Shown one piece after another: positions 1 through 64,000 of a stretch of DNA of 64,000 bases. Numbering within the stretch: the stretch's first letter is position 1; every line of letters starts with the position of its first letter. This DNA is from Nitrosospira multiformis (GTDB taxonomy: Bacteria > Pseudomonadota > Gammaproteobacteria > Burkholderiales > Nitrosomonadaceae), in assembly GCF_900103165.1 (NCBI RefSeq), contig NZ_FNKY01000001.1, positions 2,170,001 to 2,234,000 on the forward strand, in the 5' to 3' direction. The notes under the pieces are model-generated. The model was not told the DNA's origin, did not search any database, and saw only the letters and a program-made list of their open reading frames with translations. The translations under genes and the position numbers were made by a program.

Positions 1-2
1 GT

Positions 3-1541
3 GTTACCCGAAGCGGCGATAAAAGCGGTTTGAGCGAAGTGCCTGAAAACGCGGAGGTCTGGCAACGGGTGACTTCAACGCGCGACAATTGTCTCGGTTC
101 CGATTGCCCAAACTATAAAAATTGCTTCGTCATGGAGGCGCGCAAACAGGCGCTTGCGGCGGATGTGGTGGTCGTCAACCATCATCTCTTTTTCGCCGAT
201 GTGATGTTGCGTGATGAAGGATTGTCGGAACTACTGCCCGCCTGCAACACGGTGATATTCGACGAAGCTCACCAGTTGCCCGAAACCGCCAGCCTGTTTT
301 TCGGCGAATCGGTGAGCACCAGTCAATTGCTGGAGCTTGCTCGCGACACGGAGGCCGAAGCGTTGTTGGGCGCGAAGGATTTCACCGCCCTGCCCCCGGC
401 CATTGCGGTAATGGAGAAAGCGGCGCGTGATTTGCGCCTGACTATCGAAGGCGAGAATACACGCATGCCGCTGGCTGTGGTGATGCAAAACGCGAAATTT
501 GGTGGCGCGTTGAATGAGTTGCTGGATAAGCTGGATGCGCTGGCGGCAATGCTGGAAAGCCAGGCGGAGCGCTCGGAGGGGTTGGAAAATTGCTGGCAAC
601 GCGCGCGTGAAATCGCCGGCAATATAAAGCGCTGGCGCGATCAGGCCGAATCCGAAGGGTTCGTGCGCTGGGTGGAAGTATTCAGCCACGCGCTGCAACT
701 CAATGCCACCCCGCTCTCCATCGCGGAAATATTCAACAAGCAGCTGAGCGGTTCACCACGCGCCTGGGTTTTTACCTCAGCCACGTTATCGGTGAAAGGT
801 GATTTCTCGCATTACAACAATGAAATGGGTTTGAGCACGGCGTCGAATGCCGCGCAATCCGCCTGCTGGGAAAGCCCGTTCGATTTTGCAAATCAGGCCC
901 TGCTTTATGTGCCAGCAGGTTTGCCAGAACCGAGCAGCCGGGAATATACGCAAGAAGTGGTGAAGGCGGCTCTGCCGGTATTGAAAGCGAGCCGGGGTCG
1001 CGCATTTTTCCTGTGCACCAGTCTGCGAGCGATGCAGCGCGTGCACGAATTGCTGATGGCGGCATTCGAACGCGAGAAACTTGATTATCCGATACTGCTG
1101 CAAGGCCAGGGTTCGCGCTCCCATATGCTGGAACGCTTCCGCAAGATGGGCAATGCCGTATTGATCGGCAGCCAGTCTTTCTGGGAAGGTGTGGATGTGC
1201 GCGGTGAGGCGTTGTCGCTGGTGGTGATCGACAAACTGCCTTTTGCTCCCCCGGATGACCCCGTACTCTCCGCGCGCATCGAAAAAATCAACAAGGAAGG
1301 ACGCAACGCCTTCATGGAGTACCAACTGCCGCGCGCCGTCATCAACCTCAAACAGGGAGCGGGACGGTTGATCCGCGATGAGACCGACCGTGGCGTGCTG
1401 ATGATCTGCGACCCGCGTCTCATCACCAAAGCCTACGGCAAAAGGATCTGGCAAAGCTTGCCACCGATGAAGCGTACACGCGAGTTGCTGGAGGTGGAGG
1501 AATTCTTTACGAGAAGTGATGAGTTCGCTCGAAGTGAATGA
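3..1541 (+). CDS. DinG/YoaA-family ATP-dependent helicase, 5' end cut by window
   Basis: This is the C-terminal three quarters of an XPD-like superfamily 2 DNA helicase of the DinG/YoaA group, which unwinds DNA structures during repair. The frame is open from base 3, so the true start and Walker A lie upstream of the window. Numbering from the TTG at base 30, three iron-sulfur cluster cysteines are visible (C21, C26, C32 in CLGSDCPNYKNC), the DEAH box sits at residues 78-81, and the helicase motif VI region reads GRLIRDETDRG near the C terminus. The fourth cluster cysteine expected upstream is not in view. YoaA is the closer fit by remembered spacing, but DinG cannot be excluded. Confidence 0.88.
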   Translation, partial: VTRSGDKSGLSEVPENAEVWQRVTSTRDNCLGSDCPNYKNCFVMEARKQALAADVVVVNHHLFFADVMLRDEGLSELLPACNTVIFDEAHQLPETASLFFGESVSTSQLLELARDTEAEALLGAKDFTALPPAIAVMEKAARDLRLTIEGENTRMPLAVVMQNAKFGGALNELLDKLDALAAMLESQAERSEGLENCWQRAREIAGNIKRWRDQAESEGFVRWVEVFSHALQLNATPLSIAEIFNKQLSGSPRAWVFTSATLSVKGDFSHYNNEMGLSTASNAAQSACWESPFDFANQALLYVPAGLPEPSSREYTQEVVKAALPVLKASRGRAFFLCTSLRAMQRVHELLMAAFEREKLDYPILLQGQGSRSHMLERFRKMGNAVLIGSQSFWEGVDVRGEALSLVVIDKLPFAPPDDPVLSARIEKINKEGRNAFMEYQLPRAVINLKQGAGRLIRDETDRGVLMICDPRLITKAYGKRIWQSLPPMKRTRELLEVEEFFTRSDEFARSE

Positions 1542-1787
1542 CCAATGCAAACTCGAACTGACCGTAGACCGCTCATTTATTAGAATGGCGTCATGATCCA
1601 CACAGACTTCTTGGGTCACGTCACCTTTACCTTTAATAATGAGTTCGTTACAGGCTGGATTTAGGATAAACTTGGCAACTTAGTACTCTCGCGACGATGC
1701 TTTGGTGAACGAGACCAGCGGATGATTGCGGTTGCGACCATGGGCCGGGCGAAAAACATCAGATTGATCGAACGATAAAAATCCTCA

Positions 1788-3581
1788 ATGGCCTGCAAAG
1801 ATAAAAGCTCCACAGACGCGGTCCGTCCTGCGACAGAAGAGCCTGCAAGCGCGGGTCAGGCACTGCGCGAGCGTCTCAAGGAGATCACCTGTCTCTATGA
1901 GATTCGCCGTGGCATGGGGTTGGAATTATCGGTGGAGATTGTCTGCCAGAACATTTTCGAACACCTGATACCTGCCATGCAGTTTCCGGAGATTGCCACC
2001 GCCATGATCGAGCTCGATGGCAGGCGCTTTACCTCCGAGAATCATGGTCAGGGCCTTACGCACGAGCTGCAGTCGAAGATTAGCGCCAACGACGAATTAC
2101 GCGGTCAATTACGCGTGTTCTATCCCGAAGACAAGCCATTCCTGGTGCCGGAAGAGCAGCGGCTTATCGACACTGTCGCGAGCGATCTGGAAAAGTGGCT
2201 TGAGCGCAAACAGATCGATGGGGCGCTGCGTGAGCGCCTGAAGGAAATCACCTGTCTCTACGAGATTCGCCGTGGCATGGGGCTGGAATTATCGGTGGAG
2301 AATGTCTGCCAGAATATTTTCGAACACCTCATACCCGCCATGCAGTTCCCGGAAATTGCCACCGCCATGATCGAACTCGATGGCAAGCGCTTCACTTCCG
2401 AAAATCACGGCCAGGGCCTTACGCATGAGCTACAGTCGAAGATTAGCGTCAACCACAAAACCTGCGGGCAGTTGCGCGTGTTCTATCCCGAAGACAAGCC
2501 GTTCCTGGTGCCCGAAGAGCAGCGGCTCATCGACGCGGTCGCAAGCGATCTGGAAAAATGGCTTGAGCGCAAACAGATCGATGAGGCGCTGCATGAGCGT
2601 CTGAAGGAAATCACCTGTCTCTACGAGATTCGCCGTGGCATGGGGCTGGAATTATCGGTGGATAATGCTTGCCGGTATATTTTTGAATACCTGATACCCG
2701 CCATGCAATTCCCGGAAATTGCCACCGCCATGATCGAACTCGATGGCAGGCGTTTCACCTCGGAGAACCATGGCCAGGGCCTTACGCACGAGCTGCAGGC
2801 GAAAATTAGCGCCAATAATAAACCCTGCGGGCAGTTGCGCGTGTTCTATCCCGAAGACAAGCCATTCCTGGTGCCCGAAGAGCAGCGGCTCATCGACGCG
2901 GTCGCGAGCGATCTGGAGCGATGGCTCGAGCGCAAACGCCTGGAGCAAGCACTGGTTTCCATAGCGGAAGAACAGCAGCGGCTGATCGGGCAGGAATTGC
3001 ACGATAATCTCGGGCAGCAGATCGCGGCGATCAGCTATCAAGCCAAGGCCCTGGAAAAAAAAATAGCCACATCGTCGTGTGAGGATGCGGCAACGGTCGC
3101 CGCTTCCATCGCGACACAGGCACAGGTCGCCGTGATGCAATGCAAACAGATCGCACAAGGGTTGCTTCCGTTTGAACTGGAGACCAATGGCCTGACGGCC
3201 GCGTTGCGGGCATTTGCATCGAGAATCGCAATTACCTATAAGATTACTTGTGATTTTGTATGCGAAAATAAAGTCCTTATCAAGGATAAGGACCTTGCGC
3301 TCAATCTTTACCGGATTGTCCAGGAGGCCACCAACAATGCAATACGTCATGGTGGCGCGCAACATGTGGCAATTTTGCTGGCCGTCGAAGAAGAGATGCT
3401 CCACCTGTCGATAAGCGATAATGGCAGCGGCTTTGCCGGTACGGACACAAAACATGGAGTGACGCCGGGGATGGGTATTAAAATTATGCAATATCGCGCC
3501 AGACAGCATGGCGCGATGCTGGAATTCCTGTCGCGTGCGGAAGGGGGAGTGGAAGTCCGGCTGGAAATGCGAATAGTTTAG
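1788..3581 (+). CDS. NarL-type sensor histidine kinase with triplicated GAF-like sensor
   Basis: A 597-residue histidine kinase. Residues 25-387 are three nearly identical 121-residue units (25-145, 146-266, 267-387), each starting near LKEITCLYEIRRGMG and ending in SDLE(K/R)WLERK; I read them as GAF-like sensor modules. A HisKA_3 dimerisation/phosphoacceptor segment follows (QELHDNLGQQ, phospho-acceptor His405), then a HATPase_c domain with N-box (VQEATNNAIRHGG), DNGSGF and GMGIKIMQ motifs. There is no membrane segment, so it is probably cytosolic. It lies 12 bp upstream of a LuxR-type response regulator, its evident partner. The ATG has no obvious ribosome binding site, so the start is uncertain. 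Confidence 0.9.
   Translation: MACKDKSSTDAVRPATEEPASAGQALRERLKEITCLYEIRRGMGLELSVEIVCQNIFEHLIPAMQFPEIATAMIELDGRRFTSENHGQGLTHELQSKISANDELRGQLRVFYPEDKPFLVPEEQRLIDTVASDLEKWLERKQIDGALRERLKEITCLYEIRRGMGLELSVENVCQNIFEHLIPAMQFPEIATAMIELDGKRFTSENHGQGLTHELQSKISVNHKTCGQLRVFYPEDKPFLVPEEQRLIDAVASDLEKWLERKQIDEALHERLKEITCLYEIRRGMGLELSVDNACRYIFEYLIPAMQFPEIATAMIELDGRRFTSENHGQGLTHELQAKISANNKPCGQLRVFYPEDKPFLVPEEQRLIDAVASDLERWLERKRLEQALVSIAEEQQRLIGQELHDNLGQQIAAISYQAKALEKKIATSSCEDAATVAASIATQAQVAVMQCKQIAQGLLPFELETNGLTAALRAFASRIAITYKITCDFVCENKVLIKDKDLALNLYRIVQEATNNAIRHGGAQHVAILLAVEEEMLHLSISDNGSGFAGTDTKHGVTPGMGIKIMQYRARQHGAMLEFLSRAEGGVEVRLEMRIV
1860..2948 (+). repeat. Three in-frame 363-bp tandem repeats in the kinase gene
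   Basis: Units at 1860-2222, 2223-2585 and 2586-2948 are exactly 363 bp each, begin with GCG CTG, and stay very similar at the DNA level, including synonymous positions. This points to recent or homogenised duplication of one 121-residue sensor unit. Confidence 0.93.
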
Positions 3582-3593
3582 GAGTTTCTCAGT

Positions 3594-4250
3594 ATGTTGG
3601 CCTTGAAAGCACAAGTAATGCTGGTGGACGATCATGCCATGTTGCGGCATGGCATGGCGATGCTCATTAATCTTGAGCCGGATATGGAGGTATTTGCCGA
3701 GGCCGGCGATGGAGACGAAGCGCTGGCCACACTTAAAGCAGGGCATCATGCCGATATCGTTTTAATGGATGTGTCTCTCAAGACCCTCTCCGGTTTTGAA
3801 GTCATAAAAAGTATGCACAACCTGATCCCCGCACTACCCGTACTCGTCGTCTCCATGCATGACGAAGGCGCATATGCGGAACGTGCTTTGCGGGCCGGTG
3901 CGCGGGGCTATGTGATGAAGCAAGAGCCGGGTGAAGTGCTGGTATCCGCTATCCGCGAGGTATTAAAGGGAAATGTTTATCTGAGCAAGCAGATGCACGC
4001 CAGGCTGTTGAACCGGGTCGCGACCGGAAATTCGGAGCCTGAGCCGTTGATCAACAGCCTGACCCCCAGTGAGTTTGAAGTGCTGCATTTGATCGGATCC
4101 GGGCATAGCAGTCAGGAAATTGCCAGATTGCTTAGCCGCAGTATCAAAACTATTGAAACGCATCGCTTCAATATTCGTACCAAACTGAATTTGAGAGATG
4201 GTGCCGATTTGATACGTTACGCCACTCACTGGATTTCCGAGGCACAATAA
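3594..4250 (+). CDS. NarL/FixJ-family response regulator
   Basis: A 218-residue two-component response regulator. An N-terminal receiver domain (QVMLVDDHAMLRHG, phosphorylatable Asp in VLMDVSL) is followed by a C-terminal LuxR/GerE helix-turn-helix (LTPSEFEVLHLIGSGHSSQE, then RSIKTIETH). It starts 12 bp after the triplicated-sensor kinase, with GGAG about 8 bp upstream of the ATG, so the two are cotranscribed and form a pair. The genes it controls are not known. The closest candidate is the lipoprotein gene 240 bp downstream, whose upstream region carries a spaced direct repeat. Confidence 0.92.
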   Translation: MLALKAQVMLVDDHAMLRHGMAMLINLEPDMEVFAEAGDGDEALATLKAGHHADIVLMDVSLKTLSGFEVIKSMHNLIPALPVLVVSMHDEGAYAERALRAGARGYVMKQEPGEVLVSAIREVLKGNVYLSKQMHARLLNRVATGNSEPEPLINSLTPSEFEVLHLIGSGHSSQEIARLLSRSIKTIETHRFNIRTKLNLRDGADLIRYATHWISEAQ

Positions 4251-4395
4251 CAGCAGTGCCATTGCCTCAGCTACAGGCTGAACCCGTATTTTTCACGGGG
4301 TCTGATTTATTTCAGGGCGGCAGGAAGTCCGGCTGGTTTTCCTCATAGCGTGCCTACATTTACATTAGTCACTTTTTCCATGAAAATGTGACCTA

Positions 4396-4428
4396 AGGGT
4401 TTCCCCTAGTATAAAACCAGGGTTTCCC
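4396..4428 (+). promoter_or_regulatory. Direct repeat AGGGTTTCCC x2 upstream of lipoprotein gene
   Basis: The ten bases AGGGTTTCCC occur at 4396-4405 and again at 4419-4428, starts 23 bp apart (about two helical turns), within 100 bp of the lipoprotein start. This suits a tandem activator site, possibly for the neighbouring LuxR-type regulator. The function is inferred from spacing only. Confidence 0.4.
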
Positions 4429-4491
4429 TAATTACTCAATAGTGTGGACTGAGTTAGGATAATTTTAATTCTATCCGGGTTCATTACTATC

Positions 4492-4950
4492 ATGAAAACA
4501 AGGTTAGGAACATTTATTGCGGTCCTGTCCACGTTGGGTCTATTGGCTTCCTGCGCACAGATGGGGCCTCTCGAAAAGCAGAGTGATGATATTAACAAGG
4601 CTGCACAGAATGCCAGAACCTATGCCGATCATGAAAATTTGGCAAAGCAATATGCAAATACGGCCAAAGAAATACAGGTAAAAGCGGAAGAGCAAAAGAA
4701 ATTGCTGCAGCATTATGAAGAAAAAAGCTATCTCTATGGTAGACAGGCGCAAGATATCCAATCACGTACCTGGGCCTTGCTGAACAAATATCAGCAAGCC
4801 GCGGAGGAAAACATACATCAGGCTGCTTTTCACCAGAGAATGGCATCCGAGCTTGCGAAGCGCGATTACGCCGCTCCCGCGGAAACACCGGGCCAGCGGA
4901 ATCGGGAAAACAAGGCCAAGGTCGGATCAGATCCTAAAGACCGAATTTAA
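4492..4950 (+). CDS. Small coiled-coil lipoprotein
   Basis: A 152-residue secreted lipoprotein. The first 21 residues form a lipoprotein signal peptide with lipobox LLASC (lipidated Cys21). The mature part is charged and helical, rich in Lys, Glu, Gln and Ala (for example TAKEIQVKAEEQKK), and likely a periplasmic coiled coil. No family was recognised. It follows the two-component pair, separated by about 240 bp holding a direct repeat that could be the regulator's target. A copy of a dispersed intergenic repeat begins directly after the stop codon. Confidence 0.75.
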   Translation: MKTRLGTFIAVLSTLGLLASCAQMGPLEKQSDDINKAAQNARTYADHENLAKQYANTAKEIQVKAEEQKKLLQHYEEKSYLYGRQAQDIQSRTWALLNKYQQAAEENIHQAAFHQRMASELAKRDYAAPAETPGQRNRENKAKVGSDPKDRI

Positions 4951-4951
4951 C

Positions 4952-5145
4952 TAATTCGGCGGTTGACCACACTGATCAGACAATCTCGTACTATTTGACT
5001 CTCACCTTCCGGGTGAGGCAGCTACGAGATGAATTGTACAGTTTTTGTGGTACATGATTTCGTTGCTCACAACGCCTTGAAATGGAATGGGCATTCCGTG
5101 ACATCGCACCTTTCCCTGTACCCCAAAAAATCACACACCTGCTTC
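4952..5145. repeat. Dispersed intergenic repeat, copy C
   Basis: This begins two bases after the lipoprotein stop with ATTCGGCGGTTGACC and contains a small hairpin (CTCACC TTCCG GGTGAG). It ends near CCCTGTACCCCAAAAAATCA. Order and sequence match copy B at 42493-42660 (TCCGGCAATTGACTG ... CCCTGTACTCCAAAAAC) and, for the first half, copy A at 8328-8450. Confidence 0.6.
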
Positions 5146-5184
5146 ACCCTGCCCAATTCCCGAAGTTAGGGTTTGCGGAGGAAA

Positions 5185-8100
5185 TCACACTGCATCGCAG
5201 AATATATTGCCATGCGAAGAAGTGCCGTTATTTCTTTTCTGAGCACGATACCCGCAAAGCGTATTCATTTCGACAAAATTCGATAAATGCTTGCGCAGCG
5301 GGTCAGCGTCTTGAAGTGAGGCGAGCAGTTTTTCCACCGCGCTTTGCTTTTTAAATTCGTATTCATTAGCCCTGAGTGCTTCACCCCGCAGATGGTAAAA
5401 TTTCGCGGCTGTGGCATATGCGCGCCAGGCAGCAAGCGGAATTTCCGTGCTCTCCACAATAGCGAGTGCCTCCGCAATTTGTGAATCCGCTTCATCCAGC
5501 ACATTTTCCTTTATGGCGATTTCGGCAAAAAGGGAATAGCTGAGCGCGAGATATGTGTTCTCTGGCGCGCCAGCTGAAAGGTCGTGCAGCCGCTGGGCGT
5601 AATAACGCGCTTTTCCGAATTCTCCCAGTGATAGCCACGCTTCACAGGCTCCCTGACAAGCTGGGAAGGAGTAGTTGCGGGACAGGGGCAACGATTCGTT
5701 TTTCTCCGCCTGAAAAAAAATTTCAAAACATCGAATCGCTCCCTTGTAGTCTCCAAGTCCGAGTAATGCCCTTCCCCGTATGGCCGAAAAATGAGCCGAG
5801 ATATAGGTAGCCCAAGGTCCGGAATTCTCCGATGGGGCTTCTTCACAATAGGTTTTGGCACCTGCAAAATCGCAGGCCTCTACATGCAGCCAGGCCATCA
5901 TGATCTGACGATGCAAACGGAGCGGTAAGTTTGCATCGTTGCAGTTGGATTCGAATGCACGCCTGCTCTCCTCCGCAACCTTGCGCAATTTTTGCCATTC
6001 ACCCAGATGCAGCAAAGCCAATCCGCAGTAGTAGTGTCCAACTATAAACATGTAACCATCACCCAGTGTGCGCGATAACGCCAGGGCTTCTTCAGCTGTT
6101 GCCCAGGCACTCCTGTAACGCGAAGCCAGCAATTCGATATAGATATGCTGTGTCAGCCGGGCGTGCAGTAACTGAGGATTTGCGCTGGCCCGGGCGACAT
6201 CCATGGCTTCGCGGCACGCGCTTGCACAGTCGTCGCGCCATTGACCAAATAATAAATTCAGTCCACCCCACATGCCCTTGACCACCGATTGAAGAATCTT
6301 GTCATCAAGATCTTTACTACGCACCAATGCTTGTTCCGCCAATTCCAGACATTGACGGCGGTCCAGCCATACCAGCACACGGCTCAGTTCGATAAGTGCC
6401 AGAACCTCTGCCCGGGAACTTCCCGAGGTTCTGGCCGTGGCAAGCATATTTTCCAGGTCGGCTTTAGCGCCGGCCATATCACCCAGCGAGCGTCTTATTG
6501 CTGACGATTGCTTCAGGAGGTCTATGCGTGTTTCCACCTGCTGTCCTGCCGGCAACTGGTCAATCATGCCCAACGCACGCACCAGGTAGTCATAGGCCTG
6601 GTGATTGGCGAAACGATGCGCGGCGTTAGCGGCTGATAACGTCAGATAGTGAACCGCTCGAATCCAATCCCACCCTTTTTCAAAATGCAAGGCCAATTCT
6701 GCGGCATGTTTCAGGTTCAGCCTGCCATGCACCTTCTCCAGACATTCACCAATACGCAAATGTAATCGGATGATCTGGCCAGGAGCAAACCGCTGATAGA
6801 GCACTTCGACGTACAAGGCATGGCGGAACGCATAGTGGCCGACAACATCGCCCTGCGAATCCTGCTCCATGCCGTCTGGAATCAGGATCTGGCCGCGCCT
6901 GACCAAGGCATCGCAGCAGCGGTCTACGTCGGTAATCTCCATATCGAGCACCGCACCGAGCAATATCACCGAAAAGTGCGACCCTATCACGCTGGCGACA
7001 TCCAGCACACGCCGTTCATCAGGGCTTAATCGTTCAATTTCGCGTTCGATCACACGCCGGATAGTATCCGGGAGTGCCTTATCCACCATTAGCTCTCGTG
7101 CAGAAGGCCAATGCTGGTGCTGATTTACCAGATATTCGATCAGATTGGAAACGAATAGCGGATGCCCGCCCGTCCTGACAAAAAGGGCCTGACTCACCGA
7201 GTCGGGCATTTCCATGGCGGGGAAACGCCGGGTAAGAAAGTCTTTAACCTCGTCCGCAGAGAACGGATCAATGGCAATCTCATAACTCATCTCCCGTAAC
7301 TGCAATTCACGATGGACCAATGCGACGGAATGTGCCTGCAAGGCAGCATCGACCGGCCGATAGCTCGCCAATACCAGCAGGGCTGCGGACTCGCTTCGCC
7401 GTGCCAGCAAACCGAGAAAGTCCAATGTTGCGTGATCGCTCCAATGGAGATCCTCCAGCACGAGAATCAAGGGAGCATCCTTGCTCAAGGTTTCCAGTAG
7501 CTCGCATCCCTCGCGTATCATGCGCTCCCGGCTCGCGCCAAAGATTTCACGTTGAAGAGCTTCTCGTTCTTCGGGTTGCAGTACCGATGGCAGCTGTGCA
7601 AGCCAGATCGGCGCATGACGATGCAATAGCTCGATCATTTTGACGCCTTCCGGTGCGCGACAATGCTTTTCGATGGCTTCAATCATTGGAAGCAGTGCCT
7701 CACCCTGACCAAAATGTTCCACGCAGCGCATGCGTAAAACCAGCGGGGCATCATTGCTTATCTCGTTGAGAAACATCTCGATCAGGGTCGTTTTGCCGAT
7801 TCCCGGTTCGCCTGTCAGGAAAGCAATCTGGCGCAGACCCTTCAGCGAATGCTGCCAGATAGCCAGCAATTGGGCCTGAGCCGTTTCACGGCCGATCCAC
7901 CAGTTTGCTCTGTTACCTGGCGGAGTTGCGCGGCGAATGCCGGCAGGGGATTTTTCTGCAAATTCTCCCGTTTTTTCTGATGGGTTGATCTTGGTAACGG
8001 GGGCGATGAAGCGGTAGCCACGTCGTGCCACCGTTACGAGATAGACTGGCGCACGGGCATCGTCTCCGAGGGCCTGTCGCAACTCATTGATGCACACTTT

Positions 8101-8316
8101 CAGCACCGATTCGCCGACATGGCGATGCTGCCACACGCTATCCAGCAACTCGTCCTTCGTCACCAGTTGCCCATGCCGCTCAATCAGGTAGCATAACGCG
8201 GCAAAATTCTTGGGCCGCAAGGGCACGACTTGATCATCATGCCAAAGTATGGCGTTGGCCTTATCCAGCTTGAAGGAATGGAACTTCCAATAGCTTGTCT
8301 GAATTCCGGTATCCAT
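5185..8316 (-). CDS. Winged-helix / AAA ATPase / TPR transcriptional regulator
   Basis: A 1043-residue regulator. Residues about 10-108 form an OmpR/PhoB-type winged helix (KFHSFKLDKANAILW ... RRGYRFIAP), as in CadC-like one-component regulators. A P-loop ATPase module follows, with Walker A at 169-176 (GEPGIGKT) and Walker B about residue 290 (LILVLEDLHW), a signal-transduction ATPase layout like MalT/AfsR proteins. The C-terminal half is helical and TPR-like (GEWQKLRKVAEESRRAFES). There is no transmembrane segment. The gene reads leftward, divergent from the small-protein/methyltransferase pair. The ligand and targets are unknown. Confidence 0.85.
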   Translation of the reverse strand: MDTGIQTSYWKFHSFKLDKANAILWHDDQVVPLRPKNFAALCYLIERHGQLVTKDELLDSVWQHRHVGESVLKVCINELRQALGDDARAPVYLVTVARRGYRFIAPVTKINPSEKTGEFAEKSPAGIRRATPPGNRANWWIGRETAQAQLLAIWQHSLKGLRQIAFLTGEPGIGKTTLIEMFLNEISNDAPLVLRMRCVEHFGQGEALLPMIEAIEKHCRAPEGVKMIELLHRHAPIWLAQLPSVLQPEEREALQREIFGASRERMIREGCELLETLSKDAPLILVLEDLHWSDHATLDFLGLLARRSESAALLVLASYRPVDAALQAHSVALVHRELQLREMSYEIAIDPFSADEVKDFLTRRFPAMEMPDSVSQALFVRTGGHPLFVSNLIEYLVNQHQHWPSARELMVDKALPDTIRRVIEREIERLSPDERRVLDVASVIGSHFSVILLGAVLDMEITDVDRCCDALVRRGQILIPDGMEQDSQGDVVGHYAFRHALYVEVLYQRFAPGQIIRLHLRIGECLEKVHGRLNLKHAAELALHFEKGWDWIRAVHYLTLSAANAAHRFANHQAYDYLVRALGMIDQLPAGQQVETRIDLLKQSSAIRRSLGDMAGAKADLENMLATARTSGSSRAEVLALIELSRVLVWLDRRQCLELAEQALVRSKDLDDKILQSVVKGMWGGLNLLFGQWRDDCASACREAMDVARASANPQLLHARLTQHIYIELLASRYRSAWATAEEALALSRTLGDGYMFIVGHYYCGLALLHLGEWQKLRKVAEESRRAFESNCNDANLPLRLHRQIMMAWLHVEACDFAGAKTYCEEAPSENSGPWATYISAHFSAIRGRALLGLGDYKGAIRCFEIFFQAEKNESLPLSRNYSFPACQGACEAWLSLGEFGKARYYAQRLHDLSAGAPENTYLALSYSLFAEIAIKENVLDEADSQIAEALAIVESTEIPLAAWRAYATAAKFYHLRGEALRANEYEFKKQSAVEKLLASLQDADPLRKHLSNFVEMNTLCGYRAQKRNNGTSSHGNIFCDAV

Positions 8317-8327
8317 ATGGGTATTAT

Positions 8328-8450
8328 CCTAAATCCGGCAGTTGACCGCTTATTTACTAGGTTAGTAGTTTGATTAATAACAATACTTTTTGATATCTGA
8401 CCCCTATCTTCGGGATGAGCCCTACTACAGCTACTGGATTTTGCATGGTT
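8328..8450. repeat. Dispersed intergenic repeat, copy A
   Basis: The sequence starts AATCCGGCAGTTGACCGCTT and is colinear with copy B at 42493 (AATCCGGCAATTGACTGCTT) through the GATTAATARCAATA stretch and a downstream hairpin region (CCCCTATCTTCGGGATGAG). It sits just upstream of the large leftward regulator gene. The rest of 8451-8616 shows no gene. Confidence 0.6.
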
Positions 8451-8616
8451 TCTCTCCCAATGACTGGCAGAAATTTAACCAATATTTAACTGTTCTTTTA
8501 CGACTCCCCGCGTGAGTTTAGGTATTGTTCGGTCATACCTGTGGTGGTCCGAATGATCATTTCAGGTCAAGCATTGAACGTTTATCTATCCTGGCGGCAC
8601 TTCAAGGAAATGGATA

Positions 8617-8907
8617 ATGAAAAAATCAGAATTGATAGATATGTTCGGCTTAAGGGGTGATTCATCAAGTAATGATCAACTGGATGATCTACTTTTTCGC
8701 CTTGAATCAGACATTCCAAATGTACTTGAAACACACTCGAAAGTCACCTGCTTGTCATCCCTTACGACGATAACCATTGCAAGTTTCGGGTCCGATGATG
8801 TTCTTGCCATTCCTGAAAGACGGAACAGAGTGGCATGTCCCGAGAAAGCCGGAGGTTTGTTGTATGAATCTCTATCGACCTCGATGAGACTGACGGTAGC
8901 GTCGTGA
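8617..8907 (+). CDS. Hypothetical 96-residue protein
   Basis: A short protein of unknown family (starts MKKSELIDMFGLRG) with AAGGA about 8 bases before the ATG. Its stop codon overlaps the GTG start of the methyltransferase (GTGA at 8904-8907), so the two are probably translationally coupled. There is no signal peptide or membrane segment. The C-terminal third (VACPEKAGGLLYESLSTSMR) is of low complexity, and a degenerate origin is possible. Confidence 0.5.
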   Translation: MKKSELIDMFGLRGDSSSNDQLDDLLFRLESDIPNVLETHSKVTCLSSLTTITIASFGSDDVLAIPERRNRVACPEKAGGLLYESLSTSMRLTVAS

Positions 8908-9731
8908 TGATCTGCAACCCTAATCGAACAATCATTGAGCGGTTCCCGCCGCTTCAGGCGATTCCATCGGCCGAACTTCCTGGCCATTCAGCATCGATAC
9001 AAATGCTGATTGAAATGAGTGGTGTGCATGCCACGGATACCGTGCTTGACGTTGCCTGCGGTCCCGGCCTGGTTGCATGCGAGTTCGCTGCCCATGCCCG
9101 GTTTGTAACCGGTATGGATATTACATCCAGGATGATCGCAGCAGCCAGGGAAAGACAGGCTGAAAAACAACTCCATAATCTTGCCTGGCAAATTGGAGAC
9201 GTTTCTCTTCTACCTTTTTCATCGAATAGTTTTGACATCGTCCTGGCTCGATACAGCTTTCACCACTTCGAGAAACCGGAAATGGTTTTGTCGGAAATGA
9301 TTCGGGTTTGCAAGCCAGGAGGACGTGTTCTCGTGGCCGATGTGGTCATGCCGTCAGATAAAGCGGAGTCCTATAATCAACTCGAAAAAATTCGCGATCC
9401 ATCACATGTCAAGGCGTTGGAAATATCTGAAATCGTCAGGCTCATCCATAATTCGAGGCTTCTGGATTTGAAGATCCAGCAACATAAAGTCGAGGGTGAA
9501 GTTGAGCAGCAATTAAATATTTCATCTCCTGCTCCCGGCGACGCAGACAAGATCCGTAGGTTGTTCAGATCGGATATCGATAAGGATCACTTGGGAATCA
9601 ATGTCCACCTCGAAGGTGAGGCGATGCGCTTCGCCATTCCAATTGTGGTTCTCGCCGGTACAAAAGCCCGGTGCTTATACGGATTGAAACGACCGCCTGT
9701 GGCCATTCCAGATCCTTCGTTTGCCGGTTAG
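8904..9731 (+). CDS. Class I SAM-dependent methyltransferase
   Basis: A 275-residue Rossmann-fold methyltransferase of the UbiE/Methyltransf_11 type. The SAM-binding motif I is VLDVACGPG (residues about 48-56). A conserved FHHFEKPEMVL segment and the motif RVCKPGGRVLVADVV follow. The GTG start overlaps the upstream stop codon, and an ATG three bases later is an equally possible start. The substrate cannot be told from sequence. A strong terminator-like hairpin begins at the stop codon. Confidence 0.85.
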   Translation: MMICNPNRTIIERFPPLQAIPSAELPGHSASIQMLIEMSGVHATDTVLDVACGPGLVACEFAAHARFVTGMDITSRMIAAARERQAEKQLHNLAWQIGDVSLLPFSSNSFDIVLARYSFHHFEKPEMVLSEMIRVCKPGGRVLVADVVMPSDKAESYNQLEKIRDPSHVKALEISEIVRLIHNSRLLDLKIQQHKVEGEVEQQLNISSPAPGDADKIRRLFRSDIDKDHLGINVHLEGEAMRFAIPIVVLAGTKARCLYGLKRPPVAIPDPSFAG

Positions 9732-9780
9732 ACGCGACGCGGTCCGCACTCCCCGCCGGATCGAGTCGCGTCCTTTCTTT
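9731..9780. terminator. Rho-independent terminator
   Basis: Perfect 8-bp arms GACGCGAC (9731-9738) and GTCGCGTC (9765-9772), with further inner pairing (GGTCCG/CGGATC), are followed by CTTTCTTT. The hairpin lies at the stop codon of the methyltransferase and just beyond the end of the leftward kinase gene. Confidence 0.75.
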
Positions 9781-9818
9781 AACAGAACTCTTCCCGTGGC
9801 ATACTTCTTGAACCCTCA

Positions 9819-11186
9819 TCAAATTTTGGCGCGCTGCAGGCGGATGTAAATACTCAGCCCTTCGTCCGGTTCGTTTCTTGCCATGATTTCGCCGCCATAT
9901 AGCTGAACAGCGCGTTCGGCGATGGCTAACCCAAGCCCATGCCCACCGCTTAAGCGATCCCTGGCCTCCTCTACCCTTACGAATGGCTCAAACAGATGAG
10001 GCAGCATTTCTTCGGGCGCTCCGGGTCCGTGATCGCGCACCTGAACAATGATGCTGTCCGGATTTCCGGCGTCTTCTCGCATGCTTATTTCAACTGCCGT
10101 ATCCCGTTTTGTGTACTTGATAGCATTGCGAATGACGTTTTCAATTGCACTGTGAAGCAGCATGGCGTTTGCTTTCACCATGACCGGAAAGGCTTTCTGC
10201 AATTTCACTTGGCAGCCCCTTGAATCCGCCTCAAATTGCGCATCCTCAATGAGGTCTTCGAGCATCTCCTGCATGTCAATCCGGTCGATATGTGCCGCGT
10301 CCACCCCCGCTTCCAGACGGGAGAGCGCGAGAAGCTGGCCAATCAACTCATTCAGGCGCTCTATTTCAAGCTCGATGCGGTCAAGCTCTTTTTCAGCCTG
10401 ACCGTTTGATCGCTGCCTGGCAAGACCCAATGCGACCTGCAAGCGTGCGAGCGGGGAACGCAGTTCATGAGAGGCATCACTCAGCAATTGCCGCTGCGCG
10501 CCGAACACTTTCTCGAGCCGTTCGGCCATCTTGTCGAATGCACCTGCCAGATCGGCAATCTCATCCCGGCGGTTGCCCATGGATGGGACGACCCGCTGGG
10601 TAAGGTCTCCGGCCGCAATGTGCTGGGTGGCGCGCCGCAGCCGCTCAAGCGGAAAAGTCAGGTAGCGGCTGAGGAGCAGGCAAATCAGCGCACTTACCAG
10701 TGCTGCGACTGCCATGGGAAGCCCAATGACCCTGGGGCGTTGCAAAATCCTGAGTAAGGTAATGCTCTGAAAGTCAGGGATCATGCGGTAGGCGCTTCCA
10801 TCCGGTAACCGGATAGGCTGCTGGTGAGGCGGCCTTTTTCGTTCTCCGCGTTCCGCATGCTCCCGCCTTCGATCCAGCCTTGCGATGATGTCGGCTGGAA
10901 TCTCCCGTTCAAGCAGATCCTTCCCCGCCTCATCGATGAGGAAAATGGGTATGGCTTCACTGTGGTCCAGGCGATCCAGCCACTCTTTAAGGCCTTCGAT
11001 ACCTTTCTGTTTTGCGACTGTTTGACCCTGATTAAAATATTCCGAGAGACGTGTACGTATGCTGCCGATATCCTGTTGCGTCCGGATATGTTCGAGATAG
11101 CTCGAAGCCGCAAACATGAGCAATGCGGCAAAGATGATCAGCGTGAGCCAGAATGACAGAAATATTTTCCAGAATAGTCTGTGCAC
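9819..11186 (-). CDS. cpxA: CpxA-like sensor histidine kinase
   Basis: A 455-residue inner-membrane kinase. Two membrane segments (about residues 7-28 and 154-174) flank a periplasmic sensor of about 125 residues. A HAMP domain (175-227), HisKA with phospho-acceptor His240 (DASHELRSPLARLQ) and HATPase_c (ENVIRNAIKYT, DHGPG, GHGLGLAI) follow. Context with a CpxR-type regulator, a CpxP/Spy-like protein and a CpxR box supports an envelope-stress role. It starts with GTG only 8 bases inside a MITE-like element end, and no strong ribosome site is seen there, so its translation may have changed. The symbol is by similarity only. Confidence 0.8.
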   Translation of the reverse strand: MHRLFWKIFLSFWLTLIIFAALLMFAASSYLEHIRTQQDIGSIRTRLSEYFNQGQTVAKQKGIEGLKEWLDRLDHSEAIPIFLIDEAGKDLLEREIPADIIARLDRRREHAERGERKRPPHQQPIRLPDGSAYRMIPDFQSITLLRILQRPRVIGLPMAVAALVSALICLLLSRYLTFPLERLRRATQHIAAGDLTQRVVPSMGNRRDEIADLAGAFDKMAERLEKVFGAQRQLLSDASHELRSPLARLQVALGLARQRSNGQAEKELDRIELEIERLNELIGQLLALSRLEAGVDAAHIDRIDMQEMLEDLIEDAQFEADSRGCQVKLQKAFPVMVKANAMLLHSAIENVIRNAIKYTKRDTAVEISMREDAGNPDSIIVQVRDHGPGAPEEMLPHLFEPFVRVEEARDRLSGGHGLGLAIAERAVQLYGGEIMARNEPDEGLSIYIRLQRAKI

Positions 11187-11193
11187 CGTTAGC

Positions 11194-11351
11194 AGCCTGT
11201 CGGACTTGAAGAATTGAAGCGAAAAAGTGACTGGGCGAGCATAGATTTTGACGATTTTGAAGGCCAGTAGTTGTTCTATTGGTCAAGAAAGTGGCTAGGT
11301 ATTGACCGGCCAGATGCTTTTGCAGCCGATTTCCTTTAAGTCCGACAGGCT
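11194..11351. mobile_element. MITE-like element between cpxR and cpxA
   Basis: Terminal inverted repeats AGCCTGTCGGACTTGAAG (11194-11211) and CTTTAAGTCCGACAGGCT (11334-11351) match at 17 of 18 positions. The 158-bp element has no coding capacity and is flanked by TAG at 11190-11192 and 11354-11356, a possible target duplication. It separates the regulator's stop codon from the kinase start. Confidence 0.75.
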
Positions 11352-11352
11352 C

Positions 11353-12051
11353 CTAGGTCCGCGAATAAATGTAACCAACACCGCGGACAGTTTTAATCCG
11401 CTCCCGGCCATCGGATAACGTCCCCAGTTTTTTACGCAGGTTGCTGACGTGCATGTCGAGACTGCGGTCATAGCGGCTCAATTTCCGGCCAAGCGCCCGC
11501 TCGGACAGATTCGCCTTCGACACGACGTTGCCGGCTTCGCGCAGCAATATGTCCAATACGCTGAATTCCGTGCTGGTCATGGATACGGGATTATTACCGC
11601 ACACTACCATACGTGAGCCCATGTGCATGACAAGATCATCCAATGCAATCTGATCGGGCCGCTCACCGCCATTTTGCAATTCGCCTTTTGTCTCCACTCT
11701 TCTCAGGATTGCGCGAATCCGTGCTACCAGTACGCGAGGACTGGATGGTTTGGCCAGATAGTCGTCCGCACCGAGCTCAAGCCCGACAATACTGTCGATG
11801 TCATCTCCGCGTGCCGTCAACATCAGCACGGGGAGTAAGGATCGCACACGCAGTTCACGCAATACGTCGAAACCGCTCCGGTTGGGCATCATGACATCCA
11901 GTATCAGTAAATCATATGGGTTGGCCAGCGCCTTGCGCAGCGCGGCATCGCCATCATGAGCCGCATCGACATCGAAGCCCTCTTTGCGGAGGTAGTCGAC
12001 CAGCATATCGCTCAATTCAATGTCGTCATCTGCCAGTAGTATGCGCGCCAT
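11353..12051 (-). CDS. cpxR: CpxR-like OmpR-family response regulator
   Basis: An OmpR/PhoB-family regulator of 232 residues from the preferred start MARILLADDD at 12051, which has GGAAAA upstream; the frame extends to 12114. The receiver domain has phospho-Asp52 (LILDVMMPNRSG), and the winged helix ends in KTVRGVGYIYSRT. It is paired with the CpxA-like kinase downstream and reads divergently from the CpxP/Spy-like gene. A GTAAA-N5-GTAAA site about 100 bp upstream of its start suggests autoregulation. The stop codon abuts a MITE-like element. Confidence 0.85.
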   Translation of the reverse strand: MARILLADDDIELSDMLVDYLRKEGFDVDAAHDGDAALRKALANPYDLLILDVMMPNRSGFDVLRELRVRSLLPVLMLTARGDDIDSIVGLELGADDYLAKPSSPRVLVARIRAILRRVETKGELQNGGERPDQIALDDLVMHMGSRMVVCGNNPVSMTSTEFSVLDILLREAGNVVSKANLSERALGRKLSRYDRSLDMHVSNLRKKLGTLSDGRERIKTVRGVGYIYSRT

Positions 12052-12148
12052 CCGTTTTCCAAAATCAAGTTGTTGTGAACCATCAGGTGATCCATTTGTT
12101 ATGGATATTGCCAAATTACGGCAAACAAATACAGCGGGCTCTGACTTC

Positions 12149-12163
12149 TTTACACAAATTTAC
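12149..12163 (-). promoter_or_regulatory. CpxR-type box GTAAA-N5-GTAAA
   Basis: TTTAC-ACAAA-TTTAC on the plus strand reads GTAAA-TTTGT-GTAAA on the minus strand, a perfect match to the GTAAA-N5-GTAAA consensus described for enterobacterial CpxR. It lies between the divergent cpxR-like and cpxP/spy-like genes. Confidence 0.75.
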
Positions 12164-12272
12164 GCTTTCATCACCCACCTTGACATGGCTTGATCTTATT
12201 CTTTGCCCATATCGTGTGGGCCGTGGGGGCTCATCGCGATATTCGTAAAAACCTACTAAGAGGAATCAGCTA

Positions 12273-12764
12273 ATGAAAATCATCACGAAAATTTCGCTAA
12301 TCGGTTGCTTATTGGCAAGCAGCATTGCTCTGGCAGGCACACAAGCTGACACGGGCTCCAAAAAAGCATCGCAGGAATGCCACCATGGTGCGCATTCCAG
12401 GATGGGGCAAGGCGCGGACGGCGGGGAACGTTTCCTGAACCGGATGACGGATCGCCTCAAACTGACTACCGAGCAGCGTTCATCGGTGGAAGCCGTTTTG
12501 CAGAAATCGAAATCTCAAATGGCGAATTTAAAAGAAAAAATACAGACAAATCGCAAGGCATTACGTGAACTCAAGCAAAATGGCGGTGGTGACGGTAGCC
12601 AGGTACAAGTGCTGGCACAAGAGCGAGGTAATCTGGTGGCCGCATCAATTATTCAGCGCAGCAAGATACGCAACGAGATTCAGCTGGTGCTGACGGATAC
12701 TCAGCGGGAACAAATGAAACAAATGCGCGAGGAGCATAAGCACGGGCATCACAATAAAGGGTAA
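12273..12764 (+). CDS. CpxP/Spy-like periplasmic LTXXQ protein
   Basis: A 163-residue periplasmic protein. The signal peptide spans about residues 1-22 (CLLASSIALA-GTQ). The mature protein is helical, with the two signature LTxxQ motifs LTTEQ (64-68) and LTDTQ (140-144), and begins and ends in His-rich stretches (ECHHGAHS, HKHGHHNKG) that could bind metal. In the LTXXQ family, CpxP restrains CpxA and Spy acts as a chaperone. Divergent position across a perfect CpxR box argues for membership in this local Cpx-like circuit. A strong hairpin terminator follows. Confidence 0.85.
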   Translation: MKIITKISLIGCLLASSIALAGTQADTGSKKASQECHHGAHSRMGQGADGGERFLNRMTDRLKLTTEQRSSVEAVLQKSKSQMANLKEKIQTNRKALRELKQNGGGDGSQVQVLAQERGNLVAASIIQRSKIRNEIQLVLTDTQREQMKQMREEHKHGHHNKG

Positions 12765-12775
12765 AGTGCAGCTAA

Positions 12776-12810
12776 ACAGCGGTTTGGCATATGTCAAACC
12801 GCTGTGGTGC
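12776..12810. terminator. Hairpin terminator between convergent genes
   Basis: CAGCGGTTTG (12777-12786) and CAAACCGCTG (12795-12804) form a perfect 10-bp stem with an 8-base loop. It lies 12 bp after the LTXXQ gene and before the end of the leftward DUF2278 gene. Confidence 0.7.
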
Positions 12811-12858
12811 TTTACTGTGATAATCCCGCCGGGTTCCGGTCCCAGGCACACCGGTCGT

Positions 12859-13911
12859 TCAGAACTTTAGCGTCCAGCCTGGATTACGTGCCTGCTCTCT
12901 GGTGTAAGCCACTCCATCCACGCGCAGGCCGCGGTCATTCAAAAGGGTAATGATTCCTCCCTTGTTGGGCAGAAAAACCGGTGGAACAAGTTGTATACGC
13001 AGCGCCTCCGCAGCCGCGATAGTCCCTGTCAGGGACATCTTGTTCTTGTCCCGATCCGCGATCATCCAGCCGTCAAGCGAGAGGGTCTCGTTGGTGGTGT
13101 TCAGAAGCGTTACGAACTCCACCTCGGGTGATTCGATGCTATTGACGAGCGCTGCGACAATGCGGATTGCCCCGTCCGGCATTTCCGGACTGGGTTGTCC
13201 CCCCGGGGTGAACGGATTTGTGACAACACTCGCATCTGATGGCGGGCCGCTGGTTTGGGTATGAATTCGATGTCCTGTCCTGTCATCGGTATGCCAGGTC
13301 TGGGACTGGAATTTCAAAAATACCCCAACCCATTGGCTGGTCCGGGGGAAATGAAACAACAGGGCCCCATCCTGGTATACCCCGTCATCGCCGGTAAAGC
13401 GTCCCACATTGCCCTGGTTCATATGGATGTCATGGACACCATTGCCGGGGATAAAGCCGAATATCTTGTCGGTCGTGTTGTTCTCCGGTCCCCAGCGCTC
13501 GCCGAAAGCATAAACATGTGCCTCTTCGTCGGCCATCGCACGTTGCACGAACTGATCGATTTTTTCGTTCAGATCATTGTCCGGACCTGGGACATTGAAG
13601 GGAAGCACGCGCATATTGCGCGGATCGAACAAGTTGCTACGAATAAAGTCCAGCGCCACGCCGCCTGGACGGGATTGCAGCGGAAGCCATCCGAGAGGTT
13701 GATCGATCAACTCCGCCAGAATCGGATGATCGAATCTTGAATCCACAAGAAATTCAAGCTCGGAAGGAGCGAGTTGTGAAGCCACGTTTACCGCGATGCG
13801 ATAATGAGTCGTATCATCGACGATGTGAATCTGGTAGTGCGGATTGGAGCCCGAGCCGAGTTGGCGGTTAACAGGGCGACCCTTTAGTACGCCATAAGAA
13901 TTCAGTGGCAT
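12859..13911 (-). CDS. DUF2278 (YukJ-like) protein with C-terminal lamin-tail domain
   Basis: A 350-residue protein. The N-terminal about 215 residues match the DUF2278/YukJ family (MPLNSYGVLKGRP, then HYQIHI and GVHDIHMNQGN). The C-terminal about 110 residues resemble a lamin-tail (LTD) domain (EVEFVTLLNTTNETLSLDGW). The biochemical role is unknown. GGAGGAG precedes the ATG. It is the last gene of the leftward run that holds two small peptides, a PatG-C-like protein and a subtilisin, so it may belong to that system. The 286-bp gap to the next gene holds a REP-like hairpin. Confidence 0.8.
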   Translation of the reverse strand: MPLNSYGVLKGRPVNRQLGSGSNPHYQIHIVDDTTHYRIAVNVASQLAPSELEFLVDSRFDHPILAELIDQPLGWLPLQSRPGGVALDFIRSNLFDPRNMRVLPFNVPGPDNDLNEKIDQFVQRAMADEEAHVYAFGERWGPENNTTDKIFGFIPGNGVHDIHMNQGNVGRFTGDDGVYQDGALLFHFPRTSQWVGVFLKFQSQTWHTDDRTGHRIHTQTSGPPSDASVVTNPFTPGGQPSPEMPDGAIRIVAALVNSIESPEVEFVTLLNTTNETLSLDGWMIADRDKNKMSLTGTIAAAEALRIQLVPPVFLPNKGGIITLLNDRGLRVDGVAYTREQARNPGWTLKF

Positions 13912-13978
13912 TTTTTGCTCCTCCTATAACGGTGTATTGTTGTGGCTCCTTGAATATGGAGCTTTTTGCCTCGTCCGC

Positions 13979-14008
13979 TTCGTTGGGTTACGGCTTCGCC
14001 TAACCCAA
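13979..14008. repeat. REP-like hairpin, copy 1
   Basis: TTGGGTTA-CGGCTTCGCC-TAACCCAA forms a perfect 8-bp stem (13983-13990 with 14001-14008). The 22 bases 13979-14000 recur exactly, inverted, at 15905-15926. Confidence 0.7.
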
Positions 14009-14197
14009 CCTACGAGCTCTGCTCTTGACCGGCATATTGGTGACCAGCAGTTCGCTGGGCGCACTAGCATCAACGTATCATGCCGGATGACGAATGCGGG
14101 CCGGAATCTTTTGATGCTATACGCAGCCTGATCCAACGTGGGATGCGAACATCCAGCGGAATACGCTATCGTTATTCCGCTCTGCGCAGCTAGGCAA

Positions 14198-14449
14198 TCA
14201 GGAAATCAGTAAGCCGCCGATAGTGAAGGGAGGTAGCCCTCCAAAGAAACGGCATATGAGCTCGCCTCCTCCATTCGCCCTGCATCTCAGGTAGGCGCCC
14301 ACATCCGGATCCGATTGGAAACGAAGTTGCGGTATAACTCCTCCACCCCCTTCCGAGGAAGTTCCGGCAAGAGCGGCCTTCCCGCGATATATGCCCATGG
14401 TTGGAGCAAGCGATGCCTCGGCATTAAACTGTGGTATGTTCATTTTCAA
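14198..14449 (-). CDS. Small peptide with FNAEASL leader-like motif (candidate precursor 2)
   Basis: An 83-residue peptide with a good ribosome site (GAGGAG, 8 bases before ATG). Its N terminus MNIPQFNAEASL parallels the neighbouring 81-residue peptide (MNMPGFTAEASI). The C-terminal half is Gly-rich with two Cys (YLRCRANGGGELICRFFGG). A conserved N terminus with a variable C terminus beside a PatA/PatG-like protease is the layout of a ribosomal peptide precursor, but there is no proof of processing. Confidence 0.6.
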   Translation of the reverse strand: MKMNIPQFNAEASLAPTMGIYRGKAALAGTSSEGGGGVIPQLRFQSDPDVGAYLRCRANGGGELICRFFGGLPPFTIGGLLIS

Positions 14450-14575
14450 ATTCTCCTCATCAAAATCTTAAAGTCCGGATGATCAAAACGCTCTGTTAAT
14501 CAGGGTGCGGAGCAGGATCTCTGACTTCCTCGATATCCCGGTGACCACATGCGAATCCGCATTATGCATACCGGC

Positions 14576-14821
14576 TTAGGATATAGTTGCGCGGGTCAGT
14601 CCCCAGCGAAGAGTGGGACATAAGGTAGCGTCACAGCTACACGCTCCTGACGCATCGTTGCAATCACAAAACAGTGTACATCCCTGATCCACGTCTAGCG
14701 TTCTTATTCGTTGTGGCGTGACCGCGGAGGTGTTGGTCATGGAAACATCCTGCGCACTCATAAGGTAATTCTTACCTGTTTTGTAGATTGATGCTTCCGC
14801 AGTAAAACCTGGCATGTTCAT
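14576..14821 (-). CDS. Small Cys-rich peptide with FTAEASI leader-like motif (candidate precursor 1)
   Basis: An 81-residue peptide preceded by AAGGAG at 7 bases. It starts MNMPGFTAEASIYKTG and carries six Cys in a 22-residue C-terminal cluster (GCTLFCDCNDASGACSCD). It lies 26 bp downstream of the PatG-C-like gene on the same strand. I recall the FTAEASLY-type N terminus from small proteins of many proteobacteria but cannot name a family. It could be a precursor peptide of a modified or proteolytically released product. A metal-binding small protein is the alternative. Confidence 0.65.
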   Translation of the reverse strand: MNMPGFTAEASIYKTGKNYLMSAQDVSMTNTSAVTPQRIRTLDVDQGCTLFCDCNDASGACSCDATLCPTLRWGLTRATIS

Positions 14822-14847
14822 GATATCTCTCCTTTTGGGTGGTTAGG

Positions 14848-15804
14848 TTAATGATCATAGTATGGCGACATCTTGGTGACGAGGAATGGAAACTCCTCGG
14901 TCGCATCGACGCGCACAAAAAACTTCTCGGTAAAATCCGTGTTGCGGTGGGTGTAAGAAAAAATGGCTTTAAAGATTTTCCGGGTGCTGCTTAATGATGA
15001 AGGAATAACTTCCACTCCGGTCATTGAATAGTCACCGCCATATTTCTCCGCCGCCTTGGCATAAATAGCGGGATAGCGCATGGCCAGATAATTCAATACA
15101 CGGTGCTCATCGGTTGCCCCGGCGTTATCAGTCATTTGCATGATCCTGTCGAATAATTCCTCGGCCGCCGGACCGAATTGCTTGTCAGTCAATTTCTCCG
15201 GTTTCGGAATAGCCTTGATCAGTTCGTCGCGTCCGAATGAATAAATCTGATCGAAGACGATAATGGGCACCATCAAGCCGTTGCACATATCCGGCGGGGC
15301 AATGGGACCGCGCAGACCGATAACGACATCGATATCATTGGGTGCGGGCATGGGCCGGATCGCATCCACCAGCATATCGATATCCGCCGGGTCGCGCGGC
15401 TGCAGGAGGTAAGTTTCCAGCCCCTGTATGGTTAGCACCCAGCATAATTGGCGTACCAGATAGCGATTCTGACGTTGGGACAGAACCGCATGAAAAGCCT
15501 GTTGATCGGTTTTACCGGCCGTTTCTGTCCGCCCGGTTGCCTGGGCAAATTCCTTTTCCGCGGCGAGATTCGGGAAACGGGCTTCGACCCGGCCGATGGC
15601 ATAGACATATGAGATCGTCGTGGCATCATTGAGATTCATGCCCCCACCCCCGTTTCCTCCACAACTACTACAGGTTCCCGCTCCCGCTTGCGGTGAGATT
15701 GCCGTGTTTGAACGAACCTCGGAATAAGGCGCGGGTGCTCGCATGTCATTCGTTTTAACCGGCTGGTCCAGCGATTGTTCCATCGTTTCAGTTTGCTCGG
15801 TCAT
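14848..15804 (-). CDS. Stand-alone PatG C-terminal-domain-like protein
   Basis: A 318-residue protein. The start at 15804 is chosen because AAGGAG lies 6 bases upstream; the open frame runs to 16173, but that part covers a REP-like repeat. After a disordered N terminus with CSSCGGNGGGG (about residues 46-56), residues about 62-318 match from memory the C-terminal domain of cyanobactin maturation protein PatG (YVYAIGRVEARFPNLAAEKEF, LCWVLTIQGLETYLL, MCNGLMVPIIVFDQIYSF). In cyanobactin PatG this domain follows a subtilisin macrocyclase; here the protease is a separate upstream gene. The domain's biochemical role is not established. Confidence 0.75.
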   Translation of the reverse strand: MTEQTETMEQSLDQPVKTNDMRAPAPYSEVRSNTAISPQAGAGTCSSCGGNGGGGMNLNDATTISYVYAIGRVEARFPNLAAEKEFAQATGRTETAGKTDQQAFHAVLSQRQNRYLVRQLCWVLTIQGLETYLLQPRDPADIDMLVDAIRPMPAPNDIDVVIGLRGPIAPPDMCNGLMVPIIVFDQIYSFGRDELIKAIPKPEKLTDKQFGPAAEELFDRIMQMTDNAGATDEHRVLNYLAMRYPAIYAKAAEKYGGDYSMTGVEVIPSSLSSTRKIFKAIFSYTHRNTDFTEKFFVRVDATEEFPFLVTKMSPYYDH

Positions 15805-15904
15805 GTTGCGCTCCTTGAGTATGAGGTTATTCATTTCGTCCACTTCGCCTGCCCTGCTGGTTTGTGCTATGCAACCTTCGTATCCGGAACTCGTAAGCTC
15901 GCTA

Positions 15905-15926
15905 GGCGAAGCCGTAACCCAACGAA
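15905..15926. repeat. REP-like repeat, copy 2 (inverted)
   Basis: The 22 bases GGCGAAGCCGTAACCCAACG+AA are the exact reverse complement of 13979-14000. This copy lies in the gap between the 78-residue gene and the PatG-C-like gene. Together the copies bracket the PatG-C-like gene and both small peptides. Confidence 0.65.
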
Positions 15927-15967
15927 CCGGCATGCGATAAAGCTGCTGGCCCAACCTGCGAGACTTC

Positions 15968-16204
15968 TTACCTCGACCGCCGAGGGGTGAAAACCAGCCA
16001 GCGATTGAGCTTGGCTGCCCGGCGTTCGCAGTCTCCGCAAGGCTGGATTCCAAGATAGGAACTCGTTCGCTTGATTGCATCACCCAAGCCGATCTCATCG
16101 CCGGTGATAAATCCAGGTAGATGTACCCGATGGGGTTGTTGCCCATTTTTATCAGGCACGCTGTTCGCATCATCCGCTTTGTTCACTTTGCTTGCCCCGG
16201 TCAT
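15968..16204 (-). CDS. 78-residue PCGxC small protein
   Basis: Starts MTGASKVNKADDANS at 16204, where its ATG overlaps the subtilisin's TGA stop (ATGA), a sign of translational coupling. The C-terminal half reads GLGDAIKRTSSYLGIQPCGD, then CERRAAKLNRW, with Cys pairs (PCGDC) that recall small phage-like and peptide-cluster proteins I have seen but cannot name. There is no signal peptide. The open frame extends upstream inside the subtilisin gene, but that part is a shadow. It may be a cofactor or substrate of the protease. Confidence 0.65.
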   Translation of the reverse strand: MTGASKVNKADDANSVPDKNGQQPHRVHLPGFITGDEIGLGDAIKRTSSYLGIQPCGDCERRAAKLNRWLVFTPRRSR

Positions 16205-17157
16205 GCTATTCGCCTTCTTGCATTGAGTGTCAGCAGGGTTTGCCAGGCTGTGTCTGCGTCCAGCAATGGAGGAACGACCGAAGCTCGCCGTGATCCTGTT
16301 GTGAAGGCTTGCGTGATAGCGAGTTTGATTTGTGCGTCGGTTGCGGCGGGAAATTCCGACCATAGCAGTGCAATGGTCCCGGTGACAAAAGGCACCGCAA
16401 CGCTCGTACCACCAAGCGTGACTGATTGGCCGTCAGCGTTCAGACTGGTAATGTTGTCACCCGGCGCGCTCAACCCTCGCGTGCCTATCGAACTGCCCAG
16501 ATTCGATTCGTTTATAGGTCGGCCGCGTAAATCACAGGCCACGACCGGAATGACCCACGGGTGACGGGTAATGGCGGAACTTCCGAGCGTGCCTTGGTTG
16601 CCCGCTGCCGCAACGATCAGCACGCCGCGCCTGAGGGCCAGATTGAGTGCCTCTTCCAGGGCATGCTCCCCCTTGGTGGAAGGCTGTGCCAGGGCGAGGC
16701 TCAGGTTAACGATGCGTGCGCCTGCACCAATGCATTCAAGGATTGCCGCTGCCAGTTCCTGAGGCGTCGAGCTGGGCATGTGTTCGCGCCCGGCGGTTTT
16801 TTCGGTAAAAATGGGACGTATGAGGAGGGTACAGCCGGGACAAATGGCGGGCGCAGGGGAATTCCGTTTCGCAGATAAGATCCCGGCTATAAAGGTTCCA
16901 TGCAGGCATGCTGCGCTATTGGCCTGTGTGCAGGCTGCCCCATTGTTTCCGGGAATTTCCCGGAGGTTCTCGCTTGCCAGATCAGCGTGCCGGGTAAGGA
17001 CAGGGCCATCGATGAGTCCAATCCTGATGTCAGGAATACCGCTGGTGCGTTCCATCAATGCCGAGAGCCTGACCAACTCCGTAGGAAGCATAGCGCGCGT
17101 CACCCCTTGAGCCCTTGATGGCAGATTGCCGGAAAGCCTTGCATTGGTCAATGCCAA
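16201..17157 (-). CDS. PatA/PatG-like subtilisin (S8) protease
   Basis: A 318-residue serine protease. The catalytic triad is visible: Asp50 in IGLIDGPV, His86 in CLHGTFIAGIL and Ser252 in GGTSVAVPFVTG, with oxyanion Asn187 in AAAGNQG. The DGPV signature and short N terminus fit the cyanobactin PatA/PatG protease group. There is no signal peptide, so it probably acts in the cytoplasm, as expected for precursor processing. The start is a TTG at 17157; Met23 is an alternative. Four Cys surround the catalytic His (AACTQANSAACLHG, ICPGC), possibly disulfides or metal ligands. Confidence 0.85.
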   Translation of the reverse strand: MALTNARLSGNLPSRAQGVTRAMLPTELVRLSALMERTSGIPDIRIGLIDGPVLTRHADLASENLREIPGNNGAACTQANSAACLHGTFIAGILSAKRNSPAPAICPGCTLLIRPIFTEKTAGREHMPSSTPQELAAAILECIGAGARIVNLSLALAQPSTKGEHALEEALNLALRRGVLIVAAAGNQGTLGSSAITRHPWVIPVVACDLRGRPINESNLGSSIGTRGLSAPGDNITSLNADGQSVTLGGTSVAVPFVTGTIALLWSEFPAATDAQIKLAITQAFTTGSRRASVVPPLLDADTAWQTLLTLNARRRIA

Positions 17158-17333
17158 TGATCAGGCCGCTTTATTTGCGGTTAATAAGTTTTTTTGATTC
17201 CCTTTGTATAGAAATACTCTTTATCCTCGAGCCGTTCGGTGCGTTACCTAACATAGCATCCTCCAATACCTCCCTGGTTCCTGTCAGGTCATTGTATTGA
17301 TTTGGAATTGACATATTATTCGCCGGAATCTAT

Positions 17334-18557
17334 TTATTTCTCGGGAATTTTGAATCCCAGATAAGTCAGGTTGCTGATTCCCATTAAGATAAGCAAAGTC
17401 TCGGGAAATTCCGGGATAGACATGCCATCCGCCACAGAACCGACGAATACCATGCCCAGGATAAGTGTCCATATGACAACTTGAAGACGGTGAAAACTCA
17501 CGCCGTTGCCGTCATCGCAAATTTCCTGCCAGAATCCCCTGGATTGCCTGCGCTGCGCCTGGTTACCCAGTTGATGGGATAGTTCCTTGATTTTTTGCGA
17601 GAGGGTCGTCAACTGGCTTTCATTATCCGAAGAAAAGCCGTCCGGATTTCTTTCTTTCAACGTTTTAAGATCCTGTTCTTCCTGCCGAAGCTTCGTGACT
17701 TCGTCCTCGGCCCCGGATTTCTTGCTGTTTCCGATCAAGACTGCACTCAATCCGGTGGCGCCACTGATGCCCAGGAGGATAAGTACTTGTTGGGGAATAT
17801 ATTCCATAGTACCGGTCAATATCCAGATGCCGACAAATGCCAGTGCGACCATCAATCCCCAGAAGGCCATCTGGCTCTTGCCCAGGCTGTAATAGCCGGT
17901 ATCTTTGTCCTTCAGCATGTTTGTCTTATTGACGATCAAATAATAGGCAACAAATAAAAACAGCAAGGAACCACTGACAGCGGCGAGTATTTCTGATGCC
18001 GGTGCGAGATAGACGAAAAACGGGTAGGTGGATTGCACCACTAATGGCAATTCGTTACCTATCCCTATGCCCACCTCGATTGGCATGACATACTCATCCT
18101 TGCTTTTGAACACCATGTCCCATGCCTCGCGGGATTCTTTAAGCGCAGGATTGCGTTCAAGATAGAAACTGAAGCGCAGCGTATTTCCGTTATCGAATTG
18201 GGATATGGCTGAAGGCAGATTGGCCATCTTGATCCCGTCAAACAACAGGAAAAATGTTCTTGAAGCGCCGGTCTTTTCCAGCTCGATTTTCAATCTTCTG
18301 GCAACATCGCCGGTTGCTTTGATATGGACTCTTTCGCCCATTTTAAAAACGAAATCTTCCTTGTTCCTGCCCTCGTTTTTTCCGACGATAAAAAGTTCGC
18401 CTTTCTGGCTTTCCTGTTGAGCCTGGCCCCTTGCTGCGTCAGGGGGTGGGACCGAGACGGGAGTAGCAACAGAAGTTTCAACGGTTGTTTCCTGCGCGAA
18501 TACCTGCGGAAAACAAGCCAGCAGCGCGGCCGTGATAATGATGGCTGAATAACGCAT
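17334..18557 (-). CDS. Exported membrane protein with duplicated membrane module
   Basis: A 407-residue protein from the ATG at 18557, which has AAGGAG 9 bases upstream and opens a signal peptide (MRYSAIIITAALLACFPQVFA-Q); the frame runs on to 18650. A periplasmic domain of about 190 residues precedes membrane segments (ILAAVSGSLLFLFVAYYLIV; QMAFWGLMVALAFVGIWIL; LILLGISGATGL), a cytoplasmic coiled coil, and a second module (LQVVIWTLILGMVFVGSV; LLILMGISNLTYL). The modules at about residues 240-300 and 350-405 share the pattern Q-x(2)-FW ... LILxGISxxTxL, an internal duplication. The family is known to me only as hypothetical membrane proteins. It may anchor or sense for the adjacent loci. Confidence 0.7.
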   Translation of the reverse strand: MRYSAIIITAALLACFPQVFAQETTVETSVATPVSVPPPDAARGQAQQESQKGELFIVGKNEGRNKEDFVFKMGERVHIKATGDVARRLKIELEKTGASRTFFLLFDGIKMANLPSAISQFDNGNTLRFSFYLERNPALKESREAWDMVFKSKDEYVMPIEVGIGIGNELPLVVQSTYPFFVYLAPASEILAAVSGSLLFLFVAYYLIVNKTNMLKDKDTGYYSLGKSQMAFWGLMVALAFVGIWILTGTMEYIPQQVLILLGISGATGLSAVLIGNSKKSGAEDEVTKLRQEEQDLKTLKERNPDGFSSDNESQLTTLSQKIKELSHQLGNQAQRRQSRGFWQEICDDGNGVSFHRLQVVIWTLILGMVFVGSVADGMSIPEFPETLLILMGISNLTYLGFKIPEK

Positions 18558-19142
18558 AAGGATTTTCTCCTTCATAGAATTGATCGCCATATTGGCATGT
18601 ATCTTTCGCCCCATATCGCTTGTTGTCGAATATGTCGCAAGAAGCGCCATCCATGCTTTTTCGATGCGGCGATGCGCAAATAGGAGATATTAAGAAAATC
18701 TCATTATAAGAATAGCAGAGGGATCGTTTTGCAGCGGTCAAAAATAAACAGGTATTCGCAACCCCGCAGCCTGACGTGCGACAAAAAGGCGCTTAGGACC
18801 GAATTCCTTTATTTGAGCGATTATCGGTTTTCGGGCAAGTGAAGCATGCTGAATATGCTGGGCCTCAGGCATACCGCAATCGGTAAATCCGGTGACTCCT
18901 TAATAACAGCCTTTTTTACTGTCATTCTCAACATTCATGTAATAGATCGAGCTGTTATCAGCCTAGTTCATTTATGGTGCTGCCGATGCAGGCAGACCAA
19001 ACCAGCGGTCGAACATAAAGTTAAATACGAAGGTATAGACCAGGAAAAATGCTAACAGGCCTAAATCCAGCAAAAAAGCCTACCACAAGGATACCTGTCC
19101 CATCCTGCCGGTCTGCAATATTTCATTATCACCACCTGCGCA
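18558..19142. other. 585-bp intergenic stretch
   Basis: No intact gene is supported here. The only recognisable content is a decayed transporter C terminus at 18972-19085. A 69-residue plus-strand frame at 18846-19055 lacks a ribosome site and protein-like composition. Confidence 0.5.
18972..19085 (-). pseudogene. Remnant of a PACE-family (AceI-like) efflux transporter C terminus
   Basis: On the minus strand, after an in-frame TAG at 19082-19080, the frame reads AFLLDLGLLAFFLVYTFVFN followed by FMFDRWFGLPASAAP and a TAA stop at 18972. This matches the last membrane helix of PACE/BTP proteins (AceI has ILDIGLTLCILVYTFIFQW). Only about 38 codons survive, and nothing upstream resembles the rest of the protein. 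Confidence 0.6.
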
Positions 19143-22100
19143 TCACGACCGGCCGACTTCGAACGAAAATCGCGCGACACGCTTCGTCCAGGGCGCAAGT
19201 ACCGCAAGCCTGGTATCGGCAGGTATCTCCTCATCGTGCGTCTCCAGCCACTCGCGTAGGCGTTGCCAGCCGGGTGCGTCCTCAAGCCAGGCTTGATCCA
19301 TCTCCTTCATGAGCCAACCGATATCGCGCGGAGCCTCATTTAGGGGTGCGGGACCCGCTCCAGTTTCCACCGTCGCAAAGAAATTGCGTGCCAGCATGGG
19401 CGTGCCGGTATCGACCGCGAGAAGCAGCAACACGGCCTGATAGTGGCCCAGCGGATTGCCCGGCCGCGGGAATGAGCGTTCCTCCTGCGGCCCGAGCCCC
19501 GCCTTGATCAACCGGTACACATTAACGAACCGCTTGAGCGCACGCGGCGAGCGGCCGAGTACCGGCGCAAGCTTTGTCATGAAATCAAGTTCGGCGGGAA
19601 TGATTTCGAGGCTCTCGAACGTCGGGTAGACGGGTTGTTGAGCGGTGGGAATCGTGGTGGCGCCAACATTGCTCCCGGCGGATGCGGAGCCAGCCGAAGC
19701 AGTTTGAGGCACCTGCTGCTGTGCTGTTTGCGCCGCCGCCGGTGCGCTTGCCCCGGATATTGGCTGCTGCGGTGTGATCGGAATCCCTGAAGACATGTCG
19801 GCGCCCGCTACGGTCGTTATTATCTTGCCAGCTGCTTTTTCCTGCTCCCCCTCTTTCGAGTCTTGATCCGGGTGCTTCACGCTCGTTCGCAGCAGCCCGC
19901 GCACCATGCGGTCACAAGCGGCGGCATCCATGGGTCTCAGCCAGAATGGAATCTGGAAAATCTTCTCGAGGTAATCGTTGGGCGTCGCCGAGCCGACGAG
20001 CAACCCCGTGTCACTTTCGTCGTTTACCGGCCTGTTGTCGACGTGAAGCAATTCGCGATAACGTGTCTGCAACGAGCGCTTGATCCAGCGCGCATCCACC
20101 CCGACGACAACGACAAAAAGCGGGAATGCCAGTAGCAGATGCACCGCTTGCAATACTTCCACCACCTTGTTTGGCGGACAGCGGTCGAGATCGTCGATAT
20201 AAAGCACAATGCGATTGATGCGCTTGTCCTTGTCTTTCTCCTCTTCAGCCAGGCTCGCATACCGCTTTTGGCCATCGGTACGGGGTGGCTCGAACGGGTC
20301 TTCGGGCGATAGCGACCAATTTTCCTCTTCGATCAGCCCGGAAAGTTTCTCGAAATCGTCGCGTACCAGCGCGAGCACGCCGAGGTGCTTGCGATAGTCG
20401 CTGCTTGCGGCGCGGTCGGTGATGAAATTGGCAAGCAGGCGGCCGGCCGTCGCAGCCTTGAGCTCGGCGTCGGCGGCGGCCTCGCGCGCCTTCGCTTCCG
20501 CATGCCTCTGCAGCGCAGAATCGAGAGCCGCTGTCAGCTCGCGCAGCCTTTGCTCGGCCTGTGTGACCTTCTGCACATGCGTGGCAGTCTCCTTCGCCAT
20601 CTCCTCGTCAAACTTCTTCTGCGCGGTCTCTGCTTCATCGAGCCGTTGCGACATCCACTGGGCCTGTTGCTTGAGCCAGGGAACACCTGACGCGATCAAC
20701 GTCGCCAAACCGGTGGCGTAGGCGTAGATGTCGGTAACGCTCGATCCCAGCATCTGCAATACAAGGCGCACAACAATCGCCACGACCGGCGCCCCGAGAA
20801 GGCTAAAGAGTAGCCAGTTGAACCGGCGATTCCGATCCTTCGCATGCATGAGCGGGGCGAGAAATCGTTGTCCGCGGCCGAGCACGCCATGGATCTGCCG
20901 CAGCGCGCCCTCGAGCTCCACGGCGCTCCGGCCGACTGCCCCGAGATCAAGTTGTTCCAGCGCATTGACGACCGGCTGGTGGGCGCCGCTCAGCACAAAA
21001 TCTTTCCGTACGTGTTCAGCATTCAGTTTGGCCAGTTCTTCCGTTTTTTCGTTGAGACTCTTCTGCGCGGCGTCCAGAGTCACCTTCGCGGCAGTCGCCG
21101 CCGCTTTCGCACTGTCGGCGGCGTTGCTTGTTGCCTGCGAGAGCGCCTTCTCCTCGGCAAGCTTTTTGATCAGCTCCTCCTGCAATGCCCGGCTGATTCT
21201 TGGGTCTTTCTTCACATACAGGTTGTCGAGGATGTGCTCGACGAGGCTCGCCCAGAGGTTGCCTTCGACATAGTGCCAGGCGTTGAACTCGATCTGTACG
21301 ATGTTTTTATAAATGGGCAGGTCGCGCTGCATCCGGTTCGCCGTGCGCGCTTCCATCGCCAGGCTGTCGATAGCCGCTCGCAACTGGCGCATGAAGAACG
21401 TCTTGCCGGAGCCCCACTCGCCGAACAAGCCGATGGAGAGCGGCGGCACGACGGTTCGCGCGGCAATCAGCGCGGCGAGCGCGCGCACATCATTCTGGAT
21501 ATCCAGCAGATCATCGCCACCCACGCGATCGGCGATGAAGCCGCTGAAACGGCGTACCGCCGATCGCGTACCGATGAGCAGTGCCTCCCAGGCGTCATCG
21601 TCATCCCCATGGCCGCGCAACCACTCGCATAGCGCCTCACGCACGAATACGGGGTCGAGCCCCATCTCGGCGAGACGGTTGAGCGCGCCTGAGCGCTCTT
21701 TTGTTGTATCACTGTGCAATAGGGCTGCCAGGAGATGGCGTGCATGAATTTCCGGATCGTGTGCCGTGCGCTGGGCGATGTCGCGCGACCGTTCCAGCGC
21801 CGCGAACAGGTAGCCTGTCATCTCGACGGGAAGACTGCGAACCGGACTTTCCGATCGTACTTGCAGACCTCGCGATCCGCGTTTTCTGAAATAGCGGTCC
21901 CGTATTGCCTCATACTCTTTTGTGTGCTTGTCGACCAGCTCGCGCAGGAAATGTGCTGCCCATGGGCCTCCCGTATCGGTGGCTTCGGCGATCGCGAGTA
22001 GCATGAAGCTGGTGGTCACGGCAAGCGGCGGTGTTACGCCCGATGCCATCTCTGCTGCCCGATTCATCAAAAATGGAATTGAGCTCGCGGTCTTGAACTC

Positions 22101-22817
22101 GGAGAGCCGTGTCAGCGGTACGGTCCCGGCGTCGGGTGGGGCGGTTGATTCCGGTGGTTGAAGAGCCGCATCGGCTAATGTTTTCCGTTCAGTCTCGCGT
22201 TCGCGTGTTTCATCGCCATTACCGATATTCGAACTACTCCAGCCTTGGGCGCGTGCTATATTTTTTAATCGGGAATCAATAGCATAGCGTAGTTGATTTA
22301 ACGCGTTCCAATAGAAATCTTCCGCTCCACTTTCTCTGGGTGTGGGATAGCCGGACAAGAGGGGTGCAATCGCGTTCGGCGGTTTATACCAGAACTTCGC
22401 GTCGATCTGGTGCTTGCGAATGCGATCAATATTCGGGGGAACGCCGGTCAACTCATCGTAGGGAAAAATCTCCACCACGAAAACATCGGCGGGTTTCTCA
22501 GGATCATTCGAGTGAGCCTGAATGAAATACTCCAGTTCTTTTCCGCACCATTCGGAATCGATATAATTTTGCGAGAGGATCAATACCAGTAATTTGCTGT
22601 TTTCAACTTTTTTGATCAGATCATCGCTAAATACATCGCCCGACTTGAGATGGTGGTCAATGAAGAGGTTTTTCTTAAGGACGTTGGGACCGATATTCAG
22701 ATAATGGGCAAATGAAGTCACCCAGCCAGCCTGCGCTGAGTCCGGAACTTCGTTATCCGCATCAGCATAGCTAATAAAAACATCATAGCCTTGATCTATA
22801 GACACATGCTCTCCCAA
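19143..22817 (-). CDS. TIR - ClpN-like - KAP P-loop NTPase membrane protein
   Basis: A 1224-residue multidomain protein. A TIR domain spans about residues 9-150 (YDVFISYADADNE); Glu94 in SEWCGKEL sits where TIR NADases have their catalytic Glu. A Clp-N-like helical segment follows at about 345-400 (IHARHLLAALLHS). A KAP-type NTPase has Walker A about 465-472 (GEWGSGKT) and Walker B about 875 (IVLYIDDLDRCPP). Two membrane helices and flanking coiled coils are inserted at about 560-790, as typical for KAP NTPases. The layout suggests a membrane-anchored sensor-effector, possibly depleting NAD in defence or cell death. Cargo and trigger are unknown. Confidence 0.88.
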   Translation of the reverse strand: MGEHVSIDQGYDVFISYADADNEVPDSAQAGWVTSFAHYLNIGPNVLKKNLFIDHHLKSGDVFSDDLIKKVENSKLLVLILSQNYIDSEWCGKELEYFIQAHSNDPEKPADVFVVEIFPYDELTGVPPNIDRIRKHQIDAKFWYKPPNAIAPLLSGYPTPRESGAEDFYWNALNQLRYAIDSRLKNIARAQGWSSSNIGNGDETRERETERKTLADAALQPPESTAPPDAGTVPLTRLSEFKTASSIPFLMNRAAEMASGVTPPLAVTTSFMLLAIAEATDTGGPWAAHFLRELVDKHTKEYEAIRDRYFRKRGSRGLQVRSESPVRSLPVEMTGYLFAALERSRDIAQRTAHDPEIHARHLLAALLHSDTTKERSGALNRLAEMGLDPVFVREALCEWLRGHGDDDDAWEALLIGTRSAVRRFSGFIADRVGGDDLLDIQNDVRALAALIAARTVVPPLSIGLFGEWGSGKTFFMRQLRAAIDSLAMEARTANRMQRDLPIYKNIVQIEFNAWHYVEGNLWASLVEHILDNLYVKKDPRISRALQEELIKKLAEEKALSQATSNAADSAKAAATAAKVTLDAAQKSLNEKTEELAKLNAEHVRKDFVLSGAHQPVVNALEQLDLGAVGRSAVELEGALRQIHGVLGRGQRFLAPLMHAKDRNRRFNWLLFSLLGAPVVAIVVRLVLQMLGSSVTDIYAYATGLATLIASGVPWLKQQAQWMSQRLDEAETAQKKFDEEMAKETATHVQKVTQAEQRLRELTAALDSALQRHAEAKAREAAADAELKAATAGRLLANFITDRAASSDYRKHLGVLALVRDDFEKLSGLIEEENWSLSPEDPFEPPRTDGQKRYASLAEEEKDKDKRINRIVLYIDDLDRCPPNKVVEVLQAVHLLLAFPLFVVVVGVDARWIKRSLQTRYRELLHVDNRPVNDESDTGLLVGSATPNDYLEKIFQIPFWLRPMDAAACDRMVRGLLRTSVKHPDQDSKEGEQEKAAGKIITTVAGADMSSGIPITPQQPISGASAPAAAQTAQQQVPQTASAGSASAGSNVGATTIPTAQQPVYPTFESLEIIPAELDFMTKLAPVLGRSPRALKRFVNVYRLIKAGLGPQEERSFPRPGNPLGHYQAVLLLLAVDTGTPMLARNFFATVETGAGPAPLNEAPRDIGWLMKEMDQAWLEDAPGWQRLREWLETHDEEIPADTRLAVLAPWTKRVARFSFEVGRS

Positions 22818-22852
22818 GCATTATCACCATGCTTTATCAGCATAAGAGAAAT

Positions 22853-23341
22853 TTACGGACATTCGAGTTCGACAATGCAAATGTATTTGCACGGTATTGT
22901 TTTTCTATGCACATCCGAATGAAAATACCAACACTTTGATCTGTTACTATCGAAGCGGGGGGTAATAGATTTTAATCCAGAAGATCGTCGCCGCCACACG
23001 GCAATGAAACCGCTTAAACGGCGTACCACCGATCGCTCTTCCAGCAATATGATCTGCAACACGCTCGCGATGGACTCATCGCGCACGCAAGGGGAACCAA
23101 GCAGATCATCCGAAACAAGAAAGAGCATTACAGCCACATTCTCGACTTCGTCACGAAGCGTGTCGGGTGCGCGGGCCGACTCAGCGAGATATTCGTCGCT
23201 CCACGCTTCGACGCTCAGCCCTGCCGGAAAGCGTTCCCTGTCGTTCGTACGGACAACGAGACGATCCTCCAGCCGATGCCGCCAGTCCTCATCCCGGCTG
23301 GCATAAACCAGGATGATTCTTTTACCGGGTGCCATAATCAT
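22853..23341 (-). pseudogene. Truncated TIR protein fused to a KAP-gene fragment
   Basis: A 162-residue frame. Residues 1-110 are TIR-like (RIILVYASRDEDWRHRLEDR, VAVMLFLVSDDLLGS). The segment ERSVVRRLSGFIA (nt about 22978-23032) is nearly the same, in DNA and protein, as TRSAVRRFSGFIA in the neighbouring KAP NTPase (nt about 21505-21560); the frame then shifts and the tail is meaningless. So this is what is left of a second TIR-KAP gene after deletion. The TIR part may still be expressed, since its ATG and frame are intact. It lies just 35 bp upstream of the full TIR-KAP gene, same strand. Confidence 0.65.
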
Positions 23342-23580
23342 GATGTTTTCTTATTAGATTAATGCCTTTTGGGCCATGGTTGATCCTCGGATTCAGAACC
23401 TTGCTTTGCCCGCTTCCTGATGCTTCAATTCCGTATCGAGCCCGAAGAAATTAAATTATTATTCTTTTAAATCATATTATTTAATATAATTATCTAATGT
23501 TAAATATTAATGTGAAACATTTCTTGATCAGAGCTCGAAGTCTGCCAGACCGGATGTCGCGTCATACTTATAGAATGGGC

Positions 23581-24309
23581 TCAAAGTATGGGAATATCCT
23601 CGGCAATGCCATTTAATTTTATGACTTCATAGGTCAGTTCCGCACCTGCCCGTCTTATCACGCGCCCCCGGCTGTGAATCTTGATACCCACGGTTTCAAA
23701 CTCCTGTCGTGCATGGCCTCCCAGTTGAACTGGCGGCAGAACCAGGGCGAAATCCAGGCCGCCGGCATCGGCATTGGGTTGAAGCGTTACTGAGATAAGC
23801 GATCCCAGAATAGTTTGTTCCTGACTGATATCGTCTCCCCGAAATACAAACTGGCCTTCCGAACCATTGTATTCAAGCTGGGCATCTGACGGTGATTCGC
23901 TTATTCCCAGGGGGCCCAATGCCTTGGGGAAAAAGATGACGCGTTTGACGCCCTCGCAGTCGCTGAAGGTATAGCGGTTGGGTTGCCCGCTGCGATCGTC
24001 CAGCCAAGTGGTTATTGAGTTTTGCGCAGCGTTTACGCGCACTCCCCTGACATCCGCCGGAAAGCTGTCCCATACATAAATCGCATGGATGGGAGAGATC
24101 ACTTGCGTTGCGGGTCCCTCCGGAGGATCGGCGGCGAAATCAAAATCGTAAATTCCATCCGGTGGTGCCTGAATATTGACGAAGGGGTTCAGCCGAGGGT
24201 TGGTCCAGCCCCCGGTTGGCACATTACCCGAGGCGGTAATTTGTAATTTAGGGGGAAAACTTTCCAGAACCGCAAGCCTGACTTCCGTCACTTCACGAAT
24301 TGTTTTCAT
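23581..24309 (-). CDS. Conserved protein of unknown function in TIR/caspase locus
   Basis: About 242 residues from the ATG at 24309 (MKTIREVTEVRLAVLESFPP), which has GGAGGA upstream; the frame extends to 24366. It has no signal peptide or membrane segment. The first 110 residues look beta-rich (VPTGGWTNPRLNPF, PPDGIYDFDFAADPPEG) and resemble a conserved hypothetical family I remember but cannot name. It reads divergently from the caspase-like gene across 120 bp and could share a control region with it. The 239 bp upstream of the TIR remnant (23342-23580) are very AT-rich with no gene. Confidence 0.6.
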   Translation of the reverse strand: MKTIREVTEVRLAVLESFPPKLQITASGNVPTGGWTNPRLNPFVNIQAPPDGIYDFDFAADPPEGPATQVISPIHAIYVWDSFPADVRGVRVNAAQNSITTWLDDRSGQPNRYTFSDCEGVKRVIFFPKALGPLGISESPSDAQLEYNGSEGQFVFRGDDISQEQTILGSLISVTLQPNADAGGLDFALVLPPVQLGGHARQEFETVGIKIHSRGRVIRRAGAELTYEVIKLNGIAEDIPIL

Positions 24310-24429
24310 GGGTTGATTTATCCTCCAGGTTTTATTACGGCTGAACTCTATACACGCTAGTTTCACTTCTTTATAGTTCAGGAAACTAAAAAAATAAATA
24401 GGGTTATTTTCAAGAGGAATGTAAATGTC

Positions 24430-27400
24430 ATGAGTGAACGCCGGATCCTGGTCATTGGGTCACAATGCCAAGCCCTGAGCCAACTTGGTTTTTTGCCGCA
24501 GGCGGCGCAGGAGCTTTACCGGGTGATGATCGATCCGGAACGGGGGGCATGTGTTTCTGCGCTCGAGGGGGAAGGATTACTCATCGATCCCACCGTCCGG
24601 GATACCAAGGATGCCATCAAGAAAGCATACCGGCGCGCGGCAAAAGATGAGGCAACACTATTCATTGCCTATATCGGTCACGGCGAGCGCGCGGACGAAG
24701 ACTTCTACCTGCTCCCGCAAGATGCGGAAAATCCCCCCGACTCCGACACGGCGGTACATCTCACCAACATAATAAAAGAGGCGCACAAGAAAGCTGTGGG
24801 CCAAGTGGATGGATTGGCTGTGCTGGTCGATGCCTGTTATTCGGGTCAAGCCGGCTTCGGCGCAGCACAGTCCTGGGTGCGGGGCCTGGGAGGTACACTT
24901 CGATTCGAGGTCCTCACTGCTGCGGCCGATCGTCCGGCGGCGGATGGCTGCTTTAGCCGAAGCCTTGTTGCGTTACTGCGTGATGGGGTTGCCACGGAAC
25001 CCTCCGAACACCTGCACTGCGTTAATCTGCGTCCTCTCATTAAGAAACACTGTCCGAACCAGGAAGCGCAAAACCCCGCCTATAATCCCGACGCAACGCT
25101 GTGGCTGGCGAAGAATGCGGCCAGTATCCGCGAGCCATGGGCACAGACGCCGCTGGCGGATGAAATTCAGCGGCTCACGCTCGCGTATCAGCCCACCCTT
25201 GCCCTGGATGAAATTGTGACGCGCTCGCGGGCGGAGCGCTGTGTGGCGGTGGTGGGTGATGCAGGCACGGGAAAATCGGCGCTGGCGGCGGCGCTGGCAT
25301 GGCCGAAGGCCGCGCAGGGAGCCGTCCCCGCCGGCTTCGTACATGCAATCGCTCTGCTTAACGAGGCGACGACACCACGGGAGCTGGCACGCACCCTGAC
25401 GGAACAGCTTGTCCGGTCCGTGCCCGGCTTCCGTGAAGCGCAGCAAGCGTTTATGCGCGATACTCCCTACGACGAGCAGCAAAAACTGGATACGCTGGAG
25501 AAGCAATTGCTCGGTCCGCTCACGTGGCTGGGGCGGCTGGAGCAGCCAAGTCAGGTCACGGCGGTACGCATCGTCGTGGATGCGCTCGATCGCCTCGCGA
25601 CCGGTGCGCGCAGCTCGGTAATGGAGACGCTGAATCAGTTGGGCAAATTGGCCTTCGTGCGCCTGCTGGTTACTGCCCGGCCAGATACGGAACTTCCACC
25701 GGGAGCTTCGTCATATTCGCTTGCTTTCGCGCCGGATGAGAAAATCCATCAATATCTCGAACGGCGCGGCACTCCACCTGCGCGTCAGGGGGAAGTTGTG
25801 CAGGCAGCCGAGGGTAGCTGGCTGGTGGCCCGTGTGCTTGCCGATCTGCTTGGCGAACAGCCCAAGGCACCCATAGGTGCCGGTGGCCTCGCTCTGGGGG
25901 ATGCCTATGAGGAAATGCTTTCGCGTTGCGGCGCTGCTGACGACGAGAGCCTTCGGCGCGTGCTCGAGATTCTCGCCGCCGCCGGGGCAGGCCCCCTGCT
26001 GCCGCTTCCGCTGCTATGCAAGACGAGCGAAGCGCTTGGCGGCCCGGCCTCCCCAGTATTTGTGCGCGACCAGCTAGTGCGGCTGCGCGGCCTTGCGGTG
26101 CGAAGCGCGGCGGGTACGGAGAACGAGCACGCTGGTCTTTTCCACCAGACGCTCGTCGATTACGTTGCCGCCCGCGCGCCGCAAGAAATCATTGCCGCAC
26201 ACAAGGCCCTTATTGTCGGCATTGAGGCGCTCGCACCTCCTGGCGCAGGTCCAACAGACTTGAATAACGCCATACAGCGTTATGCCTTCGAGCGGGAGGC
26301 AGAGCATTTATGGACGCTTGGGGAGGCTGACAGTGCCTGGGCGAGTCTTTCCGCAAGAACCTCACCCATCCCCCGCGACAACCTGCGCCGCTGGCGGCTC
26401 TGGCTGATGCGAGTGGAGGCGGTAGTTGGCTCAGATCACCCGGTTACATTCATTGTCCGCAACAATATCGCTCACTTAACCGGCGAATGCGGAGATCCGC
26501 GTGAGTCGCTGCGGTTATTTGAGGCGCTGCTCCCCGACCAGGAGCGCGTGCTGGGCCCCGATCATCCGGACACTCTCATGACCCGCAGTAATATCGCATA
26601 CTCGACCAGCATGTGTGGAAACGTTCGCCAGGCACTGTGTCTGGCCGAAGCGCTGCTCCCCGACCAGGAGCGTGTGTCTGGACCCGATTACCCAGGTACG
26701 CTCACGATCCGCAATAATATCGCCCATTGGACTGGGGATTGCGGAAATCCTCGCGAGGCGCTCAGATTGTTCCAGGAACTGCTCCCCAACCAGGAGCGCA
26801 TACTGGGAGCGGATCATCCGGATACGCTCAAGACTCGCAGCAACATCGCGCTCTGGACCGGCAACAGCGGAGACGCGCGCGAAGCATTGCGGCTGGCCGA
26901 AGCGCTGCTTACCGACGAGGCGCGTGTGCTGGGCCTGGGTCATCCGAACACGCTCACGCTCCGCAATAATATCGCCCATTGGACCGGAGATTGCGGAAAT
27001 CCCCGCGAGGCGCTCAGGTTGTTCCAGGAACTGCTCCCCGACCAGGAGCGCATACTGGGAGCGGATCATCCGGATACGCTCAAGACTCGTAGCAACATCG
27101 CGCTCTGGACCGGCAACAGCGGAGACACGCACGAGGCATTGCGGCTGGCCGAAGCGCTGCTTAACGACGAGGAGCGCGTGCTGGGCCTGGATCACCCGAA
27201 CACGCTCACGATCCGCAGCAATATTGCTCTCTGGACTGGCGAATGCGGGGACTCCCATGAAGCGCTAAGACTATTCGAAGCGCTGCTCCCCGACCAGGAG
27301 CGCATATTGGGAGCGAATCATCCGGATACGCTCAAGACTCGCAGCAATATGGCCTACTCAATCTCCCTGTGCGGAGATGCTCGCGAAGGGCTGCGACTGA

Positions 27401-27876
27401 CTGAGGCGCTGCTCCCTGACCTGGAGCGTGTACTGGGTTCCGATCACCCGCTCACACTCGCCACCCGCAACAATATTGCCCTCTGGACTGGCGAATGCGG
27501 AGACTCCCATGAAGCACTAAGACTGTTCGAAGCACTGCTCGTCGATCAGGAGCGCATAGTGGGACCGGATCACCCGGACACGCTCAAAATTCGGGGTAAT
27601 GTCGCCCACTTGATCGCACGCAACGGCGATGCGCGCGAGGCACTCCGGCTATTACAGCTGCTGCTCGCCGACCATGAGCGTGTACTCGGCCCCAATCATC
27701 CAGCCTTGCTCATAATCCGCATCAACATCGCCTACCTGACTGCCGAGTGCGGCGACGCCCGTGAAGCACTGCGACTGTTCCAGGCACTACTCCCCGACCA
27801 GGAGCGCATACTCGGCCCTGATCATCCGAATACCCTCATCATCAAGGAATCGATTGATCATTTGACCGCAAGCTGA
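24430..27876 (+). CDS. Caspase-like protease - P-loop ATPase - TPR (STAND-like) protein
   Basis: A 1148-residue protein. Residues 1-190 form a caspase-like (C14) domain with the catalytic dyad His84 (AYIGHGE) and Cys136 (VLVDACYSG). A P-loop ATPase follows, with Walker A about 275-283 (GDAGTGKSA) and a Walker-B-like VRIVVDALDRL near 383. From about 660 on there are eleven 42-residue TPR units plus a partial twelfth, of the kinesin-light-chain type (RILGADHPDTLKTRSNIALW). This protease-STAND-TPR order matches bacterial conflict or programmed cell-death proteins, where the repeats sense a trigger. The protein is probably cytosolic. It is convergent with the hydrolase gene (7-bp gap). Confidence 0.9.
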   Translation: MSERRILVIGSQCQALSQLGFLPQAAQELYRVMIDPERGACVSALEGEGLLIDPTVRDTKDAIKKAYRRAAKDEATLFIAYIGHGERADEDFYLLPQDAENPPDSDTAVHLTNIIKEAHKKAVGQVDGLAVLVDACYSGQAGFGAAQSWVRGLGGTLRFEVLTAAADRPAADGCFSRSLVALLRDGVATEPSEHLHCVNLRPLIKKHCPNQEAQNPAYNPDATLWLAKNAASIREPWAQTPLADEIQRLTLAYQPTLALDEIVTRSRAERCVAVVGDAGTGKSALAAALAWPKAAQGAVPAGFVHAIALLNEATTPRELARTLTEQLVRSVPGFREAQQAFMRDTPYDEQQKLDTLEKQLLGPLTWLGRLEQPSQVTAVRIVVDALDRLATGARSSVMETLNQLGKLAFVRLLVTARPDTELPPGASSYSLAFAPDEKIHQYLERRGTPPARQGEVVQAAEGSWLVARVLADLLGEQPKAPIGAGGLALGDAYEEMLSRCGAADDESLRRVLEILAAAGAGPLLPLPLLCKTSEALGGPASPVFVRDQLVRLRGLAVRSAAGTENEHAGLFHQTLVDYVAARAPQEIIAAHKALIVGIEALAPPGAGPTDLNNAIQRYAFEREAEHLWTLGEADSAWASLSARTSPIPRDNLRRWRLWLMRVEAVVGSDHPVTFIVRNNIAHLTGECGDPRESLRLFEALLPDQERVLGPDHPDTLMTRSNIAYSTSMCGNVRQALCLAEALLPDQERVSGPDYPGTLTIRNNIAHWTGDCGNPREALRLFQELLPNQERILGADHPDTLKTRSNIALWTGNSGDAREALRLAEALLTDEARVLGLGHPNTLTLRNNIAHWTGDCGNPREALRLFQELLPDQERILGADHPDTLKTRSNIALWTGNSGDTHEALRLAEALLNDEERVLGLDHPNTLTIRSNIALWTGECGDSHEALRLFEALLPDQERILGANHPDTLKTRSNMAYSISLCGDAREGLRLTEALLPDLERVLGSDHPLTLATRNNIALWTGECGDSHEALRLFEALLVDQERIVGPDHPDTLKIRGNVAHLIARNGDAREALRLLQLLLADHERVLGPNHPALLIIRINIAYLTAECGDAREALRLFQALLPDQERILGPDHPNTLIIKESIDHLTAS
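26711..27214 (+). repeat. 252-bp tandem duplication inside the TPR region
   Basis: Bases 26711-26962 and 26963-27214 are near-identical copies of a two-TPR block (2 x 126 bp), far closer to each other than to the other TPR units. This indicates recent repeat-number change. Confidence 0.85.
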
Positions 27877-27883
27877 ATCCCGG

Positions 27884-28837
27884 TCAACCCACAGCGTTTA
27901 CGGCGCTGCCACCAAAAATCTCCCCTACTTCCCTGCCAATCTGCACCTTGCCGAGATAGAAATCCGAATTGTGAGGATCGGCACCGTTGTCTACGGTGTA
28001 GCCACCCTCGAATGATGCGCTGGCGGGTATTCCTGCACGAAACAAGTCTATAAGATCCGGTTCGGCGGCGATGAAATCATCCCGGTCGGCTATATTCACC
28101 CAGCGCCGTACAGCTGGTGGGAACCTCGGCGGCTGCGGCCGCAGGCACTGATAAACGATGGTCTGGAGCCCGAGGGGGGAACCCAGCGTCAGCAGTAAAG
28201 GAAGCGGCTTATCCATAAGGTGCGCTGCCTCATAAGCAATTACAGAGCCCAGTGAGTGCCCGATCAGTACTCTGGTTTCAGGGCCGATCAGCTTGAATAC
28301 CGATTTGAGGGCTGCGGAACGGATAGTGTCGTCAGTGAGATATCGCGTCACCTGGGCGAGAGAGCGATTGACGAAGCGTTCGGCAAAACCCATGCCGAAC
28401 GGTGCAAACCAGGAGATTTTGCTCAAGCTTCCGATAGCGCTGCGGACAACGCTTCCCGCGCCCTGCTCCGTACCCATCTGCCTGGTTATGTAAGCCAGCT
28501 CAAGCTCACCGGTTTCCCGGGTTTTCTGCTTCGACGCTCGCTCGACGGCGTGCTTTAGCCATTCCAGCGCCAGAACCTGTGCGAACTGCGCCTCTTCGGA
28601 TGTAAATTCCGCCGGATCATCGCCCTGCTGACCTGGCATAAGGAAAAGGTTGCCATAAAATGCCATTCGCGTTTCGATGCTGCCGGGTTTCCCGGCGTTA
28701 CGCCAGATCCGATCCGCTACATCCGCAAACCCGGCATCCCGCACACCACCCGCCAGCGCGGGTAACCATGCGCTTTCCAGTTTATCGGCGGATTTTTGCT
28801 GCTGATCAATGCCGTGTACGAGAACAATCTCGGCCAT
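27884..28837 (-). CDS. Alpha/beta-hydrolase
   Basis: A 317-residue protein with alpha/beta-hydrolase signatures. The N-terminal strand-turn is IVLVHGIDQQ, and the nucleophile elbow is LIGHSLGSVIAYEA (Ser195 region). Likely acid (IADRDDF) and His (ADPHNSDF) regions follow. GGAG stands 7 bases before the ATG. There is no signal peptide. It may be a lipase/esterase or act on a protein or lipid released by the neighbouring caspase and TIR proteins, but the substrate is unknown. The sequence upstream carries the dispersed CCGGCAGTTGA repeat end and a MITE-like element. Confidence 0.75.
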   Translation of the reverse strand: MAEIVLVHGIDQQQKSADKLESAWLPALAGGVRDAGFADVADRIWRNAGKPGSIETRMAFYGNLFLMPGQQGDDPAEFTSEEAQFAQVLALEWLKHAVERASKQKTRETGELELAYITRQMGTEQGAGSVVRSAIGSLSKISWFAPFGMGFAERFVNRSLAQVTRYLTDDTIRSAALKSVFKLIGPETRVLIGHSLGSVIAYEAAHLMDKPLPLLLTLGSPLGLQTIVYQCLRPQPPRFPPAVRRWVNIADRDDFIAAEPDLIDLFRAGIPASASFEGGYTVDNGADPHNSDFYLGKVQIGREVGEIFGGSAVNAVG

Positions 28838-28885
28838 GCTTTTCTCCTTTCAGGATGTATATCAGTATATCTCAATCAGCATAAT

Positions 28886-28905
28886 CCTCAATCCGGCAGT
28901 TGATT
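28886..28905. repeat. Dispersed intergenic repeat end, partial copy D
   Basis: CTCAATCCGGCAGTTGATTA matches the first 15-18 bases of copies A (8331) and B (42494), in the same orientation and again just upstream of a leftward gene. The body of the repeat is absent, and a MITE-like element starts 50 bp on. Confidence 0.45.
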
Positions 28906-28952
28906 ACCTTTCCTTCCTTGCATTTATCCCAATCTTTACTACTTTTAATTTT

Positions 28953-29130
28953 AACCCAGATAATCCATTAGGCGGCTCTCCGAGCCTACGCGAGTGCTGG
29001 TGGTCAGTTTGCGGCCATTTCCGCCGCTTGCTCGGCGTCCATAGACTAGGCTATGGACTTCTCCCAACCGGCAAAACTGTCTCGCAACCTGCCTCACCAT
29101 CATCTCGCGTCCTAATGGATTATCTGGGTT
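28953..29130. mobile_element. 178-bp MITE-like element, family 1 copy 1
   Basis: Perfect 18-bp terminal inverted repeats AACCCAGATAATCCATTA (28953-28970) and its complement (29113-29130) bound it. The interior has no gene and contains the hairpin GTCCATAG-N6-CTATGGAC. A diverged, inverted copy lies at 61877-62031. It sits 31 bp upstream of the multicopper oxidase start. Confidence 0.8.
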
Positions 29131-29161
29131 TAATGTTTACGACAAATAGGAGACCGGGATC

Positions 29162-32100
29162 ATGCAAATCAGACATATCTACCTGAAAATCGAAGCGGTA
29201 CCGAATTACAGCCCCGTCGCGCCAGACGATGCCGAGCATCATAAACACCGGCTTGACTGCATGAGAAACATGGAACATGAGGACGCGACCATTCCGCAAT
29301 CGGAAGTTGACCGGCGCTCGCTGAATGCCCTGGTCTACCGTGAGTACCTTGATGCCGCCTACACTGTAATGAAAAACACGCCCCTCATTGCCGCGGATAT
29401 CAATGAGCCGCGTGTCGAACGGCGCATTCCGGGTACGGTCATCTATACGCAGCCGGATGAACGGCTTTATGTCCATGTGCTAAATGGCGATACCGAGCCT
29501 CATAGCTTTCACGTGCATGGGCTGCACTATGGCATCGATTCGGATGGCTCATGGCCATTTGGCGTGCAGGAATACGATGGACCAAATCGCAGCGATGCAA
29601 TTTGTCCAGGAGAGCAATGGTGCTACGTCTTCGATGTCAAGGAAGACGCCATCGGCGCATGGCCTTTCCACGACCATCACATGCATATCGAGGAAGTCGT
29701 GAAACGCGGGCTCTTTGGCGGCATAGTGGTTCGCGACCCCCACTGCGACAAAACGGACCTTGAGGTACCTATCTTTTTTCATCGCCTGACAGCGAATGTT
29801 GGTGCCGCGCTGTTCGACAGCGATTCGCTCAATGCGGGCGACCAATTTGACTTTACCTTCAATGAGGAAGGCACTTTTGAATACTACTGCCGTTTTCATC
29901 CGATGCAGGGGCGCGTGCGCGTCACGATGGCGGGTCCCCTCACTGCAACCATCAATATCCTGGATACACCGGCACGCTTCGAACTCGACGATATCACGGT
30001 GGGAGTGGGTGCGACCGTCACCTGGAACCATGCCGGGAATCAACCCCATACCGTAACCGAGCGCAGTGGCGCCGGTCTGGAGTCGTTCGCCATCAACGGG
30101 CGCACATTCGTGGGGAATACGCCGACTATCGTGGCGGAATATGGCACCCGCGTGCGCTGGTATGTCTTCAACCTGGACTTGAGTATGATATGGCACAACT
30201 TCCACCTGCATGGGCAGCGCTGGCGGTGGGGCAATGAATGGGTCGATACGCGCTCCCTCGGGCCCGCCGAATCGTTTGTCGCTGATACAGTCGTGCCGCC
30301 GGTTATTCTTCTCCCCTTGCCGCTCGAATGTGAATGCAAGCCTCATGAGGGGCATGAAGGTCCTCATCCCACCCTGCCCGAGGATGAAGGCGGGCATGAT
30401 GCACCTCACCATGGCCGTGAGGCGCGCCCTCCCTTCCGGCCGGAAGCCAGACCTGACCACGAGCATGAACATGGACATGGACATGCTCATGAACACTTCC
30501 TCCATTCTTCCTCCTCAACGTCTGCGGGTGAGCAGGGACACCCATCGAAAGATGCCTATCCAGATCAATGCGGGGAAAAGCGCAAGAAATACCGCTTGCA
30601 GGGCGATTTCCTGATCCACTGTCATGTGGAAATGCACATGATGGAAGGCATGGCCGCGGTGCTTCGCGCTACGCAGGAAGTCGAGCTGAGCGATAAGGAG
30701 CTCGACAAGATCTGTTACCAACTGCCAACCGTGCGCGTGCATGAATGCCCCGAGGTAGAGCACCATCCTTGCGGCGGGGACGGCGAAGACAGTTGGGAAT
30801 TGCTGGAACCGTCACCGATTTTTGTGGTGCATGGAGCACTGTTGAATACGGGGCATGTCTTGCTATTTTCCGGCGCAGCGGAAAGGAATTATCCGCTCGA
30901 GGCCCGTATCTGGGACCCCGCAACCAAACAGGTCATGCCCGGCGTCATTACGTTGCCGGAGGATTTTTTCTGCTGTGGACATACCTTCCTGCCTGACGGC
31001 CGCTTGCTTGTCATCGGCGGCGACACAAATGGGGCGGGACACACCAATAATCGCTGCTTCATTTTTACCCCTGATGCGGTAACCCCTGACAATGGCACGT
31101 TTGGCCCAACCGTCAGCATGGCGCACGCGCGCTGGTATCCGACAGCACTGAGTTTGAGCGATGGACGCATACTCGCGTTTTCCGGGGGGCACCCCATCGC
31201 GGCGGAAGTCGAAGTGTTCGACGGGGGGGCGTGGACGCCGGTGGCCGGAGCAAACCGTTCATTCGATGAACTGTATCCCGGCATGCATCTCCTCCCCTCG
31301 GGGGAAATTTTCTATACCCGTGCCGGGTGGGCAGGTGCAACGGGGACCCAGACTGCTTATCTGACCATGACGGGGCCGAATAATGGCAATTGGACCGACT
31401 ATGGGCAGCAGCAGTTTTATGACCGCCAGGAAGGCATGAGCCTCCTCATGATTGACACGACCGTGAACCCGGAACACACGAGCCTGTATGTCTTTGGCGG
31501 CGGTGTATCCGGCCCCGCCACGGCGCGTAATAACGCTACCGCCGAGGTAATCGAATTCAGCGGCGGTATCGCAGGCTCGGCATGGGCGCGTATCGCCGAT
31601 ATGAATTTCGGCCGGACAAACGTCAATGCGGTGGTGTTGCCCACCGGCAGGATACTCATCATAGGCGGTCACAGCAATGGCCAGAAATGGTCACCTACCC
31701 CCGTGCTGGAAACGGAAACCTACGATCCGGCTACGAATACATGGACATTGGGCGCTCCGTTAAACTTTCCGCGCCAGTATCACTCGGTATGCATTCTGTT
31801 GGCGGATGGAAGGGTCGTGACAGCGGGCGGCGTTGCGCCGGGTACGGCGGATCCCGACCAGCATTCGGTGGAGCTATACTCGCCCGGCTATCTTAGCCTG
31901 GGTGCGCGCCCGGTGATATCGAATGCACCGCCCGCTGTCACCTATGCGAGCGCTTTTGTGATTGAAACGCCACAAGCCGCGAATATCAATGCAGTGGTGT
32001 TGATCGCGCCGATTGCGGTGACGCACCACACCGATGCCGGACAGCGATATATCAAGCTGCCGATTGGCTCCCGTACCGTCAGCACCTTGGAAACCCAGGC

Positions 32101-32200
32101 GCCAGCTCATGGCAATATCGCACCACCGGGTTCCTATATGCTGTTCGTGGTCGATAATCAGGGCGTGCCGTCAGAGGCGAGGTTTGTGGCGATTTCCTAG
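29162..32200 (+). CDS. Multicopper oxidase fused to galactose-oxidase-like (kelch/DUF1929) domain
   Basis: A 1012-residue fusion. Residues about 1-510 are a multicopper oxidase with copper-binding motifs (HSFHVHG, WPFHDHHMH, WHNFHLHGQRW, and HCHVEMHMMEGM, in which HCHxxxHxxxxM supplies the type 1 site with axial Met). A His/Glu-rich insert of about 85 residues (about 385-470; HEHEHGHGHAHEH) interrupts the last cupredoxin domain. Residues about 540-900 are kelch repeats of the galactose/glyoxal oxidase type, ending in a DUF1929 E-set domain. No clear signal peptide is seen. AGGAG precedes the ATG. Substrate unknown; copper oxidation or radical-copper chemistry is possible. Confidence 0.88.
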   Translation: MQIRHIYLKIEAVPNYSPVAPDDAEHHKHRLDCMRNMEHEDATIPQSEVDRRSLNALVYREYLDAAYTVMKNTPLIAADINEPRVERRIPGTVIYTQPDERLYVHVLNGDTEPHSFHVHGLHYGIDSDGSWPFGVQEYDGPNRSDAICPGEQWCYVFDVKEDAIGAWPFHDHHMHIEEVVKRGLFGGIVVRDPHCDKTDLEVPIFFHRLTANVGAALFDSDSLNAGDQFDFTFNEEGTFEYYCRFHPMQGRVRVTMAGPLTATINILDTPARFELDDITVGVGATVTWNHAGNQPHTVTERSGAGLESFAINGRTFVGNTPTIVAEYGTRVRWYVFNLDLSMIWHNFHLHGQRWRWGNEWVDTRSLGPAESFVADTVVPPVILLPLPLECECKPHEGHEGPHPTLPEDEGGHDAPHHGREARPPFRPEARPDHEHEHGHGHAHEHFLHSSSSTSAGEQGHPSKDAYPDQCGEKRKKYRLQGDFLIHCHVEMHMMEGMAAVLRATQEVELSDKELDKICYQLPTVRVHECPEVEHHPCGGDGEDSWELLEPSPIFVVHGALLNTGHVLLFSGAAERNYPLEARIWDPATKQVMPGVITLPEDFFCCGHTFLPDGRLLVIGGDTNGAGHTNNRCFIFTPDAVTPDNGTFGPTVSMAHARWYPTALSLSDGRILAFSGGHPIAAEVEVFDGGAWTPVAGANRSFDELYPGMHLLPSGEIFYTRAGWAGATGTQTAYLTMTGPNNGNWTDYGQQQFYDRQEGMSLLMIDTTVNPEHTSLYVFGGGVSGPATARNNATAEVIEFSGGIAGSAWARIADMNFGRTNVNAVVLPTGRILIIGGHSNGQKWSPTPVLETETYDPATNTWTLGAPLNFPRQYHSVCILLADGRVVTAGGVAPGTADPDQHSVELYSPGYLSLGARPVISNAPPAVTYASAFVIETPQAANINAVVLIAPIAVTHHTDAGQRYIKLPIGSRTVSTLETQAPAHGNIAPPGSYMLFVVDNQGVPSEARFVAIS

Positions 32201-32229
32201 GAATCTCTAAATAGGGATTACTGAAATTG

Positions 32230-33015
32230 TTATGTGGTTTCATCGGGGGACTCTTTTTGCCCCCGCTTCATGCGTTTGCTGTGCCGCTGCAAATTAGCGT
32301 TCAACTGATCAATGATATCCGACGCAACATTGATGACCTGGCCTGAGCCGAAGCCCAGGCGGGTCATTTCCTTATAGAAAGATTTTGCCATGATTTTTGC
32401 GATCTGATCCGGATTATGCAAAGTGCTTCCCAGTGAATTGTTCATGTTTTTTTGGGTTTCCTGTATCAGCGCCAACTGGGCGAAACGTGAATTCAGTATG
32501 CTCTGAAGCTGTATCGTCTGAATCGATTTGCCGATGAACAGGGCAATGACATCAAGCAGATTCAGGTCGCCCGGTTTGAAGGATGCTTCGTTATCGCAAC
32601 CCGTGACATTGACCACGCCTGCTATGCAAGTGTTGATTCGTATTGGCGAGCAAAGCAGACTTTTATGGGGATCATTGGTGCGCCGCGCCCGATTGGCAAA
32701 CTCCGATTTATTGATATCCTCGATAAATAACGATTTTCCGGTGGCGACAACATGTCCCGCAATGCCCTCCCCCTTGCGTACGGATTCCTTGTACGCAGCT
32801 GCCGGTAGCGGACCATAGCTGGCGCAAACTCTCATGCGCGGATTCTGGGATTCGCCATCATTTAAAAGCATGATGGAACAATTGCTGGCACCAAGGATTT
32901 TAGCGGTCTTCTCTGCGAGCTGTAAAAGATTGTCGTCGAAATTCCCTTCTTCCAGAAAGCAGGATATATCCTGGAGTTTGATCAGCTGATTTTCAATATT
33001 TCCAATGATGTCCAT
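32230..33015 (-). CDS. GAF-domain protein
   Basis: A 261-residue cytosolic protein. A GAF domain spans about residues 20-170 (ILGASNCSIMLLND, RKGEGIAGHVVATGKSLFI, LLCSPI, GVVNVTG), and a helical C-terminal tail ends in a basic stretch (RHSKRMKRGQK). It has no kinase, cyclase or DNA-binding domain. Such single GAF proteins bind small ligands or serve as partners for other regulators. The gene is convergent with the multicopper oxidase fusion (29-bp gap). Confidence 0.8.
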   Translation of the reverse strand: MDIIGNIENQLIKLQDISCFLEEGNFDDNLLQLAEKTAKILGASNCSIMLLNDGESQNPRMRVCASYGPLPAAAYKESVRKGEGIAGHVVATGKSLFIEDINKSEFANRARRTNDPHKSLLCSPIRINTCIAGVVNVTGCDNEASFKPGDLNLLDVIALFIGKSIQTIQLQSILNSRFAQLALIQETQKNMNNSLGSTLHNPDQIAKIMAKSFYKEMTRLGFGSGQVINVASDIIDQLNANLQRHSKRMKRGQKESPDETT

Positions 33016-33055
33016 TCACACTCCATCACTATGACTACAGCCTCTTTATAGCAGT

Positions 33056-33118
33056 GGGCCGGCAATATGGCAAAATTGAGAATTTTCGGGCATGTTGCGT
33101 ACCGGTATCGCCAGCCCT
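33056..33118 (-). pseudogene. Fragment of a duplicated ABC-2 permease 3' region
   Basis: The minus strand here encodes GLAIPVRNMPENSQ then HIAGPLL, matching GLATPVRNMPEILQIATLANPLRF in the adjacent permease (nt about 33380-33450). Only about 60 bp survive, just downstream of that gene. Confidence 0.45.
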
Positions 33119-33235
33119 CGATGACCCCCTCGATGTAAGCTGTGGGGGGACCGGTCGTGCTGGAATTGCGCGCACGCCCCGGGGCTCATCATGATTAAGG
33201 AACATGACACGATTATGAGAATGCCCATTCACTAT

Positions 33236-34345
33236 TCACAAAAGACGATTGCGAAACAGCCAGGCGGCCAGGGGCAGCGTAATAGCTGAAATAATTAGCA
33301 GGGGAATCAGGTCATGGATAACGGTGAGCAGGCCGACTCCTTCCAGATAAATGCGTTGCACCAGATCGATAGCAAAGCGCAGCGGATTGGCGAGGGTGGC
33401 GATCTGGAGGATTTCAGGCATATTGCGCACCGGCGTAGCCAGCCCGGAGAGCAAAATCAGCGGCATGATCAGTACAAATGTATAGAGCATGGCCTGCTGC
33501 ATGTTTGCCGAAACCGCCGAGATCGCCAGCCCGATACCGACGCTCGCAATGGCGAACAGCCCCAGCCCGGTATAGAGCGCCAGTAGCGAACCGGCCATCG
33601 GTATTTTGAACCAGAACAGCGACACCGACAGCACGATGGTGGATTGCACCATGCCGATCATGATAGTCGGGATAGCCTTGCCGATCATGATCTCGATGGG
33701 CGAGTACGGTGTCACCAGCAACTGGTCAAACGTGCCGTTTTCACGTTCACGGGCAACCGACAATGCGGACAGCATCATCATCTGGATCATGCTGAGAGAC
33801 GCGATCAAGCCTGGCAACAGGTTCCATCGTGTCTCCAGATTGGGGTTGTACCAGGCCCGCGACTCGACGGTGAGCGGTGGCCCGGCACCGCTGCGCAATG
33901 TGGTGTTGTATGACTCAATGATCAATCCGAGGTAGGCGGCAGCGGAACCCGCCGTGTTGGAGTTGCGCGCATCGAGTATCAGTTGTATCGGCGCGGATTC
34001 ACCCGCATTGAGCTGCTGCTCAAATCGCGGTCCGATCTGGATCACGATCAATGCTTGCTGCGAGTCGATTACCCGGGCGATATCAGCCGGCGTTTGCAGA
34101 TTCGCGACGCGGTGAAATATACCCGTACCGTCCAGGCGCGCGACCAGCTCGGCCGAGATGGCCCCGCGATCCTGGTCAAGCAGGGCGTAAGGCACATCGA
34201 CCAGGTCATAGGTTGCGGCGTAACCGAATAGAAAACTCTCAATCAGCGATGGAACGACGAGGATAACCCGATTGGCGGGATCCTTGAAAATGGCAAGCAA
34301 CTCCTTGCGGCACAGGCTGGCGATGCGGTGCAGAAAATCGAACAT
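33236..34345 (-). CDS. ybhR: ABC-2 type exporter permease (YbhR-like)
   Basis: About 369 residues from MFDFLHRIASL at 34345; the frame extends to 34375. One N-terminal membrane helix (VILVVPSLIESFLFGY) and a large periplasmic loop precede five C-terminal helices, the ABC2_membrane_3 layout. The EREN(G)T region (VARERENGTFDQLLVTPYSP) is the conserved coupling motif. It is the last gene of a G-F-S-R operon and starts 4 bp after the sister permease. Exporters of this type expel drugs or cations; the substrate here is unknown. Confidence 0.82.
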   Translation of the reverse strand: MFDFLHRIASLCRKELLAIFKDPANRVILVVPSLIESFLFGYAATYDLVDVPYALLDQDRGAISAELVARLDGTGIFHRVANLQTPADIARVIDSQQALIVIQIGPRFEQQLNAGESAPIQLILDARNSNTAGSAAAYLGLIIESYNTTLRSGAGPPLTVESRAWYNPNLETRWNLLPGLIASLSMIQMMMLSALSVARERENGTFDQLLVTPYSPIEIMIGKAIPTIMIGMVQSTIVLSVSLFWFKIPMAGSLLALYTGLGLFAIASVGIGLAISAVSANMQQAMLYTFVLIMPLILLSGLATPVRNMPEILQIATLANPLRFAIDLVQRIYLEGVGLLTVIHDLIPLLIISAITLPLAAWLFRNRLL

Positions 34346-34349
34346 GGCA

Positions 34350-35486
34350 TCAGTCCAGCGTCTTTCGGGTAACAAACCGCGCTAGCCCCAGCAGGAGAAC
34401 GGCGTAACCAGAAAGAATCGCGCAGTTCTTGAAAATCAGAGGCCACACGTTGCCTGCCAGAAACAGCGTCCTGATCAGCTCCATGAAATAGGTGGCCGGC
34501 AATATCTGACTGACAAGCTGAATGACCGGCGGCACGTTGCGCAGGTCGAACAGGAAACCCGAAAGCATCAGCGCCGGCATGAAACTTGCTAGCAGCGCGA
34601 TCTGGCTGGCGAGGAACTGGTTTTTGGTCACCGAAGAAATTACCAGGCCGAGACCCAGCGCCACCAACAGGTAGAGCATTGAGCTGATCAGCAGCATCAC
34701 CAGCGAGCCGTACATCGGAACCTCGAACAGAAAGTGCGCGGCGAGCAGACACAGCCCGAGGCCCACGAGGCCAACCAGGAAGTACGGTATGATTTTCGCC
34801 AGCAGGATCTCACCGGGCCGCACCGGCGAAACGAACAGTGCTTCAAGGGTACCGCGCTCCCACTCCCGCGCCATGACCATCGCGGTGAGGAAGGCACCCA
34901 CCAGGGTCATGATCAGCACGATCAATCCTGGCACGAGATACCAGGTACTGGTATTGGCGGCGTTGAACCACATGCGTTCAATCACCGTAACCGTACCTGG
35001 GCGGGAAGTGCCTGTCGCTGTTCCACGGTCTGCCTGACGCTGCATCCACTGACCCACGGCACCGATGATATAGCTGCGGATAATCAGGGCGCGGCTGGCC
35101 TCGGAGCCATGCACCAGGAGTTGCACCTGCGCATCGCCTGCTGTGAGGCGGCGGGAAAAATCATTGGGTATGCGCACGATGCCATCCACCTCGCGTGCCA
35201 GCATCAGGCGCTCGGCTTCGCGCATGGAGGTGACCGTTACAGGAGAGATATAGGCGGAAAGCTCGAGGCCTGCGATCACATCGGCTGCCAAGGGCGAAGG
35301 ATCTTCCAGCACAATCGCTATCGGCGCGTTCTTGACATCGAGCGAGAGGCCGTAGCCGAAAATCAGTATCAATACCATCGGCAGACCGATACCAATGGCA
35401 AGATTGCTTCTGTCGCGCAGCAGTTGGCGGATTTCCTTGCGAGTCAATGAGATCAGGCGCAGCCAGAAACCCTTATCCATCATCAT
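34350..35486 (-). CDS. ybhS: ABC-2 type exporter permease (YbhS-like)
   Basis: A 378-residue permease with the same design as its neighbour: an N-terminal helix (LAIGIGLPMVLILIFGYGLS), a periplasmic loop, then the AREWERGTLEALFVSPVRPG coupling motif and C-terminal helices. It would pair with the YbhR-like permease in the membrane and be driven by the fused ATPase encoded 36 bp upstream. Confidence 0.82.
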   Translation of the reverse strand: MMMDKGFWLRLISLTRKEIRQLLRDRSNLAIGIGLPMVLILIFGYGLSLDVKNAPIAIVLEDPSPLAADVIAGLELSAYISPVTVTSMREAERLMLAREVDGIVRIPNDFSRRLTAGDAQVQLLVHGSEASRALIIRSYIIGAVGQWMQRQADRGTATGTSRPGTVTVIERMWFNAANTSTWYLVPGLIVLIMTLVGAFLTAMVMAREWERGTLEALFVSPVRPGEILLAKIIPYFLVGLVGLGLCLLAAHFLFEVPMYGSLVMLLISSMLYLLVALGLGLVISSVTKNQFLASQIALLASFMPALMLSGFLFDLRNVPPVIQLVSQILPATYFMELIRTLFLAGNVWPLIFKNCAILSGYAVLLLGLARFVTRKTLD

Positions 35487-35522
35487 CTTTCTTTTTCGGC
35501 TGGTTTGTCCCTGCCCTTGCGT

Positions 35523-37343
35523 TCATGGCACGATTTCCCTCGCAGCCATTTCGCTGTCTCTCCGCCGGCCTTGCTCGACGATGCTGATAAACGCTTCCTC
35601 CATATTCAACCGGCTGTCTTTTCCACCGGCTTGCGTCCGTACCTCACGCGGCGTTCCGAGCGCCAGCAGCTTCCCGGCATCCTGTATAACGATACGGTCG
35701 CAATACTCGGCTTCTTCCATGAAATGGGTCGTAATGACAATCGTTGTGCCTACTTCCGACAGCGCGGCGATACGCCGCCAGAATTCGCGGCGCCTCTGCG
35801 GATCAGTTCCACTGGTAGGTTCGTCAAGAAACAGAATATCAGGTTCGTGCAGCAGCCCTACCGCCATCGCGAGGCGCTGCTTGTAGCCGCCGGGCAATTG
35901 CTTGCTCGGTGACTTCTCTTTATCCTTCAGGCCGAATTGCCGCGTGACAATACCGATGCGCTCGCGCAAGCGCTCACCGCTCAAGCCATAGGCACTCCCG
36001 AAGAACTCCAGGTTTTCCATCACGGTGAGATCGCCATAGAGAGCAAATTTCTGTGATACGTAGCCAATCTTGCGGCGTGCGATTGCACGCGCATGGTGCA
36101 GATTAACACCAGCCACCTGAAGGAAACCGCCACTGGCCGGCAAGAGACCGCAAAGCATGCGAAAAGTCGTCGTCTTGCCCGCACCATTTGGTCCCAGCAG
36201 GCCGAAGATTTCTCCGCGCCGGACCGAAAACGAGATATGGTCCACCGCGGTAAAATCACCAAACTTGCGCACCAGATCGCGCACCTCGATAATCACGTCA
36301 CCGGCATAATCTTCACCTTCCCCCTGCCTTTCACTTGCAACTACTTTCGGATGCACGGCGGTTTCCCGCGCAGTGGCATCCAGTGGATCAGCAACGTACT
36401 GTTTGCTTAGCAGCGTCATAAACCCGTCTTCCAGGCGTTCTTCTACCGCCGTAACCGGAGCCCCGTCAAGCATGGCATCAAGATGCCGCTGATCGCTTCC
36501 CGGGCGGCGAATGAAACGTACGGCCCCGCCCTGCGGAACCGCGTCGATGACGTTCTCAGTATTATCCAGCAGGCGTGTCTGCAGGAAACGCGGTGGCTGG
36601 TCTTGCGGCGGCGTCGCGACAAAACACAGGTTGCGGGCATGATGGCGGATTTCAGCCGGGGTTCCCTGGGCCACGAGTTTGCCTTCATGCAGCACGAATA
36701 CCTTGGCGCAGCGCTCGGCTTCATCGAGGTAGGCGGTACTGACGAGGACGGTCAATTGCTCATCATCTATCATTTGCTGAACGATTTCCCACAACTCCCG
36801 GCGCGATAGCGGATCAACACCCACCGTCGGCTCATCCAGCAGCAGTAATTCCGGCAAACGCACTAATGTGCAGGCCAGACCCAGTTTCTGCTTCATCCCC
36901 CCGGAGAGCTTGCCCGCAAGGCGTGCGGTAAAGCGCGTCAGATTAGTCATTTCCAGAAGCCGTGCGTAGCGTTTCAGGCGCATTGCTTGCGGCACGCCAT
37001 GCAGATCGGCATAGAGATCGAGGTTTTCCTGCACGCTGAGATCTTCATACAGACCAAAGCGCTGCGGCATATAGCTAATGCGATCCTGAACCGCCTGCGG
37101 GTCGGCCGCAACATCGATACCCAATACATGAAGCTGCCCTTCATCGGCTTTCATCAATCCAGCCATCATCCGCAGCAAGGTGGTTTTACCCGCGCCATCG
37201 GGACCTACCAGCGCCGTAAGCGAGCCTGCCTGTACGTCCAGCGAGACGTCGGTGACAGCGTGAACCGTCTGGCCGGATTCCTTGATCAGAAAACGCTTGT
37301 GGAGTCCGCACGCGGCTACCGCCGTCGTGTATGGGCGCGTCAC
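35523..37343 (-). CDS. ybhF: Fused two-domain ABC ATPase (YbhF-like)
   Basis: A 606-residue protein with two nucleotide-binding domains in tandem. Domain 1 has Walker A 47-54 (GPDGAGKT) and signature LSGGMKQKLG. Domain 2 has Walker A about 385-392 (GPNGAGKT) and signature LPGGYKQRLA, with Walker B ILFLDEPTSGTD. It energises the two downstream permeases. The ATG overlaps the stop of the membrane-fusion protein gene by 4 bp. Confidence 0.9.
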   Translation of the reverse strand: MTRPYTTAVAACGLHKRFLIKESGQTVHAVTDVSLDVQAGSLTALVGPDGAGKTTLLRMMAGLMKADEGQLHVLGIDVAADPQAVQDRISYMPQRFGLYEDLSVQENLDLYADLHGVPQAMRLKRYARLLEMTNLTRFTARLAGKLSGGMKQKLGLACTLVRLPELLLLDEPTVGVDPLSRRELWEIVQQMIDDEQLTVLVSTAYLDEAERCAKVFVLHEGKLVAQGTPAEIRHHARNLCFVATPPQDQPPRFLQTRLLDNTENVIDAVPQGGAVRFIRRPGSDQRHLDAMLDGAPVTAVEERLEDGFMTLLSKQYVADPLDATARETAVHPKVVASERQGEGEDYAGDVIIEVRDLVRKFGDFTAVDHISFSVRRGEIFGLLGPNGAGKTTTFRMLCGLLPASGGFLQVAGVNLHHARAIARRKIGYVSQKFALYGDLTVMENLEFFGSAYGLSGERLRERIGIVTRQFGLKDKEKSPSKQLPGGYKQRLAMAVGLLHEPDILFLDEPTSGTDPQRRREFWRRIAALSEVGTTIVITTHFMEEAEYCDRIVIQDAGKLLALGTPREVRTQAGGKDSRLNMEEAFISIVEQGRRRDSEMAAREIVP

Positions 37344-38362
37344 TGCGCTGCTCCGGCCACATCACGATGATTTTCCAGGAATATACGAACGGTGGCGGGC
37401 ATGCCCAGGCGCAAGCGGTCTTCCGCATCTTCAACAAAGACACGAACTTCATACACCAGGCTGGTGCGCAGCTCTTCAGTCTGCACCATTTTTGGAGTGA
37501 ATTCGGCTACCGAAGAAATGTAACCCACGTGACCCCGAATCGACTGATCCGGATGGCTGTCAGTAGTCACGCGCGCGCTCATACCCGGTTTGATCCGCCC
37601 CAGATCCACTTCCGTGACATACGCGCGCACCCATTTCGGGTCGGTGATCGCGAGCGCATAGACCGGCCGTTGCGGTGAGGCCATATCGCCAGGCTCCAGC
37701 AGGCGTGAGCGTACAACGGCATTGATGGGCGCCTTAAGCTCGGCCAGGCTGAGCTGATGTTTGAGTAAAGCCAGTTCAGCTTTGGAAACATTCAGTTGTG
37801 CCTCAGCCTGGGCGATGTCTTCCTTGCGTGGACCGATCACCGCCAGCTTCAGTGCCTTTTTGCGATTTTTCAGCAGTGCCTTGAAAACTTGGCGGCGCGA
37901 ACGCGCATGGTCCAGATCCTGCTGGCTGATCGCCTCACCAGCCGTTTTTTCCACATTCTGCAGCCGTTTGAGCTGTTGCCCGGCAAGATCCGCCTCGGCC
38001 TGGGCGGAGGCAACGTCAGCTTTGGCCTGATCCACCTCTTCGGGGCGGGTACCATTCTTCAGCCGCAACAAGACCTGCTCCTGTACCTCGATCCCCGCTT
38101 GGGCCTGGGCAATCTGCAGCGCCAGGGTACGTGTATCGAGCGTGGCCAGCACTTGTCCTGCCTCGACCCGATCGCCTTCCTGCACGCGCATTTCAGCGAT
38201 CCGTTCACTGCCATTGAAAGCCAGTGAAACCTGGCGGATGTCGACGTTGCCGAACAGTTCCAGCGTATTCGTATCGCTCTCCTGGCGGAAGAAAGACCAA
38301 CTCGCCAGCGTTACAACGGCGACGGCCAGCATAATGGCGACTACGATACGTCTCTTATTCAT
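37340..38362 (-). CDS. ybhG: HlyD-family membrane fusion protein (YbhG-like)
   Basis: A 340-residue periplasmic adaptor. An N-terminal signal anchor (IVVAIMLAVAVVTLASW) is followed by a lipoyl/barrel-sandwich half (VQEGDRVEAGQVLATLD), a long coiled-coil hairpin (about 80-200) and a beta-barrel region (APINAVVRSRLLEPGDM). It is first in the leftward G-F-S-R operon. No outer-membrane TolC partner is encoded here, so a genome-wide TolC is presumably used. Confidence 0.88.
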   Translation of the reverse strand: MNKRRIVVAIMLAVAVVTLASWSFFRQESDTNTLELFGNVDIRQVSLAFNGSERIAEMRVQEGDRVEAGQVLATLDTRTLALQIAQAQAGIEVQEQVLLRLKNGTRPEEVDQAKADVASAQAEADLAGQQLKRLQNVEKTAGEAISQQDLDHARSRRQVFKALLKNRKKALKLAVIGPRKEDIAQAEAQLNVSKAELALLKHQLSLAELKAPINAVVRSRLLEPGDMASPQRPVYALAITDPKWVRAYVTEVDLGRIKPGMSARVTTDSHPDQSIRGHVGYISSVAEFTPKMVQTEELRTSLVYEVRVFVEDAEDRLRLGMPATVRIFLENHRDVAGAAQ

Positions 38363-38479
38363 GAGTAGATGGGAAATTGTGGCATTGCGACACTGAAATC
38401 AATAATAAAGGTCTACCGGCGAACCAGCGAAAAACCGGAACGTCATTGCGAGAGTCATGAGTCTGCCAGTTTCAGATTG

Positions 38480-38899
38480 TCATGATTCCGAATCGGAGGA
38501 TTCGACAATAGCCGCGGCGGCATCTTCCAGCGCGACGACTGCGGCGGGAATTCCCGCGACGTTGCCGGATGTCACCGCGCCGGCGAAGAGAATGAGTGCG
38601 GACGCGAGATCAAGCGCTTGTTTAAAGATTGCAATGCGCCGCATCGCCGACTTTGCTTTTTTTACGCTGGACTGCAGGCGAGCAAGCGGTGTCCTGCTCT
38701 CGGCCAGTACCAGCCCTATCGCGTTAGTATATATGCTGGACGCGGCGTTCAAAAGCGTGATTTCGCGGTCATCGAGCTCGGTCCATTGGCTTGGGGTCAG
38801 ACTGGCTCGATTTTGGATGCGCCAGTTTCCGAGTGCAATTGCGGCATCGCGAAACAGGTTACCCAGCTCAAAAGCATCATCCGGCGTAAGTTTTTCCAT
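38480..38899 (-). CDS. Hypothetical protein downstream of lipoprotein
   Basis: A 139-residue protein without a recognised family. The first 100 residues are helical and charged; the C terminus has a hydrophobic Ala/Gly-rich stretch (LASALILFAGAVTSG) that may insert in a membrane. It lies 23 bp after the lipoprotein gene on the same strand, so the two are likely cotranscribed and functionally linked. Confidence 0.6.
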   Translation of the reverse strand: MEKLTPDDAFELGNLFRDAAIALGNWRIQNRASLTPSQWTELDDREITLLNAASSIYTNAIGLVLAESRTPLARLQSSVKKAKSAMRRIAIFKQALDLASALILFAGAVTSGNVAGIPAAVVALEDAAAAIVESSDSES

Positions 38900-38922
38900 G
38901 CCCTGTCCTTCTTTCCTTCTTT

Positions 38923-39801
38923 TTATCGTGAAACGTCAAGCAAGTTCCGGTAGGCGGTCCGAAGTTCGTCGATGGCTGGCTTGAACTGCCGGCCAAAATC
39001 ATCCTGACCGATCCTGTTCCGGTGATCGTAAAGATATTGATGGCCTCCCGCGATTTTCTCCAGCACCGCATCATAGCGCTGCGCACTCCGGATGCGATTG
39101 TCCACGCGGTCCAATGCTTCCACCCTGGCTTCTTTTGCGAGCGCCATTGCGACAGGCTCCACGGGATTATCCGGCGCCAGCATAAAGTTATCATAGTATC
39201 GCCCGGCCAACGCAGATTCTGTCTGTAAATCAGCCACGATGCCGCTCTTCACAATCTTGCGAGTAGCCGCTATCACGTCCTGAAGGGGTTGATTGCCATC
39301 ATGGATAAGTCGTTTCATTTCATGCTGCCGGTATAGTGTCGTAACAGTACGTGCGAGCAGAGTCGAGAGTGCGCCGATAGCTTCTTTCTCGTTACGGTCC
39401 AGTAATGTTGCCTCATTGAGGCTGGAGCTGAGATCGTCAAGCGATCTGTCGAAGGTTCTGATATCGCCTGCGGCAAGATTGCCTAGACCCTGCATATAGT
39501 CTGTCACGGTTTGCTGGAGTAAATTCAGGCTGGCGCGCTGTGCCTCCCGGCGAATTTTCATCGTCTCCAGATCGCCGTGGAATTTTTGCGGCTGATACTG
39601 CTTGCGTCTATCAAGCGCACCGATATAGTCTCTGGTGAGCGTCTCATAGCCGGCGGCATTCACGGAAAGTGAAGCAAACGTCCTGACTTCCTTGAAACTG
39701 GCGCATCCAGAGATGCCCGCCGTCAGTAGTACGGCGGCGACTGTGACTACGGTCAATCGGAAACCACCGCTTATCATTCGTATATGAGAGATGCTAATCA
39801 T
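38923..39801 (-). CDS. Lipoprotein of unknown function
   Basis: A 292-residue secreted lipoprotein. The signal peptide ends in lipobox AGISGC (lipidated Cys33 from the first Met; Met9 at 39777 is an alternative start). The mature protein is helical throughout (NLLQQTVTDYMQGLGNLAAG) and could be a periplasmic scaffold. It is upstream partner of the 139-residue protein. The 275 bp between this gene and the next rightward gene show no further feature. Confidence 0.7.
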   Translation of the reverse strand: MISISHIRMISGGFRLTVVTVAAVLLTAGISGCASFKEVRTFASLSVNAAGYETLTRDYIGALDRRKQYQPQKFHGDLETMKIRREAQRASLNLLQQTVTDYMQGLGNLAAGDIRTFDRSLDDLSSSLNEATLLDRNEKEAIGALSTLLARTVTTLYRQHEMKRLIHDGNQPLQDVIAATRKIVKSGIVADLQTESALAGRYYDNFMLAPDNPVEPVAMALAKEARVEALDRVDNRIRSAQRYDAVLEKIAGGHQYLYDHRNRIGQDDFGRQFKPAIDELRTAYRNLLDVSR

Positions 39802-40076
39802 ACGTCATTTTCTTGTGAGAATCATGCGAACGGCAGGCCGTGACAGCTGATGGTTATCCGCTACGCCGCAATATAGCCGGAATTCCAATGTGGGTAAACC
39901 TGCTTATGATCTCCAAGGAATCCATGCTTTTGCCAGCTGGGGCACGATGCCGCCTTGGAGGATGAGAAATCCCAAACTTGAGAGAGTGGGCGACTCGAAA
40001 GTAAGCACCGGAATAGGTAACAGTCGTGTGCTCAGCGTATATTTCCCACGCTTAAGGAACTTCACGGTAGCGCCCG

Positions 40077-41384
40077 ATGACTTCTGATAAAGTCCCGCTC
40101 ATGAAAATAATCATCAATCCGTTTCGTGGCAGCAAAGGTCGAATGGCGAAAAAACTCCTTGTGGATCATTGTCTTAAACTGAAAAATAAGCACCTGACCG
40201 CCGGATTCAGGGTGGTTGTCGCCGCGGCTTTCGCCGCAAGCTGTGCCGCTTGTATTCAGGGGACTGGCCACGCCGCTGATTTCAGTTTGAGTTATATAGG
40301 CCAGCAAATCGTACCCAACAAGACAAGTTTCCTCGATACCAGCGTCGGCGGTTTGTCGTCGCTGGATTATAACCCCTTCACCGATCGTTACCTGGCTATC
40401 AGCGATGACCGGAGCAGAACCCATCCGGCGCGTTTCTACGAGCTGTCTCTCGATCTTGCCCGGTTTCAGCGTTCCAACACGCCTGGCATGGCTGGCGTGA
40501 CATTTCACGCCGTGACCACAATTCAGCGGCCCGGTGGCGGTGCGTTCGAACGCAGCTCGGTGGATCCGGAAGGCCTGCGTTTCGATATCGCGCGCAATAA
40601 GATTTATTGGAGCAATGAGGGGTACCGCGGCATTCTTGATTTTCAGAACCCTACGGTGCGTGAAATGAATCCCGATGGCAGCCACAGCCGCGATTTTGAA
40701 GTACCCGCTCGTTACTATCCGAGTGGTTCCAATATGGGATTATTTCCGGGCGACAAAGGCATTTACAACAATCTGGCGTTCGAAAGCCTGGCGCTATCGG
40801 TTGATGGCGATACTTTATACACCGCCACCGAAAACGGCTTGATCCAGGATTCCCCGCCTTCCAATATTTTCACGGGTTCGCGTGCGCGCATTCTTGCATT
40901 CGACATCGCCAGCGGAAAACCCGGTGCCGAATATATTTACGATGTCGGACCGGTTGTCTTCGCTCCCGCATCTTTCATCGGCTTTGCCACCAACGGGCTG
41001 ACCGACTTTATTGCCATTGGAGACCGCCAGTTCATTACTATCGAGCGTTCCTTCACGCGTGGTGCAGCCACGCCCGGCAATACGGCGACGGGCTACACCG
41101 TCCGGCTTTATTATGCCGATGCGCGCAATGCTACCGATATTACAGGGATGGAATCCATTGCGGGTAGAAGCATCCAGCCCGTAAGAAAAATCCTGCTGCT
41201 GGATTTGTCGGATCTGAAAAACACGGATGGCTCGGCGCTGGCGGTCGGCAATATCGAAGGCATTACCCTGGGTCCGCGTTTCAATGGCAAACGTACCCTT
41301 GTGCTGGTAGCCGACAATAATTTCACCTGGAATCAGCTTACGCAGTTCATAGCGCTGGAAATCAATCACCTTCAAGGCGATTGA
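40077..41384 (+). CDS. Esterase-like phytase-family secreted protein
   Basis: A 435-residue exported protein whose mature part fits the 'esterase-like activity of phytase' family: GGLSSLDYNPFTDRYLAISDD near the N terminus, DPEGLRFD, FESLALSVDGDTLYTATENG and NIEGITLGPR. These are beta-propeller motifs with acidic clusters. A hydrophobic export segment is at about residues 42-62 (RVVVAAAFAASCAACIQGTG), so the true start may be Met23 (40143) or Met9 rather than 40077. A phosphate-scavenging role is typical of the family but unproven. Confidence 0.78.
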   Translation: MTSDKVPLMKIIINPFRGSKGRMAKKLLVDHCLKLKNKHLTAGFRVVVAAAFAASCAACIQGTGHAADFSLSYIGQQIVPNKTSFLDTSVGGLSSLDYNPFTDRYLAISDDRSRTHPARFYELSLDLARFQRSNTPGMAGVTFHAVTTIQRPGGGAFERSSVDPEGLRFDIARNKIYWSNEGYRGILDFQNPTVREMNPDGSHSRDFEVPARYYPSGSNMGLFPGDKGIYNNLAFESLALSVDGDTLYTATENGLIQDSPPSNIFTGSRARILAFDIASGKPGAEYIYDVGPVVFAPASFIGFATNGLTDFIAIGDRQFITIERSFTRGAATPGNTATGYTVRLYYADARNATDITGMESIAGRSIQPVRKILLLDLSDLKNTDGSALAVGNIEGITLGPRFNGKRTLVLVADNNFTWNQLTQFIALEINHLQGD

Positions 41385-41422
41385 TAGCCTTATCGAGCCG
41401 ACCGTTCGACCGTTGGTGAAAC

Positions 41423-41447
41423 ATAGCCGTTCTCCAAGAGCGGCTAT
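41423..41447. terminator. Hairpin between convergent genes
   Basis: ATAGCCG (41423-41429) pairs with CGGCTAT (41441-41447) across an 11-base loop, between the phytase-like gene and the leftward stress-protein gene. There is no strong U tract. Confidence 0.4.
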
Positions 41448-41558
41448 TATTGCCCAATCCCTCGAAAAGGTTAAATTGGCTTTAATTTCTACTCCGGCTC
41501 GTCATCGCCCTCTTCCTGCATAGAGCGGCCAACTGTTGCTGGATTTAGGTTTAATACT

Positions 41559-42449
41559 TTATGCTGGTCGAGCGGTGACAACCAGGATATCGCAAGAAGT
41601 CTGATCAATCGCATGCCGCGTGACGCTGCCAAGCAAAAATTCCTCGAAACGCGATTGCCCATGTTTTCCCAGCACGATCAGATCCGGCTCCATCGTCCTG
41701 GCATAGTCACAGACAACATGCCCAGGATTACCGAAAATCACCGTGCGAGAGTGCGGACGGTTTTCGATCTGAAGATCGGTTATGAATTGATTCAAATCCC
41801 GTCGGGCATTTCCATGCGCCTCGATATCATATTGGTTGATCGTATCCGTGGGAACATTTATGTATCGCATTTGCTCTTCGACCACCACGTCAAATACATG
41901 CAAAAAAATTACATGAGCATCAGGCGCGATCTTCAGTGCCATCCACGCGGCGCGCCTCGAATTTTCCGAGAAGTCGACTGGAACCAATACCAGGCGATAG
42001 GCGCGCTTGGCCTGGTTTTTTACCACCAGCAAAGGAGTTTTAGTCATACGCGCCAATTTATCAGCAGTGTTGCCGATAAATAAATCAGTAAAAAAATTGC
42101 CTCCGTGCATACCTATCACCGTTAAATCCGCAGGCAATTCATCTGCCCGGTCAATGATTTCTTCCTCGGGCTGCCCGAATTTGACGGTAGTAGTACAGGA
42201 AATTCCGTAATCGTCATGCAATTGGCCGGAGATAAGCCGCAACTCGCCCAGGGTACGCTCTACCAGCATGGACTCCGCTACTGCCGGTGTACTTTTTAGT
42301 ACAAGCCCAAGCGCGTCGGGCAACCTGGCTTCCTTCACTGTCAATAGGTCGACTGTTTCGCACTTCAGTTCAGCACATAACATGGCGGCCCGTGTCGCGG
42401 CGCGGGAGGAATCACCGGAAAGATCGGTTGCGACAAGAATTTTTTTAAT
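41559..42449 (-). CDS. Tandem universal stress protein, probable ATT start
   Basis: Two UspA domains in tandem, about 296 residues. The first ATG in frame (42383) falls inside domain 1, but the frame continues upstream as IKKILVATDLSGDSSRAATR, the classical Usp N terminus, up to an ATT codon at 42449-42447 preceded by GGAGG at 5 bases. No ATG, GTG or TTG lies between. So either ATT initiates or an ATG mutated. Domain 1 ends TPLLVVKN and has G-x2-G-x9-G elements (GMHGGNFFTDLFIGNTADK). Domain 2 (VLVPVDFSENS, GKHGQSRFEEFLLGSVTR) has the full ATP-binding motif. Role: stress survival; exact ligand unknown. Confidence 0.8.
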   Translation of the reverse strand: MKKILVATDLSGDSSRAATRAAMLCAELKCETVDLLTVKEARLPDALGLVLKSTPAVAESMLVERTLGELRLISGQLHDDYGISCTTTVKFGQPEEEIIDRADELPADLTVIGMHGGNFFTDLFIGNTADKLARMTKTPLLVVKNQAKRAYRLVLVPVDFSENSRRAAWMALKIAPDAHVIFLHVFDVVVEEQMRYINVPTDTINQYDIEAHGNARRDLNQFITDLQIENRPHSRTVIFGNPGHVVCDYARTMEPDLIVLGKHGQSRFEEFLLGSVTRHAIDQTSCDILVVTARPA

Positions 42450-42492
42450 GTTAACCTCCGTCGTGCTTATGGGTTCAGCGTCGTGGTGATCC

Positions 42493-42660
42493 CAAATCCG
42501 GCAATTGACTGCTTATTTGTCAGATTAATATCATGATTAATAGCAATATTTTTTACTATTTGCGCCCTCGCCTTTTGGGTGAGCCCGCTACGGGCAGATT
42601 GCACGGCTTTTACGGCGCAGGGCGGCGTTGCGTTTTGCCCTGTACTCCAAAAACTACATA
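42493..42660. repeat. Dispersed intergenic repeat, copy B
   Basis: The full-length form begins AAATCCGGCAATTGACTGCT and ends CCCTGTACTCCAAAAAC, with an internal hairpin (CTCGCC TTTT GGGTGAG). It is colinear with copies A (8328) and C (4952). It occupies the gap upstream of the stress-protein gene. The remaining 42661-42902 shows no gene. Confidence 0.6.
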
Positions 42661-42902
42661 TTCTGTCCCGTACAACTGCCGGATACGGGATAATCTGTGG
42701 TCAGCAGCCAGATGGCTGGAATATGAGCGAGAATGTCCGCCCGGCCAGGTTGCATCCTGCTACGTATACGTGCAAACTCCAGCAGAATTCTATATGGCAT
42801 TATTATACCCTGCCGGTTAGCCAAAACCGGGGTTATCAAAGACATGCCACGCCTTTGCATTCCATTCTCTAATTCCCTTAATCATCCACTGCGATTCTAT
42901 TT

Positions 42903-43553
42903 ATGAAGCATACTTATGCCGTTATTGGACTTGGTGTCTTTGGCTCAACGATAGCCCTCGAACTTTCACGCCTGGGCAATGAGGTTATCGGCATCGATCT
43001 CAATCCCGGTCTCGTCAGTGAAATCGCCGATAGAATCACCCAGGCCGTGATAGCTGACGCGCGCGATGAGAAGGTATTGCGTGACCTCGGCGTGCATGAC
43101 TGCGATGGCGTCGTAGTCGCCATCGGCGAAGACATTGAAGCCAACATTCTCGCCACCTTGATTGTAAAGGCCATGCCGAAACCCAAAGTGTGGGCAAAAG
43201 CACTTAATCCCAACCACCATCGAATCCTCGAGAAGCTGGGCACCGATCATATAGTGCACCCTGAGCATGAGATGGGCTTGCGGCTTGCCCGCGGCATGGT
43301 CTACCCTGAGGTCATGGACTACATCAGTCTCGGACATGACCAGTTTACTGTCGAGGTGCGCGCTTCGGAGCGGCTTGCGGGGCAGAACATGGATGCATTG
43401 CATTTGCCGGAGAATGATCTTCAGTGTTTGCTGGTCAAACACCTGAATGAGGTAATGGTGCCGCCCCCACCTCGATATGAATTCAAGCTCAACGATAAAA
43501 TCCTGTTACTCGGCACTCTCGGCAATCTGCGTAAAATCACCAAGTATCTGTAA
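42903..43553 (+). CDS. ktrA: Potassium uptake regulatory subunit KtrA/TrkA
   Basis: A 216-residue cytosolic RCK protein. The N-terminal TrkA_N Rossmann domain binds nucleotide (YAVIGLGVFGS, acidic residue in VIGIDLN), and a TrkA_C domain spans about residues 135-215. It gates the KtrB/TrkH pore encoded immediately downstream; stop and start codons share one base (TAATG). The single-RCK size fits KtrA rather than the double-length TrkA. Confidence 0.9.
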   Translation: MKHTYAVIGLGVFGSTIALELSRLGNEVIGIDLNPGLVSEIADRITQAVIADARDEKVLRDLGVHDCDGVVVAIGEDIEANILATLIVKAMPKPKVWAKALNPNHHRILEKLGTDHIVHPEHEMGLRLARGMVYPEVMDYISLGHDQFTVEVRASERLAGQNMDALHLPENDLQCLLVKHLNEVMVPPPPRYEFKLNDKILLLGTLGNLRKITKYL

Positions 43554-44911
43554 TGCGGCCATCGTCGCTTTCGCAATGGTTTCAGCTGGCAAAGAAGCGG
43601 TTCCTCAGCCTCACGCCACCGCAAGCCCTGATCTTATCCTATGCCGGGCTAGCCATTCTCGGTACCTTGCTGTTGAAACTGCCGGGTGCCAGCCATCAGC
43701 CGACATCATGGCTGCAGGCGCTATTCACGGCTGTGTCCGCTTCGACGGTTACTGGGCTTGCCGTGGTGGACATCGGCACGCACTTTACATTGTTCGGGCA
43801 CTGGATATTGCTGTTTCTGATGCAATGCGGCGGCCTGGGGTTAATGACATTTGGCATTATCGTCATTCATCTGACACGAGGTCAACTGGGCGTGAAACAG
43901 CGTGCGGCTTTGCGCGAGACATTCAGTCACACCGGCCAAGGTGATGTATGGCGCGTATTGCTATGGGCGATCGGGTTTACTGCGATCATGGAACTGCTCG
44001 GGACACTTTTGCTGGCCTTGCAGTGGGTACCGGAAATGGGCTGGGGCAAGGGACTGTTTTACAGTTTCTTTCATACCCTCTCGGCGTTTAACAGTGCCGG
44101 ATTTGCGTTAGCGGCGGATAGTCTGACGACTTATGCAGGTAATCCGCTGGTGAATATTGTTATTTCTCTGCTGTTTATTTCCGGCGGCATTGGATTCGTT
44201 GTTATCGCTGACATCATAGAAAAAAGACGCTTCAGGCAATTTGCTTTGCATACCAAATTAATGCTGGTAGGCACGCTGATTATAAATGTGATCGCCATGA
44301 TTGTAATTCTGGCGCTTGAATACGGCAATCCCGCTACGCTAGCCGCGCTGCCCGACTGGAGCGCGAAACTCTGGGCCGCCTGGTTCCAGGCTGTTACTCC
44401 GCGTAGCGCTGGCTTTAATACGCTGGATACGGGAGCGCTATTCCCTTCCACCGCATTTTTCATCATGGGGCTGATGTTCATTGGCGGCGGCAGCGGCTCG
44501 ACGGCTGGCGGGATAAAGCTCGGCACCTTCATTGTGGCGTTGCTGGCAACATGGGCGTTCTTGCGCCAGCAGGAACGCCCCACCATATTTGGCCGCAGCA
44601 TTCAACTCGATACCATCCGTAAGTCACTGGCAATCATCGTTATCTCCCTGCTTTGCGTCAATATAGGTATATTCTTGTTGACCATAACCGAAAACGGGAA
44701 TTTTCTTGACTTGGCGTTTGAAGCGGTATCAGGCGCCGCCACGGTGGGATTATCGAGAGGAATAACCGCCGATTTATCCACCCCCGGACAATGCATTATC
44801 ATCGTACTGATGTTGATTGGCCGGGCGGGGCCGCTGACTATCGCATTTACGCTCTCTCATGCACGCGGAGAAAGTATTCAATACTCCGCTGGCCATGTGA
44901 ATATCGGGTAA
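43553..44911 (+). CDS. ktrB: Potassium uptake pore subunit KtrB/TrkH
   Basis: A 452-residue membrane protein of the Trk/Ktr/HKT superfamily with four pore-loop repeats. Selectivity-filter segments are visible around SASTVTGLAVVD, FNSAGFALA, TPRSAGFNTLD and GAATVGLSRG. The GGGSGSTAGGIKLGT intramembrane-loop motif is typical of KtrB. It overlaps the ktrA stop codon and forms a Na/K-dependent uptake system with it. Confidence 0.9.
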   Translation: MRPSSLSQWFQLAKKRFLSLTPPQALILSYAGLAILGTLLLKLPGASHQPTSWLQALFTAVSASTVTGLAVVDIGTHFTLFGHWILLFLMQCGGLGLMTFGIIVIHLTRGQLGVKQRAALRETFSHTGQGDVWRVLLWAIGFTAIMELLGTLLLALQWVPEMGWGKGLFYSFFHTLSAFNSAGFALAADSLTTYAGNPLVNIVISLLFISGGIGFVVIADIIEKRRFRQFALHTKLMLVGTLIINVIAMIVILALEYGNPATLAALPDWSAKLWAAWFQAVTPRSAGFNTLDTGALFPSTAFFIMGLMFIGGGSGSTAGGIKLGTFIVALLATWAFLRQQERPTIFGRSIQLDTIRKSLAIIVISLLCVNIGIFLLTITENGNFLDLAFEAVSGAATVGLSRGITADLSTPGQCIIIVLMLIGRAGPLTIAFTLSHARGESIQYSAGHVNIG

Positions 44912-45099
44912 TACAAAAGGACCGGCCGGCCAATAACCTCACCCAGTCCCGGCTTACCTGTTCGGCGGCACATTTAATGAAACGGGTTAAAGCGGCCTGC
45001 CCATATTCCGGTTTCAAGGTATGCTTTCAGGATTTGGAGACCCCGTTTGGGAGCTGATTTACATGGAACTCAGTGCAGCTAACGGCTGCTTACCGCAGC

Positions 45100-46299
45100 C
45101 TAGCGGAATAGAATTTTCGCCCATCCGGGCAATGTTAATAAAAAAGCTGGATCGGCCGTTTCATTAAACAACCCTTCCACCTTGCCGCGAGTCGTTTCGT
45201 TATTACGTGTATGTCTCACCAATTTATTGGTCAAGTACGGCCACTTAAACAAGAATTCGGCTTTACGGTAGACTTCAAACTTGGGCTGGAGGGCGTCCAC
45301 GCTCCGTGTGTAGGCTTGCGCCACTGCGGCACGGCCCAACTGGCATTTCGCGATAATGGCGTCCGCGGCGAGAATGCCTGTTTCCATCGCTTTCCCGATA
45401 CCCTCGCCAGTAAGGGGAAATGTCGCGCCAATGCATTCCCCAATGCCAAGCAAACCGCCCTTGGCAAAACGCGTACCGGATAAACCCGTGCGAAGTGGCG
45501 CGCCTTTGAGGGGGCTAACGATCTCGCCATCACACATCAGCTCTTGCAAGAGAGGCAGCTTGGCAATAAAATTTTCATAGTTGCGGCGGGGGTTATTGTG
45601 TTTGTGCGCGGACCCGAAGAATCCTATTCCGATATTGAATACTGCGTCCGGGCCTGGGAAAATCCAGCCATAGCCGCCTTTGACGGTGGTGTCGAAAACA
45701 AATACCAGTTCATTGAAATCTTTTGCCAGCCGCTCGTTACGCACATACTGGCGAACGGCGAAACTCCTGCATTCAGCGCTCAGTAATAAACCCGCACGCT
45801 CGATCGGTGCCGGATGAGCACCTGTTGCCAGCAATACCCATGATGCACGAGTGGTGACAACTCCAAGGCCTGTATTGAATTCGATCCGGTAATATTTTCC
45901 ATTCTCGTCCAACACGCGGATGAAATCATGTCCGGGTGAAAACATGGCGCCGGTTTCGATGGCGCCATTCAACAACAATTCATCCAGCTTTAGACGCTGT
46001 ATGCATGCGCCGTGCGCACGGACCAGAACGTCACTGCCATCGGAGCTAATCAGGCGCATGCCGTCAACGGCATAGGATATCCCGGCTATGCGCTGGGTCA
46101 GCCCGAGTTTGCTCAGTGCGTGAAATGCATCGGGAATTAAGGCATCTCCACAGGTTTTGTCGCGGGGAAATATGGCCTTATCAAATAGGCCAACCGATAA
46201 CCCAGCGCTGCACAAAGTGCGCGCAGCCGCACAACCCGCAGGACCCGCACCAATGATAATGACATCGTAAGCCTGTTCCATTTGAATTCTGTCAAACAT
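45100..46299 (-). CDS. Geranylgeranyl-reductase-family FAD oxidoreductase
   Basis: A 399-residue flavoprotein. The N-terminal dinucleotide motif is DVIIIGAGPAGCAAARTL; a PRDKTCGDALIP motif follows, as in geranylgeranyl reductases and related lipid or halogenase enzymes, and the second FAD motif is GLLGIGECIGATFPLTGEGI. Met7 (MEQAYDVIII) is an alternative start. It may reduce isoprenoid double bonds, but this family is broad and the substrate cannot be named. Confidence 0.8.
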   Translation of the reverse strand: MFDRIQMEQAYDVIIIGAGPAGCAAARTLCSAGLSVGLFDKAIFPRDKTCGDALIPDAFHALSKLGLTQRIAGISYAVDGMRLISSDGSDVLVRAHGACIQRLKLDELLLNGAIETGAMFSPGHDFIRVLDENGKYYRIEFNTGLGVVTTRASWVLLATGAHPAPIERAGLLLSAECRSFAVRQYVRNERLAKDFNELVFVFDTTVKGGYGWIFPGPDAVFNIGIGFFGSAHKHNNPRRNYENFIAKLPLLQELMCDGEIVSPLKGAPLRTGLSGTRFAKGGLLGIGECIGATFPLTGEGIGKAMETGILAADAIIAKCQLGRAAVAQAYTRSVDALQPKFEVYRKAEFLFKWPYLTNKLVRHTRNNETTRGKVEGLFNETADPAFLLTLPGWAKILFR

Positions 46300-46443
46300 A
46301 ATCCATTAGAGCAAAGCAGTATGCGTGTTGCTCCTGCAGCAACCGGGCCATACATTATTGTATGGCAGCATGAATCATGACATTTGGCCAAATGGAGCTA
46401 GAATCCAATTTGTCCCGTCAGCCTGCGATCCAGTATCTTCGGG

Positions 46444-47796
46444 TTAATCTGGCCCTCCTCCTCCACCCGAGGAAAATTTTTGCAGGTATTTTTTAATAAT
46501 AGTTTTGCTGGGCATCTTGTCGGCCTGATTGAGAACAATATAATTAATAAGACCATGTACCGTCATGGCGATCAGCAAGCCTTCGAAAATGCCCACTTTA
46601 TAGACCAGCAACCCACAAAGGGTGGCAAGAATCATGGCGTATTGGCCGTGACTCGCTACGTGCCACAGTCCCATGATCATTTTCCAGCCGGAGAAGATCA
46701 TGATGGCCGCCAGCGAAAATTTGGGAAGAAACTCAAGATACTGTGAGTTCATGACAAAGAATGCGACCACGATGCCTATGACAAGAACGGAGAATTTGGT
46801 CATGGCGCCAGCCAGTTTATTGGTGGTGCTTTTTGCCAGACCGTCCAGATTGGTCATGCCGCCGAAGAAGCTGGAACCCATATTGGCTATCCAGATAGCC
46901 AGCAAGCTGTTATTGGTGTTGCATTTGCGTTTTAGCGGATCTATTTTTTCGATGGCGGCGTTGCTCATGACCTGCTCTATCACGTCGATCACCGCCAGCA
47001 TGGCAGCAAAACCTATTACGTACATCCAAGTCAATGCACTGTCGAAGTGTGGTATCGGCAGATCGAGACGAAGCTCCACATCATCCACGTGCAACATGGA
47101 CATGGGCACGAATTGTGCGAGTACTATACTTGCCCCGATCAACAGGAAATAAGGGATCGCTGGTTTCGTGTCCTTGAATTTCGAAAACAGGTAGACAAAC
47201 ATGGCGAAACCAGCCAGCGATATAAGCGCTATCTGGATACGCGCGCCATTCCAGAATGTATCGGTTGATTCCTGATCAATAGGCAGTTCATAGGTAAATG
47301 TCAAAAACTTGAGGGCGATCTTCAAGCCAACCCCCGCCAGCAGTCCTTCGACAAGGTAGCTGGGCACCGCCAGCAGAATATATTTCTGCCAATCGAATTT
47401 CCATATCAGGCTTTGCATAAATGCAGTCAGGAAAATGACAAATGCCATATTTTCCATGCCAAAACTATGAACTCCCATCGCCAGAACCGGCGCCAGGCCC
47501 GCCGCGACGCCAGGTGCGCCAATATAGTTGCCCGGCCTGATGAAAGCATTGATCCAGCCGATAAAACAGGCGAACGCAACGGTTGCCAAAGCGACCTTGA
47601 TGGGATATTCAGACATCAAGGCAATGCCCACAGTCAGGGGAATCGCCATGGCCCCGGTTATGATCCCGGCCTGGACATCGCGGGCAATATATTTAATCTG
47701 AAATGCCGCCGATGCTGATGGATCGGCTGGCGAAGAAACTCGTTCCGTTTCTTGATCGTGTGAAGGTGTGGGTGGTTCGCGATGACTGGATGACAT
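46444..47796 (-). CDS. SulP-family anion permease lacking STAS domain
   Basis: A 450-residue integral membrane protein with about 10-12 helices. The region DVQAGIITGAMAIPLTVGIA matches the SulP/SLC26 Sulfate_transp start. It ends after the membrane domain (QKFSSGGGGGPD) without the C-terminal STAS domain found in most SulP proteins, making it shorter than usual. Sulfate, bicarbonate or another anion may be carried. A weak hairpin at 47860-47883 lies upstream, between it and the end of the ribbon-helix-helix gene. Confidence 0.72.
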   Translation of the reverse strand: MSSSHREPPTPSHDQETERVSSPADPSASAAFQIKYIARDVQAGIITGAMAIPLTVGIALMSEYPIKVALATVAFACFIGWINAFIRPGNYIGAPGVAAGLAPVLAMGVHSFGMENMAFVIFLTAFMQSLIWKFDWQKYILLAVPSYLVEGLLAGVGLKIALKFLTFTYELPIDQESTDTFWNGARIQIALISLAGFAMFVYLFSKFKDTKPAIPYFLLIGASIVLAQFVPMSMLHVDDVELRLDLPIPHFDSALTWMYVIGFAAMLAVIDVIEQVMSNAAIEKIDPLKRKCNTNNSLLAIWIANMGSSFFGGMTNLDGLAKSTTNKLAGAMTKFSVLVIGIVVAFFVMNSQYLEFLPKFSLAAIMIFSGWKMIMGLWHVASHGQYAMILATLCGLLVYKVGIFEGLLIAMTVHGLINYIVLNQADKMPSKTIIKKYLQKFSSGGGGGPD

Positions 47797-47938
47797 GAAT
47801 CATTGTCTCCAGGCAAGGGATACATTGGATCGCAATTCATACGACAGACTATTTAAAAACGGAATAATCATTACCTCATTCCGTAAAACTGCCCTGGCAG
47901 CCCTTCTTTGTAAAGACGGGAATTCGTTCAAAAATTCC

Positions 47939-48451
47939 TTAAATTTCACCATTCTTTTTCCTGCCTTTAAGATAATTTTTTGGGGATATGGCAGATTCGG
48001 AAATCCGGCGAGAGCGGGTCCTTTTCTGTTCTTCATGGTCGGTTTCAATTCCGCTGTGTGTATCCGGGGAAGCGTGCTGGTGCGGAGTACCTGGCCGTAT
48101 CGTATCCACGCTTGCCCGAAACTGTATTGCATCCATCCCGCTGCCCAGAGTGAAATCCATCTGACTCGAAGGTGCAAAAGGGGCCAATGACTTCAAAGAT
48201 GAGGGCATACTATTTTCACGGCCGGATCGCAATTCGGAAAACATTTCGATTATGCGCTGATGATCCGACTCCCTGTCTTGCCTGAGTTGCTGGAAAGCAG
48301 CGGCCATGCGCTCGAGCGCTGGTTCCGCGACCACCATGAATTCCGAGACGATTCCACTCATGCTTTGACCGCCCGCATCGCTAATCCTGCGCAGGAGCGC
48401 GTGCTGATGATCGGTAAGTGTGATGGTAATGCGCGGCTTTGACGTGGGCAT
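47939..48451 (-). CDS. Ribbon-helix-helix-like DNA-binding protein
   Basis: About 170 residues from the ATG at 48451 (MPTSKPRITITLTD); the frame reaches a GTG at 48460. The first 50 residues (RITITLTDHQHALLRRISDA) resemble the short ribbon-helix-helix fold of plasmid/phage repressors and antitoxins. The rest is polar and low in complexity. A perfect 20-bp inverted repeat spans its leader and contains its AGGAG ribosome site, suggesting autoregulation by DNA binding or RNA folding. No toxin partner is next to it. Confidence 0.65.
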   Translation of the reverse strand: MPTSKPRITITLTDHQHALLRRISDAGGQSMSGIVSEFMVVAEPALERMAAAFQQLRQDRESDHQRIIEMFSELRSGRENSMPSSLKSLAPFAPSSQMDFTLGSGMDAIQFRASVDTIRPGTPHQHASPDTHSGIETDHEEQKRTRSRRISESAISPKNYLKGRKKNGEI

Positions 48452-48456
48452 GGCAA

Positions 48457-48505
48457 ACACTCCTGAGGTGATGCACCTGATGCTAGTGCATCACCTCAGG
48501 AGTGT
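48457..48505 (-). promoter_or_regulatory. Perfect 20-bp inverted repeat covering the ribosome binding site
   Basis: Arms 48457-48476 and 48486-48505 are exact complements (core CCTGAGGTGATGCAC) around a 9-base loop. In the leftward mRNA the AGGAG before the ATG at 48451 lies in the distal arm, so the folded leader would hide it. It may equally be a repressor operator. Confidence 0.75.
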
Positions 48506-48558
48506 CAAGCCCGCCATAAGATCCATCCACGTGATAGGGAGATGAAACCGGCTATAAC

Positions 48559-48655
48559 GGGGTCTGGGGAGCAATGGAACAGTGAAACGACTTAAGGATT
48601 TCCGGCAGGGCTTCGAAGCGGATGCAGCTTGCCCCGAGCGACCAAGATAGAATAT
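48559..48655 (-). mobile_element. Tn3-family transposon end with tnpA 3' scrap (left)
   Basis: A 38-bp IR starts GGGGTCTGGGGAGCAATGGA (48559) and ends CTTAAG (48596), close to the Tn3 IR (GGGGTCTGACG ... GTTAAG). Just inside, the minus strand encodes VARGKLHPLRSPAGNP and a TAA, the last residues of a Tn3 transposase. The same sequence, inverted, is at 61640-61743. Confidence 0.75.
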
Positions 48656-48783
48656 TTACGCACGTTCAGGCTGCATTTCATTAATTTACGGGCGATTAGT
48701 AGGTAATTTATATTATTACTTGGTTCAGGTGGGCAAATTCCTGGGCTGGGTTCCGGAAGCGAATGAAGCCATCGCGCTGACGG

Positions 48784-48853
48784 TAGTTATAAATTAATCG
48801 ACGCTAGTTATACATTAATCTCACTTGCGCGCGGCCTATAGACACACCTATAG
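48784..48853 (+). promoter_or_regulatory. Two sets of direct repeats upstream of a small gene
   Basis: TAGTTAT(A)MATTAATC occurs at 48784-48799 and 48805-48820, exactly 21 bp apart (two helical turns). CCTATAG occurs at 48835-48841 and 48847-48853, 12 bp apart. Both lie 50-120 bp before the 69-residue gene and look like tandem activator or repressor sites. The 48656-48783 stretch holds nothing recognised. Confidence 0.45.
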
Positions 48854-48901
48854 TTGAAACATGCCTACTCATTGGCGACATATAGGTAAAAAAACTTGAT
48901 T

Positions 48902-49108
48902 ATGGAGACTAATAGAAACGTAGGTTCCATTACACCTATTCCTCCTCTGGTCGGGGAAACCCCCGATAAAGTCCGTCCTACCAGCGCTCTTCAGGAGTTA
49001 AGTGAGTTCTACGAATCCGGATACCTCGAAGATGATGAGGAAATCGAGGTGGGACTAATGATTCACCTAAGCGGCTTCCTCTATAACAATAGGGAGAATA
49101 AAGATTAA
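48902..49108 (+). CDS. Hypothetical 68-residue acidic protein
   Basis: From the ATG at 48902 (METNRNVGSITPIPPLVGET); an upstream TTG at 48896 is possible. It is acidic, with a helical middle (ALQELSEFYESGYLEDDEE). No family was recognised. Upstream phased direct repeats favour it being expressed. It lies just inside the left Tn3-type end. Confidence 0.45.
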   Translation: METNRNVGSITPIPPLVGETPDKVRPTSALQELSEFYESGYLEDDEEIEVGLMIHLSGFLYNNRENKD

Positions 49109-49476
49109 GATTTACAGGAAAATATTCGGGAGCGGTGCTCTCCTGACCTGCTCCCCGTAATCAGCTACATAGCGCGGCAGAATCCTAGGTTGCAAATTGA
49201 TGTTGCCGTTCCAGCAGCGTGAAATTGCCAAGGGAACTATGTGGTTGTTGTGAACTGCAATCCTTTCACCGACATCATGAAGCTAATGAATGGGGCGGGT
49301 CATCAGCCTCTCCGCGTTCCATCTGGTATGTTCCACCGTCAGGCAATTTTTTGCTGATGATAATCGTTAATGGCAGTGAAAGACCTTCCGGATGGGAAGT
49401 CAACTCCTATGCGGATCGCACAGAAGGGTTTTCAGAGAAAAGGATGATATATCAACCGAATGCCAAGGAGACCGAT

Positions 49477-49554
49477 ATGAACGACACTCTTTTGTTTTGG
49501 GGAACTTTCATTCTTATCATTGTTGCTGGTTTGGGAATACCCGGAATAAATTAA
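49477..49554 (+). CDS. 25-residue single-helix membrane peptide
   Basis: ATG at 49477 with AAGGAG 6 bases upstream encodes MNDTLLFWGTFILIIVAGLG followed by IPGIN. This is one membrane helix with a strong ribosome site, typical of bacterial small membrane proteins. A longer frame from 49219 has no ribosome site or composition to support it. Confidence 0.55.
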   Translation: MNDTLLFWGTFILIIVAGLGIPGIN

Positions 49555-49770
49555 ATCTTTTGCAGATAAACACCTCTCCGCATGGGGCGAAAATGCGATC
49601 AAAATAGTCGTTGCAATGTTGTAAGGCAAAATTCCAGCTTATTCAAACTAAGCCAAAATATAATTGGCGGTTTTCCCGATTATTTCAAGAGAATTGGTGT
49701 CCCCTCTCTATAGCGCGGGCTGCAACTGTGATTTCCAGGCCAAAACGGCGCAGGATAGACTGCGAGCCGA

Positions 49771-50061
49771 CTATTGGGGCAAGAGGTCCGCATCCTCATA
49801 ATCACCATGGCATGACACAAACGAATGAGTCGTAACAAGGGTTTTCTTATAGCTAAGGAGTATTTTGCGTATGTAAGCCACACGAAGCGCCTCCCATCCC
49901 AACGACATACCAAGCCAATACATCCCGATACCTGTGCCAAGCAGGTTCATATCTTCATGGTCGCTCTCGATTGCCCGGAGCATCTTGAGTAACGTTTCAT
50001 CCTCTTGTCTTACTGAACCCTTGTCCCCTGAGTCGTCCGACATGCTATTCTTGTGCGTCAT
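49771..50061 (-). CDS. Hypothetical 96-residue protein
   Basis: ATG at 50061 follows GGAGGAG at 5-6 bases, a strong ribosome site. The protein starts MTHKNSMSDDSGDKGSVRQE, has an amphipathic, partly hydrophobic middle (NLLGTGIGMYWLGMSLGWEA) and a polar tail. No family was recognised. Confidence 0.5.
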   Translation of the reverse strand: MTHKNSMSDDSGDKGSVRQEDETLLKMLRAIESDHEDMNLLGTGIGMYWLGMSLGWEALRVAYIRKILLSYKKTLVTTHSFVSCHGDYEDADLLPQ

Positions 50062-50729
50062 TTTCTCTCCTCCGCATTTAGTTTTCTTGGATATTTCAAG
50101 TATCCACAGGAATTGTAGAATCCTCTTATTACACCTTGCGACGCCAACGACGGCATCTTGACCTGCTGGTCGACTTCAAGGTAGCGATTTTTAATTAGTA
50201 TCCTATGACAAAACATGAATAGCGTCGGCTGCATACCCACCGCGATCTGAATTGCGCGGAAGAAGCGCGCTCATACCATGTTGGGTCTATCCATTAATTA
50301 CCTCAAAAACTAACCAAAATCCAGGCAATATTACGCAATTCCTGGTCAGCATTTTCATGACCTTCCTCCATTCATGTTCCGCGGCGTCCAGTTATGAAAT
50401 CATTTCATCTCATCATTCAAATATGTTGTTTTCATTTATAAGAATCTCCCTCTAGGATGCCATTGCAGTTTGGTTACTTCATGTAATTGAAATTAAGGAC
50501 TGCTGCCAATTTCCACGCGGCAAACAAACGAGCCCCATCTTCCGTAGACATGATGTCCGGCATGTATTGCTGATAGCGTGTCCGGGGGCCGACTTCTTTT
50601 CCCATATTGTTCCGTTTGATGATGACTGGATATAGCTGCGTGGCATTTGCGTAAGTCAATCTATGGAGTGGAAGAAAAGAAGATTTTATTTGAGCAGTTT
50701 ATTGTGTAATTAACCTGGAGAAATATGTT
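50062..50729. other. 668-bp stretch without supported genes
   Basis: Only short frames without ribosome sites occur (for example 61 codons at 50474-50659, minus strand, starting with TTG). The last 40 bases are AT-rich and carry the ribosome site of the PEP-CTERM gene. Confidence 0.5.
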
Positions 50730-51587
50730 ATGAGGGAATCATATATTTATAAAGATTTACAGACGGCGGGAATAGTGGCGGTTCTTGCTTTTGGGATCAG
50801 TTCGCAGGCTTTCGCAACTACAACTTTTACCGTCGATCCGAATGCCGCTTTTGGAGCAGCCGGCGGACCTCACCCCGGTCCCTTCCAGGCAGATCTCATC
50901 ACTGGCAACTCGTCAACGCTCGTGAAACTGGATACCACTGGACCTTTTCCCGTCGGCACGACCGCTAACGGGGCAGGATGGGTCAATTTCTCGTCCTTCG
51001 TCGATGAGAATTCCAATAATGTACTTGGGTCTGTTAGCGGTTTAAATAATAATTGGCAACTGTGGGCCGAATACAGTTATACGATCGCGCTGGATAGTGG
51101 CGCCTATGCAAAGCCCAATAGCAGCTACATAGTCACTGGACTGCATGCTGATTTGTGGGTCGATCCTTCAATTGCTTCAGCTACCGCCTTCATTGCCGCG
51201 ACCAACGGCGGCGCAGCCGCATCGGTCGTCCATGGTGCAGACAGCTTCAAGGTTGCCACTGTAGACTTGATCGAGGGGGTTGCGAACATTAATAGTCTAG
51301 GCGGAACCGGTTTTAACTCGACAACAAATTTCACACTTCTTGACCCTCAGGGGAGCGCCCTGTTTACGGCGCCTGTCCCGTTTTACACTGTGCAGTTCCA
51401 GAACTTTAACAATACCAGCCAGGGCATTTTCATAGCCAGCGATCATATAACGATCAATAAGGCTAGCGGCGGTGTCGATTTCCTGTCACCCGTTCCAGAG
51501 CCAGAAACCTACGCCATGCTGCTGGCTGGTTTAGGGGTAATGGGTTTCATTGCGCGTCGCAGAAGCAACACGATTAACCTGATATAA
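50730..51587 (+). CDS. PEP-CTERM exported protein, PepA-like
   Basis: A 285-residue secreted protein. A signal peptide (about 1-29, ending SSQAFA-TTTF) and a C-terminal sorting signal VPEPETYAMLLAGLGVMGFI then ARRR mark it as a PEP-CTERM substrate of an exosortase. The mature part starts TTFTVDPNAAFGAAGG, as I recall for flocculation-associated PepA proteins, and is Asn/Ser/Thr-rich. GGAG lies 9 bases before the ATG. It likely serves surface or matrix functions. No exosortase gene is in this window. Confidence 0.82.
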   Translation: MRESYIYKDLQTAGIVAVLAFGISSQAFATTTFTVDPNAAFGAAGGPHPGPFQADLITGNSSTLVKLDTTGPFPVGTTANGAGWVNFSSFVDENSNNVLGSVSGLNNNWQLWAEYSYTIALDSGAYAKPNSSYIVTGLHADLWVDPSIASATAFIAATNGGAAASVVHGADSFKVATVDLIEGVANINSLGGTGFNSTTNFTLLDPQGSALFTAPVPFYTVQFQNFNNTSQGIFIASDHITINKASGGVDFLSPVPEPETYAMLLAGLGVMGFIARRRSNTINLI

Positions 51588-51652
51588 CAGCGTTTCAGCC
51601 CGTTTCGCCCCAAAAGGGAACGGGCCAATGGCCCGATAGCGGCAATAATCCA

Positions 51653-52456
51653 ATGGACTACGAATTAATAGGCAGACGAAAAATGATAGCCATTAAAAAT
51701 CCTTCTTCGGAAGATCAAAATAATGCGAAGTCGTTGCTCCAAGACGACATGGGGGATAGGCGTAACATTTGCACGGCTAGGGTTAGCGGCAAGATGATCC
51801 CATTTTCCATTGACCATCTCCAGCGATATTCGCGCATTATTCAGGAAGCGATAGCGGTGCGGCGGCACCTTGACTTGCTAAGATGGTTGCAGGGAGAAGT
51901 CCAGCAATATCTGCCCCATGAAATCATGCTGGCCGCCTGGGGAAATTTTGGCGCGAATTTAATTCAGTACGACATTGTTTCCACCCTGCCCGGCGTCAGG
52001 ACCGCTCATCTGGAACCCGAGCGCCTATCACCGCTGCTACGCGGCCTCTATCAGCGCTGGGGCGACATGGGCAGGATGCCTTGCGCATTTAGGAGCTGCT
52101 CCGATACCCTGTATGAAAGCAGTGGCGCGCAATGCGCCTTTGGAGGCATCCTGCAAGGCATGCGCTCATCCCTGCTGCACGGCATCCGCGATAGGCGCGA
52201 ACACCATGATCGCCTTTACGTAATTTTCAGCTCGCACGATAAACTCGACTGTTCCACCCTGGGCACAATGGCAATTCTGATGCCTCATATCGACGCCGCA
52301 TTTAGCCGGGTAGCACCCTTGTCCCGCGCATGCCAGCAGATATCGTTCCTGGCAAATGAACTGGCAGGTTCGGATACCGCCCGGAGCGAGAAGGAAGCCG
52401 AAATGAGGAAAGACCACGGACGGAGCAAGCACGAAGTCGCAACATGGGTTGAGTAA
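51653..52456 (+). CDS. EpsA-like regulator, DNA-binding end lost by frameshift
   Basis: A 267-residue protein whose middle (LQRYSRIIQEAIAVRRHLDL, WLQGEVQQYLPHEIMLAAWG) matches the sensory domain of EpsA-type LuxR regulators linked to exosortase systems. Those proteins end in a LuxR helix-turn-helix; here the frame stops at HEVATWVE, and another frame continues MGKSNTGI, which looks like the expected WV-x-MGKSNxxI helix start. So the HTH seems broken by a small indel and is then unrecognisable. The protein probably no longer binds DNA. Met11 at 51683 is an alternative start. Confidence 0.65.
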   Translation: MDYELIGRRKMIAIKNPSSEDQNNAKSLLQDDMGDRRNICTARVSGKMIPFSIDHLQRYSRIIQEAIAVRRHLDLLRWLQGEVQQYLPHEIMLAAWGNFGANLIQYDIVSTLPGVRTAHLEPERLSPLLRGLYQRWGDMGRMPCAFRSCSDTLYESSGAQCAFGGILQGMRSSLLHGIRDRREHHDRLYVIFSSHDKLDCSTLGTMAILMPHIDAAFSRVAPLSRACQQISFLANELAGSDTARSEKEAEMRKDHGRSKHEVATWVE

Positions 52457-52587
52457 GATGGGCAAATCCAATACCGGAATAAACAGCACCGCTTCCAGCT
52501 ATGACACATGGCCTATACGGACCAGAATTTTGGTACTTTCATGGACTGAGTGCAGTTTCGAGTAGCTTGCAAACAGGGGGTGGTGGA

Positions 52588-52830
52588 AATTCGGCAATCG
52601 CTGCCGTCAAGTGGGCGTGCGACCTTCCATGGGATCGATTGGCGATGCATTTGATAAGGCCATGGCGGAGAGTTTCTTTGCTAGCCTGGAGTTGAACTCA
52701 TTGACCGCAAAACCTTCAAACCCGTACCGAAGCGCCTCGTAGTATTTACCTGGATCGAGAGTTGGTACAACCCCAGGCGACGTCATAGCGCGCTGGGATA
52801 CGATGCGATGACTTGCATTACTAATCCAAA
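52588..52830 (+). pseudogene. IS3-family transposase C-terminal remnant
   Basis: Frames combine to give RCRQVGVRPSMGSIGDAFDK AMAESFFASLEL, then after a frameshift DRKTFKPVPKRLVVFTWIES and WYNPRRRHSALGY. These are hallmark C-terminal DDE motifs of IS3-group OrfB. Frameshifts and missing 5' sequence show it is dead. Confidence 0.75.
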
Positions 52831-52998
52831 GGGTGTCGCTGCTTGCGGAGGATGGGCTACGAGCTGTACCACCGATCCAGTAACCGGTGAGAAGGTTTGT
52901 GGAGGGGCAAGGTAATATTCTGCATTTGATCTTCGCGAACCAGGAATGATTGCAACTGGATTTACCCTTGATAACCCGTTTCTCTTTCTGGGGAGCAT

Positions 52999-53108
52999 GC
53001 AGAATTCGGATTGTAAAATATGTTAGTAGAGCGTAAGGTAAATAATTGCAACAACTTACAGAACTTGTTTGATACGGAATCTGGTTTAATTTTTCAATTA
53101 GCTACCTT
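52999..53108. repeat. MITE-like repeat family 2, copy 1
   Basis: The sequence beginning GCAGAATTCGGATTGTAAAA and running through GTTAGTAGAGCGTAAGGTAA matches copy 2 at 53481. The right terminal repeat is missing or diverged. Confidence 0.6.
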
Positions 53109-53133
53109 GATGCCAGTGGGCTGTGGGCAGCAA

Positions 53134-53156
53134 TAAAAAACCCGCCAAAGCGGGTT
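53134..53156 (-). terminator. Rho-independent terminator for the 38-residue gene
   Basis: On the minus strand AACCCGC-TTTG-GCGGGTT is followed by a T run (TTTTATT). The stem is 53139-53145 with 53150-53156. Confidence 0.85.
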
Positions 53157-53216
53157 GATCCGGGGAAGCCCAGACGGTTTACGCTGGCCTCCTATTCATT
53201 CGGGTCATTCCAACCC

Positions 53217-53333
53217 TCAGGAAGCCAGCCCCACCAATGCGGCTAACAGTCCGATCAGGACCAGTTCAAGCATGTTATCATGCTTGGTGCTTTCATCCTT
53301 ACTGTTTTCCGGTTTCATCTTTGCAGTTTCCAT
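53217..53333 (-). CDS. 38-residue small membrane protein
   Basis: The ATG at 53333 follows GGAG at 7 bases and encodes METAKMKPENSKDESTKHDN, then MLELVLIGLLAALVGLAS. This is a charged N terminus with one hydrophobic helix. A perfect terminator lies 60 bp after the stop and phased TGTGAA repeats lie 65-95 bp upstream, so it is a complete small transcription unit. The family is unknown. Confidence 0.65.
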   Translation of the reverse strand: METAKMKPENSKDESTKHDNMLELVLIGLLAALVGLAS

Positions 53334-53391
53334 CTTACCGCTCCATATTGATTAATAGCAAAGCTTACGCTTGCCTTGTTAGGTGATTGTT

Positions 53392-53426
53392 AAATAGTTG
53401 TGAACTATTTGTGAAGTATATGTGAA
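53392..53426. promoter_or_regulatory. Palindrome and three 11-bp-phased TGTGAA repeats
   Basis: AAATAGTT-GTG-AACTATTT is a perfect palindrome (53392-53410). TGTGAA starts at 53399, 53410 and 53421, exactly one helical turn apart. The site lies upstream of the leftward 38-residue gene and suits cooperative regulator binding. Confidence 0.45.
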
Positions 53427-53480
53427 GACCATAGCTTTGTAAAGGAGATTGATTCATGGTGGTCCTCTATTTGGGAGGAC

Positions 53481-53628
53481 GCAGAGTTCGGGATTTAAAG
53501 TACGTTAGTAGAATGTAAAGCAAATGATCACAGTGGCTTACAAAACTTGATCGATGCTGATTCTGGTTAAATATTATATTAATCAGTATCTTGTAAAATC
53601 CTGACGTACTTTAAATTCCGAATTCTGC
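53481..53628. mobile_element. 148-bp MITE-like element, family 2 copy 2
   Basis: Terminal inverted repeats of 25 bp (53481-53505 and 53604-53628; GCAGARTTCGGRATTTAAAG core) match at 23 positions. It has no coding capacity. The interior matches 52999-53108. Confidence 0.75.
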
Positions 53629-53651
53629 AAGACCACCTAAAGTGGGACTCA

Positions 53652-53870
53652 CTAAATTACGTAGAGAAGGACAAAACCGATCAGATCAGTACTAAATGTA
53701 CAAACAAGTAATGAGACTGTTATGTGCTGGTGGATTGCAACGATGTTAATATTACCCGCCCGAAGTATTTCTAGGATAGGCCGTAGTTGGTTTTCGAGCA
53801 CTGCGAAGTCACCATCGACTACTGTTTCCATATCAGAACCGGCAAATGCCAACCTAGGCGTTAATCCCCA
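53652..53870 (-). pseudogene. DUF1259 (LppY/LpqO-like) fragment
   Basis: The minus strand encodes LAFAGSDMETVVDGDFAVLE then NQLRPILEILRAGNINIVAI and HQHIT, matching the DUF1259 core (AFAGTD..VVDGDF....EVQPVL..LR..GINIVAIHNHMT). Both ends are lost; the sequence after HIT is unrelated. Confidence 0.65.
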
Positions 53871-53912
53871 TTTCCTTGTCGACCTTTACGCCATGATGAA
53901 AATTGTTCCGGT

Positions 53913-55319
53913 CTACTTCGAAGGTGATGCCCCCGCTGCTGAAGGAATTTCGACCCTCACCCGCAATCCCGAATCGCCCGCGGCCGTGGCCAGATGGATC
54001 CGTCCGCTATGCAGCGAGATAATTTCATGGGAAATGGCCAGTCCGAGGCCGCTGCCTTCAGTGCCAACATTGATGCCACGGTAGAAGCGTTCCAGTACTC
54101 GCTGCCGTTCCGGTGCGGGAATACCAGGCCCGTTATCGGCGATAACAAAGACCACCCATCCATCGGCCTGCTGTACATCGACATTGATCCGGCCAGCTGC
54201 TGGGGTATAGCGGATGGCGTTGTCAACCAGATTAGCAAGCATTTCACCCAAGAGTTGCCGATCCCCGCGTACCGTCGGCAAAGCGTCCGCGATATCGACG
54301 CTGATATCGATCTGCTTGCTCAAGGCGGTGGGCACGAGTCTGGCGACCACATCCTCGATCAACTCAGCGACACCGAAGCATGCTAGATCCAAGGAACCCG
54401 TGAGAGCCGCCTCGGCGCGGTTCAGGTTCAGCAATTGATTAGCGAGCCGAGCGAGGCGGATCGTAGCGGAATCCAGTTTCATGACGAGGGCGCGCAGTTG
54501 GGCTGGATTGTCGGCGCGCAAGGCCAGCTCTGTCTGAGTCCGCAGTACCGTGATCGGCGTGCGTAACTGATGCGTGGCATCGGCGATGAAGCGTCTCTGG
54601 GCCGTGATGGTCCGGCCCAAGCGGTCCATTAGGGCGTTGATGACGTGTACCTGCTCGTGGACCTCCGCCGGTAATTCCGTTTCGTCCAGGGGGCTCAAGT
54701 CCTCGTGAGTGCGCCGGGAAATGGCGTCACGAATCCGGCTCAGGGGCGCAATGCCGCGACCCACGCCATACCACACTAGGACGACGATGCAGGTGAGAAA
54801 CAGGAGTTGCGAGGCCATCATGTAGACAAGAACTTCCTTGGTCAGGATTTCTCGTTTGTGCAGCGTCTCGGCCACCCGAACAAAAAGCACTTCGCTGGCC
54901 ACCGTGCTTGGCACCGTGTATTCGACCAGCCGCAGGGGCTGGCCGTCCGCTTGGCCGTCGTAAAACCGGGTCTCCTTGTGCGCCCCGGCGCGGGAAAGGT
55001 TCGGCGGGAGGATACGGTTGCCGACCAACTGCTCGCCATGCGCGTTTGAAATGCTGAAATAGATGTTATCCACCTGATCAAATTCCAGCATGCGACGTGC
55101 TGCCGGTGGCAGGTTGACATTGATCTTGCCTTGCTTAATCTGTACTTGGCCGGCCAGGGTATGGACCGTATCCTCTAGCCCTCGGTCATAGGCCAGATTG
55201 GTGAAATACAAAACAATCGCGTAGGCGACCCCAATCCAGACACCGGTCAGGAGCACGATAGGCGGCAACAACCAGAGCAGCAGCCGCTGCCGGAGCGACC
55301 AGCGCTCAGAAGTTATCAT
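53913..55319 (-). CDS. TctE/QseC-like sensor histidine kinase
   Basis: A 468-residue inner-membrane kinase from MITSERWSLRQRLLLW at 55319; the frame extends to 55436 inside the regulator gene. Two membrane segments (about 13-34 and 165-185) flank a periplasmic 2CSK_N-type domain (NLAYDRGLEDTVHTLAGQVQ). HisKA has the HQLRTPITVLRTQTELALR motif typical of TctE/QseC kinases, and HATPase has DNAIRYTP, DNGPGIP and GSGLGLAI. It overlaps the regulator stop by 14 bp, so it forms a coupled pair. It may sense tricarboxylates or metals; the adjacent CusA gene makes metals plausible. Confidence 0.85.
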   Translation of the reverse strand: MITSERWSLRQRLLLWLLPPIVLLTGVWIGVAYAIVLYFTNLAYDRGLEDTVHTLAGQVQIKQGKINVNLPPAARRMLEFDQVDNIYFSISNAHGEQLVGNRILPPNLSRAGAHKETRFYDGQADGQPLRLVEYTVPSTVASEVLFVRVAETLHKREILTKEVLVYMMASQLLFLTCIVVLVWYGVGRGIAPLSRIRDAISRRTHEDLSPLDETELPAEVHEQVHVINALMDRLGRTITAQRRFIADATHQLRTPITVLRTQTELALRADNPAQLRALVMKLDSATIRLARLANQLLNLNRAEAALTGSLDLACFGVAELIEDVVARLVPTALSKQIDISVDIADALPTVRGDRQLLGEMLANLVDNAIRYTPAAGRINVDVQQADGWVVFVIADNGPGIPAPERQRVLERFYRGINVGTEGSGLGLAISHEIISLHSGRIHLATAAGDSGLRVRVEIPSAAGASPSK

Positions 55320-55977
55320 GTGGTTCCAGCAGATAGCCGAGGCCATGGATGGTCCGGATGCGCACGCCACAAGGTTCCAGTTTCTTGCGCAGTCGGTGAA
55401 CATAGACCTCGATGGCATTCGCCCCAATCTCTCCATCCCAGTCGCTGATCTGCTGAGCGAGCCGCGTCTTGATCACGACCTGTCCGACATGCTGCATGAG
55501 AGCCTCGAGAATGGTCATCTCACGCACCGAAATGTCCATCGGCTGGCCGTGCAGCGACAAGACGTGACCGGTCGAATCCAGTTCCAGCGGACCGTGTACC
55601 AGCCGCACCAATCCCCCCGAAGCGCGGCGAATCAACGCCCCAATGCGGGCTTCCAGTTCCGGTAAGGCGAAGGGTTTGGTCAGGTAGTCGTCGGCACCAA
55701 TCTTGAGCCCTAGGATGCGCTCGTCGACGCCGTCGCGGGCCGTCAGCACAAGGACAGGTGTGCGATCCTGGCGACCACGTAATCGCCGCAACACTTGGAT
55801 GCCGTCGAGATGCGGCAAGCCAAGATCCAGCACCACCAGATCATAGACACCTACCGCTAGAGCATTATCGGCAGTGCAGCCATCCGCCACAGGATCGACG
55901 CCATAACCGGCTTGGCGTAGTGCTTGGAAGAGTGTATCGCGAAGGGCGTTGTCATCCTCAACTAGGAGAATTCTCAT
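55306..55977 (-). CDS. TctD/QseB-like OmpR-family response regulator
   Basis: A 223-residue regulator. The receiver domain has Asp51 (LVVLDLGLPHLDGI) and the switch Lys in YLTKPF. The winged helix ends IRTIHGLGYLLEPHDNF. It is first in the leftward two-gene operon with the TctE-like kinase, and divergent from the CusA-type pump 320 bp away, which it may control. Confidence 0.88.
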   Translation of the reverse strand: MRILLVEDDNALRDTLFQALRQAGYGVDPVADGCTADNALAVGVYDLVVLDLGLPHLDGIQVLRRLRGRQDRTPVLVLTARDGVDERILGLKIGADDYLTKPFALPELEARIGALIRRASGGLVRLVHGPLELDSTGHVLSLHGQPMDISVREMTILEALMQHVGQVVIKTRLAQQISDWDGEIGANAIEVYVHRLRKKLEPCGVRIRTIHGLGYLLEPHDNF

Positions 55978-56226
55978 CGTGTCTGCCTATGCTTCGAATT
56001 GATGAAAGAACTTTGTAAGAATTCCCTTGCTATGATACGCGCCCTCATAGTTTTGAGGAAAGCGGTCATTCTTTAGGTGAAATTCATTGCAAAAGATGAA
56101 CAATGTACTTTGCTGGCTCGGTCGTGCCGCCGGCCACGGTGCTCGGGGCAGCATCTTGCCCGCCCCCGTTAGTAGTGTTGGGGCTAATGTCGATGCTGTG
56201 GTGCCTGGCGGTAAAGTGATTATTAA

Positions 56227-56267
56227 CTCCTTCAATGGCATGCGCACAATGCGTGCCATTGAAGGAG
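56227..56267. promoter_or_regulatory. 14-bp perfect inverted repeat before cusA-like gene
   Basis: CTCCTTCAATGGCA (56227-56240) and TGCCATTGAAGGAG (56254-56267) flank a 13-base loop, 28 bp upstream of the pump's likely start. It may be an operator or a leader hairpin. Confidence 0.55.
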
Positions 56268-56294
56268 CTGAAGCTCATCGAACTGGGTAGGTTA

Positions 56295-59200
56295 ATGTTA
56301 GCCTCGATCGTACGCCTCATGCTTCGACATCGCCTGGTAGTGGTAGTGGTGTCGCTTGCGCTGTGTGCCGGAGGCATTTTTGCCGCGAAGAATCTCTCGG
56401 TCGATGCTTTTCCCGATGTGACCAACATTCAGGTGCAGGTCGCCACGGTGGCGGTCGGGCGCAGTCCGGAGGAGATCGAGCGCCTGGTTACGGTCCCCGT
56501 GGAAATCGCCATGACTGGCCTGCCTGGGCTGGTGGAGATGCGCTCCCTGAACAAGAGCGGGTTGTCGCTTATCACCCTGGTATTTACCGATAAGACCGAC
56601 GTTTTCTTTGCGCGCCAACTGGTGATGGAACGCTTGATCGAGGTTTCTCCCCGGCTCATACCGGGGATTACGCCGGTGCTTGGGCCCGTATCCACCGGTC
56701 TGGGTGAGGTATACCAATACACCATCGATCATCCCAACGACGGCCAGCGCGCGCTAACCGTTGAGGAGCTGACCGAACGGCGCACGGTCCAGGATTGGGT
56801 GGTGAGGCCGCTGCTGCGCTCGGTCCAGGGTGTGGCGGAGATCAATACCATCGGTGGCTATGCCAAGGAGTACCAGGTGCTGGTCGACCCGAACCGGCTG
56901 CGTCACTATGACCTGACGCTGGCAGCGGTCGACCGGGCCATCGCCAGCAACAATGCGAATTCCAGCGGCAACATACTGCCCTTGCACGCGGAGCAATACC
57001 TGATCCGGGGCGTCGGCCTGATCCGCACACTGGACGATATCCGCAATATCGTGCTCAAAGAGCTGGACGGCATACCGGTATACGTGCGCGACGTGGCTGA
57101 TGTGCAGTTCGGCGGGGAGGTACGCCAGGGAGCCGGTATAAAAGGGGGCTATACCGAGTCGGTAACCGCTATGGTGATGATGCTGCGCGGCGGCAACGCC
57201 AAGGACATCGTTGGGCGGGTGAAGGAAAAGGTTGCCGAGATCAATGAGCGCAACCTGTTGCCGGGGGGGCTCCAGATCGTGCCTTTTTATGACCGGACCG
57301 TTATGGTGGATGCCGCGCTGGAGTCCGTGTACCGTGTATTGATCGAGGCGCTGGTCTTCGTGATCCTGGTAATGATTATCTGCCTGGGTAATTGGCGCGT
57401 GAGCCTGGTGGTGTGTGCGACACTTATCATCACGCCGCTGGTCACGTTCATGATCATGAACTATCTGGAAATTCCGGCCAATCTGATGTCGCTGGGCGGG
57501 CTGACGATCGCCATCGGGCTGATGGTCGATCCCACCGTAGTCGTAGTGGAGAATATCTTTCTGCGCCTGAGCCACGCCACCGGTGACGAGCCGAAGAGCG
57601 AGACGATTGCGAAGGCAGCAGCCGAGGTGGGGGCTCCGGTCATCTACGGCATCATCATCATTGTCCTCGTGTTCCTGCCGCTGATGTCGCTGCAGGGCAT
57701 GGAAGGCAAGATGTTCAGCCCGCTTGCCGTCACCATTTCCATCGCGCTGCTGGTGGCGCTGGTCGTCTCGGTGCTACTGTCGCCGGTGCTATGCGACTAT
57801 GCTTTGAAAGGCGGCAGCGAGGAGGACACCAAGATTGTCTCTATTCTCAAGACTCTTTACTTGCGCCTGCTCTATTTAGCGTTGAGGAATCCCAAGGCCA
57901 CTGCCATGGTATCGGTAGGCTCTCTTTTGCTGGCGGTCGGCCTGTACCCGTTTCTTGGTAAATCTTTCATTCCAATCATGCAGGAGGGCGCGGTGACGCC
58001 CGTGATTATCCGCGCACCCTCGATTTCGCTGGATAAAGCGATTGAGTTGGAAATGGAAGCAACACAATTAATTGCCAAAGTGCCGGGTGTGGTATCGGTG
58101 GTATCCAAACTCGGGCGGGGTGACTCGCCCGCCGACCCGGCGTCGCAGAATGAGTCTGACCCCATTGCGTCTCTGGACCTGGAGGGATCCGGCCGCACCC
58201 AGCAAGAGATCGAGGAGGATATCCGCAAGGCGCTGTTGGTGTTGCCTGGCGTGAATATCGCGTTGTCGCAGCCGATCGCGCAGCGGGTGGACGAGATGGT
58301 GACCGGGGTGCGCTCGCAGGTCGCGGTCAAGATCTTCGGCGACGATCTGGAAGAGTTGCGCAAGTTGTCCGAGCAGGTGGCACGGATCGTCAAGTCGACG
58401 CGCGGTGCGCGCGATCTCCGCATCGAACGCCTGTCAGGACAGCAGGAATTGACCATCGATATCGACCGCCGTGCCATTGCCCGCTACGGTCTCAATGTTG
58501 CCGATGTGAACGAGCTCATTGCAACTGCCATCGGCGGCAAGGCGGTTACCCAGGTATTCGAGGGTGAGCGGCGTTTTACGCTCCTTCTGCGTTTTCCCGA
58601 GCAATTCCGCAACGATGTGGAATCTATCCGTGCACTGTTACTGCGGTCACGGGGGAGTGCCGGGCCCGAGGGCATAATGGCGCGCGGCGGTTTATTGGTG
58701 CCGCTGAGCGCTGTGGCGGATATCCGGGTCATCGATGGCCCGGCAATCGTCTCGCGTGAGTATGCCAAGCGCCGCGTGGTGGTCGGCGCTAATGTGCATG
58801 ATCGTGACCTTGGCGGTTTCGTTGCCGAACTGCAGGAGCGTACCGCGAAGGAAATCAAATTACCCTCTGGTTACTATTTTGTCTGGGGCGGGCAGTTCGA
58901 GAACATGGAGCGCGCCATGGCCACTCTTGCGGTGATCGTGCCGATTACCTTCGCCGCGATTTTCTTCCTGTTGTTCATGCTGTTTGGTTCGGTCAAGCTT
59001 GCCGCGCTTATCTTTACGGCTTTGCCATTCGCTTCCGTCGGCGGTGTTGTCGGCCTTTTTATCACCGGCGAGTATCTATCGGTACCGGCATCGGTGGGTT
59101 TCATCGCAGTATGGGGTGTAGCCATATTGAACGGTGTGGTATTGATTTCTTTTATCAAGGAACTGCGCGAACAGGGACTCAGTGTGGCCGATGCGGTGAA

Positions 59201-59546
59201 AACCAGTTGCGAGGCGCGCTTCCGTCCCGTGCTGATAACCGCCGCAGCCACGATACTGGGCCTGGCGCCATTCCTGATCGCTAGCGGCCTTGGTTCCGAG
59301 GTACAGAAGCCGCTGGCCATCGTGGTGATCTGCGGACTGATTACTGCGACGGTGATGACGAAGGTGGTAGTGCCCATGTTGTACCGCTATTTCGACCCGC
59401 TACCTGATGTCGCTGACAAGGATACCGCTACGCCACCAGCTGATGTACCTGACAAGGACATCGCTCAAGAGACCAGCCATCGCCCCAATTTACTCGCCAG
59501 AATACGCGCGAGATTCACGAGAAGTTCACAAGCTCCCGGCGCATGA
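56295..59546 (+). CDS. CusA/CzcA-family heavy-metal RND efflux pump
   Basis: About 1083 residues from MLASIVRLMLRHRLVV at 56295; the frame extends to 56235. It has twelve expected membrane helices, with the first helix after the start, VDAFPDVTNIQVQV (the HME-RND hallmark), a TM4 segment GLTIAIGLMVDPTVVVVENI with the conserved acidic pair, and the C-terminal repeat GFIAVWGVAILNGVVLISFI. The size is normal for CusA/CzcA. Its periplasmic adaptor (CusB) and outer-membrane channel (CusC) are not adjacent, which is unusual. The metal specificity cannot be fixed. Confidence 0.88.
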   Translation: MLASIVRLMLRHRLVVVVVSLALCAGGIFAAKNLSVDAFPDVTNIQVQVATVAVGRSPEEIERLVTVPVEIAMTGLPGLVEMRSLNKSGLSLITLVFTDKTDVFFARQLVMERLIEVSPRLIPGITPVLGPVSTGLGEVYQYTIDHPNDGQRALTVEELTERRTVQDWVVRPLLRSVQGVAEINTIGGYAKEYQVLVDPNRLRHYDLTLAAVDRAIASNNANSSGNILPLHAEQYLIRGVGLIRTLDDIRNIVLKELDGIPVYVRDVADVQFGGEVRQGAGIKGGYTESVTAMVMMLRGGNAKDIVGRVKEKVAEINERNLLPGGLQIVPFYDRTVMVDAALESVYRVLIEALVFVILVMIICLGNWRVSLVVCATLIITPLVTFMIMNYLEIPANLMSLGGLTIAIGLMVDPTVVVVENIFLRLSHATGDEPKSETIAKAAAEVGAPVIYGIIIIVLVFLPLMSLQGMEGKMFSPLAVTISIALLVALVVSVLLSPVLCDYALKGGSEEDTKIVSILKTLYLRLLYLALRNPKATAMVSVGSLLLAVGLYPFLGKSFIPIMQEGAVTPVIIRAPSISLDKAIELEMEATQLIAKVPGVVSVVSKLGRGDSPADPASQNESDPIASLDLEGSGRTQQEIEEDIRKALLVLPGVNIALSQPIAQRVDEMVTGVRSQVAVKIFGDDLEELRKLSEQVARIVKSTRGARDLRIERLSGQQELTIDIDRRAIARYGLNVADVNELIATAIGGKAVTQVFEGERRFTLLLRFPEQFRNDVESIRALLLRSRGSAGPEGIMARGGLLVPLSAVADIRVIDGPAIVSREYAKRRVVVGANVHDRDLGGFVAELQERTAKEIKLPSGYYFVWGGQFENMERAMATLAVIVPITFAAIFFLLFMLFGSVKLAALIFTALPFASVGGVVGLFITGEYLSVPASVGFIAVWGVAILNGVVLISFIKELREQGLSVADAVKTSCEARFRPVLITAAATILGLAPFLIASGLGSEVQKPLAIVVICGLITATVMTKVVVPMLYRYFDPLPDVADKDTATPPADVPDKDIAQETSHRPNLLARIRARFTRSSQAPGA

Positions 59547-59671
59547 TTTGTCCCGTATTCAAGGAGCGGAGCTTTCCCGGACTGGGATTCCGCATGAATT
59601 TTAGTTAGCGTCCTAGCTATTCACCAGCTTATACATTCTGATTTCTTATCCTTTAATTACTAGACTAAATC

Positions 59672-61075
59672 ATGCCAATTGATATTAACGCGATACTTAA
59701 CGAAACCCGAGGCAAGAACTTCGAACTTTATGAAGAGTATGTGAATCCGGTATTCGTCAAGGTATTGCGGACACTCGGATTCAATCGCTCATGGGTCAGG
59801 GGAGAGGGTTCCTATCTTTGGGACGAAACGGGTACACGCTATCTTGATTTCCTTACCAATTGGGGCGTCTTCAATTTTGGTCGTCGTCATCCAGCCATTC
59901 GCGGCGCATTACAGCAAGTGCTGGACTCTGACTTTCCTGGATGGGTTGGTTTCGACGCTCCACCACTTGCCGCCGTTTTGGCTCGTGAACTCGTAAAGCG
60001 TATGCCGCCGGGGCTGGACACTGTTTATTTCAGTAACTCCGGAACTGAAGCCATCGAGGCCGCGATCAAATTCGCGCGTGCACATACCGGGCGACCTTGC
60101 ACGGTTCATCTTGCAAAAGCATTCCACGGTCTGACCATGGGCGCCTTGTCACTGAATGGAGAAGCAAGTTTTCGTAGGGGTTTTGACCCGATGCTTCCCG
60201 ATAGTTCAGAGGTGAAACTTGGTGATCTTGCTGGTCTTGAAGCACGTTTTGCCGTGGGCAACGTTGCTGCATTCGTCTTCGAGCCAATACAAGGCAAGGG
60301 TGTCAATATCGCCAGCAATGAATATCTTCTCGGCACACAGGAATTGTGCCGGAAGTATGGCACCCTGATGATCTGCGACGAAGTACAGACAGGCATGGGA
60401 CGTACTGGGCGCTTTTTGGCCACACAGTGGATTGATGGTCTGCGCCCTGACATTATTTGTCTTTCCAAGGCATTGTCTGGCGGTTACATTCCAGTGGGTG
60501 CAACGATTACACGTCGGGCGGTATACGACAGTGTTTACGATAGCATGCACCGTGCGATCGTGCATGCTTCTACCTTTGGTATGGGTAATATGGCGATGGC
60601 CGCGGCACTGGCTTCGCTGCGTATTCTGGACGACGAGAATCTCATTGTACGTGCCAATGAACTCGGGGCACGTTTCCGTATTGGTATCGAGGCGATGATG
60701 CCACGCTTTGAATTCCTGAAGGGTGTACGCCAGCGTGGTCTCATGATCGCCATCGAATTTGGACAGCCCGAGTCAATGTCGCTAAGAGCAGCATGGGCCA
60801 TGGTGAACAAGATGGATGAAAATCTCTTCGCCCAAGCCATTGTTCTCCCTCTTCTGGACGACCATCACATCCTTACCCAAGTGGCCGGTCACGCTATGCC
60901 CGTCATCAAAATTTTGCCACCCCTGAACATCAGCGAGAGCGATGTGGATTGGTTTCTGGAAGCGCTTGAGGACGTATTAGTTAAGTTACACAAATTTCCC
61001 GGACCGGCTTGGGAGGTGTTAAAGAAGCTAGGCACCCACGCCCTTACTGCGAAACGGCGCGAAGGCCGCTCTTAG
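59672..61075 (+). CDS. Class III (PLP-dependent) aminotransferase
   Basis: A 467-residue fold-type I aminotransferase of the acetylornithine/putrescine type. Seen: YFSNSGTEAIEAAIKFARAH (phosphate-binding region), FEPIQGKGVN, ICDEVQTGMGRTG (Asp contacting the PLP nitrogen), and the Schiff-base Lys in CLSKALSGGYIPVG. The substrate is not clear. HpnO-like aminohopanoid synthase is one possibility by overall resemblance, but no hopanoid genes are nearby. It ends 3' in IS3 and Tn3 remnants. Confidence 0.82.
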   Translation: MPIDINAILNETRGKNFELYEEYVNPVFVKVLRTLGFNRSWVRGEGSYLWDETGTRYLDFLTNWGVFNFGRRHPAIRGALQQVLDSDFPGWVGFDAPPLAAVLARELVKRMPPGLDTVYFSNSGTEAIEAAIKFARAHTGRPCTVHLAKAFHGLTMGALSLNGEASFRRGFDPMLPDSSEVKLGDLAGLEARFAVGNVAAFVFEPIQGKGVNIASNEYLLGTQELCRKYGTLMICDEVQTGMGRTGRFLATQWIDGLRPDIICLSKALSGGYIPVGATITRRAVYDSVYDSMHRAIVHASTFGMGNMAMAAALASLRILDDENLIVRANELGARFRIGIEAMMPRFEFLKGVRQRGLMIAIEFGQPESMSLRAAWAMVNKMDENLFAQAIVLPLLDDHHILTQVAGHAMPVIKILPPLNISESDVDWFLEALEDVLVKLHKFPGPAWEVLKKLGTHALTAKRREGRS

Positions 61076-61099
61076 ATATCCCATGACCTTTCTCACGGA

Positions 61100-61413
61100 T
61101 GATGTGGGTCGATCATGGACTGGAATTCATCAGCTGGCACTGGATGCATGGGCTCATGCCAGAGCGTGAAGCTGGCTTTTATCCAACCGGGCAAGCCCAC
61201 CCAGAATGCTTATATCGAAAACTTTAATGGTCGATTCTGAGTGAGTGCCTGAACAACCGTTGGTCCTTGTATGAAGCGCGCGTTCTGATCGAAGCATGGC
61301 GAAAGGATTACAATTCAACAAGGCCGTATAGCTCGCTTGGCAATTACACGCCAGCCGAATTTGCAGCCCAACATCAATTTACAACCCAGGATTCTACTGC
61401 ACCGTATAGCTAA
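61100..61413 (+). pseudogene. IS3-family OrfB C-terminal remnant
   Basis: Across frameshifts the plus strand reads VDHGLEFIS, VKLAFIQPGKPTQNAYIENF, NGRF, then SLYEARVLIEAWRKDYNSTR and PYSSLGNYTPAEFA, the IS3-group integrase end. A different lineage from the remnant at 52588. Confidence 0.8.
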
Positions 61414-61435
61414 TTAGGGGGAGCAGGTCAGCGAC

Positions 61436-61743
61436 ATGTCTCACCGCAGGGGCCAGGAAGATCAGTTGAGCGCGTTGGGGCGAGTTGTAAATGTAGTCGT
61501 GTTGTGGAACACGATCTACATGGATGCTGTACTGACACAACTCCGGAAAGAGGGGCATCCCGTTCTCGATGAGGATGCTGCCAGGCTTTTACCTCTTGGT
61601 CGCGAGCATATCAACATGCTGGGTCACTACTCTTTTGCGGTTCATGATTCGGTCGCTCGGGGCGAACTGTGTCCGCTTCGAAGCCCTGCCGAGAATCATT
61701 GAGTCGGTTCACTGTTCCACTGCTCCACTGCTCCCAAGACCCC
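61436..61743 (+). mobile_element. Tn3-family transposase C terminus and right IR
   Basis: 61436-61702 encodes the end of a Tn3 transposase (GQEDQLSALGRVVNVVVLWN TIYMDAVLTQLRKEG, then GREHINMLGHYSF). The IR region follows to 61743 (complement starts GGGGTCTTGGGAGCAGTGGA). It is the inverted partner of 48559-48655, with a 7-bp insertion in the IR. Confidence 0.8.
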
Positions 61744-62061
61744 ATAAACGAGGAATGAACAACGGAGCGCGTTGATGGTTTTACTTATATGCTCATAGCC
61801 CGGGGATCATGTTAATGGTGGTGAATTCACTTCCCGCTCTGAAATAGGCTAAACTCAAACCTTGCGGCACGGCGCCCGCGAGTGATGGCGAGGCAGGTTG
61901 CGAGACAGTTTTACCGGTTGGGAGAATTCATCGTTTGGTCTATGAGTGCCGGGCAAGCGGCAGAAATGGCTGCAAAACAGCCCATTAGCACTCGCGTAGC
62001 TCGGAGGGCCGTCTAATGGATTATCCGGGTTCAAATAAATTTATTCGCGCATCCACGGTAA
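61744..62061. other. 318-bp gap outside the right Tn3 end
   Basis: No gene is present. Most of it is a diverged MITE-like family 1 copy (61877-62031). Confidence 0.6.
61877..62031. mobile_element. MITE-like element, family 1 copy 2 (inverted, one end lost)
   Basis: Ends in TAATGGATTATCCGGGTT (62014-62031; one change from the copy-1 end). Its interior (GGCAGGTTGCGAGACAGTTT) is the complement of 28971-29112 with about three quarters identity. The opposite terminal repeat is not recognisable. Confidence 0.7.
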
Positions 62062-62379
62062 ATGAAGAAACTTTGTTCCGCCACGAATCTGATGGAAGCT
62101 CATATCATGCTTGATCTTCTCGGGCATGCGTATATAGCGGCGAGGTTATTCAATGAACATGCGCAGGGCGGTATGGGAGACATCCCGTTTACCCATGCTT
62201 ATCCCGAGGTGTGGGTTGTCAACGATAGCGATTTTGCTCGGGGACAGGCGATCGTAAGTGCTTTTGAAAAAGCTCCAATCGAAACGCGCGTGGTATTTTG
62301 CCGCGCATGTGGCGAAGAGAATCCGCACAATTTTCAATTGTGCTGGCAGTGTGGCGCCGGGCTGGAGGCGATATCCTAG
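62062..62379 (+). CDS. DUF2007-type protein with C-terminal zinc ribbon
   Basis: A 105-residue protein. The N terminus (MKKLCSATNLMEAHIMLDLL) fits the DUF2007 putative signal-transducing family, which shares a ferredoxin-like fold. The C terminus has four Cys in CRACGEENPHNFQLCWQCGA, a zinc ribbon. Right after the TAG stop stands CAGCCTGCCGGACT, resembling the terminal repeat of the MITE in the cpxRA locus. Confidence 0.75.
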   Translation: MKKLCSATNLMEAHIMLDLLGHAYIAARLFNEHAQGGMGDIPFTHAYPEVWVVNDSDFARGQAIVSAFEKAPIETRVVFCRACGEENPHNFQLCWQCGAGLEAIS

Positions 62380-62461
62380 CAGCCTGCCGGACTGGCGGGA
62401 TTGAAGCCAGGAAAATATAGCTGCACCACCTGAGCGCCGCCGCCCGCGGCCATCCCATCTA

Positions 62462-62484
62462 GGAGTATTGCTTAGCAATACTCC
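62462..62484. repeat. Perfect 10-bp palindrome
   Basis: GGAGTATTGC-TTA-GCAATACTCC. No T run follows, so it may be an operator or a remnant rather than a terminator. It lies between the DUF2007 and GST genes. Confidence 0.5.
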
Positions 62485-62600
62485 ATACTAATAGAGGTCG
62501 CTTCAAGAAATGGAAATTTACGCACGCTGAGGACGCAGCACAGCAAGTAGGGGCTTTGAGGGGAAGGGACTTTATGCGCGCCGTGGCCGAATTTGACGAT

Positions 62601-63248
62601 CTATCCCGCCTCGACCCTTGCGCCGTACGCCGCGATGGTGCGCTTCCACGCGGGTCGGGCCAGGCACCGATCTCGATACGACGCGACTCGCGGATACGGC
62701 ACGATTAATCCCTCGTTCTTGATGCCCGAGAGCAGCACGTGCGCCATCAGGATGTCGGCGACCGTGAAATCTTTTGTTGCGACGAAGTCGCGGTCGGCGA
62801 ACCAGCGCTCAAGGTTCGTCAACACCCGATTGATCCAGCCGATCAGGAAATCGCGGGGCTTGCTGCAACTCCCATCGGCTGTCCAGTCGTGCACCATCAG
62901 ACTAAGCAGCGGCGGTTCCACCGAGTTCATCGCGGTAAAACACCAGCGTATTACCTGCGCCTCGCCCGCGTGGTCGCCGGGAATCAAGCGGCCGGACTTT
63001 TTCGCCAGGTAGACGACGATGGCGGCGGATTCGGACAGCACCAACCCGTCATCATCGATCGCCGGAATCTGTTCGAAAGGGCTCAGCCGGCGATAGGCGT
63101 CTGTGGTCAGGTCGTGTGCGGGGTGGTCCATGCCGACCAACTCGAAAGGCAGTTGCATCTCTTCGAGCGCCCACAGCACGCGCAGGTCGCGGGTGTGCCC
63201 GCGTGCGTAAGCGTTGACCTTGGAAAAACCGTAGAGCTTAAGCATCAT
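62601..63248 (-). CDS. Glutathione S-transferase
   Basis: A 215-residue GST. The N-terminal thioredoxin-fold half has FSKVNAYARGHTRDLRVLWA, the cis-Pro region EQIPAIDDDGLVLSESAAI with the glutathione-contacting ES pair, and the helical C-terminal half has the conserved FTVADILMAHVL (N-capping box). It conjugates glutathione to electrophiles. Its GC-rich codon use and position beside two Tn3-type ends suggest it arrived by transfer. Confidence 0.88.
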   Translation of the reverse strand: MMLKLYGFSKVNAYARGHTRDLRVLWALEEMQLPFELVGMDHPAHDLTTDAYRRLSPFEQIPAIDDDGLVLSESAAIVVYLAKKSGRLIPGDHAGEAQVIRWCFTAMNSVEPPLLSLMVHDWTADGSCSKPRDFLIGWINRVLTNLERWFADRDFVATKDFTVADILMAHVLLSGIKNEGLIVPYPRVASYRDRCLARPAWKRTIAAYGARVEAG

Positions 63249-63338
63249 GACGTTCCTTCGATTCGTCTGTTTTGATTACCCAACCGCGCATTCAGTTCCA
63301 CATGTTGCGAGTCTTGGTGCAATTGCGCAAACGGCCGT

Positions 63339-63554
63339 TTGTGCAACGATACTTCACGCCAGCACGAAACCATCGACGAAACGCTATTACCGCACGTCCC
63401 GCCTCTAGGCTGGGAGCACATCAATCTGACTGGCGACTACGTTTGGCACGCCAACAGGCGGGCCGCACGAGGTGGGTTCCGTCCTTTGTGGCCAGTCAAA
63501 TCGGCGTTACCAAAAGCTTAGCCTACGTAAATTTCCGGTTCTTGAGGTGACCCC
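63339..63554 (+). mobile_element. Second Tn3-family end: tnpA scrap and 38-bp IR
   Basis: 63339-63513 encodes [20 protein letters not shown] then [20 protein letters not shown], the C terminus of a Tn21/Tn1721-type transposase. A complete 38-bp IR lies at 63517-63554: its complement starts GGGGTCACCTCAAGAACCGG and ends GCTAAG, the canonical ending. The subfamily differs from the 48559/61743 pair. Confidence 0.85.
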
Positions 63555-63584
63555 TAATAGTGCTATCAATGATCGCGCACTATC

Positions 63585-64000
63585 TTAGAAGGTGTAAGTC
63601 GCGCTTACCCCCACCATATAATTACGCCCCGGCGCGGGCTCATAAAAGCGGCCATTGCCTTCATTGATGATCACCGATCCACTGTATTTTGTATTGGCGA
63701 TATTATCCATGCGAACGAATTCAGTGAACTTCCAACCACGGAATTGATGCGAATAGGCGACGCGAATATTTGCCATCGCATACTGCTTCGCGGCTTCGGT
63801 ATTGGTATCGTTGACAAAGATTTTGCCCCGGTAGATCGCCTCTACCGCCGCTGAAAAACCTGGTTGGCCACGCCGCCAGGTTAACTCCGCATAAGCCGTG
63901 TTGCGTGGCACGCCAGGCAGAAAATTGCCTTCAGCCACAGTTACCGTACGCGGCGCCGCGGTCGGGCGATAAGTATAGGCATCCTGGAAAATTGCATCGA
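63585..64000 (-). CDS. TonB-dependent outer-membrane receptor, C-terminal part
   Basis: The last about 138 codons of a TonB-dependent receptor; the frame stays open to the window edge (DAIFQDAYTYRPTAAPRTVT before the GTG at 63938). Beta-barrel strands are evident (NTAYAELTWRRGQPGFSAAV, GWKFTEFVRMDNIANTKYSG), and the protein ends in aromatic Phe (VSATYTF), the outer-membrane insertion signal. Likely an iron/siderophore or copper receptor; the ligand is not visible. Confidence 0.85.
   Translation of the reverse strand, partial: DAIFQDAYTYRPTAAPRTVTVAEGNFLPGVPRNTAYAELTWRRGQPGFSAAVEAIYRGKIFVNDTNTEAAKQYAMANIRVAYSHQFRGWKFTEFVRMDNIANTKYSGSVIINEGNGRFYEPAPGRNYMVGVSATYTF

What the first reader, a model, noticed from the sequence alone, without database searches (positions are those of the whole stretch)
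12859..17157. PatG-like peptide-maturation locus without YcaO: split subtilisin, PatG-C protein, two leader-like peptides
A leftward run encodes a DGPV-type subtilisin, a 78-residue PCGxC protein, a stand-alone protein like the PatG C-terminal domain, two small peptides sharing F-x-AEAS(L/I) N termini, and a DUF2278-lamin-tail protein. In cyanobactin clusters the protease and C-terminal domain are one polypeptide beside YcaO and precursor genes; here they are split and no cyclase, methyltransferase or prenyltransferase is adjacent. It could be an undescribed protease-only peptide release system.
Basis: partly seen in the sequence, partly recalled or inferred. Interest (0 to 1): 0.85.

Follow-up and report, generated by a model that had tools for sequence, protein, structure and literature searches.

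The report
Widespread protease-made cysteine-paired peptide system
The window holds one copy of an apparently undescribed gene set, found in many bacterial groups and in at least one archaeal assembly, that seems to make small peptides with paired cysteines by clipping a shared leader with a protease related to the one that makes the cyclic peptides called cyanobactins.

Summary
The window carries an operon: PatA-type S8 protease, 78-aa CxxC protein, stand-alone PatG-DUF protein, two precursor-like peptides. With a PatG-DUF profile as bait, 86 distinct loci from 11 phylum-level groups were compared: the protease is found in 80 (within 1.5 kb upstream in 76) and leader-bearing peptides follow on the same strand in 72. 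The window genome and 24 of 40 other PatG-DUF-bearing genomes have no YcaO. In 274 class genomes the leader occurs (E<=1e-6) only in 4, all with PatG_C.

Precursors have a leader (M-N-x-P-G-F-T-A-E-A-S-L-Y...Y) usually ending in V-x-P-(Q/A/S), then a Cys-rich core. Core cysteines are almost always even (128 even, 5 odd, 2 none). Thirteen peptides carry one more cysteine between AEAS and V-x-P: counted after V-x-P, 12 are even and 1 has none; counted from AEAS, all are odd. This places cleavage at V-x-P-(Q/A/S), in register with cyanobactin V-E-P-S, and predicts cysteine-paired products. The 'protease-only release system' reading is largely supported; DUF2278 is not part of it. Chemistry and role are untested.

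The parts
16201..17091 (-).
   Evidence: Pfam PF00082; TIGR03895 partial, below cut-off; PDB 4h6w/4h6v/3zxx best; in 77 aligned family members, window included, catalytic D 76, H 76, N 75, S 77
15968..16204 (-). 78-aa CxxC protein (HRVHLPGF..IGLGD..PCGDC..RA..LNRW); its ATG overlaps the protease stop
   Evidence: HMM finds it in 67 of 86 distinct loci; L29 P30 F32 G39 G41 C56 C59 R62 invariant in 60 and 56 aligned sequences; no family or PDB match
14848..15804 (-). Stand-alone PatG_D + PatG_C (PatG-DUF) protein, 318 aa; residues 1-61 have low model confidence
14576..14821 (-). Precursor peptide 1, 81 aa; leader 14711-14821 ending VTPQ; predicted 44-aa core with 6 Cys, coding 14579-14710
   Evidence: Leader HMM E 2.3e-13 in the genome; core family shared with 5 other ammonia-oxidiser loci; core prediction; sub-threshold Pfam match to PF17492 Delta Ctenitoxins over the Cys-rich part (19.8 bits against 27)
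14198..14443 (-). Precursor peptide 2, 81 aa; leader 14327-14443 ending VIPQ; predicted 42-aa core with 2 Cys, coding 14201-14326
   Evidence: Leader HMM E 9.5e-11; core family shared with Nitrosospira, Nitrosomonas, Nitrotoga, Nitrospira and one gammaproteobacterial locus
12859..13911 (-). DUF2278 protein with weak lamin-tail match; neighbour or accessory, not part of the conserved module
   Evidence: PF10042 E 3.7e-79, LTD below cut-off; same family in 4 of 86 distinct loci

Best explanation
A self-contained precursor-peptide maturation module. Small precursors are made, often in tandem, with a common leader of about 36 residues (median). The N-terminal leader motif P-G-F-T-A-E-A-S-L-Y (inferred: docking site for the PatG-DUF protein and/or the protease) presents the chain to a PatA-type S8 protease. 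The protease cuts after V-x-P-(Q/A/S), the position equivalent to V-E-P-S in cyanobactin precursors, and frees a C-terminal core of about 47 residues (median). The core's cysteines are even in number and are predicted to be joined in pairs, most simply as disulfides; the CxxC protein may help oxidise or isomerise them. In the window the products would be a 44-mer with three pairs and a 42-mer with one. Shown computationally: conserved gene set, order, leader, intact catalytic residues, cysteine parity and the parity boundary, absence of YcaO. Inferred: the protease as the cutter, the exact bond, disulfide chemistry, the roles of the PatG-DUF and CxxC proteins, export, biological function.
For: Gene set: S8 found in 80 of 86 distinct loci, within 1.5 kb upstream on the same strand in 76; order S8-CxxC-PatG-DUF in 61 of the 65 loci where all three were found; S8 and PatG-DUF distances correlate over 76 loci (Mantel r 0.82, largest of 1000 permutations 0.27). 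Leader HMM: 181 hits, 180 on the module's strand, 170 downstream, in 72 of 86 loci. Class sample: leader at E<=1e-6 in 4 of 274 genomes, all among the 5 of 274 with PatG_C; hypergeometric 2e-8. V/I/L-x-P-Q/A in 81 of 120 peptides, 200 shuffles 10.7 on average, 19 at most; cysteine is 0.4% of residues before V/I/L/M-x-P-(Q/A/S) and 11.5% after it in the 94 of 120 peptides with that wider motif (correcting a wrong denominator). Full-length cores after the motif: 128 even, 5 odd, 2 without Cys (n=135); the same peptides from AEAS, 116/18/1. For the 13 with an odd cysteine between the sites: after the motif 12 even, 0 odd, 1 without; from AEAS 13 odd of 13 (first seen in 93). Controls: random placement at matched cysteine frequency gives 51% even, at most 61% in 500 runs; other ORFs of 45-130 aa with at least 2 Cys in the same loci are 62% even (2293 of 3711). 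Fused-type loci: four peptides cut in the same register (MTPS, VEPS, LAPS, VEPS) leave 6, 6, 8, 8 Cys (found with a pattern that asked for such a motif close before a Cys). PatA-type enzymes cut after G(L/V)E(A/P)S (PMC10885120, passages). YcaO: absent from 20 of 36 genomes, window genome included, and from 5 of 5 others.
Against: No experiment. 42 of 177 peptides lack the V-x-P regex match. In genome G940, outside the training set, two of four leader peptides match (cores with 6 and 8 Cys), one has no match and one matches only at LCPQ inside the Cys-rich part, with 5 Cys before and none after; I read V-x-M-A as the site in these two. 14 of 86 loci gave no leader-HMM hit, though several show look-alike leaders and two end at the contig edge. 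No protease was found in 6 of 86 loci and no CxxC protein in 19 of 86. Of four archaeal loci only L037 has protease and leaders; L074 has leaders only; L070 and L087 have neither. Two proteases have Asp at the Asn position. 16 of 36 genomes do carry a YcaO somewhere. Even cysteine counts also fit metal clusters or other pairwise links. Cytoplasmic disulfides would be unusual (recalled), and no recurring exporter was seen (the latter showing 25 of 194 families). In cyanobactins the PatG DUF did not bind linear substrates (PMC4663559 passage). The leader HMMs were trained on these loci, so counts within them are not independent; the class sample is an independent test of specificity only.
Confidence: 0.72

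Rival explanations
1. The protease cuts after F-x-A-E-A-S, the literal match to cyanobactin (L/V)-E-A-S, and everything from L/I onward is product.
For: AEAS resembles the published PatA consensus G(L/V)E(A/P)S; E at F+3 in 116 of 120 and S at F+5 in 104 of 120 peptides (the peptides were collected with a pattern that includes these residues).
Against: Cysteine parity: all 13 informative peptides are odd if counted from AEAS, none is odd after V-x-P. A Tyr at F+13 (97 of 120) and the V-x-P motif would then have to sit in the product.
Confidence: 0.1
2. The cores are metal-binding peptides (metallothionein- or zinc-ribbon-like), with even cysteine numbers reflecting metal sites; the CxxC protein is a metal chaperone.
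For: Cys-rich cores with CxxxC and CC the commonest spacings; CxxC in the helper; no signal peptide apparent; many hosts are ammonia or methane oxidisers.
Against: Commonest cysteine number is 6 (47 of 139 nonredundant cores), with 4, 8 and 2 next (27, 16, 9) (peptides cut at 170 aa), which fits pairs better than four-ligand sites; core sequences are very varied.
Confidence: 0.15
3. A cyanobactin-like pathway that also macrocyclises the core head to tail (transpeptidation by the S8 enzyme).
For: PatA/PatG family protease and PatG-DUF.
Against: One protease, median 292 aa, the size of PatA-type protease chains (282-307) rather than PatG macrocyclase chains (357-360); no C-terminal follower motif recognised by eye; one PatG_C in the genome.
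Confidence: 0.06
4. A chance or purely local arrangement: unrelated small ORFs beside a stray protease.
For: PatG_C is rare: 5 of 274, 2 of 398 and 1 of 190 genomes, and a profile of the split form hit 2 of 257, the centre genome counted each time.
Against: Conserved order, strand, leader and core families across 11 groups.
Confidence: 0.01

Closest known systems
Cyanobactin pathway (PatA/PatG, patellamide type)
   Same: PatA-type S8 protease; PatG-DUF fold (4uvq); leader-core precursors; cleavage-site register V-x-P-S; several precursor genes
   Different: Protease and DUF are separate genes; one protease, no macrocyclase-sized enzyme; no YcaO; different leader; longer cysteine-rich cores with even cysteine counts; found in many phyla, whereas the 2015 review seen (PMC4663559, passages) says clusters were known only in cyanobacteria
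Fused PatA-PatG-DUF loci found here (G032/L008, G590/L100)
   Same: Same domains, no YcaO in the genome, cysteine-even cores after V/M/L-x-P-S
   Different: Single polypeptide; another leader type (M-N-L-P-I-Q...); no CxxC protein hit in G032, G590 not searched for it; only two genomes seen
acy and pag cyanobactin clusters
   Same: Lack a heterocyclase (PMC4663559, passages)
   Different: Cyanobactin clusters that keep A and G proteases and give small macrocyclic products, some prenylated or geranylated

Membership tests
Cyanobactin | Two proteases A and G, each with a DUF, in the cluster | tested here: not met
   One S8 in the module and one PatG_C domain in the whole genome; DUF on a separate gene
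Cyanobactin | PatA-type N-terminal protease | tested here: met
   Best solved relatives are cyanobactin N-terminal proteases; TIGR03895 hit is partial and below its cut-off
Cyanobactin | PatG-type macrocyclase domain | tested here: inconclusive
   Length fits PatA, not PatG macrocyclase chains; insertion not mapped residue by residue
Cyanobactin | PatE-like precursor with leader and G(L/V)E(A/P)S before the core | tested here: inconclusive
   Leader differs; V-x-P-(Q/A/S) shares the register; fused loci have VEPS
Cyanobactin | YcaO heterocyclase (optional in the family) | tested here: not met
   None in G000
Cyanobactin | Prenyltransferase (PatF; optional), PatB and PatC | not tested
   No search for these was made; only neighbour clustering and a partial Pfam scan
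RiPP (general) | Genetically encoded precursor with conserved leader and variable core, beside a dedicated protease | tested here: met
RiPP (general) | Post-translational modification of the core | not testable with these tools
   Only cysteine parity points to paired cysteines
PatG-DUF (PF18047 + PF18065) | Sequence and fold | tested here: met

The most novel reading that the evidence does not exclude
A widespread, undescribed class of ribosomal peptides made in the cytosol: a four-part module (PatA-type protease, CxxC protein, PatG-DUF protein, tandem leader peptides) in which the PatG-DUF and the CxxC protein together bind the P-G-F-T-A-E-A-S-L-Y leader, pair the core cysteines and hand the chain to the protease. 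This would give the PatG DUF, whose role in cyanobactin synthesis is unknown, its first function: folding or oxidation of the core rather than ring closure.
Probability: 0.35. Interest if true: 0.92.

Novelty: new variant of a known kind. Interest (0 to 1): 0.84.

Why it matters
The PatG C-terminal domain has a solved structure but no known function (PMC4259220, parts 1-2 of 4 read). Here it is a separate, conserved gene beside one protease, one tiny helper and its likely substrates, so its role can be tested by leaving out one gene at a time. The module also predicts a large family of cysteine-paired peptides in nitrifiers, methanotrophs, Acidobacteriota, actinomycetes and others, with core families shared between phyla. 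Pfam and NCBIfam named neither the CxxC protein nor the window's two peptides at their cut-offs.
Full report

The module recurs. A profile of seven PatG-DUF proteins found 115 relatives in the genome collection, of which the best 80 loci were kept. With the window, plasmid and unnamed-genome loci this gave 88 loci, 86 distinct. They come from Pseudomonadota (30), Acidobacteriota (18), Actinomycetota (15), Cyanobacteria (4), archaea (4), Nitrospirota (3), 'Deltaproteobacteria' (3), Planctomycetota (3), Chloroflexota (3), Bacteroidota (2) and Hydrogenedentota (1), by my sorting of record titles; many are metagenome bins. The S8 protease was found in 80 of 86, within 1.5 kb upstream in 76; S8-CxxC-DUF order held in 61 of the 65 loci where all three were found; distances between S8 proteins and between DUF proteins correlate at 0.82 over 76 loci (largest of 1000 permutations 0.27). 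The catalytic Asp, His, Asn and Ser are kept in 76, 76, 75 and 77 of 77 aligned proteases (one lacks its first part; two have Asp for Asn). The CxxC protein was found in 67 of 86 loci and is in no family library or PDB chain searched. DUF2278 is in 4 of 86. Of the four archaeal loci only L037 (Methanoperedens bin) has protease and leader peptides; L074 has leader peptides without a protease in the stretch held; L070 and L087 have neither.

The peptides. A leader HMM gave 181 hits in these loci, 180 on the module's strand and 170 downstream of the DUF gene, in 72 of 86 loci, with up to 11 in one locus. In 120 peptides collected by a stricter pattern the consensus is M-N-(M/I/L)-P-G-F-T-A-E-A-S-L-Y, with Tyr at F+13 in 97 (P and F, and largely A and E, were fixed by the pattern). 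In a sample of 274 genomes of the class, the leader at E<=1e-6 occurs in four genomes, on the contig that carries PatG_C, and all four are among the five with PatG_C; in one of them, G028, the contig starts inside PatG_C, so the rest of the module is not seen. The fifth genome, G032, has the fused type. So the peptides do not occur without PatG_C in that sample. Three of the four genomes supplied rows to the leader alignment, so this tests specificity rather than sensitivity.

Leader and core. A motif V/I/L-x-P-Q/A is present in 81 of 120 peptides against 10.7 in shuffled sequences (maximum 19 of 200 shuffles). In the 94 of 120 with the wider motif V/I/L/M-x-P-(Q/A/S), which ends 31 residues from the conserved Phe (median), cysteine makes up 0.4% of residues before its end and 11.5% after it (one search printed 8.0% from a wrong denominator). 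Cysteine numbers after the motif are even in 128, odd in 5 and zero in 2 of 135 peptides at full length. Random placement at the same frequency gives about 51% even, and other ORFs of 45-130 aa with at least two Cys in the same loci are 62% even. This parity locates the leader's end. Thirteen peptides, from thirteen loci in seven of the groups, carry one extra cysteine between AEAS and the motif. Counted from AEAS all thirteen are odd; counted after the motif twelve are even, one has no cysteine and none is odd. In L029 the extra cysteine lies six residues before the motif's end and in L052 the first core cysteine is the second residue after it; if the site is common to all, it lies between those two points, that is at V-x-P-(Q/A/S).

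Link to cyanobactins. PatA-type enzymes cut after G(L/V)E(A/P)S (PMC10885120, passages). V-x-P-(Q/A/S) matches the V-E-P-S form in register. Two genomes with the protease and DUF in one polypeptide, and no YcaO, encode four cysteine-rich peptides downstream in which M-T-P-S, V-E-P-S, L-A-P-S or V-E-P-S is followed by 6, 6, 8 and 8 cysteines, none before (the pattern used asked for such a motif near a Cys). They look like a bridge between the cyanobactin site and the one here. AEAS, which also resembles the PatA site, is then better read as a recognition element.

Core families. Of 23 core clusters, 15 span more than one phylum-level group (the largest is unreliable). Peptide 2's core is nearly the same in Nitrosospira, Nitrosomonas, Nitrotoga and Nitrospira relatives. 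Another core is shared by a gammaproteobacterial locus, Nitrospira, an Acidobacteriota bin and the Methanoperedens bin. Peptide 1's core has a sub-threshold Pfam match to a family of cysteine-rich spider peptides, which probably reflects cysteine spacing only.

No other enzyme. YcaO is absent from the window genome and from 20 of 36 genomes in all, and from 5 of 5 more, two of them of the fused type: 25 of 41 together. Clustering 622 neighbour ORFs gave no family in more than 7 loci (a short-chain dehydrogenase) apart from a Gly/Cys-rich, precursor-like group in 20. Of 128 neighbours scanned against Pfam, one per cluster, no family was in more than 2 (25 of 194 families shown). No exporter recurs, so how the peptides leave the cell, or whether they do, is open.

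Mechanism and likelihood. The best account is leader docking (AEAS end), cutting by the S8 protease after V-x-P-(Q/A/S), and pairing of core cysteines, with the PatG-DUF and CxxC proteins as docking and pairing factors. In the predicted model (mean pLDDT 77) the CxxC sits at the start of a helix, as in thiol-disulfide enzymes (recalled); this is a hint only. Set against it: no experiment, the exceptions listed under evidence against, and the report that the PatG DUF did not bind linear substrates.

Known or new. Eight literature searches in the open-access library listed no description of a split PatA/PatG-DUF module, the FTAEAS leader or the CxxC protein. The parts other than the CxxC protein belong to known families; the assembled system, its leader and its products look new. 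I call it a new variant of a known kind.

Noticed in passing
19143-22817 (-): 1224-aa protein with TIR and KAP P-loop NTPase domains and weak PADLOC matches such as QatA (E 3.2e-13): a possible defence gene.
   Followed up: partly
13975-14002 and 15903-15930: A 28-nt inverted repeat, 96% complementary, brackets the PatG-DUF and peptide genes with 1900 nt between the arms; perhaps a repeat element or the mark of a mobile cassette.
   Followed up: no
9819-12764: Sensor kinase and response regulator beside an LTXXQ (Spy/CpxP-like) protein.
   Followed up: no
L011, L012, L013, L014: PatG-DUF genes of this type sit on plasmids of Mesorhizobium, Sinorhizobium and Streptomyces, with a Tn3-family transposase nearby in L013: the module probably moves between hosts. 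No S8 was found in L014.
   Followed up: partly
L076, L080 protease genes: Asp replaces the Asn of the S8 active site in these two actinobacterial proteases.
   Followed up: no
L015: Photobacterium plasmid with a diverged PatG-DUF relative (21.6% identity), followed by frames that read like a second copy (by eye).
   Followed up: no
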